Part shown: positions 1 through 64,000 of the stretch, in pieces
Layout of the letters: every line of letters starts with the position of its first letter
Numbering within the stretch: position 1 is the first letter of the stretch
NCBI RefSeq assembly: GCF_001281485.1
Contig: NZ_CP012669.1
Location: 2,201,501 to 2,265,500 of the forward strand
Direction: 5' to 3'
DNA length: 64,000 bases
DNA from: Altererythrobacter epoxidivorans
GTDB taxonomy: Bacteria; Pseudomonadota; Alphaproteobacteria; Sphingomonadales; Sphingomonadaceae
The notes under the pieces: model-generated
Database searches by the model: none
Told to the model about the DNA's origin: nothing
The model's input: the letters and a program-made list of their open reading frames with translations, nothing else
Position numbers and translations under genes: made by a program

Positions 1-176
1 ACGATGGCCAGAGCGCTGTCACGACCATCGAAGGCCCGGCGACTTGGTATTCGGCAGAAGGGTACCACCAGGAATATTGGGAAGGCGAAGGCCAGCGAAA
101 TCCCTATTGCCTCGCGGTAATTCCGCCCAAGCTGATGAAGCTCAGGAAAAGCTTCGCCGCGCGCGTGAAGGACTGA
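1..176 (+). CDS. msrA: Peptide methionine-(S)-S-oxide reductase MsrA, 3' end only
   Basis: Only the last 57 codons lie in the window. The frame begins at base 3 and stops with TGA at 174-176. The tail contains YHQEYWEGEGQRNPYC, typical of the C-terminal part of MsrA, followed by a basic end (LMKLRKSFAARVKD). MsrA reduces methionine-S-sulfoxide in proteins and free methionine. The catalytic GCFW motif would lie upstream, outside the window. The stereo-complementary enzyme MsrB is encoded separately at 15113-15523. Family assignment is good; the full length cannot be judged. Confidence 0.85.
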   Translation, partial: DGQSAVTTIEGPATWYSAEGYHQEYWEGEGQRNPYCLAVIPPKLMKLRKSFAARVKD

Positions 177-243
177 TCCAGGCGCGACGTTCCGCATGAC
201 GTATTGAATTGCGGTCGGGCAGTATGGCTGGCACAGTTATGCG

Positions 244-1080
244 GTGCCCGGACCGATGGACGCCCAGCCTGAAAGTTTCACCCATGGCCATGTCATGGAC
301 GGGGACGGTCGCATCCATTTTCAATGTTCGCAGGATGTCTTGGTGTGGCCGTGGCTTGCGCTGCCGCCGTGCCACCCGGTCGTGGTTCAGGTCGCGAACT
401 ACTGGATCAGCGTTGAGTGCTCGACCTTTCGCGGCACCTTCGATCCGACAAAGTGGAGCGCGCTGGTGTGGACGGAATGGCACTGCGGTGACGAGGGCGC
501 GGGCCATCCTGTACGCGGCACCATGGCCCCGCATGGCGAGGAAGAAAAACTCGGCTTCGCGATCGAACTGTTTGACGCGCAGGACCGCCCGGCTTTCGCG
601 ATGAAGGGACGCGGCGTGGTCTTCCGCACGCGCAATTTCGAAGGTTGGCGCGGTGAAACGAAATCGAAGCTGGCGCGCAAGGACGCGGCAGCCGGATTTA
701 CCTATGCGAGCCGTGAGGCGGTGGGCGCGGGACCGCGCGAATTCGCTTTCCTTGCTCCGATCGATACTGCCGCCACACCGTCTGCCCGCGGTCTCATCAC
801 CGCTGCCAACGGCCTGCCGCCCGCGCATCCTTTCATCAGCGCTTCGGGCGACCACGTGAACGCCGCGCATATAGCCGAGGCGGGGCGCCAGTTCGTCGCT
901 CTGCTGAAGGATGATCCCGGCGTCCGCATCACCGCTGGCGAGATCACCTTCAAACACTATGTGGAGATCGGCGTACCCTTTGTGGTCGATTTGGAGACGG
1001 ATTCGGATAATTCGGCGGCGATGGTGCTCTCGCAGAACGATCGCGAGTGCTCGAAGATCAGGCTCGAATACGCCGGCTGA
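244..1080 (+). CDS. Hypothetical protein with AfsA-like hotdog segment
   Basis: A 278-residue protein of no family I recognise with certainty. The last ~95 residues contain SGDHVNAAHIAEAGRQF and then TFKHYVEIGVPF. This spacing resembles the hotdog repeat of AfsA-type A-factor biosynthesis proteins (DHv..m...EA.RQ followed by an F-x-x-Y-V-E strand). No signal peptide or membrane segment is visible. The start is uncertain: GTG at 244 or ATG at 256. Neither has a good ribosome binding site, and the frame stays open back to about 208 with no better start codon. It stands alone, with rsmB converging on it 3 bp away. The hotdog relation is an inference from pattern only. Confidence 0.6.
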   Translation: MPGPMDAQPESFTHGHVMDGDGRIHFQCSQDVLVWPWLALPPCHPVVVQVANYWISVECSTFRGTFDPTKWSALVWTEWHCGDEGAGHPVRGTMAPHGEEEKLGFAIELFDAQDRPAFAMKGRGVVFRTRNFEGWRGETKSKLARKDAAAGFTYASREAVGAGPREFAFLAPIDTAATPSARGLITAANGLPPAHPFISASGDHVNAAHIAEAGRQFVALLKDDPGVRITAGEITFKHYVEIGVPFVVDLETDSDNSAAMVLSQNDRECSKIRLEYAG

Positions 1081-1083
1081 CAG

Positions 1084-2331
1084 TCAGCGCTTTCGCCAGC
1101 GCGCGACGAAAAACCCGTCGAGCCCGCCGTCCTGTTCCAGCATTCCCGGATCGGTCCTGACCCAGCCTTCAGCGGTCGGTTCGATCCCCTGCGGCAGTTC
1201 GGCGGAGGTCACGGGCAGCCTTTCGAGGTCGAATTGCTGTTCGATCCACATTGCCTGTTCTTCGCCCTCTTCGCTCTCCAATGAACAGACGGCATAGACC
1301 AGCACATTGCCGCTGCGCATCCAGCCGATCGCACGTTCGGCGAGGGCCCGCTGGATTTCGACCATCTCCTCGATCTGGCGTGGCCCGACCCGGTGCAGGA
1401 CATCGGGGTGGCGCCGGCAGGTGCCGGTCGCGGAGCACGGCGCATCGATCAGGATGGCGTCGAACGCCTTGCCCGGCGTGTAGGACAAGGCATCGGCGCA
1501 GACGATCTCGGCTGCAAGGCCGGTGCGGGAGAGATTTTCGCGCAACATGTCGAGCCGCCGCTCGCTGATATCGAGCGCGGTGACCTGCCACCCGCGGCTC
1601 GCGAGCTGCATCGTCTTGCCGCCGGGCGCTGCACAAAGGTCTAGCGCGCGTTTCCCGGAACCATCGCCCAGCAGGCTCGCAGGTATCTGCGCGGCAAGAT
1701 CCTGCACCCACCATGCGCCCTCGTCGAAACTCGGCAAGCGGTCGATCGGCGTTCCGCGCGGAAGCCGGATATTGCCCGGGCCCAGTGTCTCACCGCCCAT
1801 TGCTACGGCGCGCGCGGACGTTTCGGATATGTCCCTGAGGCACAGGTCGAGCGGCGGCGGATCGCCGAGCCCCTTTGCAATCTCGCTTGCCCGCTCTCCC
1901 CAACGCATCTGCACCGCGTCGGGCAGGGTCGGCACTTCAGGTAGCGTAACCTCGCGCTTGGTCAGGGTGGAGAATACGCCATGCGCCAGTCGGCGCGGAC
2001 CGCCTGCCAGCAGAGGAAGGCCGGTCGCGATCACGGCATGCGGCGGCGTATCGAGCCTGAGCCATCCTGCCAGCATCAGGCGCAGCACCGCTCGCGGCTT
2101 TGCGTCGTCGGGGAGGCGCTTCTTCGTCGCACTGTCGATCAGCGAATCGAGGTCCGCCAGCCAGCGCAGCGTTTCGCCGGCAAGCGCTCGGGCAAGCGCC
2201 TTGTCCGCCGGTCCCCTGATCGGTTTCAATGCTGCGCGTTCGGCCTGTTCGAGCGTTTCGCCGCGACGCAGAACCGCGTCGATCAGCTTTAGCGCGCCCT
2301 GCCGCGCTGGAAGTCCTGGTGTCTTGTTCAT
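1084..2331 (-). CDS. rsmB: 16S rRNA m5C methyltransferase, RsmB/NOP2 family
   Basis: A 415-residue protein. The first ~140 residues look like a NusB-type RNA-binding domain, followed by a SAM-dependent Rossmann methyltransferase domain. Visible motifs are DLCAAPGGKTMQLA (SAM binding, about residue 230), DAPCSATGTCRRHPD (motif IV with its Pro-Cys) and VYAVCSLESEEGEEQ (motif VI with the second Cys). The pair of cysteines is the signature of the m5C RNA methyltransferases, in which one attacks C6 and the other aids release. RsmB methylates C967 of 16S rRNA in E. coli. The length fits the family. It is convergent with the gene before it and diverges from the DUF1674 gene at 2388. Confidence 0.9.
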   Translation of the reverse strand: MNKTPGLPARQGALKLIDAVLRRGETLEQAERAALKPIRGPADKALARALAGETLRWLADLDSLIDSATKKRLPDDAKPRAVLRLMLAGWLRLDTPPHAVIATGLPLLAGGPRRLAHGVFSTLTKREVTLPEVPTLPDAVQMRWGERASEIAKGLGDPPPLDLCLRDISETSARAVAMGGETLGPGNIRLPRGTPIDRLPSFDEGAWWVQDLAAQIPASLLGDGSGKRALDLCAAPGGKTMQLASRGWQVTALDISERRLDMLRENLSRTGLAAEIVCADALSYTPGKAFDAILIDAPCSATGTCRRHPDVLHRVGPRQIEEMVEIQRALAERAIGWMRSGNVLVYAVCSLESEEGEEQAMWIEQQFDLERLPVTSAELPQGIEPTAEGWVRTDPGMLEQDGGLDGFFVARWRKR

Positions 2332-2387
2332 TCGCCGCTGCCCTAGAGCGCATTGAAACTCTGCGCCAGCCTGCGCATTATGGGGAC

Positions 2388-2546
2388 ATGACCAAGCGCA
2401 AATCCAAACAGGCCGCCGATTTCAAGAAGCCGGCACACTGGACCAACGATCCGCCGCCTGCGCCCAAGGAAGGCAAAGTCGACGAAGAGCTTTCTCCCAC
2501 CCGCTTCGGCGACTGGGAGAAAAACGGGATCGCGATCGATTTCTAG
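2388..2546 (+). CDS. DUF1674 / SdhAF4-like succinate dehydrogenase assembly factor
   Basis: A 52-residue protein from ATG 2388, preceded by GGGGA at 2382. The C-terminal motif RFGDWEKNGIAIDF is the hallmark of DUF1674, the family of mitochondrial SDHAF4. SDHAF4 binds the flavinylated SdhA subunit before complex II assembly. The protein is as short as expected, with a charged, Pro- and Lys-rich N-terminus. Its last 4 bases overlap the 3' end of the convergent P450 gene. No sdh genes are in the window, so its role rests on the family motif alone. Confidence 0.85.
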   Translation: MTKRKSKQAADFKKPAHWTNDPPPAPKEGKVDEELSPTRFGDWEKNGIAIDF

Positions 2547-3943
2547 AGCCGTCTGAACGCGACTTTCAGGCCGTCCTTCGGCTTGGGGATCGGCCATGGC
2601 TGCCATTTCGGATCGTAGCCCTCGGCAATTTCGATCGAATACTGCGGCAATAGCTGCGCCATCAGGATCTTCACCTGCATATAGGCGAAGTGGAGGCCGA
2701 GGCACATGTGCGCGCCGCCGCCAAACGGCACCCAGGCATATTTGTGCCGCGCCTTCACCTGTTCCGGGGTGAAGCGCATCGGATCGAACTTCTCCGGCTC
2801 GGGCCAATATTCCTCCATGTGATGGACCATGTGGATGTTGATACCGACGCTGGTCCCTGCAGGGATGCGGTAACCGCCATATTCGAAGCTCTTGAGCGCG
2901 CGCCGCGGCATGGATGGTACCGGCGGAATCATGCGCAGCGCTTCCTTGAACGCCATTTCGGTCAATTCGAGTTTGCCCAGGTCGTCGTAACTGAGCGGTC
3001 GCGGCTTGCCCGATGCATCGACACCGCCGGTCACGGAAATCACTTCCTGGCGCAGCTTGTTCTGCCAGTCCGGATTCTTTGCCAGCAGGTAGATCAGAGA
3101 GGTTGCGGACGAAGTAATCGTATCGTGCGCCGCCATCATCAGGAAGATCATGTGGTCGACGACCTCGTCGACCGGCAGCAACGAACCGTCTTCATGCGTC
3201 GCCGTCGCAAACTGGCTGAACATGTCCTGCCCGCCGCCTTCGGCCCGGCGCCGGTGGGTTTCACGGGTAAAGTAATCGACCAGGTATTTGCGACCGTCGA
3301 CGCCTTTCTTCATCTGGGTGAAGGGCAAGGGCGCGCGGATCGGAGCTACCGATGCCTGAACCATGTCGACGAAGGCGGTATTGATCTTGTCGGCTTCCGG
3401 CCCCCACGGGATACCGATGAAGCTGTCCGCGGCGAGATCGAGCGTCAGCTGCTTGATCGCCGGATAGAACCGCATCTCGCGGTCCGCCCATTTTGCAATC
3501 TCTCGCGCGATCCCGGCATTAAGCGACCCCGAATAATGGCGCATGGGTCCGGGCTTGAACGCGATGGACAGGGCCCGCCGGTCCGCACGATGATGATCGA
3601 AATCTATCAGCATCAGGCCACGCGGGAACAGCTTGTCGAGGATCGGCCCCCAGCCCTGCTCGCTGGAAAATATCTTGTCGCGATCGAACAGGAGAAGCTC
3701 GTTCGCCTCTGCCCCGATCAGAGCTACCTGCCAGCCACCAAAAGCACGGCCCTTGTACACCTTGCCGTATTTGGCGACCATTTCCTGCGCGAAGCCATGC
3801 GGGTCGGCCAGCATGCGGAACGTATTGCCGACGATGGGCAATCCGGCTTCGCCCGGAATATGATCGAGCGCATCTGCGGGAAGTCGCTGCGACCAGTGGG
3901 TGGGGCGGAATTCGGCGTTCTCGTGGGCGGCGAGGGTTGCCAT
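2543..3943 (-). CDS. Cytochrome P450
   Basis: A 466-residue soluble P450. It has an I-helix oxygen-activation region (AAHDTITSS, about 275), the K-helix ExxR motif in KEALRMIPP (about 320) and the heme-binding loop FGGGAHMCLG (about 410), where the Cys is the axial thiolate. There is no N-terminal anchor, so it is probably cytosolic and needs a separate ferredoxin/reductase; none lies nearby. ATG 3943 is chosen because GGAG lies about 10 bases upstream. A GTG nine bases earlier is too close to that site. The substrate cannot be told. A palindrome just upstream (3979-3996) suggests TetR-type repression. Confidence 0.92.
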   Translation of the reverse strand: MATLAAHENAEFRPTHWSQRLPADALDHIPGEAGLPIVGNTFRMLADPHGFAQEMVAKYGKVYKGRAFGGWQVALIGAEANELLLFDRDKIFSSEQGWGPILDKLFPRGLMLIDFDHHRADRRALSIAFKPGPMRHYSGSLNAGIAREIAKWADREMRFYPAIKQLTLDLAADSFIGIPWGPEADKINTAFVDMVQASVAPIRAPLPFTQMKKGVDGRKYLVDYFTRETHRRRAEGGGQDMFSQFATATHEDGSLLPVDEVVDHMIFLMMAAHDTITSSATSLIYLLAKNPDWQNKLRQEVISVTGGVDASGKPRPLSYDDLGKLELTEMAFKEALRMIPPVPSMPRRALKSFEYGGYRIPAGTSVGINIHMVHHMEEYWPEPEKFDPMRFTPEQVKARHKYAWVPFGGGAHMCLGLHFAYMQVKILMAQLLPQYSIEIAEGYDPKWQPWPIPKPKDGLKVAFRRL

Positions 3944-3978
3944 GCGAGTCACTCTCCAATGTCTCGTTGCGATCAGCT

Positions 3979-3996
3979 ACTTACCTTAGTGTAAGT
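3979..3996. promoter_or_regulatory. Putative TetR-type operator upstream of the P450 gene
   Basis: ACTTAC and GTAAGT form a perfect 6-bp inverted repeat with 6 bases between them. Read on the minus strand it is ACTTACACTAAGGTAAGT, close to the CTTACACT...GTAAG operators bound by several TetR regulators. It lies about 36-53 bp upstream of the P450 start, where it could overlap a promoter. No TetR gene is adjacent. Inference from symmetry and position only. Confidence 0.45.
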
Positions 3997-4023
3997 TGCT
4001 GTCGCGGCAAAATCCATAGCTTC

Positions 4024-4617
4024 CTATTCGCCTGAATTGCCGTCGCTTTCCTGTTGGCGGCCGAGCAGCCGTGCCCAATCGATCCGGGGCAATATGGCGA
4101 GCCCTGCCAGAAGCGCGACCTGCACCACGATGGCGAGCGGGCTGGTCAGCACTTCGCGAAAGGCGTCTCCCATCGAATAGCTTTCGATGAGGTGCGCCGA
4201 GCCTGCATAGATCGAATAGGATACCAGCCGACCTGCGAAGAATGCGAGCGTGAAAGGCAGAAGTCGCACGCCTGCCATTCCGGCTGCGGCAAACAATTGG
4301 GCCGAGGGCAGCGGCGAAAGCGCGAACAACCCCAGCCCGAGCAGCCAGTTGCGCCGCTTCTCCTCGAAAGCCTCCTTTGCAGCGGCAAGATTACCGCGCA
4401 GTCGCTCCGAAATGCGGCTGCCCCAGAAGCGGAAAACCGTCGCCAGCGCGAACCGGCCCGAGGCGGCAGCGGCAGCGCCACATACCACCAGGACCGGATA
4501 GGGAATCTGGGTATTGAGACCAGCAACGACGATAATCGACCATGTCGGCGGCCCGAAAGCGGGGAGGAGATTGATCGCGAACACCACGAGCACGAACAGG
4601 ATCAGTTCGCTCGCCAT
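4024..4617 (-). CDS. Small integral membrane protein, VTT/DedA-like
   Basis: A 197-residue membrane protein with about five hydrophobic segments: residues ~3-25, ~35-60, ~95-120, ~125-145 and ~160-180. A cytoplasmic-looking loop, GSRISERLRGNL, sits between the second and third. The Pro- and Gly-rich LSPLPSAQLFAAAGMAG resembles the central re-entrant motif of VTT (SNARE-associated/DedA) proteins, which are linked to lipid transport. ATG 4617 is preferred; a TTG two codons earlier is possible. It lies 36 bp downstream of hemH and may be cotranscribed with it. The family call is tentative. Confidence 0.65.
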   Translation of the reverse strand: MASELILFVLVVFAINLLPAFGPPTWSIIVVAGLNTQIPYPVLVVCGAAAAASGRFALATVFRFWGSRISERLRGNLAAAKEAFEEKRRNWLLGLGLFALSPLPSAQLFAAAGMAGVRLLPFTLAFFAGRLVSYSIYAGSAHLIESYSMGDAFREVLTSPLAIVVQVALLAGLAILPRIDWARLLGRQQESDGNSGE

Positions 4618-4653
4618 CAGCAAGGCCGGCCCTTGGCGCCGCCCCGCACAGCG

Positions 4654-5676
4654 TCAGATCCAGCCGGACAATTCGCGGCGCATGATCGTCTCGAGCATGG
4701 CCATGCCGGGCGCCGAGGTGTTGAGGCACGACAGCACGGCATAGTCCTGCCCGCCTGCTTCAGTGAATTGTTCGCGTCCCGCGATGGCGAGTTCCTCGAG
4801 CGTTTCGACGCAATCGGCGGCAAAACCGGGTGCTGCGACCGCCAGCCGCCGGGTGCCCTTATGCGCTTCGGCCTCGAGCGTCGCATCGGTCGCAGGCTCC
4901 AGCCATTTCGCCTTGCCGAACCTCGACTGGAAGGTCGTCTCGATCCGCATTCCCGGCCGCGCGATGCGTTCGCCCAGCAGGCGCGCGGTCTTCATGCAGT
5001 GGCAGTGATAGGGATCGCCGAGGTCGAGCGTTCGCTGCGGCATGCCGTGGAAGCTCAACAACAGGACTTCGGGTTCGAACGCGAGGCTGTCGAGCTGCGC
5101 GCCGAGATCGGTCGCCAGCGCGTCGATATATGCAGGATCGTCGTGATAGGGCGGCACGAACCGCAGGGCAGGCTGCCAGCGCATCTCGGCAAGGATGCGG
5201 GCCACCTCGTCGAAAACCGTGGCCGTCGTCGCGGCGCAATATTGCGGGTAAAGCGGCGCAATCGCGATGCGGTCGCAGCCGGCCTCCTGCAACATGGCGA
5301 TACGTTCGCGGAGCGAGGGTCGGCCATAGCGCATGGCGTGGCTGACGATGACGTCGTCGCCCAGCCGCATTTGCAGGTCGACCGCCTGCGCTTCCGTTAT
5401 CGCGGCGAGCGGCGAACCCTGATCGGTCCAGACCTTGGCATAGGCGGCGGCGCTCTTTTTCGGGCGCACGTTCAAAATGATGCCGCGCAGGATCGGCTGC
5501 CAGGCAATGGCCGGGATTTCGATGACCCTGCGGTCGGACAGGAATTCGGCGAGGTAGCGCTTGACTGCTGGTGCGGTCGCTTCGTCGGGCGTGCCGAGAT
5601 TGACGACCAGCAGTCCGACCTTGCCGCTCCGGACCGCAGGATGTCCTGCCGGGAGATTCTGCTGCTGCCAGGTCAT
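4654..5676 (-). CDS. hemH: Ferrochelatase
   Basis: A 340-residue enzyme that inserts Fe2+ into protoporphyrin IX, the last step of heme synthesis. Recognisable blocks are VGLLVVNLGTPD near the N-terminus, SHAMRYGRPS, LLSFHGMPQR (the metal-binding His region), TTFQSRFGKAKWLEP and a conserved acidic segment near DCVETLEEL. The length fits bacterial ferrochelatases. Upstream on the same strand are the Mo-hydroxylase gene (21 bp away) and mrp, so these three may form one metal-cofactor-related transcription unit. Confidence 0.95.
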   Translation of the reverse strand: MTWQQQNLPAGHPAVRSGKVGLLVVNLGTPDEATAPAVKRYLAEFLSDRRVIEIPAIAWQPILRGIILNVRPKKSAAAYAKVWTDQGSPLAAITEAQAVDLQMRLGDDVIVSHAMRYGRPSLRERIAMLQEAGCDRIAIAPLYPQYCAATTATVFDEVARILAEMRWQPALRFVPPYHDDPAYIDALATDLGAQLDSLAFEPEVLLLSFHGMPQRTLDLGDPYHCHCMKTARLLGERIARPGMRIETTFQSRFGKAKWLEPATDATLEAEAHKGTRRLAVAAPGFAADCVETLEELAIAGREQFTEAGGQDYAVLSCLNTSAPGMAMLETIMRRELSGWI

Positions 5677-5697
5677 GCCTTCGTGTCCATCATTCGC

Positions 5698-7977
5698 CTA
5701 CAAACCGTCGTTGGAGATGAGGGGCAGGCGGCGCAATCTCAAGCCAGTCGATGAAAACAGCGCATTGGCAATGGCCGGGGCCGCGACCACAGCGCCGAGT
5801 TCGCCCGGATCGAACGGCTCTGCAGAGCTGTCGATGAATTCCACTTCGATTTCCGGGCAATCGTCGATCTTCGGAAGGTTGAGCGCCGACATCTGCTGCG
5901 CCACCGGCAGGCCGCCGCGATAACGGGTCGAAGCGCCCATCGCCATGGCGAGGCCGAAGACCAGCCCGCCCTCGATCTGCTGCCGGGCAAGGTCGAGATT
6001 GACGATCCGGCCGATATCGACCGCCGCAGTCAACTTGGTCACGCGAACGCCGCCTTCGCCTGCGCGGGCAGATGCGATGCACGCGATCCGCCCGCCGGTC
6101 GCCACGTCGCCGATCCGGTGGCAGGCGATGCCCTGCCCGCTCTGGTCAACGCCGCCGCCCCATTCGGCCAGACGCGCAGCGCGCTGCAGGCACTGGGCCA
6201 GCCGGACATCTGCGCCGAGCATTCCGATACGGAAGGAAAGCGGCTCGCGCGCGTGCTTGTGCGCGATCTCGTCGATGAAACTTTCGATCGCAAAGGCGGT
6301 GTAAGCGTGGGAATTGCCGCGCATGCGCGAGCAAGGCAGGCCGATTTCGACAGGCACGTGATCGACCTGCACATGGCCGATGTCATAGGCGGGCATGGCG
6401 CCTTCGCAGGACATGGGATCGGGAATATTCTCGCTGTCGCGGATCGCCGCCCACGTGGTCGTGTTGTCGAACAGGCGGTGGCCGAATTCGACATTGGCAG
6501 GCGGCGTTGCGATGCGCGTCTTCATGGCATCGATATTGCCTTGCCCGTCCTGCGAAAGCCGGGCGGTGAGCAGGAGGTGCGCCGGCTGGCGCGGACGCGT
6601 CATCAGCAATTCCTGCCAGCGCGACCAGATGAGTTGGACGGGGCGGTCGAGATCCTGCGCGATCAGTGCCGCTTCGATAGCGTGATCATGTTCAAGACGG
6701 CGGTCGAAGCTGCCGCCTGCCGACATGGGATAGAGCACGACATCGCGGATATCGAAGCCGACAGCCTTTGCCACGGCCTTGCGCGTCAGTTCGGGCGCCT
6801 GGCTCGCCACCCAAAGCTCCAGCCTGCCGTCGATGATCCGCGCGGTGGCGCTGGCGGTTTCGAGCGGCGCATGAACCCCGGCCTCGATTTCGTAGATACG
6901 GGCGATCCCCGCCTTGCCGCCGCTCGAATAACCATCACCCCGCATGGCGATATTGTACGCCTCGCCTTCGCGCAGGCCCCGGTCGAGCCGTTCGGTGATG
7001 TCGTCGCTGTCGACCAGGCTTTCGACCGTGAAACGCGGCTGCATGGTCTCAAGCGCGCGTTCGGCAGCCCACCAGCTTCTCGCCGCGACGGCCAGCCAGC
7101 GCTTGCCCTTCACTGCCCCCACGATGCCGCGAATGCCGCGGGCGTTGAAGGGGTTGAAGTCGGTCAGCACCGCCTTGTCGATCGGACCGTGGCGGATCCC
7201 GGCGTAGACCATGTCAGGAAGGCGGACGTCGCCTGCAAACTGGTAAGTACCGTCGACCTTCGACGGCAGGTCGAGGCGGGGATAGGCGGTCGGCGCATCG
7301 ACCTCTCCCGGCAGCGATTTTTCGGCTGGCGGCTCGGGCAGCAATGGCGGCGGATCGGGCGGTTCGAAACCGCTCGCTTCTTCGGCAAGCTCGGCAAAAC
7401 TCAGGCGCTTCTCGCCATGGAAGATAAAGCCCGAAATCGCCTGGCATTCTTCCCAGCTGACGCCCCAACGGTCGGCGGCGGCCATCGCGAGCATGGCGCG
7501 GGCAGCGGCAGCCGCTTCCCGGCAGGGCATTTCATAAGCAGCAAGCGTCGTGCCGTCAGCCGTCCCTGTAAACCGGCTGCCGCGGGCAAACCGCTCTGCC
7601 ACCAGGTCGTCCGGCTCGTCCGCCAGCCCGTCCCAGAACGGCATCCACATGGCAGACCATTTCGCGGCGAGCGGGATATTGGCATAGGTTCCGCTCGGCG
7701 GCGCGGGCTCGACGGCGACCTGGCGCCAATCGGCCCCCAACTCCATCGCCACGATCTGCGGCAGGAGCGTGGTGACACCCTGCCCCATCTCAAGCTGCGG
7801 AACTGCCACTGTGATCACGCCGTCGCTGCCGATCTTGATCCAAGCGTCGAAGGCATATTCGTTGCGCCCGACTTCCAGCGGCGTCGGGTAACTGCGCGGC
7901 ATCAGGGTCCACGCGACGATCGCCCCGCCACCCAGCGCGGCTCCGACGAGCAGGCGGCGGCGGGTGATCCCTGTCAT
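5698..7977 (-). CDS. Molybdopterin-dependent hydroxylase large subunit (IorB-like), Tat-exported
   Basis: A 759-residue protein of the xanthine oxidase superfamily, closest in layout to the beta subunit of isoquinoline 1-oxidoreductase and membrane-linked aldehyde dehydrogenases. It begins MTGITRRRLLVGAAL, a twin-arginine signal with a hydrophobic stretch, so the folded enzyme is probably exported. Molybdopterin-binding blocks include VPQLEMGQGV near residue 55 and a C-terminal DPGELGAVVAAPAIANA segment carrying the expected catalytic Glu. ATG 7977 shares one base with the mrp stop codon (TGATG), which indicates translational coupling. The usual [2Fe-2S] small subunit is not in the window. 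Confidence 0.85.
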   Translation of the reverse strand: MTGITRRRLLVGAALGGGAIVAWTLMPRSYPTPLEVGRNEYAFDAWIKIGSDGVITVAVPQLEMGQGVTTLLPQIVAMELGADWRQVAVEPAPPSGTYANIPLAAKWSAMWMPFWDGLADEPDDLVAERFARGSRFTGTADGTTLAAYEMPCREAAAAARAMLAMAAADRWGVSWEECQAISGFIFHGEKRLSFAELAEEASGFEPPDPPPLLPEPPAEKSLPGEVDAPTAYPRLDLPSKVDGTYQFAGDVRLPDMVYAGIRHGPIDKAVLTDFNPFNARGIRGIVGAVKGKRWLAVAARSWWAAERALETMQPRFTVESLVDSDDITERLDRGLREGEAYNIAMRGDGYSSGGKAGIARIYEIEAGVHAPLETASATARIIDGRLELWVASQAPELTRKAVAKAVGFDIRDVVLYPMSAGGSFDRRLEHDHAIEAALIAQDLDRPVQLIWSRWQELLMTRPRQPAHLLLTARLSQDGQGNIDAMKTRIATPPANVEFGHRLFDNTTTWAAIRDSENIPDPMSCEGAMPAYDIGHVQVDHVPVEIGLPCSRMRGNSHAYTAFAIESFIDEIAHKHAREPLSFRIGMLGADVRLAQCLQRAARLAEWGGGVDQSGQGIACHRIGDVATGGRIACIASARAGEGGVRVTKLTAAVDIGRIVNLDLARQQIEGGLVFGLAMAMGASTRYRGGLPVAQQMSALNLPKIDDCPEIEVEFIDSSAEPFDPGELGAVVAAPAIANALFSSTGLRLRRLPLISNDGL

Positions 7978-8942
7978 CAGGCGGCTTCCCTCGCCAGCCA
8001 GTCGGCGAGTTTTTGCGCGATATCGCGGAAAGCTGCGGCTTCTTCGCCATCCCCTGCCGCAGGCGGTTCGCCGCTGTCTCCGGCGATGCGGATCGCCATG
8101 TTGAGCGGGATGCGGCCGAGGAACGGCAGTTCGAGCCTGCCGGCCGCAGCCTCCACTCCGCCGCAGCCGAACGGATCGCTTGTCTCGCCGCAATGGGGAC
8201 ACTGATAGCCGGCCATGTTTTCGACCAGCCCGATGATCGGGACCCCGCCGGTATCGAACAATTGCCCGGCCCGAGCAGCATCGATCAGGGCAAGGTCCTG
8301 CGGCGTCGAAACCAGTACCGCGCCATCGGGCTTGTGCTTTTGCAGCATCGAAAGCTGCACGTCGCCCGTGCCCGGCGGAAGGTCGATCAGAAGCACCTCG
8401 ACATCGCCCCAGTCGGCATCGATCAATTGCGCCAGCGCACCCACCGCCATCGGGCCGCGCCAGGCAAGCGCCTGCGCTGGTTTGACGAGGTGGCCGATCG
8501 ATAGCGAGGGGACGCCGTATTTGCTCGCGATCGGGACCAGCTTGTCATCGACAGCCTGCGGTTTCTGCCCTTCGGTTGCGAGTAGTTTGGGCTGCGAGGG
8601 ACCATAGATGTCGGCATCGACCACGCCGACCTTCAGCCCCAACCGCTTCAATGCCACGGCAAGGTTGGTCGTCAGCGTCGATTTACCGACCCCGCCCTTG
8701 CCCGAACCGACCGCAATGATCCGCCGCTCGACCTTGTCCGCCATCATCGCGACGCGAACCTCGGCCACGCCTTCGGCAACGCCGAGCGATTGCTCGATCT
8801 TTTTTTCGACAGCATCGCGCTCACCTGCCGAAAGGCCCGAGGCATCGACCACGACGATGGCGCGCTCGCCAATCATGCTCGCCGACTTCACTCGTTCCGC
8901 GATCGCGGCTGGGAGGCGTGTTTTCAAACCCTCTTGATCCAT
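7977..8942 (-). CDS. apbC: Mrp/ApbC-type Fe-S cluster carrier ATPase
   Basis: A 321-residue P-loop ATPase. It has a deviant Walker A (GSGKGGVGKST, about residue 80), DADIYGPSQP, the Walker B region LIDLPPGTGDVQL and a C-terminal CPHC pair (about 245) that bridges an Fe-S cluster in the dimer. The first ~75 residues are a short MIP18-like domain. ATG 8942 is preferred over in-frame ATG 8960 and GTG 8978. Mrp proteins load Fe-S clusters onto apo-proteins. The gene is translationally coupled to a molybdenum hydroxylase and near hemH. It is divergent from hflK. Confidence 0.88.
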   Translation of the reverse strand: MDQEGLKTRLPAAIAERVKSASMIGERAIVVVDASGLSAGERDAVEKKIEQSLGVAEGVAEVRVAMMADKVERRIIAVGSGKGGVGKSTLTTNLAVALKRLGLKVGVVDADIYGPSQPKLLATEGQKPQAVDDKLVPIASKYGVPSLSIGHLVKPAQALAWRGPMAVGALAQLIDADWGDVEVLLIDLPPGTGDVQLSMLQKHKPDGAVLVSTPQDLALIDAARAGQLFDTGGVPIIGLVENMAGYQCPHCGETSDPFGCGGVEAAAGRLELPFLGRIPLNMAIRIAGDSGEPPAAGDGEEAAAFRDIAQKLADWLAREAA

Positions 8943-9016
8943 TGAGCGGCGCTCTAGCATCAAATTCGCGCACGCCACCCCCTGTTTTTCGCAGAATGGC
9001 TACCTATAAGGGTTTT

Positions 9017-10189
9017 ATGGAGATCTTTGACGGGTTCAGAAAATCAATCGGGCTGGCGATGGCTGGCGGAAAAAGCCCCTGGGGCGGCAAGGGAGAAGGC
9101 GGTTCGTCCGATGGCGGCGACGGTGGCGGCGAAGCCCCGCGCGGCGACGACGGCAACGGCCCTCGCAATCCCTGGCTACCTGGCGGTGGCGGCGGCAGCG
9201 ACAGCGGCAAACGCCGTTCTGCCAACATCGAGGACATCTTCAAGAATCGCGGTCCGGAAGGGCCACGGCGTCGCGGAGGCGGTGGCCCGCGCGGCCCCAA
9301 CCTGCGCCTGCCCGAACGTCCCGGCGGCAAGAGCTGGCTGCCTGTCATCGCCGTCGGCATCCTTGCCCTGTGGCTGCTCACTTCGAGTGCACATCTGATC
9401 GGCCCGCAGGAAAAGGCGGTGGTAAAGCGGTTGGGTAATTACAGCCGCACGCTGGATTCGGGCCTGCAGTTCTCGCTGCCCTTCCCGATCGAGACGGTCG
9501 AAGTCGAAAATGTGGAAGGGGTGCGCCCCATCCGCATTCCAGGCAATGACAAGGCGGCCAAGTTGATCCTTACAGGCGACCAGAACCTGGTCGACCTAAG
9601 CTACGTCGTACGCTGGAACATCAAGGACCTCGAAACCTACAAGTTCCGCATCGTCGACCCCGAACAGACGGTCAACGAAGTTGCCGAAGCCGCCATGCGC
9701 GCGGCTGTGGCGGAAAAGGAACTGGACGAGACTTTCTCTGGCCAGGGCCGTGCCGCAATCGAGCAAGACGTGAAAAACCGGATGCAGACCAAGCTGGACC
9801 TGTACCAGGCCGGCATTCGCGTCCTCGGTGTTGAAATCGAAAAGGCCGACCCGCCGAGCCAGGTGGTCGATGCATTCCGCGACGTGCAGGTTGCCGAACA
9901 GAATGCCGACGCGGCGCGCAACCAGGCACAGGGCTATGCCCAGCAGGTGCTCGCGCAAGCGGAAGGTGAAGCCGAGGCGTTCGACAAGGTGTACGAGGAA
10001 TATCGCCTCGCCCCGCAGGTCACCCGCCAGCGCCTCTATTACGAAACCATGGAGCGCGTCCTGAGCAAGACCGACAAGACCATTGTCGAAGCGCAGGGCG
10101 TTACGCCCTACCTCCCGCTCCCCGAAATCCGCCGCCGAGCCAAGGAGGCGCAGCCCGCAACAACCGTAACAGCACAGGGAGGACAGTAA
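9017..10189 (+). CDS. hflK: FtsH protease modulator HflK
   Basis: A 390-residue SPFH/prohibitin protein. The first ~100 residues are Gly- and Asp-rich and disordered, followed by one membrane segment (LPVIAVGILALWLLT), the SPFH domain (IGPQEKAVVKRLGNY onward) and a long Ala/Glu-rich coiled coil. HflK and HflC form a cage around the membrane protease FtsH and regulate it. ATG 9017 is chosen because AAGGG ends five bases upstream. The frame is open further upstream but overlaps mrp on the other strand. hflC follows after a single base. Confidence 0.93.
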   Translation: MEIFDGFRKSIGLAMAGGKSPWGGKGEGGSSDGGDGGGEAPRGDDGNGPRNPWLPGGGGGSDSGKRRSANIEDIFKNRGPEGPRRRGGGGPRGPNLRLPERPGGKSWLPVIAVGILALWLLTSSAHLIGPQEKAVVKRLGNYSRTLDSGLQFSLPFPIETVEVENVEGVRPIRIPGNDKAAKLILTGDQNLVDLSYVVRWNIKDLETYKFRIVDPEQTVNEVAEAAMRAAVAEKELDETFSGQGRAAIEQDVKNRMQTKLDLYQAGIRVLGVEIEKADPPSQVVDAFRDVQVAEQNADAARNQAQGYAQQVLAQAEGEAEAFDKVYEEYRLAPQVTRQRLYYETMERVLSKTDKTIVEAQGVTPYLPLPEIRRRAKEAQPATTVTAQGGQ

Positions 10190-10190
10190 G

Positions 10191-11024
10191 ATGCAGCGTT
10201 TCCTGCAAGACCAGAAACTGACCTTCATCGCGCTGGTGGTGGTCGTGATCGGCCTCTTCATGAGCGCGTATGTCGTGCCGGAAGAAGAACAGGTCGTCCG
10301 CGTGCGCACGGGTAACCCGATTGGCGTTGCCAACATGGTGGGCAGCGACAAGGGGCCGGGCCTCTATTTCCGGGCGCCTTTCGTCGACCGGCTCGTCCGC
10401 ATCGAACGACGCCTGCTCGACCTCGAAATGCAGAACGAGGAAGTCCTTTCCAACGACCAGCAGCGCCTGCTCGTCGATGCCTTCGCCCGTTTCCGCATCG
10501 TCGACCCTGTCCGCATGGTCGAACGTGCCGGCAGCACCGATGGCGTCCGCGTTGCGCTCGAACCCATCCTCAACTCCGTGCTGCGCCAGGAATTGGGCCG
10601 CCGGACCTTTCAGGCGATGCTGACCGCCGAACGCGGCTCTGCGCTCGACAATGTGCGCCGCAATCTCGACCGCCAGGCACGCCAGTACGGTGCCGAAGTA
10701 GTGGACGTGCAGATCACGCGCACCGACCTTCCCGAAGCGCCTCTGCAATCGGCGTTCCAGCGGATGGAATCGGATCGTCAGCGCGAAGCCCGCACCATCC
10801 GTGCACAGGGCGGCCGCGACGCGCGCATCATTCGCGCAAATGCTGATGCAGAAGCTGCCCGGATCTACGCAGAAAGCTTTGGCAAGGATGCCAACTTCTA
10901 CGATTTCTACCGCGCCATGCAGAGCTATGATGCGACCTTCGCCGCCGAAAATGGCGATGCGGCAAGCAGCATCATCCTGTCGCCCGATAACGAATATCTG
11001 CGGCAGTTCCGCGGCCGACGGTAA
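10191..11024 (+). CDS. hflC: FtsH protease modulator HflC
   Basis: A 277-residue partner of HflK. It has an N-terminal membrane anchor (LTFIALVVVVIGLFMSAYVV), then an SPFH domain (VVRVRTGNPIG, GLYFRAPFVDRLV) and an Ala/Arg/Glu-rich helical tail. The start is one base after the hflK stop and is served by GGAGGA within the end of hflK, so the two are translated together. It acts in the periplasmic half of the FtsH-HflKC complex. degP follows 170 bp later with its own leader, so it is probably separately transcribed. Confidence 0.94.
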   Translation: MQRFLQDQKLTFIALVVVVIGLFMSAYVVPEEEQVVRVRTGNPIGVANMVGSDKGPGLYFRAPFVDRLVRIERRLLDLEMQNEEVLSNDQQRLLVDAFARFRIVDPVRMVERAGSTDGVRVALEPILNSVLRQELGRRTFQAMLTAERGSALDNVRRNLDRQARQYGAEVVDVQITRTDLPEAPLQSAFQRMESDRQREARTIRAQGGRDARIIRANADAEAARIYAESFGKDANFYDFYRAMQSYDATFAAENGDAASSIILSPDNEYLRQFRGRR

Positions 11025-11194
11025 TCAGGCAGCGTTAGGCTCGATTGGACCGACGAACGGTTGAATCGGTGCTGCCGACTACATGTGTTGTTCAATCGCC
11101 GTTCAGTCCGCGAGGGCGTAAAATGGCACCCGTTTGAGCATCACCAGCGGCAGGCCTGCGGGCGTGCCGATTGTTTGAAGAGTAATGAGAGGAC

Positions 11195-12721
11195 GTGAAG
11201 CCTGTGCGATACGTTTATGGACTGAGTACTGCACTGCTCCTTGGCGGAGCGACCGTTTCGCTGGTCACCGGCCAGCCGGCAGGTGCGCAAGTCGCGCAAA
11301 ACGACCAGAGCCAGATGGCCCGCGTGGTGCCGCAGCAGGGCGCACCCGAAAGCTTCGCCGACCTGACCGCCCAGCTCCAGCCCGCGGTGGTCAACATCGC
11401 GACGCGGCAGCGGATCGAAGTCAGCGCAAACCCCTTCGCCGGCACGCCGTTTGCCGACATGTTCGGCGGGCGCAACAGTCGCCAGCCGACCACGCGAGAG
11501 GCGCAATCGCTGGGTTCGGGCTTCATCATTTCGGCAGACGGCTACGTCGTCACGAATAACCACGTGATCAACCCGCCCGGCACGCGTGCGACGCTGGAAG
11601 AAATCACCATCACCATGCCCGATGGTTCGGAATATGCAGCCGAACTGATCGGCGCCGATGCTGCATCGGACCTCGCCGTGCTCAAGATCGAGAGCAGCAA
11701 GGCGTTTCCCTTCGTCACTTTCGGCGACAGTTCGAAAGCCCGTCCCGGCGACTGGGTGGTGGCCATCGGCAACCCCTTCGGCCTGGGCGGCACCGTAACT
11801 AGCGGTATCGTTTCGGCTGTCTATCGCAACACCGGTTCGGGCGGCGCATACGACCGCTACATCCAGACCGATGCCAGCATCAACCGCGGCAATTCGGGCG
11901 GTCCGCTGTTCGACATGCAGGGCAATGTGATCGGCATCAACAATGCGATCTTCTCACCTTCGGGCGGTAGCGTCGGCATCGGTTTTGCTATCCCTGCGGA
12001 AATCGCCGCGCCGATCGTTGAGCAGCTGCGCGCCGGCGAGGAAATCGAGCGCGGCTTCCTCGGCGTCAGCATCCAGCCGGTAAGCGACGATCTGGCCGAT
12101 TCCCTCGGCCTGCCGACCAATCGCGGCGAATTCGTCCAGTCGGTGCAGAAGGATGGTGCCGCCGAACGTGCAGGCATCAAGGCTGGCGACATCGTGACCA
12201 AGATCAACGGCAAGGAAGTGACGAACGAGCAGACGCTGTCCTTCCTCGTCGCCAACATCAAGCCGGGCACCCGCATCCCGATCGAACTGTATCGCGAAGG
12301 CGAGCGCCGCACGGTCACCGCGACCGTGGGCAAGCGTCCGACCGAAGAAGAGCTGCGCCAGCAGCAGATGTTCGATCCCGATGCCGAGCCCGAGCAGGCA
12401 CCGCAGGCCGATAGCGGCGCAATCGAGGAAAGCCTGGGCCTTCAGGTAATCCCGCTCACCACCGAGATCGCGCGCCAGCTGGGCGTCAGCGATGATACGT
12501 CGGGCCTGGTGATCTCGGCAGTCGATCCCAATGCCGACGCGGCGCGCAAGGGCCTGCAACGCGGCGATATCATCCTGTCGGCCAACTACAAGCCGATCGG
12601 TACGTTGGCCGATTTCGAAGCCGTTCTCGCAGAAGCGAAGAAGGAAGGGCGCGAGGCGATGCTGCTGCGCATCCAGCGGCGCGGCCAGCCGGCAAGGTAC
12701 CTGCCGATCCGCATGCGCTGA
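11195..12721 (+). CDS. degP: Periplasmic serine protease/chaperone, DegP/HtrA (Do) family
   Basis: A 508-residue exported protease with a signal peptide (ALLLGGATVSLVTGQPAGAQ). The catalytic triad is visible: His in VVTNNHVI (about residue 120), Asp in DAASDLAVLKI (about 155) and Ser in RGNSGGPLF (about 235). Two PDZ domains follow, at ~280-375 and ~415-500. The start is GTG 11195, with GAGAGGA ending two bases upstream. The protein degrades or refolds misfolded envelope proteins. A strong terminator hairpin lies directly downstream. Confidence 0.94.
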   Translation: MKPVRYVYGLSTALLLGGATVSLVTGQPAGAQVAQNDQSQMARVVPQQGAPESFADLTAQLQPAVVNIATRQRIEVSANPFAGTPFADMFGGRNSRQPTTREAQSLGSGFIISADGYVVTNNHVINPPGTRATLEEITITMPDGSEYAAELIGADAASDLAVLKIESSKAFPFVTFGDSSKARPGDWVVAIGNPFGLGGTVTSGIVSAVYRNTGSGGAYDRYIQTDASINRGNSGGPLFDMQGNVIGINNAIFSPSGGSVGIGFAIPAEIAAPIVEQLRAGEEIERGFLGVSIQPVSDDLADSLGLPTNRGEFVQSVQKDGAAERAGIKAGDIVTKINGKEVTNEQTLSFLVANIKPGTRIPIELYREGERRTVTATVGKRPTEEELRQQQMFDPDAEPEQAPQADSGAIEESLGLQVIPLTTEIARQLGVSDDTSGLVISAVDPNADAARKGLQRGDIILSANYKPIGTLADFEAVLAEAKKEGREAMLLRIQRRGQPARYLPIRMR

Positions 12722-12743
12722 TCGATCAGCAGTCAACCATATG

Positions 12744-12785
12744 AAAGGGGCGCCCCTGCCAATCGGCGGAGGCGCCCTTTTTCTT
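12744..12785. terminator. Rho-independent terminator after degP, likely bidirectional
   Basis: GGGGCGCC at 12747-12754 pairs with GGCGCCC at 12771-12777, followed by a run of T up to 12782. It ends the degP transcript. The opposite strand ends in CCCCTTTCAT, so it may also terminate the convergent penicillin-binding protein gene, whose stop is at 12802. Confidence 0.85.
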
Positions 12786-12801
12786 TGCCTGATGCGGAAG
12801 T

Positions 12802-15006
12802 CTATTCGCGCCTTGTGTCTGCCGGGCGAATGGTTCGCGGCATTGGGGGTGGCGGCGGCTCCTGCGGCAATCGCTGTCCGGTCGCGCGCTCGAGAAAATC
12901 ATCGCTCGCGGCCTGGCCCCCTTCGTTGCGAGTGCCCTGCCCCTGCTGCGGTCGTAGCGCCTCACCCGGCAATTGTTCGCCTTCGACCGGGAACGGCTGT
13001 TCGCCCGGTTGCTGTTCGCGGCGTCCCGGTTCGATCAGATTGCCCTGCTCGTCGATGAAGTAATAGTCGTCGGGATCGCCGAAGAAATACTCGTCATCGG
13101 GCTCGAGCTGCCACTCGGGCAGTTGCAGCTCGGTGTCGAACTCCTCGACCGGGCGATCCTTCACCGCATAGCGCATGTATGCGGCAAACGCCTGAGCGGG
13201 CGCGCGCCCGCCCTGAAGGCCGGAAACCGCCTTGTTATCGTCACGGCCCATCCACACGCCGGTGGTGATGCCGGAAGAAAATCCGACGAAATACCCATCC
13301 TTGTTCGAACTGGTCGTGCCGGTCTTGCCGGCGACGGGGCGGCCGATCTGCGCCGCCTTGCCCGTTCCTGTGTTGACCGCAGTCTGGAGCATGTCGGTCA
13401 TGCCTGCCGCGACGTAATCGGCCACGAGCTTGCTCGCCCGCGGTTTTTCGTGCCGGTAGATCGTTTCGCCGTCAGAGGTCACGACCTTGGTGATGCCATA
13501 GGGTTCTACCGAAACCCCCTTGGCCGACACCGCAGCAAACGCCCGCGTCATGTCGATCAGGCGGACTTCGGACGAACCCAGGACCATCGAGGGATAGGTC
13601 GAGATGGACGTCGTGATGCCGAAGCGCCGGGCCATGGAGGCGACGGTGCCAAAACCGACCTCGTTGCCCAGCTGTGCCGCGACGGTATTGATCGAATAGG
13701 CAAAAGCGGTGCGCATGTTGATTTCGCCCGCATTGCGGCCGCTCGAATTGCGCGGGCTCCAGCCATCGATGGTGACCGGCGTGTCGACCACCTTGTCCTC
13801 GGGCGTGTAACCGGCCTCCAGCGCCGCCAGATAGACGAACAGCTTCCACGCCGAGCCCGGCTGGCGCATCGCATTGGTCGCACGGTTATAGTTGGTCTCG
13901 ACGTAATCGGTGCCTCCGACCATCGCCAGGATCGCCCCGTCGCGGTCGAGGCTGACCAGCGCCCCTTGCGCCCCGCCGGGCGTGTTGGACTTGATCGATG
14001 CGGTCGCGGCCTGTTGCATGCCGACGTCGATCGTCGTCCAGACCTCGATCGGCTCGAAAGTTTCGGGCAGAAGTATGTCGAGCTGCGGCAATGCCCAGTC
14101 GGTGAAGTAGCGGACCGAATTCTCGCTCTTGCTCTTCTTCAGCTTGACCGAATCGACATCGACGTTCGCCTCTGCCGGGGTGATGTAGCCCTGCTGCTCC
14201 ATCAGCATCAGCACGACCCGAGCGCGGCCCACGGCGGCATCGACATCGGCGGTCGGGGAATAGCGCGAAGGCGCCTTCACCAGGCCTGCGATAATTGCTG
14301 CCTCTGCCGTCGACAGGTCGGTCGCCGGATGGCTGAAGAAATTACGGCTGGCGCTGTCGATGCCATAGGCACCGCCGCCGAAATACACCTTGTTGAGATA
14401 GAGTTCGAGGATCTGCTCCTTCGAAAACTTCCATTCCAGCGCCATGGCGAGGATCGCCTCGCGCGCCTTGCGGTCGAGCGAGCGGTTGTTGTTCAGGAAC
14501 ACGTTTCGCGCCAGCTGCTGCGTGATCGTGGATGTCGCCTGCAGCCTGTCGTTGCCCGTCGCCCAGACATAGACGGCGCGGGCAAGGCCGATGGGATCGA
14601 CACCGAAGTGCGAATGGAAACGACGGTCCTCGACCGCCACCATCGCATTCTTCATCGAGTCAGGGATTTCGTCGGATTCGAGCCACTCGCCATAGCTCGG
14701 CCCGAGTTCCACGATCTCCGTCCCGTCACGTGCACGAACGAGGATCGTCTGCGCGTTCTGCGTCGCCCTCAACTGGTAGTAACTGGGGATCGATCGCGCC
14801 GCGAAACCGACGGCAACGCCTATGAAGATCGCCCCAACGAGCGCAGCAAGCGCGCCCCAGAGGAACAGGCGGCGAACCCATTTGGCGAAGGTCGAGCGTC
14901 CTTCATGCCCCTTCCCGCCGCCGCCGGACTTGCGGCTGCTCTTGCGGCTTTCGGCTTCATTGGCACGCTGCGATGCTACACGGCGACTGCCGCGTTTCAT
15001 CCGCAT
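12802..15006 (-). CDS. mrcA: Class A penicillin-binding protein, PBP1A type
   Basis: A 734-residue bifunctional peptidoglycan synthase. It has a basic cytoplasmic head, a membrane anchor (LWGALAALVGAIFIGVAV) and a GT51 glycosyltransferase domain with EDRRFHSHFGVDP and RKAREAILAMALEWKFS. The transpeptidase domain has the active-site Ser in PGSAWKLF, then YSINT and KTGTTSS. The C-terminal ~90 residues are Pro, Glu and Gln rich. ATG 15006 is preferred, with GGAG six bases upstream; GTG 15030 and ATG 15000 are alternatives. The three transpeptidase motifs are intact, so both activities are expected. Confidence 0.93.
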   Translation of the reverse strand: MRMKRGSRRVASQRANEAESRKSSRKSGGGGKGHEGRSTFAKWVRRLFLWGALAALVGAIFIGVAVGFAARSIPSYYQLRATQNAQTILVRARDGTEIVELGPSYGEWLESDEIPDSMKNAMVAVEDRRFHSHFGVDPIGLARAVYVWATGNDRLQATSTITQQLARNVFLNNNRSLDRKAREAILAMALEWKFSKEQILELYLNKVYFGGGAYGIDSASRNFFSHPATDLSTAEAAIIAGLVKAPSRYSPTADVDAAVGRARVVLMLMEQQGYITPAEANVDVDSVKLKKSKSENSVRYFTDWALPQLDILLPETFEPIEVWTTIDVGMQQAATASIKSNTPGGAQGALVSLDRDGAILAMVGGTDYVETNYNRATNAMRQPGSAWKLFVYLAALEAGYTPEDKVVDTPVTIDGWSPRNSSGRNAGEINMRTAFAYSINTVAAQLGNEVGFGTVASMARRFGITTSISTYPSMVLGSSEVRLIDMTRAFAAVSAKGVSVEPYGITKVVTSDGETIYRHEKPRASKLVADYVAAGMTDMLQTAVNTGTGKAAQIGRPVAGKTGTTSSNKDGYFVGFSSGITTGVWMGRDDNKAVSGLQGGRAPAQAFAAYMRYAVKDRPVEEFDTELQLPEWQLEPDDEYFFGDPDDYYFIDEQGNLIEPGRREQQPGEQPFPVEGEQLPGEALRPQQGQGTRNEGGQAASDDFLERATGQRLPQEPPPPPMPRTIRPADTRRE

Positions 15007-15112
15007 TTGCGCTCCGCGTTTAGAGGTCACCGGCTACCCATCGATTGCTAACGCCAACATCGCTTCGCGGTGCATAGGCAAGTTGTAACCCGGCGTGAAC
15101 GGTCAAACGCCG

Positions 15113-15523
15113 TCAGTCCGCATCTTTCGGCTCGAAGTCGAGCGAGAGCGAATTGATGCAATAGCGCATGCCGCCCTGATCGCTCGGACCGTCGGGGAAG
15201 ACATGGCCCAAGTGCCCGCCGCATTCCTTGCACAGGACTTCGGTCCTGATCATGCCGAACGACATGTCGCGGCGTTCCTCGACCTTGTCGCCTTCCGCCG
15301 GCTTGGTGAAAGCCGGCCAGCCGCAACCGCTGTTATATTTCGTGTCGCTCTCGAACAGGACAGTGCCGCAGCCCGCGCAGGTATAGGTGCCTTCTTCGTA
15401 GTGCTTGTCGTACTGGCCGGTGAATGCGCGTTCCGTCCCTGCTTCGCGCAGCACGTGATATTGCTCCGGCGTCAGCCGCTCGCGCCATTCGGCCTCGGTC
15501 AGGTTTTTCGTATCGTCGGCCAT
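15113..15523 (-). CDS. msrB: Peptide methionine-(R)-S-oxide reductase MsrB
   Basis: A 136-residue enzyme. Two CxxC pairs (CAGC and CKEC) form the structural zinc site, and the catalytic Cys is in GMRYCINSLSL near the C-terminus. It reduces methionine-R-sulfoxide in proteins using thioredoxin. No signal peptide is present, so it is cytosolic. It lies 10 bp downstream of a GST-family gene on the same strand and is probably cotranscribed with it, a likely redox-repair pair. Confidence 0.95.
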   Translation of the reverse strand: MADDTKNLTEAEWRERLTPEQYHVLREAGTERAFTGQYDKHYEEGTYTCAGCGTVLFESDTKYNSGCGWPAFTKPAEGDKVEERRDMSFGMIRTEVLCKECGGHLGHVFPDGPSDQGGMRYCINSLSLDFEPKDAD

Positions 15524-15533
15524 GACGCGCTCC

Positions 15534-16205
15534 TCAAATATCGATTTCAGCGTAGTGCGGCGGCGGCTGGATGACCTCCATCCGTTCGGTTAGCAAAGGG
15601 CGGAAACTGGGGCGACTCTTGAAAACCGCATACCAGCCGCGCGTCTGTTCGTGCCCCGCCCAGTCGATGCCGCCGAGATAGTCGGCGACAGAGATCTGCG
15701 CGGCAGCCGCCAGGTCGGCGAGGCTCATCTGCGAGCCCGCCAGCCACGGACGATTATCAATCAGCCAGTCCATGTAGTCGAGGTGGCCGTGGGCCAGCTT
15801 CATCGCCTGACGCAAGGCTCCGGAATCGGGCGGCTGGCGCAGCACAATCCGCTTCTTCATCCGTTCGGACAACAGCGGTGCCGTAACATCGGCATAGAAA
15901 TTTTCGTCGAAGAGCGCGACGAGGCGGCGGATTTCCGCACGATTGATCGACGATCCGTTGATCATCGGCGCCTTGTCGACGGTCTCCTCGAAATATTCGG
16001 CGATGGCGCGACTGTCGGCCAGCACGAGGTTGCGCTCGTCATCGACGAGTACCGGCGTGCGCCCTGCGGGGTTCAAATCCCAGAAGGCGTCGCCTGCTGC
16101 CCAGGGGTCTTCACGCACGAGCTCGAAAGGCACGCTCTTTTCGCCCAGAAGCAGGCGAATCTTGCGGCTGAACGGACAGAGCGGGAATTGATAAAGGCGC
16201 CACAT
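15534..16205 (-). CDS. Glutathione S-transferase family protein, possibly FzlA-like
   Basis: A 223-residue protein with a thioredoxin-like N-terminal half (LYQFPLCPFSRKIRLLLGEK, then NPAGRTPVL and ADSRAIAEYFEE) and an all-helical C-terminal half (SLADLAAAAQISVADYLGG). This is the GST layout. The C-terminal pattern (VTAPLLSERMKKR, GHLDYMDWL, SRPSFRPLL) reminds me of FzlA, the GST-like FtsZ-binding division protein of alphaproteobacteria, but I cannot confirm that from sequence alone. A CPFS motif replaces the usual catalytic Ser/Tyr context. It is upstream of msrB in the same direction. Confidence 0.8.
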   Translation of the reverse strand: MWRLYQFPLCPFSRKIRLLLGEKSVPFELVREDPWAAGDAFWDLNPAGRTPVLVDDERNLVLADSRAIAEYFEETVDKAPMINGSSINRAEIRRLVALFDENFYADVTAPLLSERMKKRIVLRQPPDSGALRQAMKLAHGHLDYMDWLIDNRPWLAGSQMSLADLAAAAQISVADYLGGIDWAGHEQTRGWYAVFKSRPSFRPLLTERMEVIQPPPHYAEIDI

Positions 16206-16293
16206 GCTGGTCCGGTCTCATGCCCGAACCTTGGCGGCGCGTCCACCAGTTCTCTCGTGTAAAATCAGCCGCCTGCTCACAGGCGACGTTCGC

Positions 16294-16728
16294 TCACTGG
16301 TTGGCGTCGACCTGCTTACCCATTTCCTTCGCCCATTCTTCGAGGGCAGGGGCGAGCTTCTGCGCTGAAACGCCCATTTGGGCGAGGATTCCCATCATTT
16401 GCGGGACACGGTCTGCGATCTGACTGGGAATTTCCTGTGCGCGGGGTCCGGCATAATCGGCAAGCCGAGCATCGGGATTATCAACCTCGACCGGCTCTCC
16501 GGTGACATTGCCGACAGCATCGGCCAATGGGCCGATAGGCATCTGCATCAGCATGTATCCCATCGCCTCGACCATCCCGGCAAGCCGTTCCTGCTCTGCC
16601 GGATCGCCGAGCTTGTCGGTCAGCGCCTGCACGTCCGCACCGCTTCGCGGTTCCTCTGCAACGGCGGGTGCCGAGGCAAGGGCTGCAAGCGTAAAGGCGA
16701 CGATCGGGAGTGTTCGAATTGGACGCAT
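16294..16728 (-). CDS. Hypothetical exported protein
   Basis: 144 residues from ATG 16728, preceded by GGAGGT at good spacing. A clear signal peptide (LPIVAFTLAALASAPAVA, cleavage after AVA) is followed by a soluble acidic domain. That domain is rich in Met, Ala and Gln, with helical-looking segments such as QERLAGMVEAMGYMLM and DRVPQMMGILAQMG. No enzyme motif is visible and I do not recognise the family. It is probably periplasmic. It precedes a GST/msrB pair on the same strand with an 88-bp gap. Confidence 0.75.
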   Translation of the reverse strand: MRPIRTLPIVAFTLAALASAPAVAEEPRSGADVQALTDKLGDPAEQERLAGMVEAMGYMLMQMPIGPLADAVGNVTGEPVEVDNPDARLADYAGPRAQEIPSQIADRVPQMMGILAQMGVSAQKLAPALEEWAKEMGKQVDANQ

Positions 16729-16807
16729 GGCGACCTCCGGCTGTTCGGACAATGCGGCAGAAGTCTTGACCGCAAAACCATTAGCGGTCGCTGAACGTCG
16801 GCTAATT

Positions 16808-17173
16808 TCAGGTGCCTGAAGAGCCCATCATGACGAGGCATGAGGGCATGACCTTGTCGACCTCTCCGCTGTCCCACAGGCGCTGGGCTTCAGCCGAAAC
16901 CAGTGCCGAAATCCCGTCACGGTCCAGCCCGGTGCGGTCCATCAACCCTGCCAGGGCGCGGACGAAAAACTCCTGACCACTGGTGCCGATTTCGGGCCAG
17001 CGGCGTGCGTCCTCGTTCCCGATTTCCTGGCCATGCGCCACGATCGCCAGCGCGGCCGAACAGCGCAGCAGGCCGCGATCTTCGAGCGACAGGGTTGTCG
17101 GGGCCGGATCCGCTTGAACTGCGGCGGATGGGTCAGCCTGCATCATCAGCAGGGCGAGAATTTCAGCAATCAT
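16808..17173 (-). CDS. Hypothetical protein
   Basis: 121 residues. The N-terminus (MIAEILALLMMQADPS) may be a weak signal or membrane-associated helix. The rest is soluble, with LLRCSAALAIVAHGQEIG and MDRTGLDRDGISALVSAEAQRLWDSG, which suggests a small helical domain. Two cysteines (positions ~39 and ~113) could form a disulfide if the protein is exported. No family is recognised. It is divergent from the VOC gene at 17246. The AT/GC usage and the frame look coding. Confidence 0.6.
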   Translation of the reverse strand: MIAEILALLMMQADPSAAVQADPAPTTLSLEDRGLLRCSAALAIVAHGQEIGNEDARRWPEIGTSGQEFFVRALAGLMDRTGLDRDGISALVSAEAQRLWDSGEVDKVMPSCLVMMGSSGT

Positions 17174-17245
17174 GCGCGGAACCTATAGCAGCAAGGATGA
17201 ACGCCGTGCTACGACGATGCGAAAGCAAAAAAGGAGAGAGTGCCG

Positions 17246-17620
17246 ATGTACAGTCACATGATGGTCGGTTCGAACGATATCGAACGATCCAAGAAATTTT
17301 ATGACGCCACTTTCAAGGCGATGGGCGGCCGCGAGGGCATCAAGGACGACAAGGGTCGCCTGATGTATCTCCACAATGGCGGCGCATTCCTCGTCACACC
17401 TCCGATCGACGGGAAGCCCGCAACCCACGGCAATGGATGCACCATCGGTTTCGCCATGACGCCTGAACAGGCGGATGCCTGGCATGCGGCAGGCGTCGAA
17501 GCCGGCGGCACCGCGATCGAAGATCCGCCGGGCGAACGCCCCGGTTCGGGCATGTATCTCGCATACCTGCGCGATCCCGACGGCAACAAGCTTTGCGCCC
17601 TGCACCGCCTGGGTTCGTAA
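17246..17620 (+). CDS. VOC (glyoxalase/bleomycin-resistance) family protein
   Basis: A 124-residue single-module VOC protein. It shows the repeated beta-alpha-beta pattern: HMMVGSNDIERSKKFYDATF at the start and YLAYLRDPDGNKLCAL at the end, the latter the usual D-P-D-G-N signature. Such proteins bind a divalent metal and act as small lyases, dioxygenases or resistance proteins; the substrate cannot be told. ATG 17246 is chosen because AAGGAG lies nine bases upstream. The GTG at 17240 is only three bases from it. Confidence 0.88.
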   Translation: MYSHMMVGSNDIERSKKFYDATFKAMGGREGIKDDKGRLMYLHNGGAFLVTPPIDGKPATHGNGCTIGFAMTPEQADAWHAAGVEAGGTAIEDPPGERPGSGMYLAYLRDPDGNKLCALHRLGS

Positions 17621-17633
17621 AGACCTTCAGGCC

Positions 17634-18239
17634 CTAGCGGCTGATCTGGAATACGGCGAATTCGGCGCGCCAGTTGGCGCCCGGATCGCCTATTTCGCGG
17701 CCCTTGTTGAAGAACCAGCTGTCCTCGACGCGAACGTCTTTCTGCGCCAGCAATTCGCGGAAATCGCCGATCGTCACGTTGTGGATGTTCTTCGTTTCAT
17801 ACCAGCTGATCGGCATCGAACGCGTCACGGGCATCCGCCCGCCGAACATCAGTGCAGACCTGATGCGCCAGTGAGCGAAATTCGGAAAGCTGACGAAGGC
17901 CTGACGACCCACCCGCAATAGCTCGTCCAGCATCCGGTCCGGTCGTTCCGCCGTTTGCAGCGTCTGGGAAAGGATTGTGTAGTCGAAAGCCTTGTCGGGA
18001 TAGTCGGCAAGGTCGCGATCGGCATCGCCCTGGATCACCGATAACCCGCGCGCGACGCACTTCTCGACCTGCTCCGGATCGATCTCGATCCCGCGGGCAT
18101 CGCACCCTTTCTGCGTTTCGAGCACTTCCATCAGGTCACCGTGACCGCACCCGATGTCGAGCACGCGGCTGCCAGATGTAACGCGGTGCGCAATCACCGC
18201 GAGGTCGGGACGAAGCCCCCAAGTCACAGGTGCCGTCAT
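17634..18239 (-). CDS. metW: Methionine biosynthesis protein MetW
   Basis: A 201-residue class I methyltransferase-fold protein. The SAM-binding motif is [15 protein letters not shown] (about residue 27), and [19 protein letters not shown] and [11 protein letters not shown] are typical of MetW. It overlaps metX by four bases (ATGA). MetW and MetX work together in homoserine acetylation for methionine synthesis, and the pair is very often coupled as here. The length matches the family. Confidence 0.95.
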
Positions 18240-19345
18240 GGCTGCACCCCGGTCAGAAAGCCATCAACCACGCGGTCGAGGGCTGGAACGTCCAGCAGGA
18301 AGCTGTCGTGGCCGTGCGGGGCGCTGAGTTCGACGAAGCTGACCGGCGCCCCTGCGGCGTTGAGCGCATGGACGATATGGCGGCTCTCGGCCGTGGGATA
18401 GAGCCAGTCGCTATCGAAGCTGACAAGGCAGAATCGTGCCGTCGAACCTGCGAATGCATCGGCCAGCCTGCCGCCGTGCTCCTCCGCGAGGTCGAAATAG
18501 TCCATTGCGCGGGTGATATAGAGATAGCTGTTGGCGTCGAAGCGCTGGGTGAAACCGCTGCCCTGGTACCGCAGGTAGCTTTCGACCTGGAAATCGGCGT
18601 CGAAGCCGAAGCTTTTGGCCTCCCGGTCCTGCAGGCGGCGGCCGAACTTCTCGGTCAGCCCTTCTTCCGAAAGATAGGTGATATGCGCTGCCATGCGCGC
18701 AACCGACAAACCATTGTCGGGCGACCTGCCGGTGCCGTAGTAATTGCCGTCCTGCCAGTTGGGGTCGGCCATGATCGCTTGCCTGCCGACCTCGTGGAAG
18801 GCGATGTTCTGTGCCGAATGGCGCGCCGTCGAAGCGATCACCAGCACCCTTTCGGCACGCTCGGGAAAATTGGCAGCAAGGCTAAGTGCCTGCATCCCGC
18901 CCATGGATCCGCCGACGACGCTGTGCAGCCTTTCGATGCCCAGCACATCCAGCAGCGCCACCAGACCGCGCACCATGTCGCGGATCGTGATGACCGGAAA
19001 GCGCATCGCGTGCGGTTTTCCGTCGCTTGCCAGGCTGGCAGGTCCGGTCGACCCCATGCAGCTGCCGATGACATTCGCGCAGATGACGTGAAAACGATCG
19101 GTGTCGATCGGCTTTCCCGGGCCGACCATGCGGATCCACCACCCGGGCTTGCCGGTAACGGGATGGTCGGAAGCGACATACTGGTCACCGGTCAGTGCAT
19201 GGCAGATGAGGATCGCGTTCGACCGGTCGGGCGCCAGCACGCCATAGGTCTCGTATGCGATTTCGACGCCGGAGAGCGCCTGTCCGCTGTCGAGCGGCAG
19301 GTCGGCATCCAGCCGGAGTATGGTCGAGGCGGTCGTGGTCGACAT
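18236..19345 (-). CDS. metX: Homoserine O-acetyltransferase
   Basis: A 369-residue alpha/beta hydrolase-fold enzyme that makes O-acetylhomoserine for methionine. It has [13 protein letters not shown] near residue 45, the nucleophile elbow GGSMGGMQ (Ser at about 152) and a C-terminal His in [11 protein letters not shown], with the Asp near [12 protein letters not shown] 19345 gives the usual N-terminus; longer readings would overlap the divergent hisC gene. metW follows with a 4-bp overlap. The 82 bp before the start is too short for, and shows no sign of, a SAM riboswitch. Confidence 0.94.
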
Positions 19346-19427
19346 GGGCGATGCGGCTTGGGCGAGCGCGGCGAGACTGTCAATTCTGCTGTTTTTCGCG
19401 CGCGAATGCGGTATGCGCGCCGCCGGT

Positions 19428-20528
19428 ATGAGCAAGCGCCCCGAAGTGAAACCATGGATCCTCGGTATCCATGCCTATGTGCCCGGCAAATCGCAGTCGC
19501 CGGAGGGGCGCCCGCTGGTCAAATTGTCGGCCAATGAAAATCCTTTGGGGACGAGCGAGGCCGCTCTTCAAGCGCGTTCGGCAGCTTCCAGCCCGGCGGA
19601 CTATCCCGACCCCGGATCGAACGCGCTGCGGGCCGCGATCGGCGAGTTGCACGGTATCGATCCCGCCCGGATCGTTTGCGGCACCGGATCCGACGAACTG
19701 CTCAACCTCGCTGCCCAGGCCTTCGCTGGTCCGGGCGATGAGGTTCTGTTCAGCCGCTTCAGCTTCTCGGTTTACGACATCGCCGCGCGCCGCTGCGGAG
19801 CGACGCCAGTCGAAGCACCGGACAAGGATTATGCCACCGATGTCGATGCGCTGCTGACGGCCGTCACAGATCGAACGCGGGTGGTTTTCGTCGCCAATCC
19901 GAACAATCCGACCGGAACCTATCTCTCGCAATCGGACATTGCGCGCCTTCACGCCGGGCTACCAGCAGAAGTGCTGCTGGTCGTCGACCAGGCCTATGCC
20001 GAATACCTGGCACCGGAAGAGGACGATGGCGGGCTGGCGCTAGCAGCCGTTCACGAGAACGTCCTTGTCACCCGTACCTTTTCGAAGATTTACGGCCTTG
20101 CCGGTGAGCGCATTGGGTGGGCGACCGGTGCGCCCCACCTGATCGACGCCCTAAATCGCATTCGGGGCCCCTTCAACGTGACGATTAGCGGGCAAGCCGC
20201 AGCCATCGCGGCAGTGGCCGACCAAGCGTTCGTCGAACGCAGCCGCGAGCATAACAGGGCGGAACTGACACGTTTCACCACCGCCATCGAAGCGCTCGGC
20301 AACCATGGCCTGCGCCCTGTACCGAGCAAGGCGAACTTCCTGCTCGTCCTGTTCGAAGGCGATCTGACTGCCGAACGCGCCCTGGGCGAAATCGCAAATG
20401 CAGGATATGCCGTGCGCCACCTGCCCGGCCAGGGCCTGCCGCATGCACTTCGCATCACGATCGGGCGATCCGGCGACATGGACGAAATCATCAAGGTGCT
20501 TCGCCGCCTGACCGGAGAAAGCGCATGA
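19428..20528 (+). CDS. hisC: Histidinol-phosphate aminotransferase
   Basis: A 366-residue fold-type I PLP enzyme. It shows [11 protein letters not shown] at the N-terminus, the substrate/cofactor strand [20 protein letters not shown] and the PLP-lysine segment [15 protein letters not shown] (Lys about 217). It transaminates histidinol phosphate and, in many alphaproteobacteria, also aromatic keto acids. Its overlap (ATGA) with the prephenate/arogenate dehydrogenase gene supports a role in aromatic amino acid synthesis here. ATG 19428 is used. Confidence 0.93.
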
Positions 20529-21442
20529 CCATCCAACGCGTTGCCATCATCGGCCTGGGCCTGCTCGGCAGTTCGATAGCGCGCGCCGTTTCCCAGTTCA
20601 TTCCCGAGATTGCCACCCACGGCTTCGACGCCGATGCCGCAGTTCGCGAACGCGCTGAAAAGCTGGGCCTGGTGGGCACGATGCACGAGACCGCTTCGGG
20701 AGCCGTGGCAGAAGCCGACTTGGTCATCTTGTGCGTGCCGGTGGGCGCGATGGCGAGTGCCGCACGCGAAATTGCCGATGCTCTGCCCGATGGCGCCATC
20801 GTCAGCGACGTCGGTTCCTCGAAGCAGAGCGTCCTCGACGATCTGTCGGCAGCACTGCCCGGTCGAACGATCATTCCCGCGCACCCTGTCGCCGGGACCG
20901 AGCAGAGCGGCCCCGACGCCGGTTTCGCAAGCCTGTTCGGAAACCGCTGGTGTATCCTGACCCCGCCCAAGGATGCCGACGAAGCAGCGGTCGCGGCGTT
21001 ATCCGATTTCTGGACGCGCCTTGGCGCGCGCATAGAAATCATGGACCCCGAACACCACGATCTGGTGCTCGCCGTGACCAGCCACATTCCGCACCTCATC
21101 GCCTATACGATCGTCGGCACGGCCAGCGATCTGGAAGATGTGACGCGCGGCGAGGTGATCAAGTATTCGGCAGGCGGCTTCCGCGACTTTACCCGGATCG
21201 CCGCATCCGACCCGACCATGTGGCGCGATGTGTTCCTGCACAACAAGACCGCCGTGCTCGAGATGCTGGGGCGCTTCACCGAGGATCTGACCGCCCTGCA
21301 ACGGGCCATCCGTTCAGGCGACGGCGAAACGCTGCACGAACTCTTCAGCAGGACACGGGCTATCCGCCGCGGCATCATCGAGGAAGGTCAGGACGATGCA
21401 GCGCCCGACTTTGGCCGCAAGGACCATGGCTCTGCCGGCTGA
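20525..21442 (+). CDS. tyrA: Prephenate/arogenate dehydrogenase
   Basis: A 305-residue NAD(P)-binding enzyme of tyrosine synthesis. It starts [17 protein letters not shown], a Rossmann G-x-G-x-x-[11 protein letters not shown] and [17 protein letters not shown], with the conserved His/Thr of the TyrA active site, follow. The C-terminal half is the helical dimerisation domain. No chorismate mutase or ACT domain is present. It is coupled to hisC by a 4-bp overlap. Its last 55 bp overlap the 3' end of the convergent CPBP protease gene. Confidence 0.93.
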
Positions 21443-22155
21443 CGTTGCGGAACAAACAGCATGAGCGCGAAGATCAGCAGGTGCACCCCTGCTGTTGCCA
21501 GCCTCGACAGATCCTGACCAACGTCGGGCAGTTGGAATAACTGGTCATAGAACACGATCGCCAGGTTCCAGCCCCAATGTAGTGCCACCGCCGCCCAGAG
21601 GTTTTGCCAGCGCCAGCAGGCCGCAGCATAGGCCAGTCCAAGGCAGAATAGCCGGATTTGCTCGGTGATACCCCAATCGAATCGCCAAAGGTGGTTCACC
21701 GTGTAAAGCAGCGCACTCGACACAATGAACAGGGCCGGCCCCAGCTTTACCGGAAAAACTCGGAACAGGAATCCGCGCGTCAGGATGTCCTCCGTCACCG
21801 ATGGCACAAGCGTCGTAATTAGCGCGAGCATGATGCCAGGCAGGGCAAGGCGAGGATCGAATTCGCCGACACCTCCCGTCATCCAGAGGCTTGCCGCCTT
21901 CGCCATGAACGCCATCGTCATGAGTGCCAACGCGACCGGGACGATGCGTCTCAATCCATGAAGGCCATAGGCGGCATATCCCTTGCCGCCCAACCAATGC
22001 CCGAGCGGCCACGCAGCAGTGAATGCCACCAGCATCAAGGCGGGACCGACCCAGTGGCCGGGTGCAATAATCGTCTGCAAGCCCTCGGACGCCTGATATA
22101 ACAGGGCCAATACGAAGAATGCGGTCAGTGGCCTTACCCACCGCCTGCTAGCCAA
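21388..22155 (-). CDS. CPBP family intramembrane metalloprotease
   Basis: A 255-residue protein with about seven membrane segments. The Abi/CPBP motifs are present: TEDILTRGFLFR (in place of EExxxR), then NHLWRF and LHWGWNL, supplying the Glu and His residues that place the catalytic water. The first motif is Glu-Asp rather than Glu-Glu, a small deviation. Members cleave prenylated proteins in eukaryotes and have varied or unknown roles in bacteria. It is the last gene of the ftsEX-led cluster and overlaps the end of plsC by 8 bp. Confidence 0.85.
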   Translation of the reverse strand: MASRRWVRPLTAFFVLALLYQASEGLQTIIAPGHWVGPALMLVAFTAAWPLGHWLGGKGYAAYGLHGLRRIVPVALALMTMAFMAKAASLWMTGGVGEFDPRLALPGIMLALITTLVPSVTEDILTRGFLFRVFPVKLGPALFIVSSALLYTVNHLWRFDWGITEQIRLFCLGLAYAAACWRWQNLWAAVALHWGWNLAIVFYDQLFQLPDVGQDLSRLATAGVHLLIFALMLFVPQRQPAEPWSLRPKSGAASS

Positions 22156-22846
22156 TGGCAGGATCCTCGTTGAGGGCGTTCATCGCTGTGTGGACGCGTT
22201 GCTCAGCTTCTTCACGGGGAAGGCCGGGCGGAATGATCTCGCCGAACTTGTATGTGATCGTGCCGCTCCGCTTCCACAGGCGGTGGTAGAGCGGGCCACT
22301 GTCGATCGCGACCGGCACGACGGGCAGGCCCAGCAGTTTGTATATCCCGGCAAATCCTGCCTGCAGGGCGGGCCTTTGACCATGCGGGACGCGGGTGCCC
22401 TCGGCGAAAATCACCAGCGGGCGCCCTTCATCAATCCGTTCACGTGCGCTCGACAGCATCTTGCGCAAGGCCCGTGCGCCTTCGTCGCGCGAGACCGGGA
22501 TTAGGCCGTAAACCACCGCCGATTTTCCCCAGACGGGAATGTTGAACAATTCGCGCTTCGCAAAGACCGATGGAAAGGGGAGCAAGGTCGGCGCATCGAT
22601 GGCTTCGAAGAAACTCTCGTGCTTGATGACGAAGAGATAGGCGCCCTGCGGTATTTCGCCTTCGATCCTGACCTTTGCGCCCAGCAGGTTGACCACGCAC
22701 CAGCGGTGCCAGCCGCTCCACCAGCCGACAGCTGTGCGCAGCGCGTCGCGGCCGAAGGGTATCGAAAGACCGGCAATCGCGACGAGCACGATGCTGATCC
22801 CATAGAAAAGGGGGTAAAACAGGAGGCTGCGAATAACTGCCATCAC
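22148..22846 (-). CDS. plsC: 1-acyl-sn-glycerol-3-phosphate acyltransferase
   Basis: A 232-residue membrane-associated acyltransferase. It has an N-terminal hydrophobic anchor (LLFYPLFYGISIVLVAIAGL), the first catalytic block KHESFFEA (H-x4-E in place of H-x4-D) and the phosphate-binding block FAEGTRVPHG. It transfers the second acyl chain to make phosphatidic acid. The His-x4-Glu variant is common in alphaproteobacterial PlsC-type enzymes. It lies 7 bp downstream of the YdcF gene in the ftsEX cluster. Confidence 0.92.
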   Translation of the reverse strand: MMAVIRSLLFYPLFYGISIVLVAIAGLSIPFGRDALRTAVGWWSGWHRWCVVNLLGAKVRIEGEIPQGAYLFVIKHESFFEAIDAPTLLPFPSVFAKRELFNIPVWGKSAVVYGLIPVSRDEGARALRKMLSSARERIDEGRPLVIFAEGTRVPHGQRPALQAGFAGIYKLLGLPVVPVAIDSGPLYHRLWKRSGTITYKFGEIIPPGLPREEAEQRVHTAMNALNEDPAIG

Positions 22847-22853
22847 CGCGCCG

Positions 22854-23384
22854 TCAAAGACCGATCAGGCCAGCCAGCACGCTGGCCAGCAGCTTGTGAT
22901 ATTCGAGGAAAAGCGATCCGATGCTCGGTTCCGACGGGACCGCGTCACGCACCACCTCGACATCGGAAGGCAGGACGCGATCGAGTTCGCTCGCGGCACG
23001 CCGCATGTGCCAGTCGGTGGTAACAAGTCGCAGCGAGCCGACTTCGTTCTCTTCCACCCATTGCGCGGTTTCCGCCGCATTGCTGCGCGTATCGACGGCT
23101 GCGAAACCCAGCGAGACACAGCATTCCATCTGGTCAGGCGACACATCGAATTCGGCGGCGAACTCGTCCGGCTTCACCTCGCGGTCGACACCGGTGACAA
23201 GCATCTCGTCTGCCAGCCTGCGGTCGAGAATTTCGAGTCCACGCGGAATACGCCCCGCACCGCCGGTCGGCACGATGACGGCATCGGTCTGCTGGTCTCC
23301 AGCCGGTTGCGGAAGCGCGGAGGCGAACCACAGGAAACCGATCGCCCAGATGAGCAATATCGCGGCCAGGATACGGCGAATCAT
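22854..23384 (-). CDS. YdcF/SanA-family (DUF218) envelope protein
   Basis: 176 residues. One N-terminal membrane anchor (ILAAILLIWAIGFLWFA) is followed by a DUF218 domain: DAVIVPTGGAGRIPRGLEIL, then DTRSNAAETAQW and LVTTDWHMRRA. These match the D-x-x-V-V-x-G-G, T-x-x-N and H-M-x-R-A blocks of the ElyC/SanA/YdcF proteins linked to envelope polysaccharide metabolism. Its ATG overlaps the ftsX stop (ATGA). Position between ftsX and plsC suggests an envelope role. The active function is not known. Confidence 0.88.
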   Translation of the reverse strand: MIRRILAAILLIWAIGFLWFASALPQPAGDQQTDAVIVPTGGAGRIPRGLEILDRRLADEMLVTGVDREVKPDEFAAEFDVSPDQMECCVSLGFAAVDTRSNAAETAQWVEENEVGSLRLVTTDWHMRRAASELDRVLPSDVEVVRDAVPSEPSIGSLFLEYHKLLASVLAGLIGL

Positions 23385-24313
23385 AACATGCGCCTCAGCG
23401 CCCTCAAGACAGTGTAGCGTGCCGTAAGCACGGACAATGCGATGCCCCCTACAGGAATTGCGGCGATGATAAACCAGTCGATGTTGCGAAGCCCGCCTCC
23501 AGCGACCATTCCTGAATCGAGTGCGGCGAATTGCTGGCCGAGAAACCACACCACGGCAACGCCGAGTGCCAGTCCGACAGCACCGCCCAGCACGGCGTCG
23601 AACCCGACGGAACGCTGGAACACGCGGGCGATCTGGCGATCCGTTCCGCCCAGTTGATGGACGGTTTCCACCGTGTCGCGGTGGCTGGAGAATGCGCTGC
23701 GGGTCGCAAGCCAGACCGCAGCCACGCTCGTGAGCGCGAGCAAAAGGACCAATGCGAGGGCGAGGTACTGCATTGCAGAGAGCGCCGAATAGACGGGTCG
23801 CAGCCAGTCGGACTGGGCATCGACGCGCGCGCCCGGCACCTGTTCATCGAACAGGCTCTGCAACCGGATCAACTCTGCCTCGTCCGCGTTGCGGCCCAGT
23901 TGGACATCGATCAGGGCAGGGATCGGCACGGCTTCGCCAACGTCGCCGGTTCCAAGCCAGGGTTCGAGCAATTCGTCCAGCTCCGCTTGCGGCACAATGC
24001 GATAGGATTGCACTGCCGGATCGCCGGCGAGCACCGCTCCGGCACGCTGCGCCAGCTCTGCCCGGCGTTCTGCATTGGCTTCGACGATTTGCACGGTGAG
24101 CGCGCCTGAAAGATCGCCCTTCGCGCGATTGGCGAGATTTCCCAGGGCCAGTCCGCCTGCAACTGCAATGACGGTGAGCGTGATCATGATGGCGAGCACC
24201 CAGGGCACCGGCCCGGACATCCGCGATTGCGGGATGAGCGAGGCTGCCCGTTCTCCGGCAAAGGGAACGAGACCGCGCACAAGCGAGCGCCCGACCAGCG
24301 GTGGCTTCTTCAT
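23381..24313 (-). CDS. ftsX: Cell division ABC transporter-like protein FtsX
   Basis: A 310-residue membrane protein with four membrane segments: residues ~38-60, ~183-205, ~230-255 and ~275-298. A large periplasmic loop lies between the first and second, where FtsX contacts peptidoglycan hydrolase activators. VETVHQLGGTDRQIARVF in the cytoplasmic loop before the third segment is the typical FtsX/MacB coupling helix that binds the ATPase. The start overlaps the end of ftsE (ATGA). The FtsEX complex activates septal cell-wall hydrolysis. Confidence 0.93.
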   Translation of the reverse strand: MKKPPLVGRSLVRGLVPFAGERAASLIPQSRMSGPVPWVLAIMITLTVIAVAGGLALGNLANRAKGDLSGALTVQIVEANAERRAELAQRAGAVLAGDPAVQSYRIVPQAELDELLEPWLGTGDVGEAVPIPALIDVQLGRNADEAELIRLQSLFDEQVPGARVDAQSDWLRPVYSALSAMQYLALALVLLLALTSVAAVWLATRSAFSSHRDTVETVHQLGGTDRQIARVFQRSVGFDAVLGGAVGLALGVAVVWFLGQQFAALDSGMVAGGGLRNIDWFIIAAIPVGGIALSVLTARYTVLRALRRML

Positions 24314-25065
24314 GGCTGCACCCCGTCCTGCGCCCGCTGCGCCGAAGGCGTGCCTCCGGGGCGCGGCGGATAACGCAAGGCGCCGGTTGGATCGAACAGG
24401 CGCCCCTTGTCGAGGCGCATGATCAGCGAATTGGACACTTTCTTGATCAGGTGCACGTCGTGGGTTGCGACCACCACCGTTGTGCCCAGACGATTGAGCG
24501 CCTCGAACAGGCGCAACAGCTTCAGCGCCATGTCGGGATCGACGTTTCCGGTCGGTTCGTCGGCCACCAGCAGTTCCGGCCGCGCGATCACGGCGCGGGC
24601 AATGGCGACACGTTGCTGTTCACCGCCCGACAAGGTCGAGGGCACAGCGTGCGAACGATGCGACAGGCCAACCCATTCGAGCATGTCCTCGACCGGCTTG
24701 CGCAGATCGGCCTCGCGCACGCCCGCAACGCGCAGCGGCAACGCGACATTGTCGAAAGCGGACAGGTGGTCGATCAGACGGAAGTCCTGGAACACGACGC
24801 CGAGCCGCCTGCGGAACAGCGGGAGCTGGTCGCGCGGCATGGTGATGATGTCCTTGCCGAACATGCGGATCGCCCCACGCGAAGGCCGCTGCGCGAGATA
24901 AAGCAGCTTCAGCAGGCTTGTCTTCCCCGCACCGCTCGCACCCGTCAGGAAGTAGAAGCTGCCCGGATAAAGCGTGAAGGAGAGGTTGCGCAGCACCTCT
25001 GGCTCGGTGCCATAGCGCAGCCCGACATTGTCGAAGGTCACGATGTCGCCCTGGCGTTCGCTCAT
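24310..25065 (-). CDS. ftsE: Cell division ATP-binding protein FtsE
   Basis: A 251-residue ABC ATPase. It has Walker A TGASGAGKTSLLKLL (about residue 40), the Q-loop VFQDFRLIDHLSAFDN, the signature LSGGEQQRVAIARA, Walker B LLVADEPTGNVD and the H-loop VVATHD. YGTEPEVLRNLSF and the short length are typical of FtsE. It pairs with FtsX directly downstream. It is the first gene of a five-gene minus-strand cluster (ftsE, ftsX, ydcF, plsC, CPBP). A divergent promoter region separates it from a zinc-ribbon protein gene. Confidence 0.95.
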   Translation of the reverse strand: MSERQGDIVTFDNVGLRYGTEPEVLRNLSFTLYPGSFYFLTGASGAGKTSLLKLLYLAQRPSRGAIRMFGKDIITMPRDQLPLFRRRLGVVFQDFRLIDHLSAFDNVALPLRVAGVREADLRKPVEDMLEWVGLSHRSHAVPSTLSGGEQQRVAIARAVIARPELLVADEPTGNVDPDMALKLLRLFEALNRLGTTVVVATHDVHLIKKVSNSLIMRLDKGRLFDPTGALRYPPRPGGTPSAQRAQDGVQP

Positions 25066-25221
25066 TGGGCGGCAGTATCCGAACGGCGGCAGACGGCAAA
25101 GGCTAACATGACTGAACGGGCCTATAGCGGGGCTTGGATGTGGAAAAAAGCGCGTTTGACCCCCACCGGTGCCGCAGCGACCTTGTTGCAGGTGTCAGCC
25201 ACGCGTAATGCCTGATCCTGC

Positions 25222-26106
25222 ATGATTATAGCCTGTCCCGCCTGCAAGACCCGCTACGTTGTGCCCGATGCCGCGATCGGCATTGAAGGGCGTACGGTGC
25301 GCTGCGCGAAGTGCAAGCATAGCTGGTATCAGGACGGGCCAGAGGTGACCCGGCCTGCCGAGACACCTGCTGCGGCAGAAACACCGGCAGCAGGCCCGGC
25401 CCCAGAAACGGCTGCACCGCAAGCGGCAAGCGAAGCTGACGCACCTGTTGCCAGGGAAACCGTGGCCGATGGCGAGAATGCGCCGCGTCCCGGCGTCAGC
25501 CATTGGCGCACATCGGACCGCCGGCCCGAAAGCGAGCTAGAAGCTCCGTCACCTCCGCCCGTCGCAGAACCCGAGGTCGAACCGGCTCCGCCCGTGGTCG
25601 AGGTCGAGCGTGAAACCTTCGATCACGACACCGATAACGAAGTTTCACAGTTCGACTATCAGCCGCCTTTCCGTGCCCGCCGCAATCCGCTGAAACTGTG
25701 GACCGCAGCTGCCGCCGTATTCGCCTTGCTGTCCGTCGGCACCATCGTTGCGGTCAACATGTTCGGCATGCCTTCGTGGATGCCGATCGAGCGCCCGATC
25801 TTCGCCATGGCAGAGCCGGACCTCCAGCTCGATTTCCCGCCTGACCAGCAGGATCGCCGCACGCTGGCCAACGGCACCGAATATTTCGGAGCTAGCGGCA
25901 CCGTCACGAATGTCGGCCGTGACACGGCGACCGTTCCGTCGATCCTGATCGTGCTGCGCGACGAACGCGACCGCATCGTCTACAATTGGGAAGTGGTCCC
26001 ACCCAAGTCGCAGCTGGCCCCCGGGGAAACGCTCTCGATCCGCGAAGCGGTGACCGATGTGCCGCGCAGTGCCAAGTTCGCAGAGATCGGCTGGAAGCCT
26101 AGCTGA
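25222..26106 (+). CDS. MJ0042-type zinc-ribbon membrane protein (DUF3426-like)
   Basis: 294 residues. The N-terminus has CPACKTRYVVPDAAIG and CAKCKHSW, two CxxC pairs forming an MJ0042-type zinc ribbon. A long acidic, Pro/Ala/Glu-rich linker follows (~45-140), then one membrane segment (LWTAAAAVFALLSVGTIVAV, ~155). The ~110-residue C-terminal domain resembles DUF3426 (NGTEYFGASGTVTNVG, LAPGETLSI). The topology would place the zinc ribbon in the cytoplasm and the C-terminal domain in the periplasm. Divergent linkage to ftsE recurs in alphaproteobacteria; its function is unknown to me. Confidence 0.82.
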   Translation: MIIACPACKTRYVVPDAAIGIEGRTVRCAKCKHSWYQDGPEVTRPAETPAAAETPAAGPAPETAAPQAASEADAPVARETVADGENAPRPGVSHWRTSDRRPESELEAPSPPPVAEPEVEPAPPVVEVERETFDHDTDNEVSQFDYQPPFRARRNPLKLWTAAAAVFALLSVGTIVAVNMFGMPSWMPIERPIFAMAEPDLQLDFPPDQQDRRTLANGTEYFGASGTVTNVGRDTATVPSILIVLRDERDRIVYNWEVVPPKSQLAPGETLSIREAVTDVPRSAKFAEIGWKPS

Positions 26107-26138
26107 TTGTTCCGAAGTGCCGTTGCGGGCGCTTCACC

Positions 26139-26372
26139 TCAACTGAATTCGATCCAGAGATTGCCTTCGCGATCCTGCCGCTTTGCGGGTGGCGCGGTTT
26201 CGTCCCCGTGCTCGACCTTGCCCTCGTGAAAGCGGACATGGACGGGGCGCAAAATGCGTGCGCTGGCTGTTGCCTGCGTGGCCACCGGTTGGCGCGTGAG
26301 GGGAGCAGCCTGCATCGCAATCGGTACGAGGGCCGACTGGCCGATCAACAGCAGGGATGCAGCAAGGCTCAT
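26139..26372 (-). CDS. Small hypothetical exported protein
   Basis: 77 residues beginning with a plausible signal peptide (MSLAASLLLIGQSALVPIAMQA, cleavage near AQA/AAP). The mature part is about 55 residues, basic, ending REGNLWIEFS. No clear ribosome binding site precedes the ATG, and no family is recognised. Codon usage and the signal-like N-terminus favour a real gene, but it could be spurious. It is convergent with the zinc-ribbon gene 33 bp away. Confidence 0.45.
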   Translation of the reverse strand: MSLAASLLLIGQSALVPIAMQAAPLTRQPVATQATASARILRPVHVRFHEGKVEHGDETAPPAKRQDREGNLWIEFS

Positions 26373-26610
26373 GCGGAATGGTTTCCGCGCAGGTAACCAT
26401 TTTCACAAGCACTTCGGTAACCCAGTCCCGCCGCGGGACAGGCCGATGCCCCCTCCCTGATTGGCGAAGATGACGGACAAAAGGCAGGGTGAAGCGCGGC
26501 CATGCACAAACCCTGCGGTAAAGTGCTTGCGGAGCCTTTTGGCCCTTGCTAGGGGGCCGCACCTATTCGCGAGGGAATGGTGATTCACCAATCCCTTTTC
26601 GAGACTGTGT

Positions 26611-26697
26611 GCGGTCGTGGCGGAATTGGTAGACGCGCAACGTTGAGGTCGTTGTGGACGAAAGTCCGTGGAAGTTCGAGTCTTCTCGACCGCACCA
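26611..26697 (+). tRNA. tRNA-Leu (anticodon GAG)
   Basis: An 87-nt tRNA including encoded CCA. The acceptor stem GCGGTCG pairs with CGACCGC at 26687-26693. The D-arm has TGGCGGAATTGGTAGACGC, usual for tRNA-Leu. The anticodon stem CAACG/CGTTG encloses TTGAGGT, giving anticodon GAG. A long variable arm (class II, TGGACGAAAGTCC) and a T-arm GTTCGAGTC follow. It decodes CUC and CUU leucine codons. Confidence 0.96.
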
Positions 26698-26799
26698 TAC
26701 AGTCCCTGGCGAGTTTCTCTCCATGGCTTGAATTAGCGCCGGTCAGCCGGCCCCTTGCCGTGCTGGCGAGTTCCTCGTCGCGCGCAGCTATGGCCCCCC

Positions 26800-26842
26800 C
26801 GCAGAAACGAAAATCCCGCCCTGCCTCGCGGCAGGACGGGAT
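26800..26842 (-). terminator. Rho-independent terminator after putA
   Basis: ATCCCG at 26813-26818 pairs with CGGGAT at 26837-26842, and CCTGCC with GGCAGG inside it, around a TCGC loop with one mismatch. On the minus strand the stem is followed by TTTTCGTTTCT. It lies 26 bp past the putA stop codon. Confidence 0.8.
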
Positions 26843-26867
26843 AGGAATTCAGGCGCCTTTGGTGCTT

Positions 26868-29800
26868 CTATGCCATGGACATCAGGCTGGCATTGCCACC
26901 GGCAGCCGTCGTGTCTGTCGAGACGGAAAGTTCTTCGAGCATCCAGTCCATGCGATAGCTTTCTGCACCGGTTCCGATCTGCACGATGGGAATGGGCCCG
27001 TCCCATTTCGCGATCTCGGAAAGGATGGCACTGATATCGCGCTGTCCCCGCTCGATCAGCACATGAGCCGGATGCTCGCCCTGAGGCATATCTTCCTGCC
27101 GCTCGACAAGACGGGCGATCTCCTCGGGAAGCTGGTCGATGATATCGCTGTCTTCGGATCCCGCCTCGATCACCGTCTGGTTGCCGGTTGCCAAAAGCGT
27201 GGCAATCTGCGCCAGCAATCCCGCACGGGTTTCGGCCATGCACAGCACGCGGCCGCGACGCTCGACCCCATAGAGGTTGCGCTCACCGACCGGCCCGGGA
27301 AGCTGCTGCATGTTGAGCAACAGGGGACCGTTCTCGGCCGTCCGTTCCGCCCAGTCGGCGATCTCGGTTGCGCCGCTTTGCCGTAACCACCGGGCGAAGA
27401 TGCCGAGCGTGCCGGTCGTTTCCTGACCGGTCGCGAATGGCATGCGCTGCGGTGCCTTTTCCACCAGGCGATGGAGGTAGAGCGGCCCGCCTGCTTTGGG
27501 CCCCGTGCCCGAAAGGCGGCGCCCGCCGAAAGGCTGCACTCCAACGATGGCGCCGATGACGTTGCGGTTGACGTAGATGTTGCCGGCAGGTGCGCGTGCA
27601 GTGATGTCGGCGATCGTCTCGTCGATCCGGCTATGAATGCCGAACGTCAGTCCATACCCGGTCGCTCCAATCTGGTTCATGACATTGGTCAGGTCCTTCC
27701 GGCGGTAGCGAAGGACATGAAGCACCGGGCCGAAAACTTCGCGCCCAAGCTGTCCGATATTGTCGATCTCGACGATAGTGGGCGAGACGAAGGTTCCCTT
27801 CGCGGTATCTGCGCTCAGTGGCAGGCGCTCTACCCGGCAACCCAGCGACTGCATGTGCTCGACATGATCCTCGATCACCTGCTGTGCTTCTGCCGTGATG
27901 ACGGGTCCGATGTCGGTGCGCAGGAAATCTGTCTTGCCGATTACAAGCTCGGCCATCGCACCGCGCAACATGATCAGGAATTCGTCAGCGATGTCCTCCT
28001 GAAGGCACAGGATGCGCAGGGCCGAACAACGCTGCCCGGCACTGTCGAAGGCGCTGGCGATAACGTCCCGGGCGACCTGTTCGGGCAGGGCCGATGAATC
28101 AACGATCATCGCGTTCTGGCCGCCCGTTTCCGCGATCAGGGGAACAGGCCTGCCATCGGGCAAGGTTCGGCCGGCCAGCTGTGCCTGGATCAGCTTCGCG
28201 ACTTCTGTCGAGCCGGTGAAAAGCACTCCGCATGTTTCGGGCGCAGCCACAAGCGCGGCACCGATCGCACCGCCACCCGGCACGAATTGCAGCACATCTG
28301 CAGGAATGCCTGCCTCGTGCAGGATTTCGACTGCCTGCGAAGCAATGAGCGGGGTTTCCTCCGCCGGTTTGGCAAGTACGGGATTGCCGGCAGCCAGAGC
28401 GGCCGCAACCTCGCCTGTAAAAATCGCCAGCGGGAAATTCCACGGGCTGATACAGACGACAGGGCCGAGTGATCCGGCATCCTGCGCCAGCGTGTCGCAC
28501 GCCTGCTGGGCGTAATAGCGCAGGAAATCGACTGCTTCGCGCACCTCCGCGATAGCGTTGGGCAAGGATTTGCCCGCTTCTCGCATAATCAGGCCGAGCA
28601 GCGCTTCCATCCGGTCTTCCAGGATGTCGGCAGCCTTTTCCAGGCACGCCGAACGTTCGGCAACCGGGGTCGAGGCCCATCCGGCTGCAGCTTTTTGCGC
28701 CGCATCGAGCGCGAGCTTCACATCGTCTTCGGTCGCAAAATTCACTGCGCCGACGACGTCGGAATGATCGGCAGGGTTCAGCACCGGAGTGCCCAGCCCT
28801 TCTCGTTTCGCGCCTGTAATCATCGGACTTGCCTGCCATTTGCGCTGCGCGCTTTCGGCGAGTTTCACCGAGAGTTCGGCGAGCACGTTCTCATTGCTGA
28901 GATCGAGTCCGCGCGAATTCTTGCGGTCCGGGAAAAGCGCCCGGGGCAGATCGATGATCGGATGCGGAGACCCGACCGGATCGATCGTTTCTGCGTGCGA
29001 TACCGGGTCAGCGACCAGTACCTCTGGCGGAATGTTCTCGTCCCAGATCTGGTTCACGAAAGACGAATTGGCGCCGTTTTCGAGCAGGCGCCGAACGAGA
29101 TAGGCGAGCAGAGTCTCGTGAGAGCCGACCGGCGCGTAAATCCGGCAGGGTCTATCGTGCTTGCCCGCACCGACGACCTCTTCGAACAGAGGTTCGCCCA
29201 TGCCGTGGAGGCATTGGAACTCGTAATCGCCGACTGCGAAATCGGTACCGGCCAGGTGATAAATCGTCGCCACCGTCTGTGCGTTATGCGTCGCGAATTG
29301 CGGGAAAACGTGATCGCGCGCCGCGAGCAGCTTGTGCGCGCAGGCGATATAGCTGACGTCTGTGTGCACTTTGCGGGTGAAGACCGGGAAGTCTTCCAGC
29401 CCCTCTACCTGGGCGCGCTTGATCTCGCTGTCCCAGTACGCGCCCTTGACCAGCCGGACCATGATACGGTGACCCGAACGCCGGGCCAGGTCGACAATCC
29501 AGTCGATCACATAGGGGCAGCGTCGGCCATAGGCCTGCACGACGAAGCCCAGCCCCTGCCAACCGGACAGCTCGGGATCGAGAGCAAGCGCTTCGAGTAT
29601 GTCGAGCGAAAGTTCCAGCCTGTCGGCTTCTTCGGCATCGATGTTGAACCCGATGTCGTAACCCTTCGCCAGCTTGGCGAGCTCGCGCACCCGCGGGATC
29701 AATTCTCCGGTAACGCGGCCGGCCTGTGCCCGCTGGTAACGCGGGTGAAGCGCCGACAACTTGATCGAAATGCCGGGGCCGCCATAGACTCCGCGCCCCT

Positions 29801-30515
29801 TCGCCCCTGCACCGATCGCGTGGATCGCGCTTTCGTAGTCGGCGTAATACCGTTCGGCATCGGCCATCGTCATCGCCGCTTCGCCGAGCATGTCGTAGCT
29901 GTAGCCGAAGCCCTTTTCTTCCTGCTTGCGCGCCCGGCGCAGAGCTTCGTCGATGGTTTCTCCGAGCACGAACTGCTCGCCCATCATTTCCATCGCCATG
30001 TTCACCGCGCTGCGGATCACCGGCTCCCCGAAGCGGCCGATCAGCTTGGTCAGGTCCTTGCCCAGGCTGCGTTCCCGAACCGGGGTCACCAGCTTGCCCG
30101 TGACGACCAGGCCCCAGGTGGCGGCGTTCACGAAGATCGAACGCCCGTCGCCAAGGTGCGAGCTCCAGTCGCCATCGGAAATCTTGTCGCGGATCAGCGC
30201 ATCGCGGGTTGCATTGTCGGGGATCCGCAGCAGGGCTTCGGCAAGGCACATCAGCGCCACGCCTTCGCGGCTCGACAGCGAATACTCCTTCACCAGCTTT
30301 TCGACGCCGCCGCGCTGCCCCTTGGCACGCAGCTTCTCTACCAGCGCGATGGCTGTGGCAGAAATGCGCTGCCCTGTTTCGTCATCGACCCGCGCATAGG
30401 GCAGCAGGTCGGCGATGCAGTCCGCCTCGGGCTTGCGATAGGCAGCCGTGATCCGCTGTCGCATTGGCGACTGCACGGCAATCGGCGGGGCGAATTCGGA
30501 AAAGGGTGCAGGCAT
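26868..30515 (-). CDS. putA: Bifunctional proline dehydrogenase / glutamate-semialdehyde dehydrogenase
   Basis: A 1215-residue PutA converting proline to glutamate. The proline dehydrogenase barrel spans roughly 150-500 (GFNIDAEEADRLELSLD, VRLVKGAYWDSEIK). The aldehyde dehydrogenase domain spans ~560-1010, with ISPWNFPLAIFTG, ETGGQNAMIVDSSALP and the catalytic Cys in FDSAGQRCSALR. A ~200-residue C-terminal region follows, as in type-B PutAs. There is no N-terminal ribbon-helix-helix, so this PutA should not be a DNA-binding repressor. ATG 30515 has GGAG eight bases upstream. The divergent Lrp-type gene is the likely regulator. Confidence 0.95.
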   Translation of the reverse strand: MPAPFSEFAPPIAVQSPMRQRITAAYRKPEADCIADLLPYARVDDETGQRISATAIALVEKLRAKGQRGGVEKLVKEYSLSSREGVALMCLAEALLRIPDNATRDALIRDKISDGDWSSHLGDGRSIFVNAATWGLVVTGKLVTPVRERSLGKDLTKLIGRFGEPVIRSAVNMAMEMMGEQFVLGETIDEALRRARKQEEKGFGYSYDMLGEAAMTMADAERYYADYESAIHAIGAGAKGRGVYGGPGISIKLSALHPRYQRAQAGRVTGELIPRVRELAKLAKGYDIGFNIDAEEADRLELSLDILEALALDPELSGWQGLGFVVQAYGRRCPYVIDWIVDLARRSGHRIMVRLVKGAYWDSEIKRAQVEGLEDFPVFTRKVHTDVSYIACAHKLLAARDHVFPQFATHNAQTVATIYHLAGTDFAVGDYEFQCLHGMGEPLFEEVVGAGKHDRPCRIYAPVGSHETLLAYLVRRLLENGANSSFVNQIWDENIPPEVLVADPVSHAETIDPVGSPHPIIDLPRALFPDRKNSRGLDLSNENVLAELSVKLAESAQRKWQASPMITGAKREGLGTPVLNPADHSDVVGAVNFATEDDVKLALDAAQKAAAGWASTPVAERSACLEKAADILEDRMEALLGLIMREAGKSLPNAIAEVREAVDFLRYYAQQACDTLAQDAGSLGPVVCISPWNFPLAIFTGEVAAALAAGNPVLAKPAEETPLIASQAVEILHEAGIPADVLQFVPGGGAIGAALVAAPETCGVLFTGSTEVAKLIQAQLAGRTLPDGRPVPLIAETGGQNAMIVDSSALPEQVARDVIASAFDSAGQRCSALRILCLQEDIADEFLIMLRGAMAELVIGKTDFLRTDIGPVITAEAQQVIEDHVEHMQSLGCRVERLPLSADTAKGTFVSPTIVEIDNIGQLGREVFGPVLHVLRYRRKDLTNVMNQIGATGYGLTFGIHSRIDETIADITARAPAGNIYVNRNVIGAIVGVQPFGGRRLSGTGPKAGGPLYLHRLVEKAPQRMPFATGQETTGTLGIFARWLRQSGATEIADWAERTAENGPLLLNMQQLPGPVGERNLYGVERRGRVLCMAETRAGLLAQIATLLATGNQTVIEAGSEDSDIIDQLPEEIARLVERQEDMPQGEHPAHVLIERGQRDISAILSEIAKWDGPIPIVQIGTGAESYRMDWMLEELSVSTDTTAAGGNASLMSMA

Positions 30516-30629
30516 TGAATTACTCCGGGGGGAAAGATTCGCCACTACAACGCACGACGAAGGCGTTTCGCCCAAAGAATCGCATTTGGATTTGCTCTTG
30601 GACCGTATTTGCGGCCAAAAGCAGTCCAT
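30516..30629. promoter_or_regulatory. Divergent putA / lrp-type regulator promoter region
   Basis: A 114-bp region between the putA start (minus) and the Lrp-family gene (plus). It is more AT-rich than the flanks and carries several TTTG/CAAA elements, including TTTGCGGCCAAA at about 30608-30619 (TTTG-N4-CAAA), plus TTTGG and TTTGC motifs upstream. Lrp-family binding sites are loose, so this is only a candidate for autoregulation and proline-responsive activation of putA. Confidence 0.4.
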
Positions 30630-31112
30630 ATGACTGACAAATCAACCAGCGATAGGCCAAGTGACCGCATCGACCGCATCGACCGGCGGATGCTGGAGGA
30701 GCTACGCGTCGACGGGCGGCTGTCCGTGACCGAGCTTGCCAACCGCGTCGGCCTGTCCAAGACCCCCTGCCAGTCGCGGCTCAAACGATTGATGGAAAAG
30801 GGTTATATCCGCGGTTTTCGCGCCATCGTGGATCAGGGCAAACTGGGAGAGGCGCATGTCGCCTTTGCCGAGGTCAAGCTGTCCGACACGCGCGAAAAGG
30901 CGCTGGACGATTTTCGCCGGGCGGTGAGTCGCGTGCAGGAGGTCGAGGAGTGTCACATGATCGCTGGCAACTTCGACTACCTGCTGAAAGTGCGGACCCG
31001 CGACATCGACAGCTATCGTGCGATTCTGGGCGAGAAAATCAGCAGCCTGCCCCACGTTGCCAGCACGTCGAGCTTCGTGGTGATGGAGACCATCGTCGAC
31101 GGGATCGACTGA
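30630..31112 (+). CDS. putR: Lrp/AsnC family transcriptional regulator, likely PutR
   Basis: A 160-residue regulator. The N-terminal helix-turn-helix (DRIDRRMLEELRVDGRLSV, then ELANRVGLSKTPCQSRLK) is followed by a RAM/AsnC ligand-binding domain (KLSDTREKALDDF, VQEVEECHMIAGNFDYLL, SFVVMETIVDG). ATG 30630 is the natural start. It is transcribed away from putA across 114 bp. In alphaproteobacteria a divergent Lrp-type activator (PutR) turns on putA with proline, which fits this arrangement. Confidence 0.88.
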   Translation: MTDKSTSDRPSDRIDRIDRRMLEELRVDGRLSVTELANRVGLSKTPCQSRLKRLMEKGYIRGFRAIVDQGKLGEAHVAFAEVKLSDTREKALDDFRRAVSRVQEVEECHMIAGNFDYLLKVRTRDIDSYRAILGEKISSLPHVASTSSFVVMETIVDGID

Positions 31113-31140
31113 GCCGGCGAGGCGGATGGTCAGAATCGAA

Positions 31141-31174
31141 CGGGCCGGCCCCTCCCCATGGAAGGACCGGCCCG
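31141..31174 (-). terminator. Long hairpin between convergent genes, possible terminator
   Basis: CGGGCCGG at 31141-31148 and CCGGCCCG at 31167-31174 form the base of a stem that continues nearly to a 4-nt loop. Read on the minus strand, the two imperfect positions become G-U pairs, giving about 15 paired positions. It therefore fits best as the 3' end of the aldehyde dehydrogenase transcript, 21 bp past its stop. The T-run after it is poor. Confidence 0.5.
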
Positions 31175-31194
31175 CTTGAAGTCCTGGCGCTAAA

Positions 31195-32622
31195 TCAGGC
31201 CGGAACGTTGTCCTTCTTGACCGAGATCACCTGCGGATAGGTGAATTCCTTCAGGCCTTCGAGACCGTATTCGGCGCCGAAACCCGACTGCTTGTGCCCG
31301 CCGAAAGGTGCGAAGGGCGACAGGTGCAGATATTCATTGATCCAGACCGTACCTGTTTCGAGCTGTTCGGCGATTTCGACGCCCTTGTCCGGATTGCCGG
31401 TCCAGACGGCACCGGCGAGGCCGTAGTCCGAATTGTTCGCGCGCTGAATGACTTCATCCTCGCTCGAGAACTTCATCAACGGCATGACCGGTCCGAACTG
31501 TTCTTCCGCCACGATGCGGGCATCTTCCGGCGGGTTGTCCATGATCGTGATCGGCACGTAATAGCCGCTGCCCGAAGGATCGACTTCGCCGCCGACGAGG
31601 AACTTGTAGCCATTGTCCTTGGCATCCTCGATCAGTTCGCACACGCGGTCGAACTGCTTCTTGTTCTGGATCGGACCGACGCCGGTGCCCTGGTGCGAAC
31701 CGTCCCCGACCTTCACCGTCTTGGCATATTCGACCAGCGCTGCAGCCAGTTCGTCATAGATATCCTCGTGGATATAGATGCGCTTCGCAGCGACGCAGAT
31801 CTGGCCCGCGTTGGAGAAGCTCGACCAGAACAGCTGCTCGGCAACCTTCTTCGGATCGGCATCGGGCAGGACGATCGAGGCGTCGTTGCCGCCCAGTTCC
31901 AGCGTGATGCGCTTCAGGTCGGCGCTGGCGCCTTCCATGATCTTCTTGCCGGTCGCGGTCGAGCCGGTGAAGGTGATCTTGTCGATATCGGGGTGCGAGG
32001 TGATCAGTGGGCCGAGGCTGTCTTCACCGGTGATGATGTTGACCGTACCGGCCGGCACCTTGTCCGCGATCAGCTCTGCGATGCGCAAGGTCGTCAGCGG
32101 CGTGAAGGGCGACGGCTTGAGCACGATGGTGCAGCCAGCCATCAGCGCCGGGACGATTTTCTGGATCGCCATCATGACGGGGAAGTTCCACGGCACGATG
32201 CCGCCGACAACGCCAACCGGGACGCGGCGCGAACGGTGGAGGCGGGTGTCGCTATCCTCAATGATCTCGTCTTCGAGCTTGAAGGTCGCTTGCGCAGCCG
32301 AAAGTCCGGCAGCGCCGAAGATTTCGCCCTTGGCCTGGTCGTGCGGCTTGCCCTGTTCGCTGGTCAGCAGCCGGTACAGTTCCTCTGCGTTTTCCTTGAT
32401 CGCGCCCGAAATCGCCATGCAGGCGGCCTGGCGTTCCTCGAACGAGGTCTTCTTCCAGCTCTTGAAAGCTTCACGTGCGGCGGCGACGGCCTTGTCCAGG
32501 TCGTCCTTGCCGCATGCCGGGACCTGCCCGATGACTTCTTCATTGGCGGGATTGACGACATCGAGCCACTCGCCGTTGTCGACCATCTTGCCGTTGATGA
32601 GGTTCTTGTACTGGGTGGCCAT
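31195..32622 (-). CDS. NAD(P)-dependent aldehyde dehydrogenase
   Basis: A 475-residue aldehyde dehydrogenase with GIVPWNFPVMMAIQKI (cofactor site), FTGSTATGKKIM, the general-base Glu in LELGGNDASIVL and the catalytic Cys in NAGQICVAAKRIY. It has the full length of the ALDH superfamily. ATG 32622 has GGGAG seven bases upstream. The substrate cannot be read from sequence: medium-chain, aromatic or betaine aldehydes are all possible. An inverted repeat 53-68 bp upstream could be an operator. It faces the Lrp gene tail to tail. Confidence 0.92.
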   Translation of the reverse strand: MATQYKNLINGKMVDNGEWLDVVNPANEEVIGQVPACGKDDLDKAVAAAREAFKSWKKTSFEERQAACMAISGAIKENAEELYRLLTSEQGKPHDQAKGEIFGAAGLSAAQATFKLEDEIIEDSDTRLHRSRRVPVGVVGGIVPWNFPVMMAIQKIVPALMAGCTIVLKPSPFTPLTTLRIAELIADKVPAGTVNIITGEDSLGPLITSHPDIDKITFTGSTATGKKIMEGASADLKRITLELGGNDASIVLPDADPKKVAEQLFWSSFSNAGQICVAAKRIYIHEDIYDELAAALVEYAKTVKVGDGSHQGTGVGPIQNKKQFDRVCELIEDAKDNGYKFLVGGEVDPSGSGYYVPITIMDNPPEDARIVAEEQFGPVMPLMKFSSEDEVIQRANNSDYGLAGAVWTGNPDKGVEIAEQLETGTVWINEYLHLSPFAPFGGHKQSGFGAEYGLEGLKEFTYPQVISVKKDNVPA

Positions 32623-32674
32623 TCTCAATCTCCCAAAGGAATCGCTTTGCTCGGTTTCCGTTAACGTGAACCGT

Positions 32675-32690
32675 TGCGTTCAAAAACGCA
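32675..32690. promoter_or_regulatory. Inverted repeat upstream of aldehyde dehydrogenase
   Basis: TGCGTT at 32675-32680 and AACGCA at 32685-32690 form a perfect 6-bp inverted repeat with a CAAA spacer. A nearby GTTAAC palindrome is at 32660-32665. Both sit between the aldehyde dehydrogenase start (minus, 32622) and mtnP (plus, 32799), where operators would be expected. The regulator is unknown. Confidence 0.35.
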
Positions 32691-32798
32691 ATTGAAGAAA
32701 CACGAACCAAATCTGGCGGATTGCTAACCAAAACTTTGCCTCTTGGGCGCAGTTGGGGCAAAGCGTCGCCATACCGGCACACACGAAAAGGGAGTGGC

Positions 32799-33671
32799 AT
32801 GGTTAGCCCATGGACAATCGGGATTATCGGCGGATCGGGCCTCTACGCGATAGAGGGGCTGGAAGATGCGCAGTGGATCTCCGTCGAGAGCCCGTGGGGC
32901 AAGCCGTCCGATGAAATCCTGTGCGGCCGCATCGGCGATGTCCGGGTACGTTTCCTCCCACGGCATGGAAGAGGCCATCCGATCTCGCCCGGCGAACTGA
33001 ATGCCCGTGCCAATATCGATGCCCTGAAACGCGCAGGATGCACCGACATCCTCGCCGTCAGCGCGGTTGGTTCCTTGCGCGAAGAAATCGAACCGGGCCG
33101 TTTTGCTGTGGCCGAACAGTTCATCGACATGACCCGCGGACGCCCCTCCACTTTCTACGGTTCAGGCTTTGTCACCCATGTCTCGATGGCCGATCCGGTA
33201 TGCGAGCGATTGTCCGGGATGGCAGCAAAGGCGATCGCGGCGGCCAAAGGCAAGGTCGCGACCGGCGCCACCTATGTCGCGATCGAAGGACCGCAATTCT
33301 CGACCCGCGCCGAAAGCCACATGTTCCGTGAACTGGGTGCCGACATCATCGGGATGACTGCCATGCCCGAGGCCAAGCTCGCCCGCGAGGCAGAACTTCC
33401 CTATGCCCTCATCGGCATGGTGACCGATTACGACTGCTGGCGCGAAGGCGATGCGGTCGACGTCACGCAGGTCGTGACCCAGATGCAGCAGAACAGCCAG
33501 CTAGCCCGCGACATGCTCGTTCGTTTCATCAAGGCGCTGCCCGCGAAACGCGAAGCCTCGCCCATCGACACCGCGTTGGACGATTCGGTGATTACTGCGC
33601 CAGACCGGCATGACCGGTCGCTTATGGCGAAGCTGGATGCCGTCGCGGGACGCCTGATCGATGACTTCTGA
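32799..33671 (+). CDS. mtnP: S-methyl-5'-thioadenosine phosphorylase
   Basis: A 290-residue phosphorylase of the methionine salvage and polyamine by-product route. GIIGGSGLYAIEG is the phosphate-binding N-terminus, and RFLPRHGRGHPISP, ATYVAIEGPQFSTRAES and GMTAMPEAKLAREAELPYA match MTA phosphorylase (PNP family). ATG 32799 is chosen because AAGGGAG ends five bases upstream. Its last 11 bp overlap the start of the quinone oxidoreductase gene. Confidence 0.93.
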   Translation: MVSPWTIGIIGGSGLYAIEGLEDAQWISVESPWGKPSDEILCGRIGDVRVRFLPRHGRGHPISPGELNARANIDALKRAGCTDILAVSAVGSLREEIEPGRFAVAEQFIDMTRGRPSTFYGSGFVTHVSMADPVCERLSGMAAKAIAAAKGKVATGATYVAIEGPQFSTRAESHMFRELGADIIGMTAMPEAKLAREAELPYALIGMVTDYDCWREGDAVDVTQVVTQMQQNSQLARDMLVRFIKALPAKREASPIDTALDDSVITAPDRHDRSLMAKLDAVAGRLIDDF

Positions 33672-34662
33672 TTCAATCCAGGCGGGCGCTTGCACCCGCG
33701 CGCAGATCTCCCGGCACGGAGGTCCCGAAGTGATCGAATGGGTGACCGGCGAGATACCGGTTCCGGCCGCGGGTCAGGTCGTGATCGAGCATAGCGCCGT
33801 CGGGCTCAACTTCATCGACACCTATCACCGCACTGGGCTTTACCCGCTCGAATTGCCCAGCGGACTGGGCCTGGAGGCCGCAGGGCGCGTAACGGCGATC
33901 GGCGAGAATGTGACGACGCTGAAAGTCGGTGACCGCGTTGCCTACATGGGGCCCGGCCTAGGCGCCTATGCAACCCACCGGGCAATGCCAGCCGCAGCTC
34001 TGTTCAGGCTTCCGAACAATATATCTGACCAGATTGCCGCCGCTTCGACATTGAAGGCGGCAACGGTCGAATTCCTTGTCGAGCGATGCGCCAATGTCTC
34101 TGCCGGAGACACAGTGCTGGTTCATGCTGCTGCAGGCGGCGTCGGGCTTATTCTCGTCCAATGGCTCAAGGCCATCGGCGCGCACGTTATCGGCACCGTG
34201 TCATCCGAGGCGAAGGCGGATATCGTCATGCAAGCGGGATGCGATCACGTAATCCGTTACGACCAGCACGATGTTGCTGCGGGCGTTCGCGAGCTGACCG
34301 ACGGCGCGGGCGTGCCGGTTGTGCTCGATGGCGTCGGGAAGGACACTTTCAAGGCGTCGCTCGATAGCCTCGCACCGCGAGGGCTTCTCGTCAGCTTCGG
34401 CAATGCATCGGGTCCGGTCGAAGGGGTGAACCTGGGCGTGCTTGCACAGAAGGGATCGCTGTTCGTCACCCGCCCCACCCTGTTCGACTATTATGCGAGC
34501 GATGCGGACCGTGAGCGCGGGATTTCGCGAGTCTGGGAAATGCTCGGCAGCGGCAAGGTCGAAGTCGCCATTGGCCAGACCTATCCGCTGACCGACGCGG
34601 CACAGGCCCATGCCGATCTGGAAGCGCGCAAAACCACCGGATCGACCCTGCTACTGCCCTGA
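33661..34662 (+). CDS. qor: NADPH:quinone oxidoreductase (zeta-crystallin-like MDR)
   Basis: A 333-residue zinc-free medium-chain dehydrogenase/reductase. It has NFIDTYHRTGLYP and SGLGLEAAGRVTAIG in the catalytic domain, and VLVHAAAGGVGLILVQWLKA as the NADP-binding loop. The structural-zinc cysteines of alcohol dehydrogenases are absent, as in the QOR group. It reduces quinones with NADPH. It overlaps mtnP by 11 bp and is probably translated from the same mRNA. Confidence 0.92.
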   Translation: MTSDSIQAGACTRAQISRHGGPEVIEWVTGEIPVPAAGQVVIEHSAVGLNFIDTYHRTGLYPLELPSGLGLEAAGRVTAIGENVTTLKVGDRVAYMGPGLGAYATHRAMPAAALFRLPNNISDQIAAASTLKAATVEFLVERCANVSAGDTVLVHAAAGGVGLILVQWLKAIGAHVIGTVSSEAKADIVMQAGCDHVIRYDQHDVAAGVRELTDGAGVPVVLDGVGKDTFKASLDSLAPRGLLVSFGNASGPVEGVNLGVLAQKGSLFVTRPTLFDYYASDADRERGISRVWEMLGSGKVEVAIGQTYPLTDAAQAHADLEARKTTGSTLLLP

Positions 34663-34669
34663 CGGCGCT

Positions 34670-34960
34670 TCAGCCCTTGGACCAGTCTCCGAACAGCGGG
34701 TTGAATTCATCCGCGCGGATCGACTGCCACACGCCTGCTGCGAAATAGGGAATCGCTTCCAGCCGTTCGCGTGCCTCTGCCTCGTCCATGGCCTTGATGA
34801 TCAGCAGTGACCCGACCACCGCCTCGCCCTTGGTCAGCGGACCTGCCACGGCAAAATGCTCGCCGTGCTCGGCAAAATGTTCGAGCAATGCCTCCTGCGT
34901 GTGTTCGCGGAAGAAGGCGCCATGCTCACCGTCGCGGCAGTAAAAGGCGAAAAGCTTCAT
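34670..34960 (-). CDS. YciI-like protein
   Basis: 96 residues forming a single YCII domain (ferredoxin-like fold): FYCRDGEHG, REHTQEALLEHFAEHGEHFA with the conserved His, and VAGPLTKGEAVVGSLLIIKA. This family contains small lyases or dehydrochlorinase-related proteins that act as dimers; the substrate is unknown. It is convergent with qor, 7 bp apart. Confidence 0.88.
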   Translation of the reverse strand: MKLFAFYCRDGEHGAFFREHTQEALLEHFAEHGEHFAVAGPLTKGEAVVGSLLIIKAMDEAEARERLEAIPYFAAGVWQSIRADEFNPLFGDWSKG

Positions 34961-35039
34961 GGCGCGGTTTCTAGGACGAGCATGCCCCGCGCATCAAGCG
35001 CCTTGCGCCCGCCCATCCCGGAACGATAGGATGCTTTCG

Positions 35040-35570
35040 ATGCGTCGCGCCCTTCTATCCCTGATCGCCTTGTTCGCCCTCTTGTCGGGAAGCCCCGCAC
35101 TTGCCGAGGTCAAACTGAGCTTCCACAGCTTCAACGGGTCGGTCATCGTCGGCCGTTATCCGCACGCCTTCATCGTGCTCGAAGGGACTCTCGACGAGAG
35201 CGGCAAGGTCGTGAACGAAAACTACGGATTCACCGCAAAAAGCGTCAGCACCAAGATCCTGAGCGGCCCGGTCGAACACGACGTGATGATCGAAGAGGCG
35301 AAGTACATTTCCGGCACCAACCGGCACTTCACCATACCGATCAGTGACAAGCAGTATCACCGCATCGTTGCCGAAATGCGCGCCTGGCGCGATGCCCCGG
35401 GCAAGTATTACGACCTCGACAATCGCAACTGCATCCACTTCGTCGGCCGTATGGCCGAAATCGTCGGACTGAAGGTCGATTACCCGCAGAAGATGCTGCG
35501 CAGGCCGAAGAAGTGGCTGAACCATATCACCGCGCTCAACCCGCAACTGGCTGCGCGTCAGGTCAAGTAA
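35040..35570 (+). CDS. Exported protein, possible permuted papain-like hydrolase
   Basis: 176 residues. A signal peptide ([18 protein letters not shown]) is followed by a ~155-residue domain. Its motif order is PHAFIVLEG (His, about residue 42) and later [21 protein letters not shown] (Cys, about residue 137). His-before-Cys with a hydrophobic helix after N-C is the pattern of circularly permuted NlpC/P60-papain proteins. If so, it would be a periplasmic amidase, peptidase or lipid-modifying enzyme. ATG 35040 fits AGGA at 35028; ATG 35031 is an alternative. The functional assignment is inferred. Confidence 0.6.
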
Positions 35571-35629
35571 TCGGCAAAACTGCGCCATGCGCGCTTGCCC
35601 AGCGGCTCGCGATGCGGAATCACAGGGCC

Positions 35630-36184
35630 ATGGCGATTCTCTCCGACAAATGGATCCGCACCCAGGCCCGCGAACACGGCATGATCGAGCCGTTCGAGGA
35701 AGCCCAGCGGCGCGACGGTTGCATCTCTTACGGCCTGTCCAGCTACGGCTACGACGCGCGGGTCGCGCCCGAGTTCAAGATCTTCACCAATGTCGACAGC
35801 GCGGTTGTCGATCCGAAGGATTTTGCCAGCAACAGCTTTGTCGATCGCGATACCGATGTGTGCGTGATCCCGCCGAACAGCTTCGCACTTGCGCGGACGG
35901 TCGAATACTTCCGCATTCCCGAAGACGTGCTGGTCATCTGCCTCGGCAAGAGCACCTATGCGCGCTGCGGCATCATCGTGAACGTCACCCCGCTCGAACC
36001 GGGCTGGGAAGGTCATGTCACGCTGGAATTTTCGAACACCACGCCGCTGCCGGCCAAAATCTACGCCAACGAAGGCGCGTGCCAGTTCCTGTTCCTCAAA
36101 GGGAACGAGCGGCCCGAGGTGACCTATGCCGACCGCGCGGGCAAATATATGGGCCAGCGCGGGGTAACCCTGCCGCGGCTGTAG
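35630..36184 (+). CDS. dcd: dCTP deaminase
   Basis: A 184-residue trimeric dUTPase-fold enzyme that deaminates dCTP to dUTP for thymidylate synthesis. It has [60 protein letters not shown] with the catalytic Glu, and a C-terminal [13 protein letters not shown]. The length matches the family exactly when started at ATG 35630. It is followed after 10 bp by the thioesterase gene and may share its transcript. Confidence 0.96.
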
Positions 36185-36194
36185 AGCAGAAACG

Positions 36195-36977
36195 ATGAGT
36201 GTAGCCCGCTTCCCCTTCTGGCGCGTCGTGCCGGGCGAACGGAGCGGCGAATTCGTGCTGCCCGTCATGCCGCCCGCCACGGCGGGGCCGGATGGCGCCC
36301 CGCATATCATGGGCGGGGCCGCTCTCGGCGCGATCATCGATGCGATGCAACTCGACAGCGAACTGCCCTTGCTGTGGGCGCAGGTGCAGTTCCTCGGCGC
36401 CACGCAACATGCAGAAGAGCTGGCCATTTCCTGCGAACAATGCGGCGGCGGCCAGTCGGTGGCGCAATACGCCGCTTCGGCCAGCGTGAACGGTCGCCCT
36501 ACCCACCGCGCCAGCGGCGCGCTCGGTTATCGCGAGCCGAATGAGCAGACACTGTTTGCGCAGATGCCGGATGTCGTCGGGCCGGACGATGCGACCCCGG
36601 TCGAGATCAGCCATTCTGCGCCGGGCAGCCTTCCCGACCAGTTCGAATATCGCGTCTGCCTTTATGACGAAGCACGCGGCATCCAGGGCGTGTGGACCCG
36701 GTCACGGGCCGAATTTCCGGTCGATGCAGGCTGGCTGGCGATAATTTCCGACCTGTTCCTCGGCGCACATCCCGCCTCGCGTGGCGGGTCGAGCCTCGAT
36801 GCCATGTTCCGTTTCATACAGGGTGCAGAGCCGGGCTGGGTGCTGAGCATGACCGAATTCGCTGCATTCGATCGCGGGGTCGTTCATGGTTCGGCGCGGC
36901 ATTTCTCGGAAGACGGCCGCCTGCTCGCCATCTCGAGCCAGACGGGCGTTCTGCCCCGCATTCCCCGCGCGTCGTAG
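36195..36977 (+). CDS. Acyl-CoA thioesterase family protein (double hotdog)
   Basis: A 260-residue protein with two hotdog halves: HIMGGAALGAIIDAMQ and WAQVQFLGATQHAEELAIS in the first, and FEYRVCLYDEARGIQGVWTR and LDAMFRFIQGAEPGWVLSMT in the second. Ending with GVVHGSARHFSEDGRLLAISSQ is typical of TesB-like and actinobacterial-type thioesterases, where the last segment is D/S-x-x-G-x-L-x-A-x-x-x-Q. It probably hydrolyses acyl-CoA in lipid metabolism. The adjacent reductase at 37032 may belong to the same lipid pathway. Confidence 0.82.
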   Translation: MSVARFPFWRVVPGERSGEFVLPVMPPATAGPDGAPHIMGGAALGAIIDAMQLDSELPLLWAQVQFLGATQHAEELAISCEQCGGGQSVAQYAASASVNGRPTHRASGALGYREPNEQTLFAQMPDVVGPDDATPVEISHSAPGSLPDQFEYRVCLYDEARGIQGVWTRSRAEFPVDAGWLAIISDLFLGAHPASRGGSSLDAMFRFIQGAEPGWVLSMTEFAAFDRGVVHGSARHFSEDGRLLAISSQTGVLPRIPRAS

Positions 36978-37031
36978 CGTCTTTGACTCTCCCGCTTTCC
37001 GGGCGCATTCATCGGCGCGAAGGAGAGATAC

Positions 37032-38207
37032 ATGGCTACCCGCGAATTCGACATCATCGTTTATGGTGCAACCGGCTACACCGGACGCCTCGTCGCTGAA
37101 CATTTCGTGCGCGAATACGGCAGCCGGGACGACGGGCCGAAATGGGCCATGGCCGGGCGCAGCCTCGCCAAACTCGAGAGCGTGCGCGACGAGATCGGTG
37201 CACCGCAATCGACCCCGCTGGTGGTCGCCGATGCCGACGATGCGGCAAGTCTGGAGGCGATGTGCAACCGCACGCGCGTCGTCATTACGACTGTCGGCCC
37301 CTACCAGCTATATGGCGATGCCCTGGTCGCCGCCTGCGTGAAGACCGGAACGGATTACACCGACCTGTGCGGCGAGCCGGTGTGGATGCGCCAGATAATC
37401 GACGAGCATCAGGCTGCCGCCGAAGCATCGGGCGCGCATATCTGCTTTTCGAGCGGCTTCGATTCCATCCCCTTCGATCTCGGCGTCCTGATGACGCAAA
37501 AGGAGGCCGTGAAGCGCTTCGGCAAGCCTGCGCCGCGCGTGAAGGGGCGCGTCCGCGCCATGCAGGGCGGTGCTTCGGGCGGCACGGTCGCCAGCCTGAC
37601 CGAAACGATGAAAACGGTCGCGAAGAATCCCAAGCTGATCGGCATCCTGCGGTCGAGCTTCGGCCTGACGCCGGGCTTCGAAGGGCCCGATCAGCCAAGC
37701 GGCATGATCCCGCGTTACGAGGAGAAGCTGGGCAAATGGGCCGCGCCCTTCGTCATGGCGCCCATCAACACCAAGAACGTCCATCGCACGAATTTCCTGC
37801 TCGGCCATTTGTGGGGCGAGGATTTCCGTTATGACGAGATGGTGCTCACCAGCCCGGGCGAAGCGGGCAAGAAAATGGCCGATGCCGCTGCCGAAATGAT
37901 GAAGAACCCTTTCGGCGCGAAGCCTCCGAAGCCCGGTGAAGGCCCGACCAAGGAAGAGCGCGAGAACGGGTTCTACGATGTGCTGTTCGTGGCCGAAATG
38001 CCCGATGGCGAGAGCCTGCACTATTCGGTCAAGGGCAAGTTCGACCCGGGCTATGGCTCGACCAGCCGCATGATCGCGGAAACCGGCATCGCCCTCCTGT
38101 CATGCGACAAGCCGGGCGGCATCGGCACACCCGGCTACTTCCTCGGCGAGGATCTGGTGAAACGGCTGGAGGAACACGCCTCGCTCACCTTCGCTGCCGA
38201 AGACTGA
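37032..38207 (+). CDS. Saccharopine dehydrogenase-like NAD(P)-binding reductase (trans-enoyl reductase type)
   Basis: A 391-residue oxidoreductase. VYGATGYTGRLVAEHF is the Rossmann G-x-x-G-x-x-G, followed by VITTVGPYQLYGDALVAACV and HICFSSGFDSIPFDLG. These are shared with saccharopine dehydrogenase-like proteins and mycobacterial trans-acting enoyl reductases. It is likely to reduce a lipid or polyketide intermediate; the exact substrate is unknown. A good AAGGAGAG precedes ATG 37032. It lies 54 bp after the thioesterase gene in the same direction. Confidence 0.85.
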   Translation: MATREFDIIVYGATGYTGRLVAEHFVREYGSRDDGPKWAMAGRSLAKLESVRDEIGAPQSTPLVVADADDAASLEAMCNRTRVVITTVGPYQLYGDALVAACVKTGTDYTDLCGEPVWMRQIIDEHQAAAEASGAHICFSSGFDSIPFDLGVLMTQKEAVKRFGKPAPRVKGRVRAMQGGASGGTVASLTETMKTVAKNPKLIGILRSSFGLTPGFEGPDQPSGMIPRYEEKLGKWAAPFVMAPINTKNVHRTNFLLGHLWGEDFRYDEMVLTSPGEAGKKMADAAAEMMKNPFGAKPPKPGEGPTKEERENGFYDVLFVAEMPDGESLHYSVKGKFDPGYGSTSRMIAETGIALLSCDKPGGIGTPGYFLGEDLVKRLEEHASLTFAAED

Positions 38208-38235
38208 GCGCAACGCGGCATCGTTCGCCTCGCCG

Positions 38236-40398
38236 TCAAAGGCTGAAGCGAACGCTCGCCTTGAAATTGCGACCCGCAACAGGGACGAAGTCCTTGGTGA
38301 AGCTGGCATGGCGCCGTCCGTCGACATCGAAGATGTTGTCGGCGCCCACGAGCAGCGTCACCGACTCGTTCCCGCGGATCGGCTTCCAGCTGAGGCTCAG
38401 GTTGACGAGCGTGAAACTGTCGGTCGGGGTTTCGAGCGGCGCGACGCGATCCTGCTTTGCAAACCACTGCACTTCTGCGCGTGCATCGAACCGTTCGGTC
38501 TGTGCTTCCAGCGCGCCGAGCAGGCTGAGCGGCGGAATACGCGGCAGCGGAGTACCGTCGTCGAGTTCGGCGCGGATGTAGTCGCCTCGCAGGTCTGCCA
38601 GCAGCGCGAACGGTCCGTTGTCGTAGATCGGTAGGGAAATCTCGCCCTCGACACCGAAATAGCTGGCATCCGCCTGAAGATATTCGAACACCGGCAGACC
38701 GTCTTCAATGTCGCCGGTCGCAGACTGGTAGATATAGTCGCTGAACCACTGCTTGAAGACGGCGACGTTGAGTTCCGCCCCGGCGATACGGCCGCGGAGG
38801 AAGGCTTCTGCGCCGAGCGCTGTTTCCGATTTGAGATCCGGATCGCCGACTTCGAACGCCTGCGTCGCGATATGCGCGCCGTTCGAGAACATTTCCTCCG
38901 CACTCGGGGCGCGTGCAGCGCGAGACAGGTTGATGCCGTATCGCAGCGCCTGGTCGGTCTCGTAAACGAGGCTGACAGCGCCTGAAACTGTGTTGAAGCT
39001 GCGATCTTCGCCGATCGATTTCGCCGTCACGGTCGATGTCTCGAAGCGCCCGGCTGCTTCGACCTGGATCGGGCCACCGCCGAATTCCTGCAGCGCGAAG
39101 ACTGCGAACTGCTCGGTTTCGTTGGGCGCGATATAGGCTTCTTCGCCGGTCGCGAGGAAATCGCGGTAGTAATATTGCGCGCCGACCGAACCGCGCCATG
39201 TGCGCGTGTCCTTCTGGACGAGTTCCATGCGCGCTTCGAGGCCCTGGACGTCGAAGGTCGTGCCGACTTCGTCCCCTTCGAGCTCGCTGTGAGAATAATC
39301 GCTGAAACCGACGCGGGTCTTCAGCTGTTCGAACATGCCGCTGCCCAGTGCCAGTTCGCCGCGCAGATCGGCGCGGAACTGGTGGAGGTCGATCGACACT
39401 TCCTCGTCCTCGCCGCCACCCGGGCGGACCGGTACGCCATAGACCGTATCGTAAACGCCGATCGAGGCACCCAGATTGCTTTCGCCGGCGAAGAAAGCTG
39501 CACCGATATTGCCGGTGTAGGTCTCGGTCGCACTACCCGGCAACGTGCCGCGAAGGTTCGCAAGATCGCGAAGTTCACCTGCGGCATCGGGATCGGAACC
39601 GGCGACGTCGTCTGCCTGCGTCAGGAGTTCGGAACGCAGCGTGGGCGAAGCGACATAGCCGCCAATCCCGAGATCGCCGGTCTTGCGCCATGAGCCATCG
39701 GCATGAACCACGAATTTCGACCCGACCGGAAGATCGACCGACAGGCCTGCCTCGCGCTTGTCGGAAACGGTATCGAGGCTAGCGAGCCCGTCGACATGGA
39801 TCGGTTCCGACGGGATGCGCAGCGGTATCCGCTTGTCGATCACATTTACCGCGCCACCGATCGCCTGGCTGCCGAACAGCATCACAGCAGGTCCTCGCAG
39901 GACTTCGATACGCTCGGCCGTAAGCGGGTCGATTGTTACCGCGTGGTCGGCAGAGGTGTTGGAAATATCGATCGAGCCGAGCCCGTCGACCAGCACGCGG
40001 ACGCGGTCGCCCGAAAAGCCGCGCAGAACGGGGCGCGAGGCGCCTGGCGAAAACCCGGTCGCCGAAACACCCGGCAGTTTGGCGAGCACTTCGCCCACCT
40101 GTCCGGCCATCTCGCGCTGCAGTTCAAGCGCTTCGATCACCGAAGTCCCGGCGAGCAGGTCGAGCTGCTTCAAACCGGAAGCCGAGACGATGATATTGCC
40201 CTGGTAGTCGAGCGAGCGGCTGTGAAAATCGTCCTGCCCCGCGTCTGCACGGTCAGCGGCAACCTCGTCCTTCGCCGGTTCCGCATGCTCTTGCCCTTCC
40301 GCCGGGTCGGCCTGCTGCGCATATGCAGGGACCGCCGCGAAACACATGGCAAGGACGCTCGCAATCGCGAGACGGGAGACGATCCGGGTTGTTTTCAT
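38236..40398 (-). CDS. znuD: TonB-dependent zinc receptor, ZnuD-like
   Basis: A 720-residue outer-membrane receptor. A signal peptide ends in PAYAQ. The plug domain shows VGEVLAKLPGVSATGFS, PVLRGFSGDRVRVLVDGLG and ERIEVLRGPAVMLFGSQAIG. The C-terminus ends in Phe-Ser-Leu as a beta-barrel terminus should. GAHIATQAFEVGDPDLKSE and SDYIYQSATGD in the barrel match Neisseria ZnuD as I recall it. A palindrome like the alphaproteobacterial Zur box lies just upstream of ATG 40398, which supports zinc transport and Zur repression. The start at 40419 is less likely because it would abut that box. Confidence 0.88.
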   Translation of the reverse strand: MKTTRIVSRLAIASVLAMCFAAVPAYAQQADPAEGQEHAEPAKDEVAADRADAGQDDFHSRSLDYQGNIIVSASGLKQLDLLAGTSVIEALELQREMAGQVGEVLAKLPGVSATGFSPGASRPVLRGFSGDRVRVLVDGLGSIDISNTSADHAVTIDPLTAERIEVLRGPAVMLFGSQAIGGAVNVIDKRIPLRIPSEPIHVDGLASLDTVSDKREAGLSVDLPVGSKFVVHADGSWRKTGDLGIGGYVASPTLRSELLTQADDVAGSDPDAAGELRDLANLRGTLPGSATETYTGNIGAAFFAGESNLGASIGVYDTVYGVPVRPGGGEDEEVSIDLHQFRADLRGELALGSGMFEQLKTRVGFSDYSHSELEGDEVGTTFDVQGLEARMELVQKDTRTWRGSVGAQYYYRDFLATGEEAYIAPNETEQFAVFALQEFGGGPIQVEAAGRFETSTVTAKSIGEDRSFNTVSGAVSLVYETDQALRYGINLSRAARAPSAEEMFSNGAHIATQAFEVGDPDLKSETALGAEAFLRGRIAGAELNVAVFKQWFSDYIYQSATGDIEDGLPVFEYLQADASYFGVEGEISLPIYDNGPFALLADLRGDYIRAELDDGTPLPRIPPLSLLGALEAQTERFDARAEVQWFAKQDRVAPLETPTDSFTLVNLSLSWKPIRGNESVTLLVGADNIFDVDGRRHASFTKDFVPVAGRNFKASVRFSL

Positions 40399-40420
40399 CG
40401 GGGAGGACGGCGCTTTCATC

Positions 40421-40443
40421 GATACATCATGTGATAACATATC
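40421..40443. promoter_or_regulatory. Putative Zur box upstream of znuD
   Basis: On the minus strand the 23 bases begin GATATGTTATCACATGATGT and end ATC. This is an imperfect palindrome very close to the TGTTATA-N-TATAACA type of Zur operator known from alphaproteobacteria. It ends 23 bp upstream of the znuD start, so bound Zur would block initiation. Position and the receptor type agree with each other. Confidence 0.7.
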
Positions 40444-40552
40444 GTAGCGGATAGCGATGTATTTGGAACGCGCAAGCACAAATGCCCGCCCATCGACGAA
40501 CGGCACCGACGGACCGACGGTCCGTGCGCGAATATTCCGATGCTGGAGGAAA

Positions 40553-40627
40553 TGGAGCGGGCGAGGCGATTCGAACGCCCGACCCCAACCTTGGCAAGGT
40601 TGTGCTCTACCCCTGAGCTACGCCCGC
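40553..40627 (-). tRNA. tRNA-Gly (anticodon GCC)
   Basis: 75 nt including encoded CCA. On the minus strand GCGGGCG pairs with CGCCCGC, followed by discriminator T and CCA. The D-arm is AGCTCAGGGGTAGAGC. The anticodon stem CAACC/GGTTG encloses TTGCCAA (anticodon GCC), and the T-arm is GGTTCGAATC-like (GCGTTCGAATCGC). It reads GGC and GGU glycine codons. It lies alone between znuD and the cnoX gene. Confidence 0.96.
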
Positions 40628-40816
40628 TCACTGACGCTCTACCGGGAATCAATGCTTCCCGGTGGGGAGGCGCGCAACTAGCAACGGTTTTCAAAGGCCG
40701 CAAGGGGAAAAACGCGCCTTGTTTGCACATGGCCGAAATCCCCTTCACATTGCGCCGCGAGGACCCACATTGGGCCTACGCTAGTAACACGATACCGACA
40801 CGCAAGGGGACAAGAC

Positions 40817-41758
40817 TTGGCCAGCATGGGGCTCAATCTCGACGAACAGAAAGCGGTCGACCGCTTCCGCAAGGACGTAGTCGAACCTTCGATGACCAAG
40901 TTGGTCATCCTCGATTTCTGGGCAGAGTGGTGCGGACCGTGCAAGGCACTCGCCCCGACGCTGGAGAAGGTCGCTGCGGAATATGCCGACAAGGGCGTGG
41001 TCCTCGCCAAGGTCAATGTCGATGAAGAACAATTTATCGCCAGCCAGTTCCAGGTCCAGTCGATTCCGACTGTCTATGCCATGTTCCAGGGGCAACCCGT
41101 CGCCGACCTGACCAACGCCCGCAGCGAAACGCAGCTCAAGCAGGTGCTCGACCAGTTGCTCGGCCAGTTGCCGATCGGCGGGGGCGATGCAGCAGAGGGA
41201 CAGGGCCAGCAGGGCCCCTCTGCCGAAGACATCGCCCAGTTCATCGCAATGGCGGAACAGATCCTCGCCGATGGCGATGCCGAACGTGCAGCCGGGATGT
41301 TCGGACAGGTTGTCGAAATGGCGCCGGACAATGGTGCAGCGCAGGCAGGGCTGGTGCGTTCGCTGGTCCAGGCCGGACACGTCGATGAAGCACGCGCTGT
41401 CATGCAGGCTGCCGAGAACAATCCCTCGCTCGCCAGCGACCCCGCCATTGCCGCTGCGAAAAGTGCGCTCGAACTGGCAGGCAATCCGGTCGATGAAGGC
41501 GAGCTTGCCGCACTTCGCGACGCAGCGCAGTCCAGCCCTGATGACATGGACAAGCAGCTGGCGTTTGCCGAGGCTGCGTTTGCCGCGGGCCAGCGTGACG
41601 AGACCGCCGACACCCTGCTGCAGATGGTCGAAACAGATCGTGAATGGAACGATGGTGCGGCGCGCGCCAAGCTGCTGCAGATCTTCGAAGCGGTCGGTCT
41701 TGAAGATGCCTGGGTCGTTTCGACCCGCCGCCGCCTGTCCAAAATCCTGTTCGGCTGA
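40817..41758 (+). CDS. cnoX: Thioredoxin-TPR co-chaperone CnoX/YbbN
   Basis: A 313-residue protein with an N-terminal thioredoxin domain (FWAEWCGPCKALAPTLEKV) and a C-terminal TPR array (FIAMAEQILADGDAERAAGMF, then AQAGLVRSLVQAGHVDEARAV). This is the CnoX/YbbN layout. It holds hypochlorite- or heat-damaged clients for GroEL. Unlike E. coli CnoX, the active site is a full WCGPC, so it should also be redox active. TTG 40817 is the best-supported start: GGGGA lies seven bases upstream, while ATG 40826 is sixteen away. The LON-domain gene follows after 5 bp. Confidence 0.9.
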   Translation: MASMGLNLDEQKAVDRFRKDVVEPSMTKLVILDFWAEWCGPCKALAPTLEKVAAEYADKGVVLAKVNVDEEQFIASQFQVQSIPTVYAMFQGQPVADLTNARSETQLKQVLDQLLGQLPIGGGDAAEGQGQQGPSAEDIAQFIAMAEQILADGDAERAAGMFGQVVEMAPDNGAAQAGLVRSLVQAGHVDEARAVMQAAENNPSLASDPAIAAAKSALELAGNPVDEGELAALRDAAQSSPDDMDKQLAFAEAAFAAGQRDETADTLLQMVETDREWNDGAARAKLLQIFEAVGLEDAWVVSTRRRLSKILFG

Positions 41759-41763
41759 GGACT

Positions 41764-42375
41764 GTGAGCAAGCGGCTTTCCATATTTCCCCTGCCCGGCG
41801 CGATCCTGTTTCCGGGCCTGCAACTGCCGCTCCACATCTTCGAGCCGCGATACCGTGCGCTCGTTTCCGATGCGCTTGCCCGCGACCGTTTGATTGCAAT
41901 GATCCAGCCGCAGCGTCCGGTCGATGGCGCGCCGCTCTACAATGTCGGCTGCGTCGGGAGGATCGGCGATGTCGAGGCGCTCGACGATGGTCGCTTCAAC
42001 ATCGTGCTCGAGGGCGAGGCGCGTTTCAGGATGATGCGCGAACTCGATGTCACGACCGCATTCCGCCAGGTCGAGGCTGAACTGATTGACGACGGTGATG
42101 ACGAATTCGTTTCTGCCGTCGAACGTGCCGCCTTCGAACAGGAAGCGCGTCATTTTGCCGATGTGCAGGGGTACAGCGTTGACTGGGATTCGGTTTCGCG
42201 GCTCGACGACCAGTCGCTGATCAACGGCGTTTCCCAGATCGCCCCGTTCGATCCGGCATCGAAACAGGCATTGCTGGAGGCACCCGACCTTCCGTCGCGG
42301 TGCAAGCTGCTGATCCAGCTGATGCAGTTCTATGGCTTTCGCGACGACGGCGACGAGATCGTCACCCTCCAGTAA
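41764..42375 (+). CDS. LON N-terminal substrate-binding domain protein
   Basis: 203 residues, consisting only of the Lon N-terminal domain: FPLPGAILFPGLQLPLHIFEPRYRAL at the start, then VGCVGRIGDVEALDDGRFNI and a helical tail (KCKLLIQLMQFYGF). It lacks the AAA+ and protease parts of Lon. Such stand-alone domains are thought to bind unfolded proteins or act as adaptors. The GTG start at 41764 is 5 bp after the cnoX stop, so the two are probably cotranslated. That fits a shared protein quality-control role. Confidence 0.9.
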   Translation: MSKRLSIFPLPGAILFPGLQLPLHIFEPRYRALVSDALARDRLIAMIQPQRPVDGAPLYNVGCVGRIGDVEALDDGRFNIVLEGEARFRMMRELDVTTAFRQVEAELIDDGDDEFVSAVERAAFEQEARHFADVQGYSVDWDSVSRLDDQSLINGVSQIAPFDPASKQALLEAPDLPSRCKLLIQLMQFYGFRDDGDEIVTLQ

Positions 42376-42381
42376 GGCGGG

Positions 42382-43005
42382 CTAGATCCCGAAGCTGCCC
42401 TTCAGCCCGTCGATGACATACTGAGCGGCCAGTGCTGCGAGCAGCACGCCGAGCAAACGGGTGATCACTGCCTCGACCCGGTCGCCGAGCAGGCGGATCA
42501 GCGGACGCGCTGCGACCAGAGCAGCGGCTGTGATAAGCAAGACCGCACCAAGCGCGCCGAGCACCACCAGCGATTCCTCGAAATCGTCGGCCTCGTTCAT
42601 CAGCAGCATGATCGCGGCAATCGCGCCGGGCCCTGCCAGCATCGGCATTGCCATCGGGAACACCGACACATCTTCGACCTCGGGCGTCGCAGCCACTTTT
42701 TCGGCGCGTTCCTCGCGCCGCTGCGTTCGCTTCTCGAACACCATTTCGAACGCGATGAAGAACAGCATGAGCCCGCCGGCTATGCGGAAACTGTCGAGCT
42801 GGATGTGCAGGGCGCCGAGGAGATCTTCACCGAACAATGCGAAGATCAGCAGGATGACCGTCGCTATCGCACTGGCGCGGATCGCCATCGAGCGCGCTTG
42901 CGCCGCTGACGCGCCCTTGGTCAGGCCGGCATAGATCGGCGCACAACCGGGCGGGTCGATCACGACGAAAAGCGTGATAAAGGCGGAGATGAACAGCTCC
43001 ATCAT
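42382..43005 (-). CDS. MarC family (UPF0056) membrane protein
   Basis: 207 residues with about six membrane segments. FITLFVVIDPPGCAPIYAGLT at the N-terminus and FPMAMPMLAGPGAIAAIMLLM in the middle are the MarC signature repeats. The family was once linked to multidrug resistance, but that has not held up; its function is unknown. ATG 43005 overlaps the stop of the upstream lipoprotein gene (ATGA). A second ATG follows immediately at 43002. It is convergent with the LON-domain gene. Confidence 0.92.
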   Translation of the reverse strand: MMELFISAFITLFVVIDPPGCAPIYAGLTKGASAAQARSMAIRASAIATVILLIFALFGEDLLGALHIQLDSFRIAGGLMLFFIAFEMVFEKRTQRREERAEKVAATPEVEDVSVFPMAMPMLAGPGAIAAIMLLMNEADDFEESLVVLGALGAVLLITAAALVAARPLIRLLGDRVEAVITRLLGVLLAALAAQYVIDGLKGSFGI

Positions 43006-43694
43006 TCGGCACCCGGCGGTACGGCGACGTCGATCACAATCGCCATTTCCTCGCCCTTTGCCTGCCAGACACGGAAATAACGCGTCGCTGGCGAACCGGC
43101 GACCTGGAAAGTCCATGCCAGCGTGCCGTCGGCCGACTGTCGGATATTGAGGCCGTCGGCGACAATCGGGAGCGGTTTGCCAACAGCAGAACAATCCCCG
43201 ATCGCGCTACCGATCAAGTCCGGCTTTGCAGGCGCCTCGGCTTGCGGGAAACCGAAGTCGAAAATGTAGCGATATTCGCCATCCTGCTGGCGTTCCCACA
43301 CGGTGTAGAAGGTGCCAACCGAACCGCCCGGCTCCTGAAACGCCCCCTGCGATACGGCGAGCGAACCGTCGCAGCTCATCCGGACAAAGTGCGGCTCCCA
43401 TTGTACCGCCTGCGCAGGATCGACCTGCTGCGCCAGCCACGGCTTTGCCTCGATCGCGCCATTGGCGCCGAAGATCAGCGCGTTGTCGGCGGCAAACTCC
43501 TTAAAGGCGGTCCACTGTCCCTTTTCCCTCGCCATGCGGGCGAAGGCGAGTTCAGTCGAAACGATAGTACTCGGCTGTGCCTGGCCGGGTGCACCTGCCA
43601 GCGCGCGGTTGATCGCACGATCCGGCATAGAGGGGCGCGAGCCTGCGCATGATGCAAGCGCGAGCGTCGCAAGGATGAGTGCGAAGTTCCTCAC
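43002..43694 (-). CDS. Lipoprotein with NTF2/SnoaL-like domain
   Basis: 230 residues. The N-terminus ends in the lipobox LASC ([14 protein letters not shown]), so it is a lipoprotein. The mature part resembles an NTF2/SnoaL fold: [20 protein letters not shown], then [19 protein letters not shown] and [20 protein letters not shown]. No catalytic set is visible. The start is GTG 43694, which shares bases with the folD stop (GTGA). It is in the folD-lipoprotein-marC run on the minus strand. Function is unknown. Confidence 0.78.
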
Positions 43695-44584
43695 AGCCCT
43701 TCCGGATCCCCCAGCCCTGCATTGCGATAGGCGGCGACAATCGTGTTGCGGAGCAGCACGGCAATGGTCGTCGCGCCGACTCCGCCGGGCACCGGTGTGA
43801 TCGCGCGTACGTGGCCCACTGCCTCGTCGAAGGCGACATCGCCCACGATGCGTCCTTTTTCCTCGCCCGGTTCGGGATCGAGCCGGTTGATCCCGCCGTC
43901 GAGCACGATCGCACCCGATTTGAGCCAGTCGCCCTTGATCAGGAAGGGTACGCCGACCGCTGCCACGACGATGTCGGCGCGGCGCAGCACCTCGGGCAGG
44001 TTGCGCGTGCGGCTGTGCGCCATGGTAACGGTGCAGTTTTCGGCCAGCAGCAACTGCGCCATCGGTTTGCCGAACAGGATCGAACGGCCAACGACGACTG
44101 CATCCATGCCGCTCAGGTCGCCGAGCATGTCCTTCAGGATCATGGTGCAGCCGAGCGGCGTGCAGGACACCAGCGCATCCATGCCGAGAACCAGCCTGCC
44201 AGCATTTGTCGGGGTGATGCCGTCGACGTCCTTGTCCGGGTCGATCTCCGCAATCACGGCCTTTTCGTCGAGGTTTTTGGGCAATGGCAATTGCACCAGG
44301 ATGCCGTCGACCGCGTCGTCCGCATTGAGCTTGCGCACCAGCGCGACGAGTTCGTCCTGCGGCGTATCGGCGGGCAGGCGGTATTCGAAGCTTTCCATCC
44401 CTGCAGCGACGGTCGCCTTGCCCTTGCTGCGGACATAGACCTGGCTAGCCGGATCTTCGCCCACCAGCACGACGGCAAGGCCAGCCTTGCGCCCGGTCTT
44501 GTCGGTAAATGCAGCGGCCTTTTCGCCGATCTTCTCGCGAAGCTTGGCGGCAAAGGCTTTCCCGTCGATCTGTACCGCGGTCAT
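43691..44584 (-). CDS. folD: Methylenetetrahydrofolate dehydrogenase/cyclohydrolase
   Basis: A 297-residue bifunctional one-carbon enzyme. It has [19 protein letters not shown] with the catalytic Tyr and Lys, [10 protein letters not shown] with the Gln, [15 protein letters not shown], and [16 protein letters not shown] as the NADP-binding segment. The C-terminus [17 protein letters not shown] is diagnostic. ATG 44584 shares one base with the yggT stop (TGATG), so translation is coupled. Confidence 0.96.
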
Positions 44585-44877
44585 CAGACGCTCCGGATAA
44601 CGCTGCCAAGCACGATCATGACGATCTGCAGCAGGATGATCAGCACCAGCGGCGAGAAATCGATCGCGCCGGTGCTGGGCAGCAGGTTCCGGATCGGGCG
44701 CAGCACCGGGTCGAGCAGGCGGTTGATGGAGTTGTAGAACGCGGTCAGGAATTCGTTCGAAGGGTTCACCACATTGAAGGCGAACAGCAATCCGATCACG
44801 AACTGGATGATGATCAGCATCACCAGCACATTCGTGAGCAGACCGATAATCTGGTAAATCGCGAGAAGGGCTTCCAT
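44584..44877 (-). CDS. yggT: YggT family membrane protein
   Basis: A 97-residue protein with two hydrophobic segments: [20 protein letters not shown] near the N-terminus and [17 protein letters not shown] at the C-terminus. Between them is the YggT signature [21 protein letters not shown]. The family is linked to division and osmotic stress but lacks a firm function. It is coupled to folD by a one-base stop/start overlap. It is the first gene of this minus-strand group. Confidence 0.92.
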
Positions 44878-44975
44878 TGTGTCGTCGTCCTGTTGCGGGC
44901 GTCCCGGGGCTCCCGCGTATTACCTTTGCAATACGCCGGACGCCACCCCTAGCGCGCCGATCTTTCGAGCTGTCG

Positions 44976-45875
44976 TCAGGCCTTGCGGATCAGCGTGCCT
45001 GCGCCGCGCGCGGTGAAGAATTCGAGCAGCATCGCGTGCGCCACGCGCCCGTCGAGAACTACCGCCGCTTCGCAGCCGCTCTCGACCGCGCTGACGCAGG
45101 TTTCGAGCTTGGGGATCATGCCGCCCGATATCGTCCCATCATCCTTCAGCCCGGCGATGTCCGCAGGCGTCAGGTCGGTCATCAGCTCGCCCTGCTTGTC
45201 GAGGACACCGGCAACATCGGTCAGGAGGAACAGCCTCGCCGCGCCGAGCGCCGCCGCAATCGCGCCTGCCATCGTGTCGGCATTGATGTTGTAGGTATGC
45301 CCGTCATCGCCCGCACCGATCGGGGCGATGATGGGGATCATCCCGGCATTTACCGCCGTATCGATGATCGTCGTATCGACATGCGCCGGCTCGCCGACGA
45401 AGCCGAGGTCGATCGCGCTTTCGATATTGCTGTCCGGATCCTTGACCGTGCGCTGCGCCTTGACCGCAGTGACCAGTCCGCCGTCCTTGCCCGAAATACC
45501 GAGAGCCTTGCCGCCAGCCTTGGCGATCCAGCCGACCAGTTCCTTGTTGATCGCGCCCGACAGCACCATTTCGGCAACTTCGGCAGTGGCCTTGTCGGTG
45601 ACCCGCAAGCCATCGACGAAAGTGCTTTCGACGCCCAGCTTCTTGAGCATGGCGCCGATCTGCGGCCCGCCCCCGTGGACGACGACCGGGTTGATGCCGA
45701 CCGCCTTCAGCAGCACGATGTCCTGCGCGAAATCCTCTGCCGCCTCGGGATCGCCCATGGCGTGCCCGCCGTATTTCACCACGAAAGTGCGCCCGGCATA
45801 GCGCTGGAAATAAGGCAAAGCCTCGATCAGCACTTCCGCCTTTGCGAGGCTGACCTTGTCGCTGCTGGCACTCAT
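44976..45875 (-). CDS. argB: Acetylglutamate kinase
   Basis: A 299-residue kinase for the second step of arginine synthesis. It has [10 protein letters not shown] near residue 35, [13 protein letters not shown] (substrate/ATP glycines), FVDGLRVTD, and [15 protein letters not shown] and [17 protein letters not shown] in the nucleotide half. The N-terminal extension is short, so it is not clearly of the arginine-inhibited hexameric type. It is preceded by ydcH 74 bp upstream on the same strand. Confidence 0.95.
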
Positions 45876-45948
45876 CGCGAAACACTCCTGCGCCTTGATT
45901 GCCGCGCGCTTAGCGGCTTGGCGCAGGAGAGGAAAGGCCTAGCCGGAT

Positions 45949-46203
45949 TCAGGCGGCCGCCCGCGCCTTGTCGATGATGGCGGTAATCTCGTCGAGCAGG
46001 CCCAGGCGCTTCTTCTTGAGCGCTTCGGTCCGTTCGTCGCTCGCCGCTTCGGCTTCGCTTTCGATGCGGTGCACTTCGCGGTTCACCTCGTGATATTCAT
46101 CGGCGAGCCGCGCGTAATGCGCATTGTCCTGCTTCAGCCGGGTGACGAGTTCGCGGTCGCGCCTGAAAATCTCGGTCAGTTCATTGGGTGTGTGCTGCGA
46201 CAT
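45949..46203 (-). CDS. ydcH: YdcH family (DUF465) small coiled-coil protein
   Basis: 84 residues, nearly all helical and highly charged: NELTEIFRRDRELVTRLKQD, then a coiled segment and ALKKKRLGLLDEITAIID. That last part is the DUF465 signature K-K-x-R-L-x-L-x-D-E-I. Function is unknown. A perfect FNR/FixK-type box lies 63-76 bp upstream of the start, with an AT-rich possible -10 element at the right distance. It may therefore be induced by low oxygen, which is unexpected for this family. Confidence 0.9.
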   Translation of the reverse strand: MSQHTPNELTEIFRRDRELVTRLKQDNAHYARLADEYHEVNREVHRIESEAEAASDERTEALKKKRLGLLDEITAIIDKARAAA

Positions 46204-46591
46204 GGATCATCCTTCCTTGGATCGATTGACGAGCCATCAGGATAATTTGCGGTCACAAAGCGTCGTTGATGCAAATCAATTTCGCAGCCGCGACAAGCGA
46301 AAGGCGAAAAAATTCCTGCCGCTTAAACCCTACTCGATGGAACACATGGAACACAGTCCAATGGGCCAAAAACCGTCGTTCTAATCCCATTCTGTCGTTT
46401 CCATACAAGAAATTACATAAAACCTGCGAGGGATTTACATTATATCGGACCCGGACAGAGTAGGACATGATTTCAATGCTCTATCGCCGGTAGGATTTTG
46501 TTAATTCCCCGGTCGTAGCGAATTCCTATCGATCCGGGTCGCTCGATATTTCCCAGACGCATAAAGCGCAGGGAACGAGGAGGACGAGAGG
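46204..46591. other. 388-bp AT-richer intergenic region
   Basis: It lies between ydcH (minus) and a small arginine-rich gene (plus). It holds a perfect FNR/FixK-type box at 46266-46279 and the duplicated short motif ATGGAACACA (46337-46346 and 46346-46355). A clearly lower GC stretch runs from 46240 to 46500. No supported ORF over 50 codons and no tRNA were seen in it. It probably carries the promoters of both flanking genes. Confidence 0.5.
46266..46279. promoter_or_regulatory. FNR/FixK-type anaerobox
   Basis: TTGATGCAAATCAA is a perfect TTGAT-N4-ATCAA palindrome, the consensus for FNR/FixK/CRP-type oxygen regulators. On the minus strand an AATTAT element (46242-46247) follows. That would put the box centre about 40 bp upstream of transcription start, the usual activating position, with ydcH as target. 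The plus-strand gene at 46592 is about 310 bp away. Confidence 0.6.
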
Positions 46592-46741
46592 ATGTATTGG
46601 GACGAGTCAGTAGCCGACAAGGGGCGCCGGAGCGGCGTGGACAGGCGCAAGGCACAGTTGCCCTTCGCCGGACCCGACCGCCGCGTGAACGAGCGGCGCT
46701 GCGGCAGCGATCGGCGCAGCAGCCCGCGACACGATTACTGA
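46592..46741 (+). CDS. 49-residue arginine-rich miniprotein with RRxxxDRR repeats
   Basis: MYWDESVADK is followed by three related motifs: GRRSGVDRRK, GPDRRVNERR and GSDRRSSPR. A strong GAGGAGGA site at 46577-46584 is well spaced to ATG 46592, which argues for real translation despite the size. The motif R-R-x-x-x-D-R-R with regular spacing suggests selection on the protein, possibly for binding nucleic acid or an acidic partner. The family is not recognised. It is 52 bp upstream of the nuclease-like gene in the same direction. Confidence 0.6.
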   Translation: MYWDESVADKGRRSGVDRRKAQLPFAGPDRRVNERRCGSDRRSSPRHDY

Positions 46742-46792
46742 GAGCGGACAAGAACCGCTGACCGGGCGCGGCGCGCGTGCTATCGCGCAGCC

Positions 46793-47404
46793 ATGGGCAA
46801 GGTCATACCATTCAGGAAACGCACCAACTGGACCAAGGCAGACGCCTACGCCCTGCAATCGGGCAAGCGTCGCGGCGGTGGTGGGCCAAAGCCCCCGAGG
46901 AGCGGCGGCAGTGCCGCAAGGCTCGGCAGGATCGCCGCGATACTGGTGATTGCAGCCGTTATCCTGGTTTCGACCTGGTGGCAGGCCGACGAGATGTTCG
47001 GACCGCCCGAGGGATCGCAAGTCTCCCAGACATTCGGCATCTGCGGCGCGAAGGGCCGCGGCAGCTATTGCACCAGCGACGGCGACACGGTGACCATCGG
47101 TTATGGCAAGACGGCGCGGCGCATCCGCCTGACCGGCTATGACGCGCCCGAGATCGAGGGCGCCTGTCCCGCCGAAAGCGCCAAGGCGCAAGAGGCGGAG
47201 ACGGCGCTACGAAACTGGCTCAACGCAGGCCCTTTTGAATGGGATGGCGGCACGCAGCCCCCGCGCGACCAGTACGGGCGCGAGCTGCGCTATGCCTGGC
47301 GCACGGCGGCAGACGGTTCGGTCGAATACCTTGCCACCCACATGATCGACGCGGGCCTCGCCAGCGGCGATGGCTGGGGCCAGTCGGCCGACTGGTGCGG
47401 GTGA
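46793..47404 (+). CDS. Membrane-anchored staphylococcal-nuclease-like protein
   Basis: 203 residues. A basic cytoplasmic head (~45 residues), one membrane segment (IAAILVIAAVILVSTWW) and an SNase-like domain outside. The domain shows SDGDTVTIGYG (metal-site Asp), RIRLTGYDAPEIEG (R and E positions) and DQYGRELRYAW (the second Arg), ending in a Cys. The main catalytic positions of the thermonuclease fold are present, so it may be an active extracytoplasmic nuclease. An Excalibur-domain gene, a motif often linked to such nucleases, lies about 620 bp downstream on the other strand. Confidence 0.83.
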   Translation: MGKVIPFRKRTNWTKADAYALQSGKRRGGGGPKPPRSGGSAARLGRIAAILVIAAVILVSTWWQADEMFGPPEGSQVSQTFGICGAKGRGSYCTSDGDTVTIGYGKTARRIRLTGYDAPEIEGACPAESAKAQEAETALRNWLNAGPFEWDGGTQPPRDQYGRELRYAWRTAADGSVEYLATHMIDAGLASGDGWGQSADWCG

Positions 47405-47416
47405 GGGTTGGCGGCG

Positions 47417-48019
47417 ATGGGCAGCGTCAGACAGGTCGAGGTCTCGCCCGATAGCCTGCTCGCCCGATATGGCAGCGCGCAGGATTACCGCGACTGCTTC
47501 GCCCGCGAGGTTGCAGGCCATGTCACGCTCGAACAATTCATCGAGAGATTTTACTGCAGCGCGGCCTTCCGGCCCGAACGGATCGTGCTCGGCCTGATCG
47601 GTCGCGGGGCCAGCAATGCCGATGCCCGTGCCCTCGCCCGCGGAGAGACCGACAGATTCGCGGTGTGGGAAGTTGTCGAGCGGTCCGACCTGCCCTCAGG
47701 CAGCAAAGCGGTAGGGCATGAAAGACACGAAATCCTTTTACATTCGAAGGACACCGGCACTGCGAGTTGGTTGGCGGTGTCCTCAGGTAGCGCAGCGATA
47801 GGACAGACAGGAACGTCCTTAAGCAGTGGAGCGGTAGGACAGACAGGAACGTCCTCAAGTAGCGCAGCGGTAGGACAATCAAGAAATCCTGGCACGACGA
47901 CGCTCTATTTCGGAAGCTGGGTCGGCAACCTGGGCCAGAGCGGCTGGCGCTTCATGCAGCAGGCGCATGTCCTGTATTCGCGGGTGTTGCTGGAGAGTGC
48001 GGCGGACACTTTCCTCTAA
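47417..48019 (+). CDS. Uncharacterised protein interrupted by in-frame 36-bp repeats
   Basis: A 200-residue soluble protein. AREVAGHVTLEQFIERFYCS, GRGASNADARALARGETDRF and a C-terminal TLYFGSWVG...HVLYSRVLLESA look like one conserved small alphaproteobacterial family (DUF2867-like; I am not certain). Two stretches break the pattern: LPSGSKAVGHERH after VVER, and a Ser/Gly/Ala-rich 38-residue segment after SWLAV. Both are encoded by the 36-bp repeats at 47692-47727 and 47779-47886. All copies are multiples of three and in the same phase, so the gene remains open. ATG 47417 is used. Function is unknown. Confidence 0.65.
   Translation: MGSVRQVEVSPDSLLARYGSAQDYRDCFAREVAGHVTLEQFIERFYCSAAFRPERIVLGLIGRGASNADARALARGETDRFAVWEVVERSDLPSGSKAVGHERHEILLHSKDTGTASWLAVSSGSAAIGQTGTSLSSGAVGQTGTSSSSAAVGQSRNPGTTTLYFGSWVGNLGQSGWRFMQQAHVLYSRVLLESAADTFL
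47692..47727 (+). repeat. 36-bp palindromic repeat, copy A (diverged)
   Basis: It aligns with the three tandem copies at 47779-47886 at about 26 of 36 positions. The ends of the 26-bp core are GCCCT and AGGGC, where the other copies have GTCCT and AGGAC. The change at stem position 2 is compensated on the other arm. After the unit the sequence runs into GAAATCCT at 47729-47736, the same octamer that follows copy D. It lies within a coding gene, in frame. Confidence 0.7.
47779..47886 (+). repeat. Three tandem 36-bp palindromic repeats, copies B, C and D
   Basis: Units are 47779-47814, 47815-47850 and 47851-47886. Each has a 26-bp core from GTCCT to AGGAC and a 10-bp spacer (AGACAGGAAC in B and C). 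They encode VSSGSAAIGQTG-like 12-residue repeats. The array ends at GAAATCCT (47883-47890), overlapping the last unit. The length, palindromic core and in-frame insertion inside a gene recall Rickettsia palindromic elements, although the sequence is unrelated as far as I can tell. Confidence 0.8.
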
Positions 48020-48026
48020 GTCTTCA

Positions 48027-48344
48027 TTATTCGTCAGGTCGCGGCTCGCACGCGATCCCATCGCCATCACCATCCATGTGCAAGCCATAGCCCGGATCAC
48101 CTCGATGTAGCGGTGCTTTGCCCAATGCGCGGACCTCGTTGCAGCCTTCGTAATAGACGCTCTCTTCGACTGATTTTTGGTCCGCACGCGATTGCCCAGC
48201 CAGGGGCAGCACTACCCACCAGAGCACCGATGAAATCGCAATCGTCGCAGCAACGACGACGAAAAAGAGAAGTAGCGGATTACTCGTGAGGCTTTGGCCC
48301 GCGTCATTTGCCTCCGTATCTTCAGTGGGAAGCGAGTTACTCAA
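48027..48344 (-). CDS. Excalibur calcium-binding domain membrane protein
   Basis: 105 residues. A membrane segment (LLLFFVVVAATIAISSVLWWVV) is followed by a short linker and a C-terminal Excalibur domain. It has YEGCNEVRALGKAPLHRGDPGY and MDGDGDGIACE, with the conserved Cys pair and the DxDxDG calcium loop. Excalibur domains often accompany or fuse to secreted thermonuclease-like proteins, and such a protein is encoded at 46793-47404. The domain faces the periplasm. It is convergent with the repeat-bearing gene, 7 bp apart. Confidence 0.88.
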   Translation of the reverse strand: MSNSLPTEDTEANDAGQSLTSNPLLLFFVVVAATIAISSVLWWVVLPLAGQSRADQKSVEESVYYEGCNEVRALGKAPLHRGDPGYGLHMDGDGDGIACEPRPDE

Positions 48345-48359
48345 CCTTCTGTCCTCCCA

Positions 48360-48701
48360 TTAATAATTATCTTGGGCATGAACTGGTAAATCTGAATCAA
48401 CTTCAGATCTTCTCATTTCTGTCGCCTCATCCAGCCCTGCAATCGAAGCTAAACCGGCCGCAACAACTTGCAAGACCGCGATCGTGTGCAAGCGAGAACT
48501 GAAGGGCTGCTTGCGCGTCTTGTGGCGAAACACTTGTCGACCGGCATAAGCGCCTGCTGTGCCGCCGATCAGCGAAAGGTTCAGAAGCGTCGCCTCGCTT
48601 ATGCGACTGCGTCCTCCTTCCGCCAAGCTCTTGTCGAGACCGAAGGCCGCGAAAGTCATTACGTTCAAAGCAATTAGGTAATAGGTGACCCATTCCGCCA
48701 T
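48360..48701 (-). CDS. DUF1294 membrane protein
   Basis: 113 residues with an N-terminal membrane segment (YYLIALNVMTFAAFGLDKSL) that includes the typical F-x-x-x-G-x-D-K, then RSRISEATLLNLSLIGGTAGAYAGRQVFRHKTRKQPF. This is the DUF1294 core, with G-G-x-x-G-A and H-K-T-x-K. The C-terminal tail is hydrophilic and acidic. Function is unknown; relatives are often fused to cold-shock domains, which this one lacks. It is 15 bp upstream of the Excalibur gene on the same strand. Confidence 0.87.
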   Translation of the reverse strand: MAEWVTYYLIALNVMTFAAFGLDKSLAEGGRSRISEATLLNLSLIGGTAGAYAGRQVFRHKTRKQPFSSRLHTIAVLQVVAAGLASIAGLDEATEMRRSEVDSDLPVHAQDNY

Positions 48702-48760
48702 CGAACGATTGCCCGCCTGAAAGTATTAGCCGCATAACGAGCATATTTTTCTGTTCATGC

Positions 48761-48790
48761 AAAGAAAAAGGGCTCCCGAGGGAGCCCTTC
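48761..48790 (-). terminator. Rho-independent terminator after nrdB
   Basis: AAGGGCTCCC and GGGAGCCCTT form a near-perfect stem around a CGAG/CTCG loop. On the minus strand it is followed by TTTTTCTTT. It lies about 42 bp past the nrdB stop. Confidence 0.9.
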
Positions 48791-48831
48791 TCTTTTCGAG
48801 CGACATTGTCGCTGGTGGGCTGTTCGAAGTC

Positions 48832-49908
48832 TCACTCCGCCGCTTCGGCTCCAGTGCCGTTCGCAGGCGCCGAGGTTTCGCCGAACATGTCCGGACCTTC
48901 GTCCACGGACCCTTCCTCGTTCGCAGCCTTGGCTTTCTGGCGCTTGTCGAAGCTCGACCAGACGGTGTTCCAGTCGCCCTTGGTCGCGCCCTTCGAATAT
49001 TCGGTCGCGCGCTGTTCGAAGAAGTTGGCGTGCTCCACGCCATTCAGTAGCGGGGCGAGCCAGGGTAGCGGGTGGTCGTCGATCATGTAGATCGGCTGCA
49101 GGCCAAGCTGGCCGAGGCGCCAGTCGGCGATGTAGCGGATGTACTTCTTGATTTCCTTCGGCGTCATCCCGCTGACGGGACCCATTTCGAAGGCGAGGTC
49201 GATGAAGTTGTCTTCGAGGCGCACCGACTTCTGGCAGATGTCGATGATGTCTTCCTTCACCGCCTTGGTGTAGCAGTCGCGTTCGCGAACGAATTCGTGG
49301 AACAGGCGCACGATCCCTTCGCAGTGGAGGCTTTCGTCGCGCACCGACCAGCTGACGATCTGCCCCATGCCCTTCATCTTGTTGAAGCGCGGGAAGTTCA
49401 TCAACATGGCGAAGCTGGCGAACAGCTGCATGCCTTCGGTGAAGCCGCCGAATGCCGCCAGCGTGCGGGCGATATCCTCGTCCGTGTCGACGCCGAAGAT
49501 CTGCAGGTAATCGTGCTTGTCCTTCATTTCCTCGTATTCGAGGAAGGCGCCATATTCGCTTTCGGGCATGCCGATCGTGTCGAGCAGGTGCGAATACGCC
49601 GCGATGTGGACCGTTTCCATGTTGCTGAACGCGGTCAGCATCATCTTGATTTCCGTCGGCTTGAACACGCGGCCATACTTGTCGTGATAGCAATCCTGCA
49701 CCTCGACATCGGCCTGGGTGAAGAATCGGAAGATCTGCGTCAGCAGGTTGCGCTCGTGCTCGGACAGCTTCTGCGCCCAGTCGCGGCAGTCCTCGCCCAG
49801 CGGGACTTCTTCGGGCAGCCAGTGGACCTGCTGCTGGCGCTTCCAGAATTCATACGCCCACGGATATTCGAAGGGCTTGTAGGTCTTTCTGGCTTCGAGC
49901 AACGACAT
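48832..49908 (-). CDS. nrdB: Ribonucleotide reductase class Ia, beta subunit
   Basis: A 358-residue radical-generating subunit. Iron-ligand regions appear in order: TQADVEVQDCYHDKYG, FSNMETVHIAAYSHLLD with the Tyr-radical region, and later DESLHCEGIVRLFHEF. The C-terminus is the flexible acidic tail that docks to NrdA. No ATP-cone domain is present. ATG 49908 has AAGGA upstream. Two GANTC sites lie 41-58 bp upstream. nrdA is not adjacent: it is 1.8 kb away, with three unrelated genes between. Confidence 0.94.
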   Translation of the reverse strand: MSLLEARKTYKPFEYPWAYEFWKRQQQVHWLPEEVPLGEDCRDWAQKLSEHERNLLTQIFRFFTQADVEVQDCYHDKYGRVFKPTEIKMMLTAFSNMETVHIAAYSHLLDTIGMPESEYGAFLEYEEMKDKHDYLQIFGVDTDEDIARTLAAFGGFTEGMQLFASFAMLMNFPRFNKMKGMGQIVSWSVRDESLHCEGIVRLFHEFVRERDCYTKAVKEDIIDICQKSVRLEDNFIDLAFEMGPVSGMTPKEIKKYIRYIADWRLGQLGLQPIYMIDDHPLPWLAPLLNGVEHANFFEQRATEYSKGATKGDWNTVWSSFDKRQKAKAANEEGSVDEGPDMFGETSAPANGTGAEAAE

Positions 49909-49948
49909 CTTGTGGTCCTTCTGATTGGCGCGTGAAGTCCCAGCATAT

Positions 49949-49966
49949 GAATCATGGCTGTGATTC
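49949..49966. promoter_or_regulatory. Paired GANTC (CcrM) sites in the nrdB promoter
   Basis: GAATC at 49949-49953 and GATTC at 49962-49966, eight bases apart and 41-58 bp upstream of nrdB. GANTC is the CcrM methylation target in alphaproteobacteria, often found in promoters of cell-cycle genes under GcrA/CcrM. The fit to nrdB is plausible. Confidence 0.45.
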
Positions 49967-50200
49967 GATAGCAAGGGGTGAATTTATATGGGGTCTTTTC
50001 CACCCCTTTTCACCCCTCCCGGGCGCGGCGGCCCGCACCCGCGATGGCGATTGGCAGGCATGTGTAACCGGGGAGCCACGCAAGGGGCGCATCACTTTCA
50101 CTGGGAAGCGAATTGCGCCCCAACCCCGCCGCAAACGAACCTCCACGGCGGGGCTGATAGGCGACTTGTGCGCCCTGCGCTGCACTGCGTCAGCGGGCGA

Positions 50201-50590
50201 TTACTTCCAGAACCATCGGTCCTTTGCGTCGCGGCGACGGCGATCGAGCCACATCCGCACGTAGATCCACACGCCCGACAGCGCGAAGAACATCAGCGCC
50301 AGGCCCGAGAGGACACTGATCGCGGTGCCGGCGGGTCCGAATTCCTCGCCCGAGTGCAAGTGGTGGAAGAAGCCGACAAGGCTGCGCGGACCGGTTTCGG
50401 TGCGCGGCGGGCTGCAGCGCCATCCTTCGGGGCACTCGAATCCCGGCGGCGGGGTCTGTGCAGCAAGCTCGGCAGCGGTCGGCTCGGGCACCGGCCACAG
50501 CACCGCCCACTGGCTGAGCACGCCCGTCGTGGCGATGAAGAAAATGAAGATGCCGAAGAATACCGACAGCCAGCGGTGCCATTTGCGCAT
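50201..50590 (-). CDS. PepSY-associated transmembrane protein
   Basis: 129 residues with two membrane helices: WLSVFFGIFIFFIATTGVLS near the N-terminus and AISVLSGLALMFFALSGVWIYV near the C-terminus. They flank a periplasmic loop with FECPEGWRC and GFFHHLHSGEEFG. This is the small PepSY-TM layout seen beside siderophore or heme receptors. ATG 50590 is preferred because a Fur-like box (50607-50623) sits just upstream and would be coding under the longer TTG 50629 reading. A role in iron reduction or uptake is inferred. Confidence 0.78.
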   Translation of the reverse strand: MRKWHRWLSVFFGIFIFFIATTGVLSQWAVLWPVPEPTAAELAAQTPPPGFECPEGWRCSPPRTETGPRSLVGFFHHLHSGEEFGPAGTAISVLSGLALMFFALSGVWIYVRMWLDRRRRDAKDRWFWK

Positions 50591-50606
50591 GTAAAGAGAA
50601 TCCTGT

Positions 50607-50623
50607 TTGCGAGTGATTTGCAA
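50607..50623. promoter_or_regulatory. Fur-like box upstream of PepSY gene
   Basis: TTGCGAGTGATTTGCAA is a 17-bp imperfect palindrome (TTGC...GCAA with matching inner positions). It is close to the TGCGAATNATTTGCA form I associate with iron-responsive Fur sites in alphaproteobacteria. It lies 17-33 bp upstream of ATG 50590. It is the only such element beside this gene; the assignment is tentative. Confidence 0.4.
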
Positions 50624-50740
50624 TTGCAACTACACGCTGGTGGCGATTAGGCAAGCGCTGGATTGTCGCGTTTGGTCGCGCGGGTGGATAGGCCCGATTT
50701 CTACCACTCCACGAGCCGTTCACGAGCTTCGACGAGCCGA

Positions 50741-50766
50741 GGAACGAATGCCCTCCCCGAGCCGTT
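50741..50766 (+). promoter_or_regulatory. EcfG-type general stress promoter for the DUF2171 gene
   Basis: GGAAC at 50741-50745 and CGTT at 50763-50766 with a 17-bp spacer is a perfect match to the alphaproteobacterial EcfG consensus (GGAAC-N16/17-CGTT). Transcription would start near 50774, about 50 nt before ATG 50824. It points to PhyR-NepR-EcfG control. Confidence 0.75.
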
Positions 50767-50823
50767 ATATAGACATAACCCATTCAAAAAGAACGCGAAT
50801 TAGCGCGTTCGGAAAGAGAATTT

Positions 50824-51069
50824 ATGTTTGAGAAGTTCCGCATCAACGAGCACATGGAAGTCGCAGATTGCAAGGGGAACCACGTGGGCACCGTCGATGA
50901 AGTCGATGGCGACGCGATCAAGCTGACCAAGTCTGACAGCAGCGACGACATGCACCATTTCCTCGCCATGTCCGACGTGGACAAGATCGACGACAACCGC
51001 GTCTATCTGAAGGAGGGCGTGCGCATCCCGGACGGTCTCGGCACCAAGGCGACACTCGAAAACGCCTGA
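50824..51069 (+). CDS. DUF2171 domain protein, probable general-stress protein
   Basis: 81 residues, one small beta-rich domain: INEHMEVADCKGNHVGTVDEV, DAIKLTKSDSSDDMHHF and DVDKIDDNRVYLKEG. This matches DUF2171, a PRC-barrel-like family common in sphingomonads. No membrane part is present. An EcfG promoter directly upstream implies induction in general stress. It stands between the PepSY and PilZ genes, both on the minus strand, and splits the nrdB/nrdA neighbourhood. Confidence 0.88.
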   Translation: MFEKFRINEHMEVADCKGNHVGTVDEVDGDAIKLTKSDSSDDMHHFLAMSDVDKIDDNRVYLKEGVRIPDGLGTKATLENA

Positions 51070-51174
51070 ACCAGCGATAATATGAAGCCGGAATAACCGG
51101 CATTAAGGCCCCGGCCCGATCTTCCCCTCATGAGGATCGCCCGGGGTTCTTGCGATTCCTGGCCGGAGAACCGG

Positions 51175-51558
51175 TCAGCAGAAACGGCGAACCATGCCGG
51201 TCGGCGCTGCCGGTTGCGGTGCAGCGGCTGGCCGTTCGGCAGGCAGGGACTCGACCGGCGCGCGCGGCGGCATCTTGCCGCTGAGCACCTGCTCGATCTC
51301 GTCGCCGCTCATCGGGCGGACGAAGGATACGCCTACCTGCCCGTCTTCGCGCCAGCGGACGAAGCAACGGTGCGGGCCCGTGCCATTGATCATGATGTTG
51401 GTCGGTGCGCCGACGAACAACGCCGGATCGTCATCCGCAAAACGGCATCCGCCATCCGAGAGGTCGTGCACGGTGATATCGAACAGCCGCCCCTGGCTGG
51501 TGCAGCACTGCCCCGCCAGTTCCGTCTGTTTACGTTCTACCTTGCGCGTTCTCATCAT
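51175..51558 (-). CDS. PilZ domain protein
   Basis: 127 residues with a single PilZ domain: KVERKQTELAGQCCTSQ (in place of R-x-x-x-R), ITVHDLSDGGCRF (the D-x-S-x-x-G variant) and CFVRWREDGQVGVSFVRP. The C-terminal ~35 residues are Pro/Ala-rich and end in MVRRFC. The first arginine motif is weakened (KxxRK), so c-di-GMP binding may be weak or lost. ATG 51558 has AGGGG about eight bases upstream. It lies 172 bp downstream of the nrdA stop on the same strand. Confidence 0.83.
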   Translation of the reverse strand: MMRTRKVERKQTELAGQCCTSQGRLFDITVHDLSDGGCRFADDDPALFVGAPTNIMINGTGPHRCFVRWREDGQVGVSFVRPMSGDEIEQVLSGKMPPRAPVESLPAERPAAAPQPAAPTGMVRRFC

Positions 51559-51729
51559 CGCAGACACCCCTGCCAGAAATGGCTCGAATTCCGGTGCATC
51601 CGGGATAGCGCAAGATGCCTAACGTCTCGTTAAGTCTGCTTGCAGGCATGGCGCGAAGCGGGAGCGGCAATGAAAAAGGGGACGCCCCTTCGGACATCCC
51701 CCTTTCGCAATCGAATTGATCCGATCGTT

Positions 51730-53782
51730 TTACTGGCAGGCGAGGCATTCCTCGTAGTCGGTCTGTTCGCCGCCCGCCTGAAGTTCGAACTTGGTAGCGT
51801 CCTTGGTGTTGTCCGCTTCCACGCCGCCGGCGAAACCGGCGCGCTGTACCGACTTCGAACGCAGGTAGTAGAGCGACTTGATGCCCTTCTCCCATGCCTG
51901 GAAGTGCAGCATCATCAGGTCCCACTTGTCGACGTCGGCCGGGATGAACAGGTTCAGCGACTGCGCCTGGTCGATGTAGGGCGCACGGTCTGCAGCGAAT
52001 TCGAGCAGCCAGCGCTGGTCGATTTCGAAGCTGGTCTTGAAGGTCGCCTTTTCTTCCGGCGTCAGGAAGTCGAGGTGCTGGACCGAACCGCCCTTCTCGA
52101 GGATCGAGTTCCACACATTGGTCGAATCTTTCGACTTTTCGCGCAGCACCTTCTCCAGATACGGGTTCTTCACGATGAAGCTGCCCGACAGCGTCTTGTG
52201 CGTGTAGATATTGGCCGGGATCGGTTCGATACAGGCCGAAGCACCGCCGCAGATGATCGAGATCGACGCCGTCGGAGCGATCGCCATCTTGCAGCTGAAG
52301 CGTTCCATCGCGCCCATTTCTTCGGCGTCGGGGCAAGCACCGCGTTCTTGCGCCAGCAGCATCGATGCTTCCGAAGCCTTGCCCTGGATATGCTTGAACA
52401 TCTTCAGGTTCCAGACCTTCGCCATCGGGCTTTCGAAGCCGATGTTCTTCTGCTGGAGGAAGGAGTGGAAGCCCATCACGCCGAGACCGACCGACCGTTC
52501 GCGCGCGGCCGAATACTTGGCGCGTGCCATTTCGTCGGGTGCGCGGTCGATATAGTCCTGCAGGACATTGTCGAGGAAGCGCATCACGTCTTCGATGAAG
52601 GTCTTGTCGCTGTTCCACTCGTCCCACTTTTCGAGGTTGAGCGAAGACAGGCAGCAAACCGCCGTACGGTCGTTGCCGAGGTGGTCGCGGCCAGTCGGCA
52701 GGGTGATCTCGGCGCAGAGGTTCGAGGTCGAGACCTTCAGGCCCAGTTCGCGGTGATGCTTGGGCATCATGCGGTTCACCGTGTCGGAGAACACGATGTA
52801 GGGCTCGCCCGTGGCAAGGCGGGTTTCAACCAGCTTCTGGAACAGCGAGCGCGCATTCACGGTGCTGCGAACGCTGCCGTCACGCGGGCTCTTGAGATCG
52901 AACTCCTCGCCGTTGCGGACCGCTTCCATGAAATCGTCGGTGACGAGCACGCCGTGGTGCAGGTTCAGCGCCTTGCGGTTGAAGTCGCCCGAAGGTTTGC
53001 GGATCTCGAGGAATTCCTCGATCTCGGGGTGCGAGATGTCGATGTAGCAGGCGGCCGAACCACGGCGCAGCGAACCCTGCGAAATCGCGAGCGTCAGGCT
53101 GTCCATCACGCGGACGAAGGGGATGATGCCGCTGGTCTTGCCGTTGAGGCCGACGGGTTCGCCGATGCCGCGGACATTGCCCCAATAGGTGCCGATGCCG
53201 CCGCCCTTCGAAGCGAGCCACACGTTCTCGTTCCAGGTGCCGACGATACCATCGAGGCTGTCTTCGACACTGTTGAGATAGCAGCTGATCGGCAGGCCGC
53301 GATTGGTGCCGCCATTCGACAGCACCGGCGTTGCCGGCATGAACCACAGCTTCGAAATATAGTCGTAGAGGCGCTGCGCGTGATCCTGATCGTCGGCATA
53401 GGCATCGGCCACGCGTGCGAACAGGTCCTGGTATTGTTCACCGGGCAGCAGATAGCGGTCGGTCAGGGTTTCCTTGCCGAATTCGGTCAGGTTCTCGTCA
53501 CGCGATTCATCGATCGTGATGTTGAACCGGCGATCGTTGATCTTCTTCGAATCGATATCGACGGCGGATTTCGCGACCTGTGCCATGGCACCGGCCAGCG
53601 CTTCGCCGGCCTTTTCGGCGACCAGCTCGTCCGTGCCCTTGTCTGCCTGTTCCATGCCTACTGCCTTTGCCCCTTTCGCGGGCTTGGAGGACTTCGCCGT
53701 GGGCGCTTCGGGTGCCGGGGCCGTATTCGTAATATCTTGCTCCAGACCCATCGCCGCTTCGTCTCCAGTCCTCAATTCCATT
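51730..53782 (-). CDS. nrdA: Ribonucleotide reductase class Ia, alpha subunit, without ATP-cone
   Basis: About 683 residues from ATG 53782. The catalytic barrel has LPISCYLNSVEDSLDGI and ISQGSLRRGSAACYIDI, the active-site STSNLCAEITLP, the radical-path LYYLRS and the C-terminal redox pair CLAC. The first ~95 residues are Ala/Lys-rich and low complexity, then DRRFNITIDESRDENLTEFG leads straight into the barrel. No N-terminal ATP-cone is seen, so overall-activity inhibition by dATP is probably lacking. Other starts (53751) are possible. Upstream is a long region dense in GANTC. Confidence 0.93.
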
Positions 53783-54468
53783 TTTTGCCCCGCTTCCGTT
53801 CTGCCCCGAGGAACAACCGCTTCCAAGCGCCGATGTTCCGTATGTGTTCGACTCGGCAGGGATGCCCCCACCTAGCAATTTCCGGGCGTCGACGGTGAAT
53901 TAGTTTTCCCGTTTTTGCCCACAGCTCTCAGACAAAATGCGACCCGCAAGACCGAATCGTTCCCTGCCCGCAGATATGGTGTTTCTGCGTCAAATAACTA
54001 GGTCTTGTGTGTGCCCCCGCGTCTGGAACCACTAGATAGTGAATCAGACGGGACTCGCACGCAAGAGGGTTAAACGCGATTAACCTTCAAGTTCCGGGGA
54101 AAGCATCGGGTGTGTTGCGCTGATAAAACAGGGCGACGCGTGGACAATCCTTGGGTTTGCCGCTGCGCAAGCCCCTAAATGAATCCGTGAAAAAATTTTT
54201 GCGGGCAAAAGGGCTGTGCAGGGGTTGAGAATCAATCGAATCCTGACGCGCAATTTTCGAATCCGGAGCCGCCCTCGGGGAAGGTCTCAAACTGCCTGCA
54301 AATGGCATGGGCACGTTCGCCGGATGCGCTCGACCGGCACGCCCGATGATCGGCCCGGGGGCCGTGTCCGTTAACGCTGTTCAACGCTGCACTGGCCCCG
54401 ATTCGGATCGGCAGCGCCCCTTGCCCGATTCGCGGGGGAGAGAGATTCCCACCCCTCGCAAACCGGAA
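53783..54468. promoter_or_regulatory. 686-bp nrdA upstream region dense in GANTC sites
   Basis: No supported gene lies here. Eleven GANTC sites start at 53954, 54041, 54052, 54181, 54229, 54238, 54259, 54400, 54427, 54444 and 54466, the last reaching into the next gene. Chance expectation at this base composition is about two. The region also has a perfect GGTTAA-N6-TTAACC palindrome, an A6T5-like run at 54190-54200 and ACACCATATCTG (minus, about 53970-53982), a weak match to an NrdR half-box. It probably controls nrdA only, since the gene on the far side is oriented away from it. Confidence 0.5.
54068..54085. promoter_or_regulatory. GGTTAA-N6-TTAACC palindrome upstream of nrdA
   Basis: GGTTAA at 54068-54073 and TTAACC at 54080-54085, a perfect 6-bp inverted repeat. 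TTAA half-sites about one turn apart resemble CtrA boxes (TTAA-N7-TTAA), but the spacer here is one base short. It lies inside the GANTC-rich nrdA upstream region, about 290 bp from the start. Confidence 0.4.
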
Positions 54469-55365
54469 TCAGGCGGTCGCCATTGCCGATTTCGCGTGGG
54501 CCGCAATCTCGTCTGCCAGCGTGTCGACGAGCGCCACCGGCAGATCGTGACCCCAGCCCGGGATCGTGCGGATCTTCGCGCCGCGGATGGCCTCTGCCGT
54601 GGCGCGGCCGCCCTCGACCCTGACCAGCGGATCGTCTTCGCCGTGCAGGACCAGCGTCGGCACATCGACCTTGGCCAACCGCGCCGTGCGGTCGCCATCG
54701 TCGATGATCGCGGCCATCTGGCGCACCATCCCTTCGGGATAGACCGACCGGCGCACGCCCTCGCGTACACGTTCTCGGTGCCATTCGGGATCGGGGCGAT
54801 AGCCCGGACTGCCGATCGCCCGGGACACCTTCATCCCGTGTTCGACCAGCACATCTTCTTCCATAGATTGCGGACGCTGCGTCAGCGCCTGCATCGCGGT
54901 CTTTTGTGCCGGGGGCAGCTTAGGATTGCCGGTGGTCGAAAAGATCGAGGTCAGGCTGTTGACCCTTTCCGGGTGGTTCACGGCGACGAGCTGGGCGATC
55001 ATCCCGCCCATCGATCCGCCGACGACATGTGCCTTGTCGATGCCAAGGCCGTCGAGCACGCCGACGCCGTCTGCCGCCATGTCGCTCAGCGTATAGGGAA
55101 CCTTCGGCGGGAAACCGAGCCGCTTGCGGATCACGTGCCAGGCGATGCCGGGTACTTTTTCGCCATGCAGCTTGTCGCTCAGGCCGATATCGCGATTGTC
55201 GTAGCGAATGACGCGGAAGCCGCGCCCGGCGAGCGCTTCGACGAATTCCATCGGCCACAGCGTCATCTGCGCGCCGAGGCCCATGATCAGCAGCATGGGC
55301 GGATCGCCCGCATTGCCATGCTCGTCATATTCGAAATTCAGCCCGTTCGCCGATACCTGAGGCAT
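54469..55365 (-). CDS. Alpha/beta hydrolase
   Basis: A 298-residue hydrolase with the lid-core layout of the epoxide hydrolase/haloalkane group. LLIMGLGAQMTLWP holds the oxyanion region, RVIRYDNRDIGLSD is typical, and the nucleophile elbow is GGSMGGMIAQL (Ser about 108). The later TLVLHGEDDPLV and GWGHDLP supply Asp and His. It may be an esterase or lactonase; the substrate is unknown. It stands alone between the nrdA upstream region and a TonB-C gene. Confidence 0.87.
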   Translation of the reverse strand: MPQVSANGLNFEYDEHGNAGDPPMLLIMGLGAQMTLWPMEFVEALAGRGFRVIRYDNRDIGLSDKLHGEKVPGIAWHVIRKRLGFPPKVPYTLSDMAADGVGVLDGLGIDKAHVVGGSMGGMIAQLVAVNHPERVNSLTSIFSTTGNPKLPPAQKTAMQALTQRPQSMEEDVLVEHGMKVSRAIGSPGYRPDPEWHRERVREGVRRSVYPEGMVRQMAAIIDDGDRTARLAKVDVPTLVLHGEDDPLVRVEGGRATAEAIRGAKIRTIPGWGHDLPVALVDTLADEIAAHAKSAMATA

Positions 55366-55486
55366 GCCATCCCTTTCCCTGTTCCTCGCAACGAGAGAGC
55401 GGGCGATCGTGCCGCCCGCTCTACCTGTGTGTCAGTCTGGAGAATTATCCGGGAAACGGCAAGCAATGCCGCCGACAGGGTCCGGA

Positions 55487-55960
55487 TCAGCCGCCGATCA
55501 GGATGACCTCTTCGGCATCGCCGCGTGCCATGCGGTCACGCTCGCTCTGGCGCAGTTCCTTCACGAAGTTCACCTTCTGCAGGTCGTTGCGGGCGAACAC
55601 TATGTTGGCCTGGAACGTCCTGTTGGCAACGGAGCTGACAGGGGCATCGCCGAGGCTGTCGAGAAGCGAGACGGCTGTGATGGCATTGTCATCGGTGCGA
55701 TCGTTGCCGGAACTGCGCATGACCGAGATGTCCTCTGCCTTGCCGTTCTGGTCGACGGTGAAGCGCAGTTGCACGATGCCCGGCTTCGATGCGCCATTGT
55801 GCCATTCGGCCTTTTCGAGCGCGCTGTTGAGTTCGTTGGTGACCCGCGCGGACCACTGGTCCATCTGCGGCTTCGTCTGCACGACGATGTCGTCGGCAAA
55901 GGCGGGAGCGGCAACTGTCATTGCGGTTGCGGCGAGGGCGAGCTTTACAAAATTCGTCAT
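55487..55960 (-). CDS. Exported TonB C-terminal-like protein
   Basis: 157 residues. A signal peptide (LALAATAMTVAAPAFA) is followed by a domain with IVQLRFTVDQNGKAEDISVM, then SSGNDRTDDNAITAVSLLDS. That is the beta-beta-alpha pattern of a TonB C-terminal (energy transducer) domain. No membrane anchor or Pro-rich spacer is present, so it is not a full TonB. It probably acts as a free periplasmic module; the partner is unknown. It is 121 bp upstream of the hydrolase gene on the same strand. Confidence 0.75.
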   Translation of the reverse strand: MTNFVKLALAATAMTVAAPAFADDIVVQTKPQMDQWSARVTNELNSALEKAEWHNGASKPGIVQLRFTVDQNGKAEDISVMRSSGNDRTDDNAITAVSLLDSLGDAPVSSVANRTFQANIVFARNDLQKVNFVKELRQSERDRMARGDAEEVILIGG

Positions 55961-56249
55961 AGGATCATCCTTTCAATCTTGAGGGATGACCGGCCATTTT
56001 TGACCAAGGTTGCTGAGCACAGTCCCGTACACTCGTGCCAAGGCTACATAGGTCGATCGGGAGACGGACCCTGTCAGGGATTGGTCGCTTGGGGGTCGGG
56101 CCCGCCTCCTGTTTTGAAGATGGCAGGGGCCGACAAAAACACCAGTTGCGCTCTGCCAATCGCGGCTGCGCTCTGCGAAAGTCGATCAGGCCCGATGAAC
56201 GGCGAACGATGCCCGACAAATGGAAATCGGGTGCCGGGGCCGTCCGCCG

Positions 56250-57836
56250 CTAGGGCACAAGGATAGTATCGCGCGCGACGGAATCGGTTTCGGGGTAGTC
56301 GAGCGTGAAGTGCAGCCCGCGGCTTTCGTGGCGCGCGAGGGCGCTCTTCACGATCAGTTCCGATGCCTTGAGCAGGTTGCGAAGCTCGATCAGGTCGGTC
56401 GTGACGCGGAAGTGGCCGTAATAATCCTCGACCTCGTCGGTCAGCAGCTTGATGCGGTGCGCGGCCCGTTCCAGCCGCTTGGTCGTCCGCACGATGCCGA
56501 CATAGTTCCACATGAAGCGGCGTATCTCGGTCCAGTTCTGCTTGATAACGACTTCCTCGTCGGAATCGGTCACGCGGCTTTCGTCCCAGTCCTTGATCGG
56601 CGGAGGCGCATCGAGCTTGTCCCAGCAATCGAGGATGTCCTTCGCCGCGGCTTCCCCGAACACGAAGCATTCGAGCAGGCTGTTCGATGCGAGGCGGTTC
56701 GCCCCGTGCAGCCCGCTTTCGGTGCATTCGCCTGCCGCCCATAGCCCCGGAAGGTCGGTGCGCGCGTCGAGATCCACCAGAACGCCGCCGCAGGTGTAAT
56801 GCTGCGCCGGGACGACAGGGATCGGACCTTTCGTCATGTCGATGCCCAGGCCCATCAGTTTTTCATGGATGGTCGGGAAATGCTCTTTCACGAATTCGGG
56901 CGGCTGGTGGCTGATGTCGAGGTGGACGTAGTCGAGGCCATAACGCTTGATCTGGTCGTCGTTCGCGCGCGCCACGATGTCGCGGGGGGCAAGCTCCAGC
57001 CGCTCGGGATCGTACTTCTCCATGTACCGCTCACCCGTCACCGGGTTGAACAGGCGGCCGCCCTCTCCGCGCACGGCCTCTGTAATGAGGAAGTTCTTGA
57101 CCTCGAGGTTGTAGAGGCAGGTCGGGTGGAACTGCATCATCTCCATATTGGAGACGCGCGCACCCGCCCGCCATGCCATTGCAATCCCGTCGCCCGTCGC
57201 GCCGCGCGGCGCGGTCGAAAACAGGTAGCAGCGACCGGCGCCGCCTGCGGCCAGGATCGTCGCCTTGGCCACGTGCTTCTTCACCGTGCCGCTTTCCTCG
57301 TCGAGCGCATAGGCGCCCCAGACGCGGCCATCGCCCGAAAACTTCTCGCCGTGGCGACCGGTGATGAAGTCGATGCAGGTCTGCCCCGGCAACAGCGTGA
57401 TATTGGGATTGGCCTTCGCCGCGTTGAGCAGGGCTTCCTGCACCGCCCAGCCGGTCGCATCGTTCACATGGACGATGCGGCGGTGGCTATGTCCGCCTTC
57501 ACGCGTCAGGTGCAGGTCGCCGTCTTCGCGATTGAAGGGCACGCCCAGTTCGCACAGCCGGTCGATCGAGGCAGGCGCATTCTCAATGACGAACTCGACC
57601 GTCTCGCGCCGGTTCAATCCCGCGCCAGCGATCATCGTGTCGCGGATGTGATTGTCGAAGGTGTCGCCAGCATCGAGCACGGCGGCAATCCCGCCCTGCG
57701 CCCATGCCGTCGAACCGCCGGTCAACGATCCCTTGGCCAGCACCAGTACCTTTTTCGTCTGGGCGAGGGCCAGCGCTGCAGTGAGGCCGGCAGCACCGGA
57801 GCCGATGATTAGGACGTCGTGGTTCGCTTCGTTCAT
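56250..57836 (-). CDS. nadB: L-aspartate oxidase
   Basis: A 528-residue flavoenzyme for the first step of de novo NAD synthesis. DVLIIGSGAAGLTAALALAQ is the FAD-binding start. GSTAWAQGGIAAVLDAGD, EGGHSHRRIVHVNDATG, ILAAGGAGRCYLFSTAPRG and HYTCGGVLVDLDART are diagnostic of NadB within the fumarate reductase family. The C-terminal helical domain ends in a short arm. ATG 57836 is preferred; ATG 57848 follows a purine run too closely. No nadA or nadC is in the window. Confidence 0.94.
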   Translation of the reverse strand: MNEANHDVLIIGSGAAGLTAALALAQTKKVLVLAKGSLTGGSTAWAQGGIAAVLDAGDTFDNHIRDTMIAGAGLNRRETVEFVIENAPASIDRLCELGVPFNREDGDLHLTREGGHSHRRIVHVNDATGWAVQEALLNAAKANPNITLLPGQTCIDFITGRHGEKFSGDGRVWGAYALDEESGTVKKHVAKATILAAGGAGRCYLFSTAPRGATGDGIAMAWRAGARVSNMEMMQFHPTCLYNLEVKNFLITEAVRGEGGRLFNPVTGERYMEKYDPERLELAPRDIVARANDDQIKRYGLDYVHLDISHQPPEFVKEHFPTIHEKLMGLGIDMTKGPIPVVPAQHYTCGGVLVDLDARTDLPGLWAAGECTESGLHGANRLASNSLLECFVFGEAAAKDILDCWDKLDAPPPIKDWDESRVTDSDEEVVIKQNWTEIRRFMWNYVGIVRTTKRLERAAHRIKLLTDEVEDYYGHFRVTTDLIELRNLLKASELIVKSALARHESRGLHFTLDYPETDSVARDTILVP

Positions 57837-57967
57837 GCCGCGCTTCATGCCCTTCGCATCACCGTGCGGCAAGCAGAGAACGGCCCGTCGAATTGGCGAT
57901 GGGGTTCGCCCGTGCCCGCGCTAAGGCAGGATCGACAGGGGCGGGGGCTTCTGGAGGGTCGCGAATA

Positions 57968-58156
57968 ATGAAACTTGGTATGCTCGCCTGCGCGCTCGGG
58001 CGACATTCGGTCGACAAGACCAACCTGCGCAAGGCAGGCGGGATGCACGTGGGACGGTGCCGCAACTGCAATACGCACATGGAAGAGATAGAGCCGCATG
58101 TCTGGAGCGTCCTGCGCGTCAGGGACGCAGGACTGGGTCCGCACCGGCTGGGCTGA
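57968..58156 (+). CDS. Small CxxC zinc-ribbon-like protein
   Basis: 62 residues: MKLGMLACALGRHSVDK, then GGMHVGRCRNCNTHMEEIEP, HVWSVLRVRDAGLGPHRLG. A single CxxC with nearby His and Cys residues suggests a small zinc-binding module. GGAGGG at 57953-57958, nine bases upstream, supports ATG 57968. It lies divergent from nadB and convergent with the methyltransferase gene (4 bp apart). Its function is unknown. Confidence 0.72.
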   Translation: MKLGMLACALGRHSVDKTNLRKAGGMHVGRCRNCNTHMEEIEPHVWSVLRVRDAGLGPHRLG

Positions 58157-58160
58157 AGTG

Positions 58161-58898
58161 TCAGTCGAACTCGGCTACGACCAGACGATAGCCTGCGTCG
58201 TAGCTGTCGGCCGACATCAGTTCGGCATGGGCCTGTTCCCATGCCCCGCTGGCTAGATCGTCTTCGAGCCTCTGCAGGCCCGCTTCCAGTCCGTCGAGCT
58301 TCCAGAACGACGAGCTACCCTTGCGGATGCGGGGGTCGAGATAGGCCTGCGGCCTGCGCCAGTACGCGTAGAGGAACCCGTCGATGCAATCGTGCGGGAT
58401 CGGGACCGTCGTGATCGAGACGGGCCCCAGGTGGCGCACATATTCCTCCATCGCCGGCATCTGCTCGGCATCGAGTTCAGCGAGGGCAGGCAGGTAATCG
58501 AGCAACCACGCATCGCGGCAATCGGGATCGAATGTCAGCAGCACGGCGCGCTTTCGTGCCACCCGCCGCATCTCCGACAGGCCCGCGGCGAGGTCACCCC
58601 AATGATGGACGGTCAGGATGGCAAGCGCCGCATCGACGCTCTTGTCATCCAGGGGCAGCGCCTCTGCCGTGCCCTGATAGGCCGGTGCGGAGCCTTCCGG
58701 TCGCTGTGCAATCATTTCTGCCGAAGGTTCGACCGCGGCGACCGTTTTTCCGACAGGCTCGTACGATCCGGCACCGGCGCCGATATTCACCACGCTTTCG
58801 GCATCGCCCAGTGCAGCCTCGATGGCAGCGGCAATGCGCGGGTCTGGGCGGCGCAGATTGGCGTAATCGATGCCGATGGTGTCGTAGAGCGCAACCAT
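58161..58898 (-). CDS. SAM-dependent methyltransferase, class I
   Basis: 245 residues. VNIGAGAGSYEPVGKTVAAVEPS is motif I with its acidic post-I Glu. The later ALAILTVHHWGDLAAGLSEM is motif IV/post-IV, and the C-terminal region is substrate-specific. The fold resembles the UbiE/Tam group. The substrate cannot be told. It lies 10 bp downstream of the ABC ATPase gene on the same strand and is probably cotranscribed. Confidence 0.87.
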   Translation of the reverse strand: MVALYDTIGIDYANLRRPDPRIAAAIEAALGDAESVVNIGAGAGSYEPVGKTVAAVEPSAEMIAQRPEGSAPAYQGTAEALPLDDKSVDAALAILTVHHWGDLAAGLSEMRRVARKRAVLLTFDPDCRDAWLLDYLPALAELDAEQMPAMEEYVRHLGPVSITTVPIPHDCIDGFLYAYWRRPQAYLDPRIRKGSSSFWKLDGLEAGLQRLEDDLASGAWEQAHAELMSADSYDAGYRLVVAEFD

Positions 58899-58908
58899 CG
58901 GAGTGCGG

Positions 58909-59853
58909 CTATCCGGCTGCGGTCAGCTGGACGAACACGTCCTCCAGGTCGGCTTCCCGCGTGGTTACATCCTCGATCACGTAGCCATGCTCCTGCACCT
59001 TGGCGAGGACCTGCCCCGCGCTCGCGACATCCCTGTCGTAGGTGATTTCGAGCACGCGCGGATCGACCACGTCCGCCTTCACGAAACCTGGCTCCATGAT
59101 CGGCCCTGCAATATCCTTGTCCACCGATACGCGCACGATCTTCTCGCGGGCCATGCCCACCAATTCGCGGGTCGGCTTGTGCGCGATCAGTTCGCCATGG
59201 TTGATGATGGCGATCTCGTCGCAGAGCTGCTCTGCTTCTTCGAGATAATGCGTGGTCAGAACCACGGTCACGCCCTCATCGTTGAGGCCGGTGACCAGTT
59301 CCCACAGCTGGCGCCTGAGTTCGACGTCGACACCTGCCGTGGGCTCGTCGAGCACGAGGATCGGCGGCGAATGGACCATTGCCTTGGCCACCAGCAGGCG
59401 GCGCTTCATCCCGCCCGAAAGCGTGCGGGCATAGGCGTCGCGCTTGTCGGCAAGGTGGACCGCCTCAAGCAGTTTCTCGCTGCGGCGCAGGTGTTTCGCA
59501 ATGCCATAGAAACCGGCTTGGTTCTCGAGCACTTCGAACGGCGTGAAGAACGGGTCGAAGACGATTTCCTGCGGCACGATCCCGATCGCCCGCTTGGCAT
59601 TGCGGCGGTGCTCGTCGATGTCGAAGCCCCAGATCTCTGCCGACCCGGAAGTCTTGGTGACGAGGCCCGCAAGAATGTTGATCAGCGTCGACTTGCCCGC
59701 GCCATTGGGTCCCAGCAGGCCGAAGATGCCGCCCTGCGGGACGTCGAAGCTGACGCCTTTCAGTGCCAACTTACCCTCGCCCCCGTCCGGTGCAGCATAG
59801 CGCTTGACGAGATCGCGGATCTGGATGGCTGGCGGGGCAGTGTCGTTAGGCAT
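58909..59853 (-). CDS. ABC transporter ATP-binding protein (YadG/DrrA type)
   Basis: A 314-residue ATPase: Walker A LGPNGAGKSTLINIL (about 50), Q-loop IVPQEIVFDPFFTP, signature LSGGMKRRLLVAKA, Walker B ILVLDEPTAGVD and H-loop VLTTHYLEEAEQLC. About 90 extra C-terminal residues are typical of the DrrA/YadG group, which pairs with a separate ABC-2 permease for drug or lipid efflux. No permease gene is in the window on either side, so its partner must lie elsewhere. ATG 59853 is a natural start. Confidence 0.9.
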   Translation of the reverse strand: MPNDTAPPAIQIRDLVKRYAAPDGGEGKLALKGVSFDVPQGGIFGLLGPNGAGKSTLINILAGLVTKTSGSAEIWGFDIDEHRRNAKRAIGIVPQEIVFDPFFTPFEVLENQAGFYGIAKHLRRSEKLLEAVHLADKRDAYARTLSGGMKRRLLVAKAMVHSPPILVLDEPTAGVDVELRRQLWELVTGLNDEGVTVVLTTHYLEEAEQLCDEIAIINHGELIAHKPTRELVGMAREKIVRVSVDKDIAGPIMEPGFVKADVVDPRVLEITYDRDVASAGQVLAKVQEHGYVIEDVTTREADLEDVFVQLTAAG

Positions 59854-59932
59854 GCTCCTGCCCTAAGTCGGGCAAGGGGGCGCGGTAAAGCGATTATGTG
59901 AGAGGGCCCCAATTCCTAAAGCACGATTAACC

Positions 59933-60565
59933 ATGAAATCTAACCCTGCTGGTAACTGTCGGCGTGGTAGTGGCCAAACCGTGGAATGGGCAAAATCTCC
60001 TCGCTTTGGCTGGGGCCGAATGGCGTGCGGGCGCGCACTGGCCGCGCTATGCCTTTGTGCAATGGCGCTTTTTCCCAATGCCGCCAGCGCGCAAAGCCAG
60101 ACCAGCATGCAAGTTCGCACGGCAATCTTCGGCGATCTGAGCGTGACCAAGGTTAGCGACATGGATTTCGGCGATATTGCCGAAAATGGCGGCGGAACCA
60201 TCGTCATGGTGCCGACACCCAATCCCAGCTGCAACGTGACAGGGGCAATCGTCCATACCGGGGCCTGCCAGCCGGCAGTATTCGGCGGTAGCGGCGATTT
60301 CGGCCGGATCGTGCGGATCAAGAAGCCGCCATCCGCCAAGCTGACCCTGACCGGCCCGGGCGCCGACATGGAAATCAGCGCGATGACGATCAACGGCAGC
60401 CCGGAGCTGACGCAAATTCAGCAGACCCCCGGCTACAGCCGCTTCATCATCAACTCGCCCAGCGGCATATTTACGTTCCGCGTCGGTGGCACGCTGACGG
60501 TGGGTGCGAACCAGACGCCGGGCACCTATACCGGCACGTTCCAGATCGATATTCAGTACAACTGA
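59933..60565 (+). CDS. DUF4402 exported protein
   Basis: 210 residues, with a signal peptide inside: ALAALCLCAMALFPNAASAQ. ATG 60020 would place it at the N-terminus, giving 181 residues, and may be the true start; ATG 59933 adds a basic 29-residue leader without a good ribosome binding site. The mature domain is beta-rich: MDFGDIAENGGGTIVMVPT, then VGGTLTVGANQTPGTYTGTF. This G-x-x-x-G-T-F end is the DUF4402 signature, a family related to pilus/spore-coat-like subunits. A second DUF4402 gene is at 60964. Confidence 0.85.
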   Translation: MKSNPAGNCRRGSGQTVEWAKSPRFGWGRMACGRALAALCLCAMALFPNAASAQSQTSMQVRTAIFGDLSVTKVSDMDFGDIAENGGGTIVMVPTPNPSCNVTGAIVHTGACQPAVFGGSGDFGRIVRIKKPPSAKLTLTGPGADMEISAMTINGSPELTQIQQTPGYSRFIINSPSGIFTFRVGGTLTVGANQTPGTYTGTFQIDIQYN

Positions 60566-60616
60566 CGCGATCTGGCGTTGCGCGCAGGCGCGAGTGGCGA
60601 TAAGCGACTGCTCGCA

Positions 60617-60877
60617 ATGAGTATCGCTCCGCCCGAAGTAACCCTCGTCGAAACCCGCCGTGTCAGCTGCGATGGCGCAGATGCGATTCGTGGCGGCGAC
60701 CGGTTCAGGCCCAGCGCATTGGGCCACCCGCGCATTTACCTCGAAATCGACGAGCATGGATATGTCGATTGCGGTTATTGCGATCGCCGCTTCGTGCTGA
60801 AGGGCGGCCCGGCAGACGGCGTGGACCAGGCATCTTTGCCCGACATTTCCGAAGGCGCAGACCCCGGTCACCGCTGA
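60617..60877 (+). CDS. Zinc-finger CHCC domain protein (NDUFS6-like)
   Basis: 86 residues. HPRIYLEIDEHGYVDCGYCDRRFVL matches the zf-CHCC domain of the complex I accessory subunit NDUFS6, with CDGAD...H...C..C as the ligand set (Cys19, His, CxxC). Alphaproteobacteria carry this protein as a complex I-associated subunit. ATG 60617 lacks a clear ribosome binding site. It lies between two DUF4402 genes in the same direction, an odd place, and is probably unrelated to them in function. Confidence 0.88.
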   Translation: MSIAPPEVTLVETRRVSCDGADAIRGGDRFRPSALGHPRIYLEIDEHGYVDCGYCDRRFVLKGGPADGVDQASLPDISEGADPGHR

Positions 60878-60963
60878 CGATTTGCCGCTAAGAGCGTTAG
60901 CGCGCCCTTAACCGAGAAACGAAACGCTAATTGCGCGGTTTGGCGATTATCACGCCGACCGTG

Positions 60964-61536
60964 ATGATGAACCATGCATCCCTTTCCGGCACCTTTTTGA
61001 AGGTCGCCCGGCACCTGGCCAAAGCGGTCGCCTGCCTGTCGGCAGGTGTCGCCGCACCGGCGATGGCGCAGGGTGCAGCCACATCTGATGCGCGGGTCGA
61101 ATTGCTCGAGCCGATCGATCTGGAGAAGATCCAGGACCTCGATTTCGGGCCGATGGTGCCGAGCGGGGCGGGCGGCGTGGTTACCATCAACCCCTCGACA
61201 GGAGCGGTCACAACGGTCGGCAACGTCGTCATTGTCGGATCTTCGCAGAAACGTGCGCTGTTCAACGTCCACGCCCCGATCGGCGTGGTGATGATAATGT
61301 CCGGCGACCCTACGGTGACACTGACGCGCCAGAGCGGGACGGAAACGATGACCGCGACGCTCAACTACGTTCATGGCAACGGGCTGGCGATCACCAATGT
61401 CTTCGGCCTGCCGATCGGCCTGATCGCAACCGGCACGACCCAGGAAATCTGGACCGGCGGGGCGCTGACGGTCAGTGGCACGCAGGCAGAGGGCGTCTAT
61501 GTAGGCACCTTCAATCTGGACGTCGCCTTCCTCTGA
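60964..61536 (+). CDS. DUF4402 exported protein
   Basis: 190 residues from ATG 60964. A signal peptide (AKAVACLSAGVAAPAMAQ) is followed by a beta-rich domain: LEKIQDLDFGPMVPSGAGG, then GALTVSGTQAEGVYVGTFNL. This is the same family as the gene at 59933 and is diverged from it. Both carry the L/M-D-F-G motif after the N-terminal strand and the G-x-Y-x-G-T-F end. It may form fibres, or act as a secreted structural subunit. TTG 60931 is a longer, less likely start. Confidence 0.85.
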   Translation: MMNHASLSGTFLKVARHLAKAVACLSAGVAAPAMAQGAATSDARVELLEPIDLEKIQDLDFGPMVPSGAGGVVTINPSTGAVTTVGNVVIVGSSQKRALFNVHAPIGVVMIMSGDPTVTLTRQSGTETMTATLNYVHGNGLAITNVFGLPIGLIATGTTQEIWTGGALTVSGTQAEGVYVGTFNLDVAFL

Positions 61537-61607
61537 GGTTTCCCAGATCGTGTCATGCCGGGTTCAGCCGGGGCTGCTATGATATTTCGCAGATCCTGGA
61601 GACTGTC

Positions 61608-62045
61608 ATGACTCGAATCGCGAAAATCACCGCACTCGCACTTGGCGGAGCGCTCGCACTGTCGGCCATGCCGGCAGCGGCGGAAGAACCCGTCGAGAAA
61701 CCGGAGCCGACCAAGGGCGAACAGCAACTCGCCAAGCTGCTTGAAGGCCGCGTTGCCGGCGAACCTGAGCGCTGCATCCCGGCACGGTTCAACGAAGCGA
61801 TGCAGGTCATCGACGAAACCGCGCTGGTCTATGGCCGCGGCAAGACGATCTGGGTCAACATCCCGCGATATCCGCAGGGGCTCGACGATCGCGATACGCT
61901 CGTAATCAAGCGTTGGGGCACCCAGATCTGCCGCCTCGACAGCGTGACGATGATGGACCCGTCGAGCAAGATGACGACCGGCGCCATCTTCCTCGGCGAT
62001 TTCGTGCCCTATACCCGTGTCGAAGCCGACAAGTCGGACGGCTGA
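61608..62045 (+). CDS. Hypothetical exported protein
   Basis: 145 residues. A signal peptide (ITALALGGALALSAMPAAA) is followed by an acidic, Pro/Glu-rich linker and a compact domain with two cysteines (CIPARFNEAMQVIDE and ICRLDSVTMMD), probably disulfide bonded. No family is recognised. Similar short exported proteins with a C-I-P/C-x-L pair occur in sphingomonads, but the function is unknown. It lies 71 bp after the second DUF4402 gene in the same direction. Confidence 0.75.
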   Translation: MTRIAKITALALGGALALSAMPAAAEEPVEKPEPTKGEQQLAKLLEGRVAGEPERCIPARFNEAMQVIDETALVYGRGKTIWVNIPRYPQGLDDRDTLVIKRWGTQICRLDSVTMMDPSSKMTTGAIFLGDFVPYTRVEADKSDG

Positions 62046-62096
62046 GCCGGGAGGGGGAAGCCCCCCGGCCCGATAACCAGATGCGCGCGCTAACCG

Positions 62097-63071
62097 TCAG
62101 GCGGCCTGCATCGCGTTCATGCGGGCAAGAATGTCTTCGGCCTGCTTCATGATGCGATCCATCAGTTCCTGGCAGGTCGGGATATCATAGATCAGGCCGG
62201 CGACCATGCCGCACGACCATGCGCCAGCGTCCATTTCGCCTTCCATCATGATCTTGGGATAGACGCCTGCGACCTCTTCGATGATGTCTTCGAACTTGAG
62301 GTCGTCGCCGAGGCGCTTTTCCTTTTCGAGCAGGCGTTCGACCGCTTCATTGGTCATCACCCGTTCGGTGTTTCGGAGCGGGCGCATGACCAGTCGCGTA
62401 TCGAGTTCGCTCGCGGCAACGATCGCCTGCTTTACGTTTTCATGCACCGGCGCTTCCTTGGTCGCGATGAAGCGCGTGCCCATGTTCATGCCTTCTGCAC
62501 CCATGGCGAGGCTGGCGACGAGGCTGCGCCCGTCGGCCATACCGCCCGAGGATACGAACGGAATTTCAAGCTCGTCTGCAGCGCGGGGAAGCAGGATGAA
62601 GTTCGGCACGTCGTCCTCGCCCGGATGGCCGCCGCACTCGAAACCATCGACCGAAACCGCATCGCAGCCGATCGACTGGGCTTTGAGCGCATGCCGCACG
62701 CTGGTGCATTTGTGGATGACCTTGACCCCTGCATCCTTGAAGAAGGGGAGCACCTGCGCCGGGTTGTTGCCCGCGGTCTCCACCGCCTTCACCCCGCCGT
62801 CGATGATCGCTTTCACGAGACCGGGATAGTCCGGCGCGTTGACGGTCGGCAGGAAGGTCAGGTTCACGCCGAACGGCTTGTCGGTCATGTCCTTGCAGCG
62901 AGCGATTTCGTTCGCGAGTTTTTCGGGCGTGCCCTGTGTCAGGCCGGTGATGATTCCCAGGCCGCCTGCATTGGACACCGCAGCCGCCATTTCGGCGAAA
63001 CCGACAAAGTGCATCCCGCCCTGGATAATGGGGTGCTGGATGCCGAACATTTCGGTGATCTTGGTCTTCAT
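62097..63071 (-). CDS. Nitronate monooxygenase-like flavin oxidoreductase
   Basis: A 324-residue TIM-barrel flavoprotein: IIQGGMHFVGFAEMAAAVSN with GGLG, then PFGVNLTFLPTVN, AGVKVIHKCTSVRHALKAQ and DGFECGGHPGEDDV. This is the nitronate monooxygenase/2-nitropropane dioxygenase family, which also includes related enoyl reductase-like enzymes. It uses FMN. It may detoxify nitronates or act on another substrate. ATG 63071 has GGGAG upstream. It overlaps the end of the endonuclease III gene by 4 bp. Confidence 0.88.
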   Translation of the reverse strand: MKTKITEMFGIQHPIIQGGMHFVGFAEMAAAVSNAGGLGIITGLTQGTPEKLANEIARCKDMTDKPFGVNLTFLPTVNAPDYPGLVKAIIDGGVKAVETAGNNPAQVLPFFKDAGVKVIHKCTSVRHALKAQSIGCDAVSVDGFECGGHPGEDDVPNFILLPRAADELEIPFVSSGGMADGRSLVASLAMGAEGMNMGTRFIATKEAPVHENVKQAIVAASELDTRLVMRPLRNTERVMTNEAVERLLEKEKRLGDDLKFEDIIEEVAGVYPKIMMEGEMDAGAWSCGMVAGLIYDIPTCQELMDRIMKQAEDILARMNAMQAA

Positions 63072-63748
63072 GATGCCTCTCCCTGTTCCCTCGTCCCATG
63101 CCTTGCGTACCAGAGGCACAACCGGCTGACGGGACATTTTTCGCATTTGGGCGCGCGGCTGGTGCACACCCGCTTGCCGAACTGAATGAGCCAGAAATGC
63201 CCGTCTCGCAAGGCCCAGTCGGGCGCCCTCGCTTCAAGCTGCGATGCCGTAACGTCAGCGGTTTTCGCTTTGGCAAGGCCGATGCGGTTGCACACGCGAT
63301 GGACATGCGTGTCGACCGCGATCACGTCTGCGCCGAAGGTGAAACTGAGCACGATGTCGGCGCATTTGCGACCGATTCCCGGAAGCGCCATCAGCCCTTC
63401 TCGGGTCTCGGGCACGCGCCCGCCATGTGCCGCAATCAGCGTTTCGCAAAAAGCGCGAATGTTGCGCGTCTTCATGTTGTAGAGGCCGCACGGCTTGATC
63501 GCCGCGGCAATGTCCTCGTCAGCCAGCTCCAGCATGGCTTCGGGTGTCGTCGCCAAGGCGAACAACGCACGGGCGGCCGTGGCCGTATTGCGGTCGAGCG
63601 ACTGGGCCGAAAGCATGCAGGAGATGCAGGAGCGGAATGCATCGGGCTGGCCCTTGGGCCCCTTGGCGGTGCGCGTGCGCCCGGGCATCGCCTCGCTCAA
63701 TATGCGGAAGACTTCTTCGACTTCGGTCCGATCCAGCAAATCTGCCAT
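63068..63748 (-). CDS. nth: Endonuclease III
   Basis: A 226-residue bifunctional base-excision glycosylase/AP lyase. The helix-hairpin-helix LPGIGRKCADIV carries the catalytic Lys and is followed by DTHVHRVCNRIGL with the catalytic Asp. The C-terminal CTSRAPKCEKCPVSRLC is the [4Fe-4S] cluster (C-x6-C-x2-C-x5-C). All key residues are intact. It overlaps the nitronate monooxygenase-like gene by 4 bp and lies 6 bp after a second endonuclease III family gene, a tandem pair. Confidence 0.95.
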   Translation of the reverse strand: MADLLDRTEVEEVFRILSEAMPGRTRTAKGPKGQPDAFRSCISCMLSAQSLDRNTATAARALFALATTPEAMLELADEDIAAAIKPCGLYNMKTRNIRAFCETLIAAHGGRVPETREGLMALPGIGRKCADIVLSFTFGADVIAVDTHVHRVCNRIGLAKAKTADVTASQLEARAPDWALRDGHFWLIQFGKRVCTSRAPKCEKCPVSRLCLWYARHGTREQGEAS

Positions 63749-63754
63749 GCACGA

Positions 63755-64000
63755 TCAGCGTTCGGCCACGGCCGCGGTTCCGGTTCTGCAATCACGAAGC
63801 ACCGGGCAACCCTCGCATTGCGGAGCGCGCGGACGGCAATAATTCTGCCCCAGCTTCTTCAGCAGCAAGTGATGCTCGTCCATCACCGCAGCGGTCCATT
63901 CTTCCGGAACGACCGGCATCAGGGCGTCAAAGGTTCGCGCCGTATCGGCCCTGGCAGGCACGATCCCCATCCGCTGCATGATCCGGCGATGATGGCCGTC
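63755..64000 (-). CDS. Second endonuclease III family protein, 3' end only
   Basis: The last 81 codons, running off the window. HLLLKKLGQNYCRPRAPQCE and CPVLRDC give the [4Fe-4S] cluster as C-x6-C-x2-C-x5-C. DGHHRRIMQRMG upstream is in the place of the DTHVHR segment, with the catalytic Asp kept but the Thr replaced by Gly. The substitution and divergence suggest an HhH-GPD paralogue with a different lesion preference. It precedes nth by 6 bp on the same strand and is likely cotranscribed. Confidence 0.85.
   Translation of the reverse strand, partial: DGHHRRIMQRMGIVPARADTARTFDALMPVVPEEWTAAVMDEHHLLLKKLGQNYCRPRAPQCEGCPVLRDCRTGTAAVAER

Follow-up and report, generated by a model that had tools for sequence, protein, structure and literature searches.

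The locus raises the question of why a palindromic unit of 36 bp should occur four times, in frame, in one protein gene of Altererythrobacter epoxidivorans: is it a piece of protein multiplied on the spot, or a DNA element that entered the gene? The DNA analysed is a stretch of 64,000 nucleotides (contig NZ_CP012669.1, positions 2,201,501 to 2,265,500 of the forward strand), called the window here. We conclude that the unit is probably a small non-autonomous mobile element, composed of a hairpin and an A-rich tail, which survives in genes under a coding filter. This conclusion is carried by the dispersal of the unit, by filled and empty alleles, by the use of the same loops in scattered lineages, by a ceiling of 36n on the net gain in a carotenoid oxygenase, and by head-to-tail arrays. 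Table 1 lists the gene, its four copies, and the other places of the core in the genome.

Table 1. The host gene, the four copies of the repeat in it, and further places of the core (window positions unless contig positions are indicated)
Feature	Position	Strand	Basis
Host gene, DUF2867-like protein, 200 aa	47417..48019	+	ATG 47417 aligns with starts of many homologues
Copy 1, 26-nt hairpin core GCC-CTCAGGCAGCAAAGCGGTAG-GGC, loop 1 (residues ~91-102)	47692..47717	+	Direct-repeat search
Tail/spacer of copy 1	47718..47727	+	Direct-repeat search
Copy 2, core GTC-CTCAGGTAGCGCAGCGATAG-GAC, first of tandem array, loop 2	47779..47804	+	
Tail of copy 2, AGACAGGAAC	47805..47814	+	
Copy 3, core GTC-CTTAAGCAGTGGAGCGGTAG-GAC	47815..47840	+	
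Tail of copy 3, same 10 nt as tail of copy 2	47841-47850	+	
Copy 4, core GTC-CTCAAGTAGCGCAGCGGTAG-GAC	47851..47876	+	
Tail of copy 4, diverged	47877-47886	+	
Other genomic places of the core	contig positions 758686, 1504525, 1760228, 2414688		

A direct-repeat search recovered one family of four 36-nt units in the host gene, spaced by 87/36/36, in agreement with the earlier note on this DNA, which had described one lone copy (47692-47727) and three in tandem (47779-47886). Relative to the reference copy at 47779-47814, identity is 67% for 47692-47727 and 83% for both 47815-47850 and 47851-47886. A GTCCT...AGGAC core had been ascribed to each copy; this holds for the three array copies (stem GTCCT/AGGAC), whereas the lone copy has GCCCT...AGGGC, still a paired stem. 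The single reading phase was also described correctly: all four copies begin in the identical codon phase of the frame from ATG 47417 (the ORF list starts it at an upstream TTG, 47408), and the in-frame peptides are PSGSKAVGHERH for the lone copy and SSGSAAIGQTGT, SLSSGAVGQTGT, and SSSSAAVGQSRN for the array. The host protein of the window has no Pfam match above the cut-off and no match in PADLOC; PF11066 (DUF2867) gives weak matches in 12 of 59 aligned relatives (best E 0.0083), and a structure search with the host protein returned weak matches only, many with START/Bet v 1-like names (best E 0.05). The gene upstream (46793-47404, +) is SNase-like (PF00565, 18.2 bits, below the cut-off of 21). 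In an AlphaFold2 model made with 59 sequences (mean pLDDT 84.9), the loop 1 insert (residues 91-102) sits between beta strands 84-90 and 103-110 and the loop 2 insert (residues 124-159) between beta strands 115-123 and 160-169; ten-residue blocks in both inserts have pLDDT values of 53 to 72, as against 81 to 97 in most other blocks. The model predicts that both insert sites are turns joining neighbouring strands, and the loops of orthologues are mostly short, both in keeping with the suggested insertion into surface loops.

The unit itself is a 26-nt hairpin, N3-CTCAAGYAGCGNAGCGRTAG-N3', followed by an A-rich tail of ~10 nt. Three variable pairs and then C-G and T-A form a stem of 5 bp that closes an almost invariant loop, CAAGYAGCGNAGCGRT, and the A-rich stretch 3' of the stem reads approximately RAMAARAAMG. 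Among 122 copies, which like all copies were found under a mismatch limit on which the conservation figures are conditional, the outer pairs 1, 2, and 3 are Watson-Crick in 116, 108, and 101 cases, against 90.6, 39.8, and 77.1 expected under independence, and pairing is at background level from the fourth pair outward. The copies of viral contigs are alike (116, 111, and 108 of 121). Five stems prevail, namely GTC/GAC, GCC/GGC, GGC/GCC, GCG/CGC, and CGC/GCG. Covariation was scored on alignment A1, which contains 70 hand-chosen copies of 125 distinct 26-mers, most of the worst-matching ones being left out. In these 70 distinct copies 53 cells are changed on both sides of the stem, compared with 13.8 +/- 2.7 after shuffling (0 of 500 shuffles as high), and 96.3% of the cells are paired, compared with 83.4% in shuffles. 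Of the five measures two do not rise above the shuffles: the number of pairs altered on both sides, for which 326 of 500 shuffles are as high, and that of further pair types, for which 98 of 500 are. The near-fixed loop varies at position 5, at position 7 (C/T), at the free position 12 within GCGNAGC, and at position 17, and the G-N-A of the GCGNAGC triplet is present in 117 of 126 distinct copies. The DNA heptamer d(GCGNAGC) is an unusually stable mini-hairpin. The folding energy of the element's hairpin is ordinary, as DNA or as RNA (z -0.8 to -1.9), which does not support an unusual folding stability.

A search of the window with a 22-base core (up to 3 mismatches) returned two of the four gene copies and nothing else, with 0.00 matches expected from 100 dinucleotide shuffles. 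Over the whole genome, two such searches combined returned the four gene copies and the four other places of Table 1, and the reversed core pattern had no match in this genome. The earlier note had counted a core restricted to this gene against a mobile repeat; besides the four further places, matches were found in 81 of 298 genomes of the family sample, in 37 of 96 genera, with at least two matches in 58 genomes. The reversed control gave at most one match per genome, in 20 genomes by count, and since this is similar to the 23 of 81 genomes with a single match, single-copy genomes prove little. Copies are most numerous in G223 (27), G260 (20), G016 and G158 (18 each), and G026 (17) of the family sample. 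In a class-wide sample of 240 genomes searched at 2 mismatches, 7 of the 237 genomes outside the family match: G414 with 66 copies in 1.7 Mb, G358 with 8, G591 with 7, G493 with 5, G454 with 3, and G558 and G523 with 1 each, the last two proving little since three genomes of this sample have one reversed-control match. Viral contigs contain the exact degenerate pattern in at least 120 stretches; the reversed degenerate pattern matches 1 and the reversed single form 0. None of 50,697 phage records matches at megablast sensitivity, and the 31 records of a plasmid search say little on the element because the query extended into the neighbouring gene. The element is spread over several families of the class, beyond the family of the window; the Erythrobacteraceae scope set by the earlier note is too narrow. 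The class is probably Alphaproteobacteria, judging by relatives of the gene that are named, such as Erythrobacter and Altererythrobacter.

A different sequence of 23 bases, GGACTGTGTTCCATGTGTTCCAT (window 46337-46359, -), occurs at 26 genomic places with up to 3 mismatches (reversed control 0). A GTAGGATTT-like box follows it in most of 20 places read, and it directly adjoins the hairpin repeat at three places (L003, L004, and L005). A common promoter or regulator site is one possible reading, a further repeat another.

Homologous loci were then compared for the presence of the insert. Of 120 listed orthologues of the host protein, 18 could not be parsed; 69 of the 102 parsed have no recognised insert in either loop, and the insert counts are low, as the insert patterns miss the window protein's loop-1 copy and one of its three loop-2 copies. 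The usual insert-free loops are 11 and 10 residues long vs 23 and 43 in the window protein. Most orthologues thus lack the blocks, whose presence there as conserved parts of the fold would, by the earlier note, have spoken against insertion. Copy 1 corresponds to a net gain of 12 residues (36 nt) relative to the orthologue P0004. P0002 and P0003, the closest relatives, share the loop-1 copy and lack the loop-2 array, and P0004 has neither, so that the three-copy array looks recent. Loop 1 of another locus (L012:3268-3390) holds a longer palindromic insert of ~120 nt, in frame, with hairpins and a tail GAACACAAAAAAC; parts of it are present in L045, L043, L044, L015, and L307, pieces of it repeat elsewhere, and a peptide of its kind (RPPAGPEGRGDRSADAL) was found in loop 1 of 12 of the 102 parsed orthologues.

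For a carotenoid oxygenase in the window's genus, 57 loci were classified: 15 with the short element, 2 with a longer version, 4 with an unrelated gain of 12 nt, and 36 with nothing. The set comprises 57 of 59 fetched loci. Those fetched represent every one of the 58 genomes with a match except G338, together with G260 and G223, which were included as known to be filled; 15 of 55 are filled if both are excluded. In a tree of the 57 rows (17 filled), computed with the loop left out and having SH-aLRT support only, with 22 of 54 inner branches open, the filled/empty state needs at least 13 changes. On starred branches alone, 7 changes of the short form and 9 of the empty state are unavoidable, and the short form clusters hardly more than shuffled labels do (11 changes vs 13.4). 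Not all of the scattered filled alleles need reflect gains; loss or gene transfer could account for part of the pattern. Two loci stand outside the tree, L139, filled with two copies in frame, and L151, empty. The net gain of the short form is 15 to 108 nt, its divisibility by three being partly built in by a parser that requires an open frame. Exact gains of 36n were found in L100 and L120 (36 nt, n=1), L156 (72 nt, n=2), and L153 (108 nt, n=3), and none is larger. Many filled alleles gain less than 36n, and therefore insertion with deletion, or later trimming, must be added to the account. The longer hairpin version, CCTCAGGTAGCGGTTGCGAAGCACAGCC..GGCTGAACCGTTAGG, has a three-way-junction-like fold (L115, L149, L157, L158, and L159) and fills the same loop as the short element in two oxygenases (L115 and L149). 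It was rejected as a common parent: with up to 3 mismatches it is present in only 3 of 298 genomes, and is thus rare and not a general source.

Other genes give the same picture of filled loops next to empty ones. The PutA loop FATHNAYT–FQRLHGMGE is filled in G009, G226, G223, G026, G018, and G065 and in a partial locus of G082, and is empty in members of the same genera (G045 and G125; G121 and G041; G135). Here 54 of 55 loci were parsed, four of them included as known to be filled; among 50 loci taken best-scoring first, from 149 genomes with a match, 3 are filled. In the DASS transporter, GlyQ, and RimO, corresponding stretches of the protein are filled in more than one genome each. At L045 the element is nested in another repeat, which occurs without it in L012, L043, and L015; these comparison copies are not direct ancestors, and the net difference is +35 nt, not +36. 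No target-site duplication, and no terminal inverted repeat with a flanking direct repeat, was recognised in filled/empty comparisons read by eye. For the idea that the stem is copied from the target flank at insertion, these comparisons are too diverged to decide.

Copies in genes were separated from the others by a crude codon score trained on the window, applied to 135 sites with 197 copies (oxygenase loci L098-L156 left out). In cellular genomes 27 sites were called coding, all in sense orientation, 24 of them in the frame xSSSEAVG and 3 in the frame LKQRSGS, in which the first or only copy has the GCG/CGC stem; on direct reading the element core is open in four of six frames. The host genes include those of PutA, carotenoid oxygenase, GlyQ, PheS, RimO, DASS transporter, DNA methylases, ArgC, and a cyclophilin-type protein, and orthologous sites in several genera are among the 27, so not all are independent. 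The remaining 108 sites were not called coding, and the window gene and a few others are wrongly among them. Tandem steps in coding sites are 36 (11 cases) or 39 (1 case), 12 of 12 being multiples of three, vs 31 to 39 elsewhere with 14 of 50 divisible by three (Fisher p 4e-6), where some spacings belong to low-scoring genes such as the window gene. Between genes of the cellular genomes no clear orientation bias was seen: unidirectional gaps have 30 copies in sense and 24 in antisense, convergent gaps 15, and divergent gaps 8, after 29 of 106 sites were dropped (missing neighbour or low-scoring overlapping ORF), and several of the 30 sense cases are one orthologous site. On viral contigs (L299-L378) the same caller assigned 21 of 100 sites to coding sequence, 10 in sense in the xSSSEAVG frame and 11 in antisense, and there are only two tandem steps, both of 34 nt. 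The coding filter (sense, single frame) is thus shown only for cellular genomes and is not supported by the viral contigs; the viral calls get limited weight, since the window served to train the caller and antisense frames rich in GC may also receive good scores.

Some copies outside genes have recurrent or conspicuous neighbours. In seven genomes (L019, L021, L028, L031, L040, L051, and L060) the element follows an ORF of ~464-488 aa and precedes one of ~145-149 aa, with differing stems, and some plasmid matches to this stretch are labelled DUF2256. Six viral contigs (L312, L316, L321, L332, L334, and L337) share one context, with the element immediately before an AAGGAGC that might serve as a ribosome-binding site. 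A tRNA gene directly follows one copy (L007:1536-1608), and another copy adjoins a 6S-RNA-like match just under the gathering score (L015:1537-1706).

Could the repeat be a feature of the protein? On such an account the Ser-rich blocks arose by local slippage and were kept as a useful linker peptide, and the likeness in DNA is codon habit. The same protein loops are indeed used repeatedly and the inserts are flexible in the AlphaFold2 model, but 108 of 135 sites were not called coding, even with the window gene and a few others among them, and the intergenic copies with intact stems refute the linker as the main account. In coding copies, third codon positions (1, 4, 10, 13, 16, and 19, the C/T position excepted) are changed in 5 of 276 cases, whereas codon position 2 of the Glu codon is changed in 16 of 46, and the variable positions are mostly the same in coding and other copies. 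Since coding and other copies vary alike and third codon positions are otherwise quiet, copying is placed at the DNA level, and the linker explanation is hardly credible. In our reading, the DNA sequence is what gets copied and the protein decides which copies persist. It is unlikely that the unit is instead a cis-acting RNA hairpin, protein-bound or regulatory, that is kept on transcripts and spread by duplication or recombination, with the coding copies as by-catch. The paired stem changes would suit an RNA, as would the C-G to U-G swap at columns 10/17 (40 and 29 of 70), the site shared by seven genomes, flanked by genes of the same two lengths and close to a small DUF2256-labelled gene, and the position before AAGGAGC in six viral contigs. 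Against it, a structure serving transcripts meets no clear strand preference between genes (30 sense, 24 antisense, 15 convergent, 8 divergent), and over the element in the 7 loci searched every Rfam family stays below its gathering score. Of five Rfam matches up to E 1 in these loci only the tRNA beside the L007 copy attains that score; a MIR529 match that spans the L007 copy is far under the gathering score and at chance level (E 0.39).

Two explanations accept mobility and differ in the machinery. A MITE of some IS, with the transposase acting in trans, would be palindromic, gene-less, and mobile by history, as the unit is, but in the filled/empty comparisons read by eye we saw no terminal inverted repeat with flanking direct repeat, and the A-rich tail is at one side only; we regard it as quite unlikely. 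Membership in the GTAG or CGTC REPs, moved by a RAYT or its descendants, is very unlikely. Size, alternative complementary stem residues, and the intragenic copies of E. lithoralis are REP features in the portion of PMC3733652 consulted, and the core contains the letters GTAG. Those letters do not form an unpaired end, however: their AG is matched by the CT of the 5' arm in all of the 70 chosen copies, and there is neither a CGTC end nor an AT-initial stem of 8-9 bp. Y1_Tnp genes (RAYT/IS200-type) were found in 39 of 298 genomes, 7 of the 81 that bear the element and 32 of the 217 others, which disfavours such a transposase as the mover; the window's genome, G260, G016, G026, G158, G065, and G002 have none, and G223, the richest genome of the family sample, has Y1 matches. 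A reverse transcriptase (PF00078) is rejected by its distribution, with matches in 19 of 81 genomes with the element and 71 of 217 without it; none was found in seven sampled genomes of the window's genus, and G158 and G002 have matches. Neither kind gave a match in the window's genome or in the copy-rich G260, G016, G026, and G065. A resident Y1 or reverse-transcriptase gene as mover does not fit the distribution, and no mobilising gene was found among these two families.

We therefore return to a mobile element filtered by the protein. Insertion would be blind to genes, and genic copies would survive where a hydrophilic block of 12 residues (Ser/Gly/Glu) extends a surface turn; arrays would grow or shrink afterwards by slippage. 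The hairpin may be recognised, as single-stranded DNA or RNA, by an enzyme acting in trans, which would take it from hairpin to insertion. More tentatively, the unit might form a class of its own among minimal mobile DNAs: an element of 36 bp with a fixed loop and a re-writable stem, whose enzyme reads the hairpin as single-stranded DNA or RNA, which enters a few preferred loops repeatedly, and whose machinery also moves longer A-tailed elements (the form with a ~46-nt core in L115/L149 and the ~120-nt type of L012); this is possible rather than probable. If it were so, these bacteria would change surface loops in steps of 12 residues. The in-frame entry of palindromes into protein genes has been a standing question since Rickettsia, an obligate intracellular bacterium. 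Here an element of much smaller size behaves comparably in other bacteria; one genus contains many filled and empty alleles, and the same loops of PutA, carotenoid oxygenase, DASS transporter, GlyQ, and RimO are entered repeatedly. With copy-rich beside copy-free species, filled and empty alleles, and repeated loops at hand, the mover, the target rule, and the cost to the protein become directly testable.

Comparison with known systems gives partial likenesses. The element core shares the sequence GCGNAGC, with its free middle base, with the GNA-triloop mini-hairpins d(GCGNAGC); these are known from chemistry and not as part of a mobile element, and for the fold in the native element they are only a lead. 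Cyanobacterial small dispersed repeats are very small (20-30 nt), mobile, and also found in genes; the element is alike in size class and in genic copies, and differs in phylum and sequence. Text searches of the literature with 'SSSEAVG' and with 15-base core stretches of both strands found nothing (sequences printed in figures would escape), and searches on palindromes of Erythrobacter or Sphingomonadales gave, among the titles listed, none that looks related to the element. A 2025 REP survey counts palindromes in Erythrobacter cryptus, and the part of it consulted has nothing on the element's sequence (PMC12306157).

As described in the consulted portion of the REP literature, the GTAG and CGTC super-families are short palindromes, often near gene ends, with alternative paired stem residues by sub-family; GTAG REPs carry an unpaired GTAG at one end and then a stem-loop, CGTC REPs have an unpaired CGTC (or TGTC/CCTC) end, an AT-initial stem of 8-9 bp, and a CCA tail, head-to-tail pairs are absent, under-represented, or negligible, and in E. 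lithoralis and S. alaskensis REPs also occur within tRNA synthetase and truB genes (PMC3733652; Di Nocera, 2013). The element likewise is short and palindromic and has alternative paired stem residues and intragenic copies. In contrast to these REPs it has no unpaired GTAG or CGTC end (the letters CCTC are present, with CCT in the paired stem), no AT-initial stem of 8-9 bp, and an A-rich tail; no stem-loop follows the GTAG letters in listed single copies, the units form head-to-tail arrays, and the gene distribution shows no RAYT link, with Y1_Tnp in 7 of 81 element-bearing genomes and not in the window's. Identity with a REP family of that source is unlikely. The 'undescribed' mobile repeat of the earlier note is accordingly, to judge by the text consulted and the searches, new as a sequence family, and not as a phenomenon, intragenic REPs of E. 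lithoralis being already in print (PMC3733652).

The closest likeness is to the Rickettsia palindromic elements (RPE), which in the parts of the reports consulted are in-frame palindromes in unrelated conserved genes, at sites compatible with function, with intergenic copies too (PMC2229807; PMC10969869) and a length of 105-146 bp (PMC2229807). Like RPE and Wolbachia palindromic elements, the element is in frame in unrelated protein genes (27 coding sites) and is also intergenic. The RPE likeness drawn in the earlier note is apt as a likeness of behaviour: the copies are in frame, lie in surface loops, and use one preferred frame in cellular genomes (24 of 27, with 3 in another and 0 antisense; on viral contigs 10 of 21, with 11 antisense). 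The element differs from RPE in having 36 nt and a 5-bp stem in place of 105-146 bp with a long stem-loop, in its head-to-tail arrays, in a conserved loop with a changing outer stem, in its A-rich tail, and in its hosts, which are non-Rickettsiales bacteria and viral contigs. By these comparisons with the published descriptions consulted, it works like an RPE and is set apart from the GTAG and CGTC REPs.
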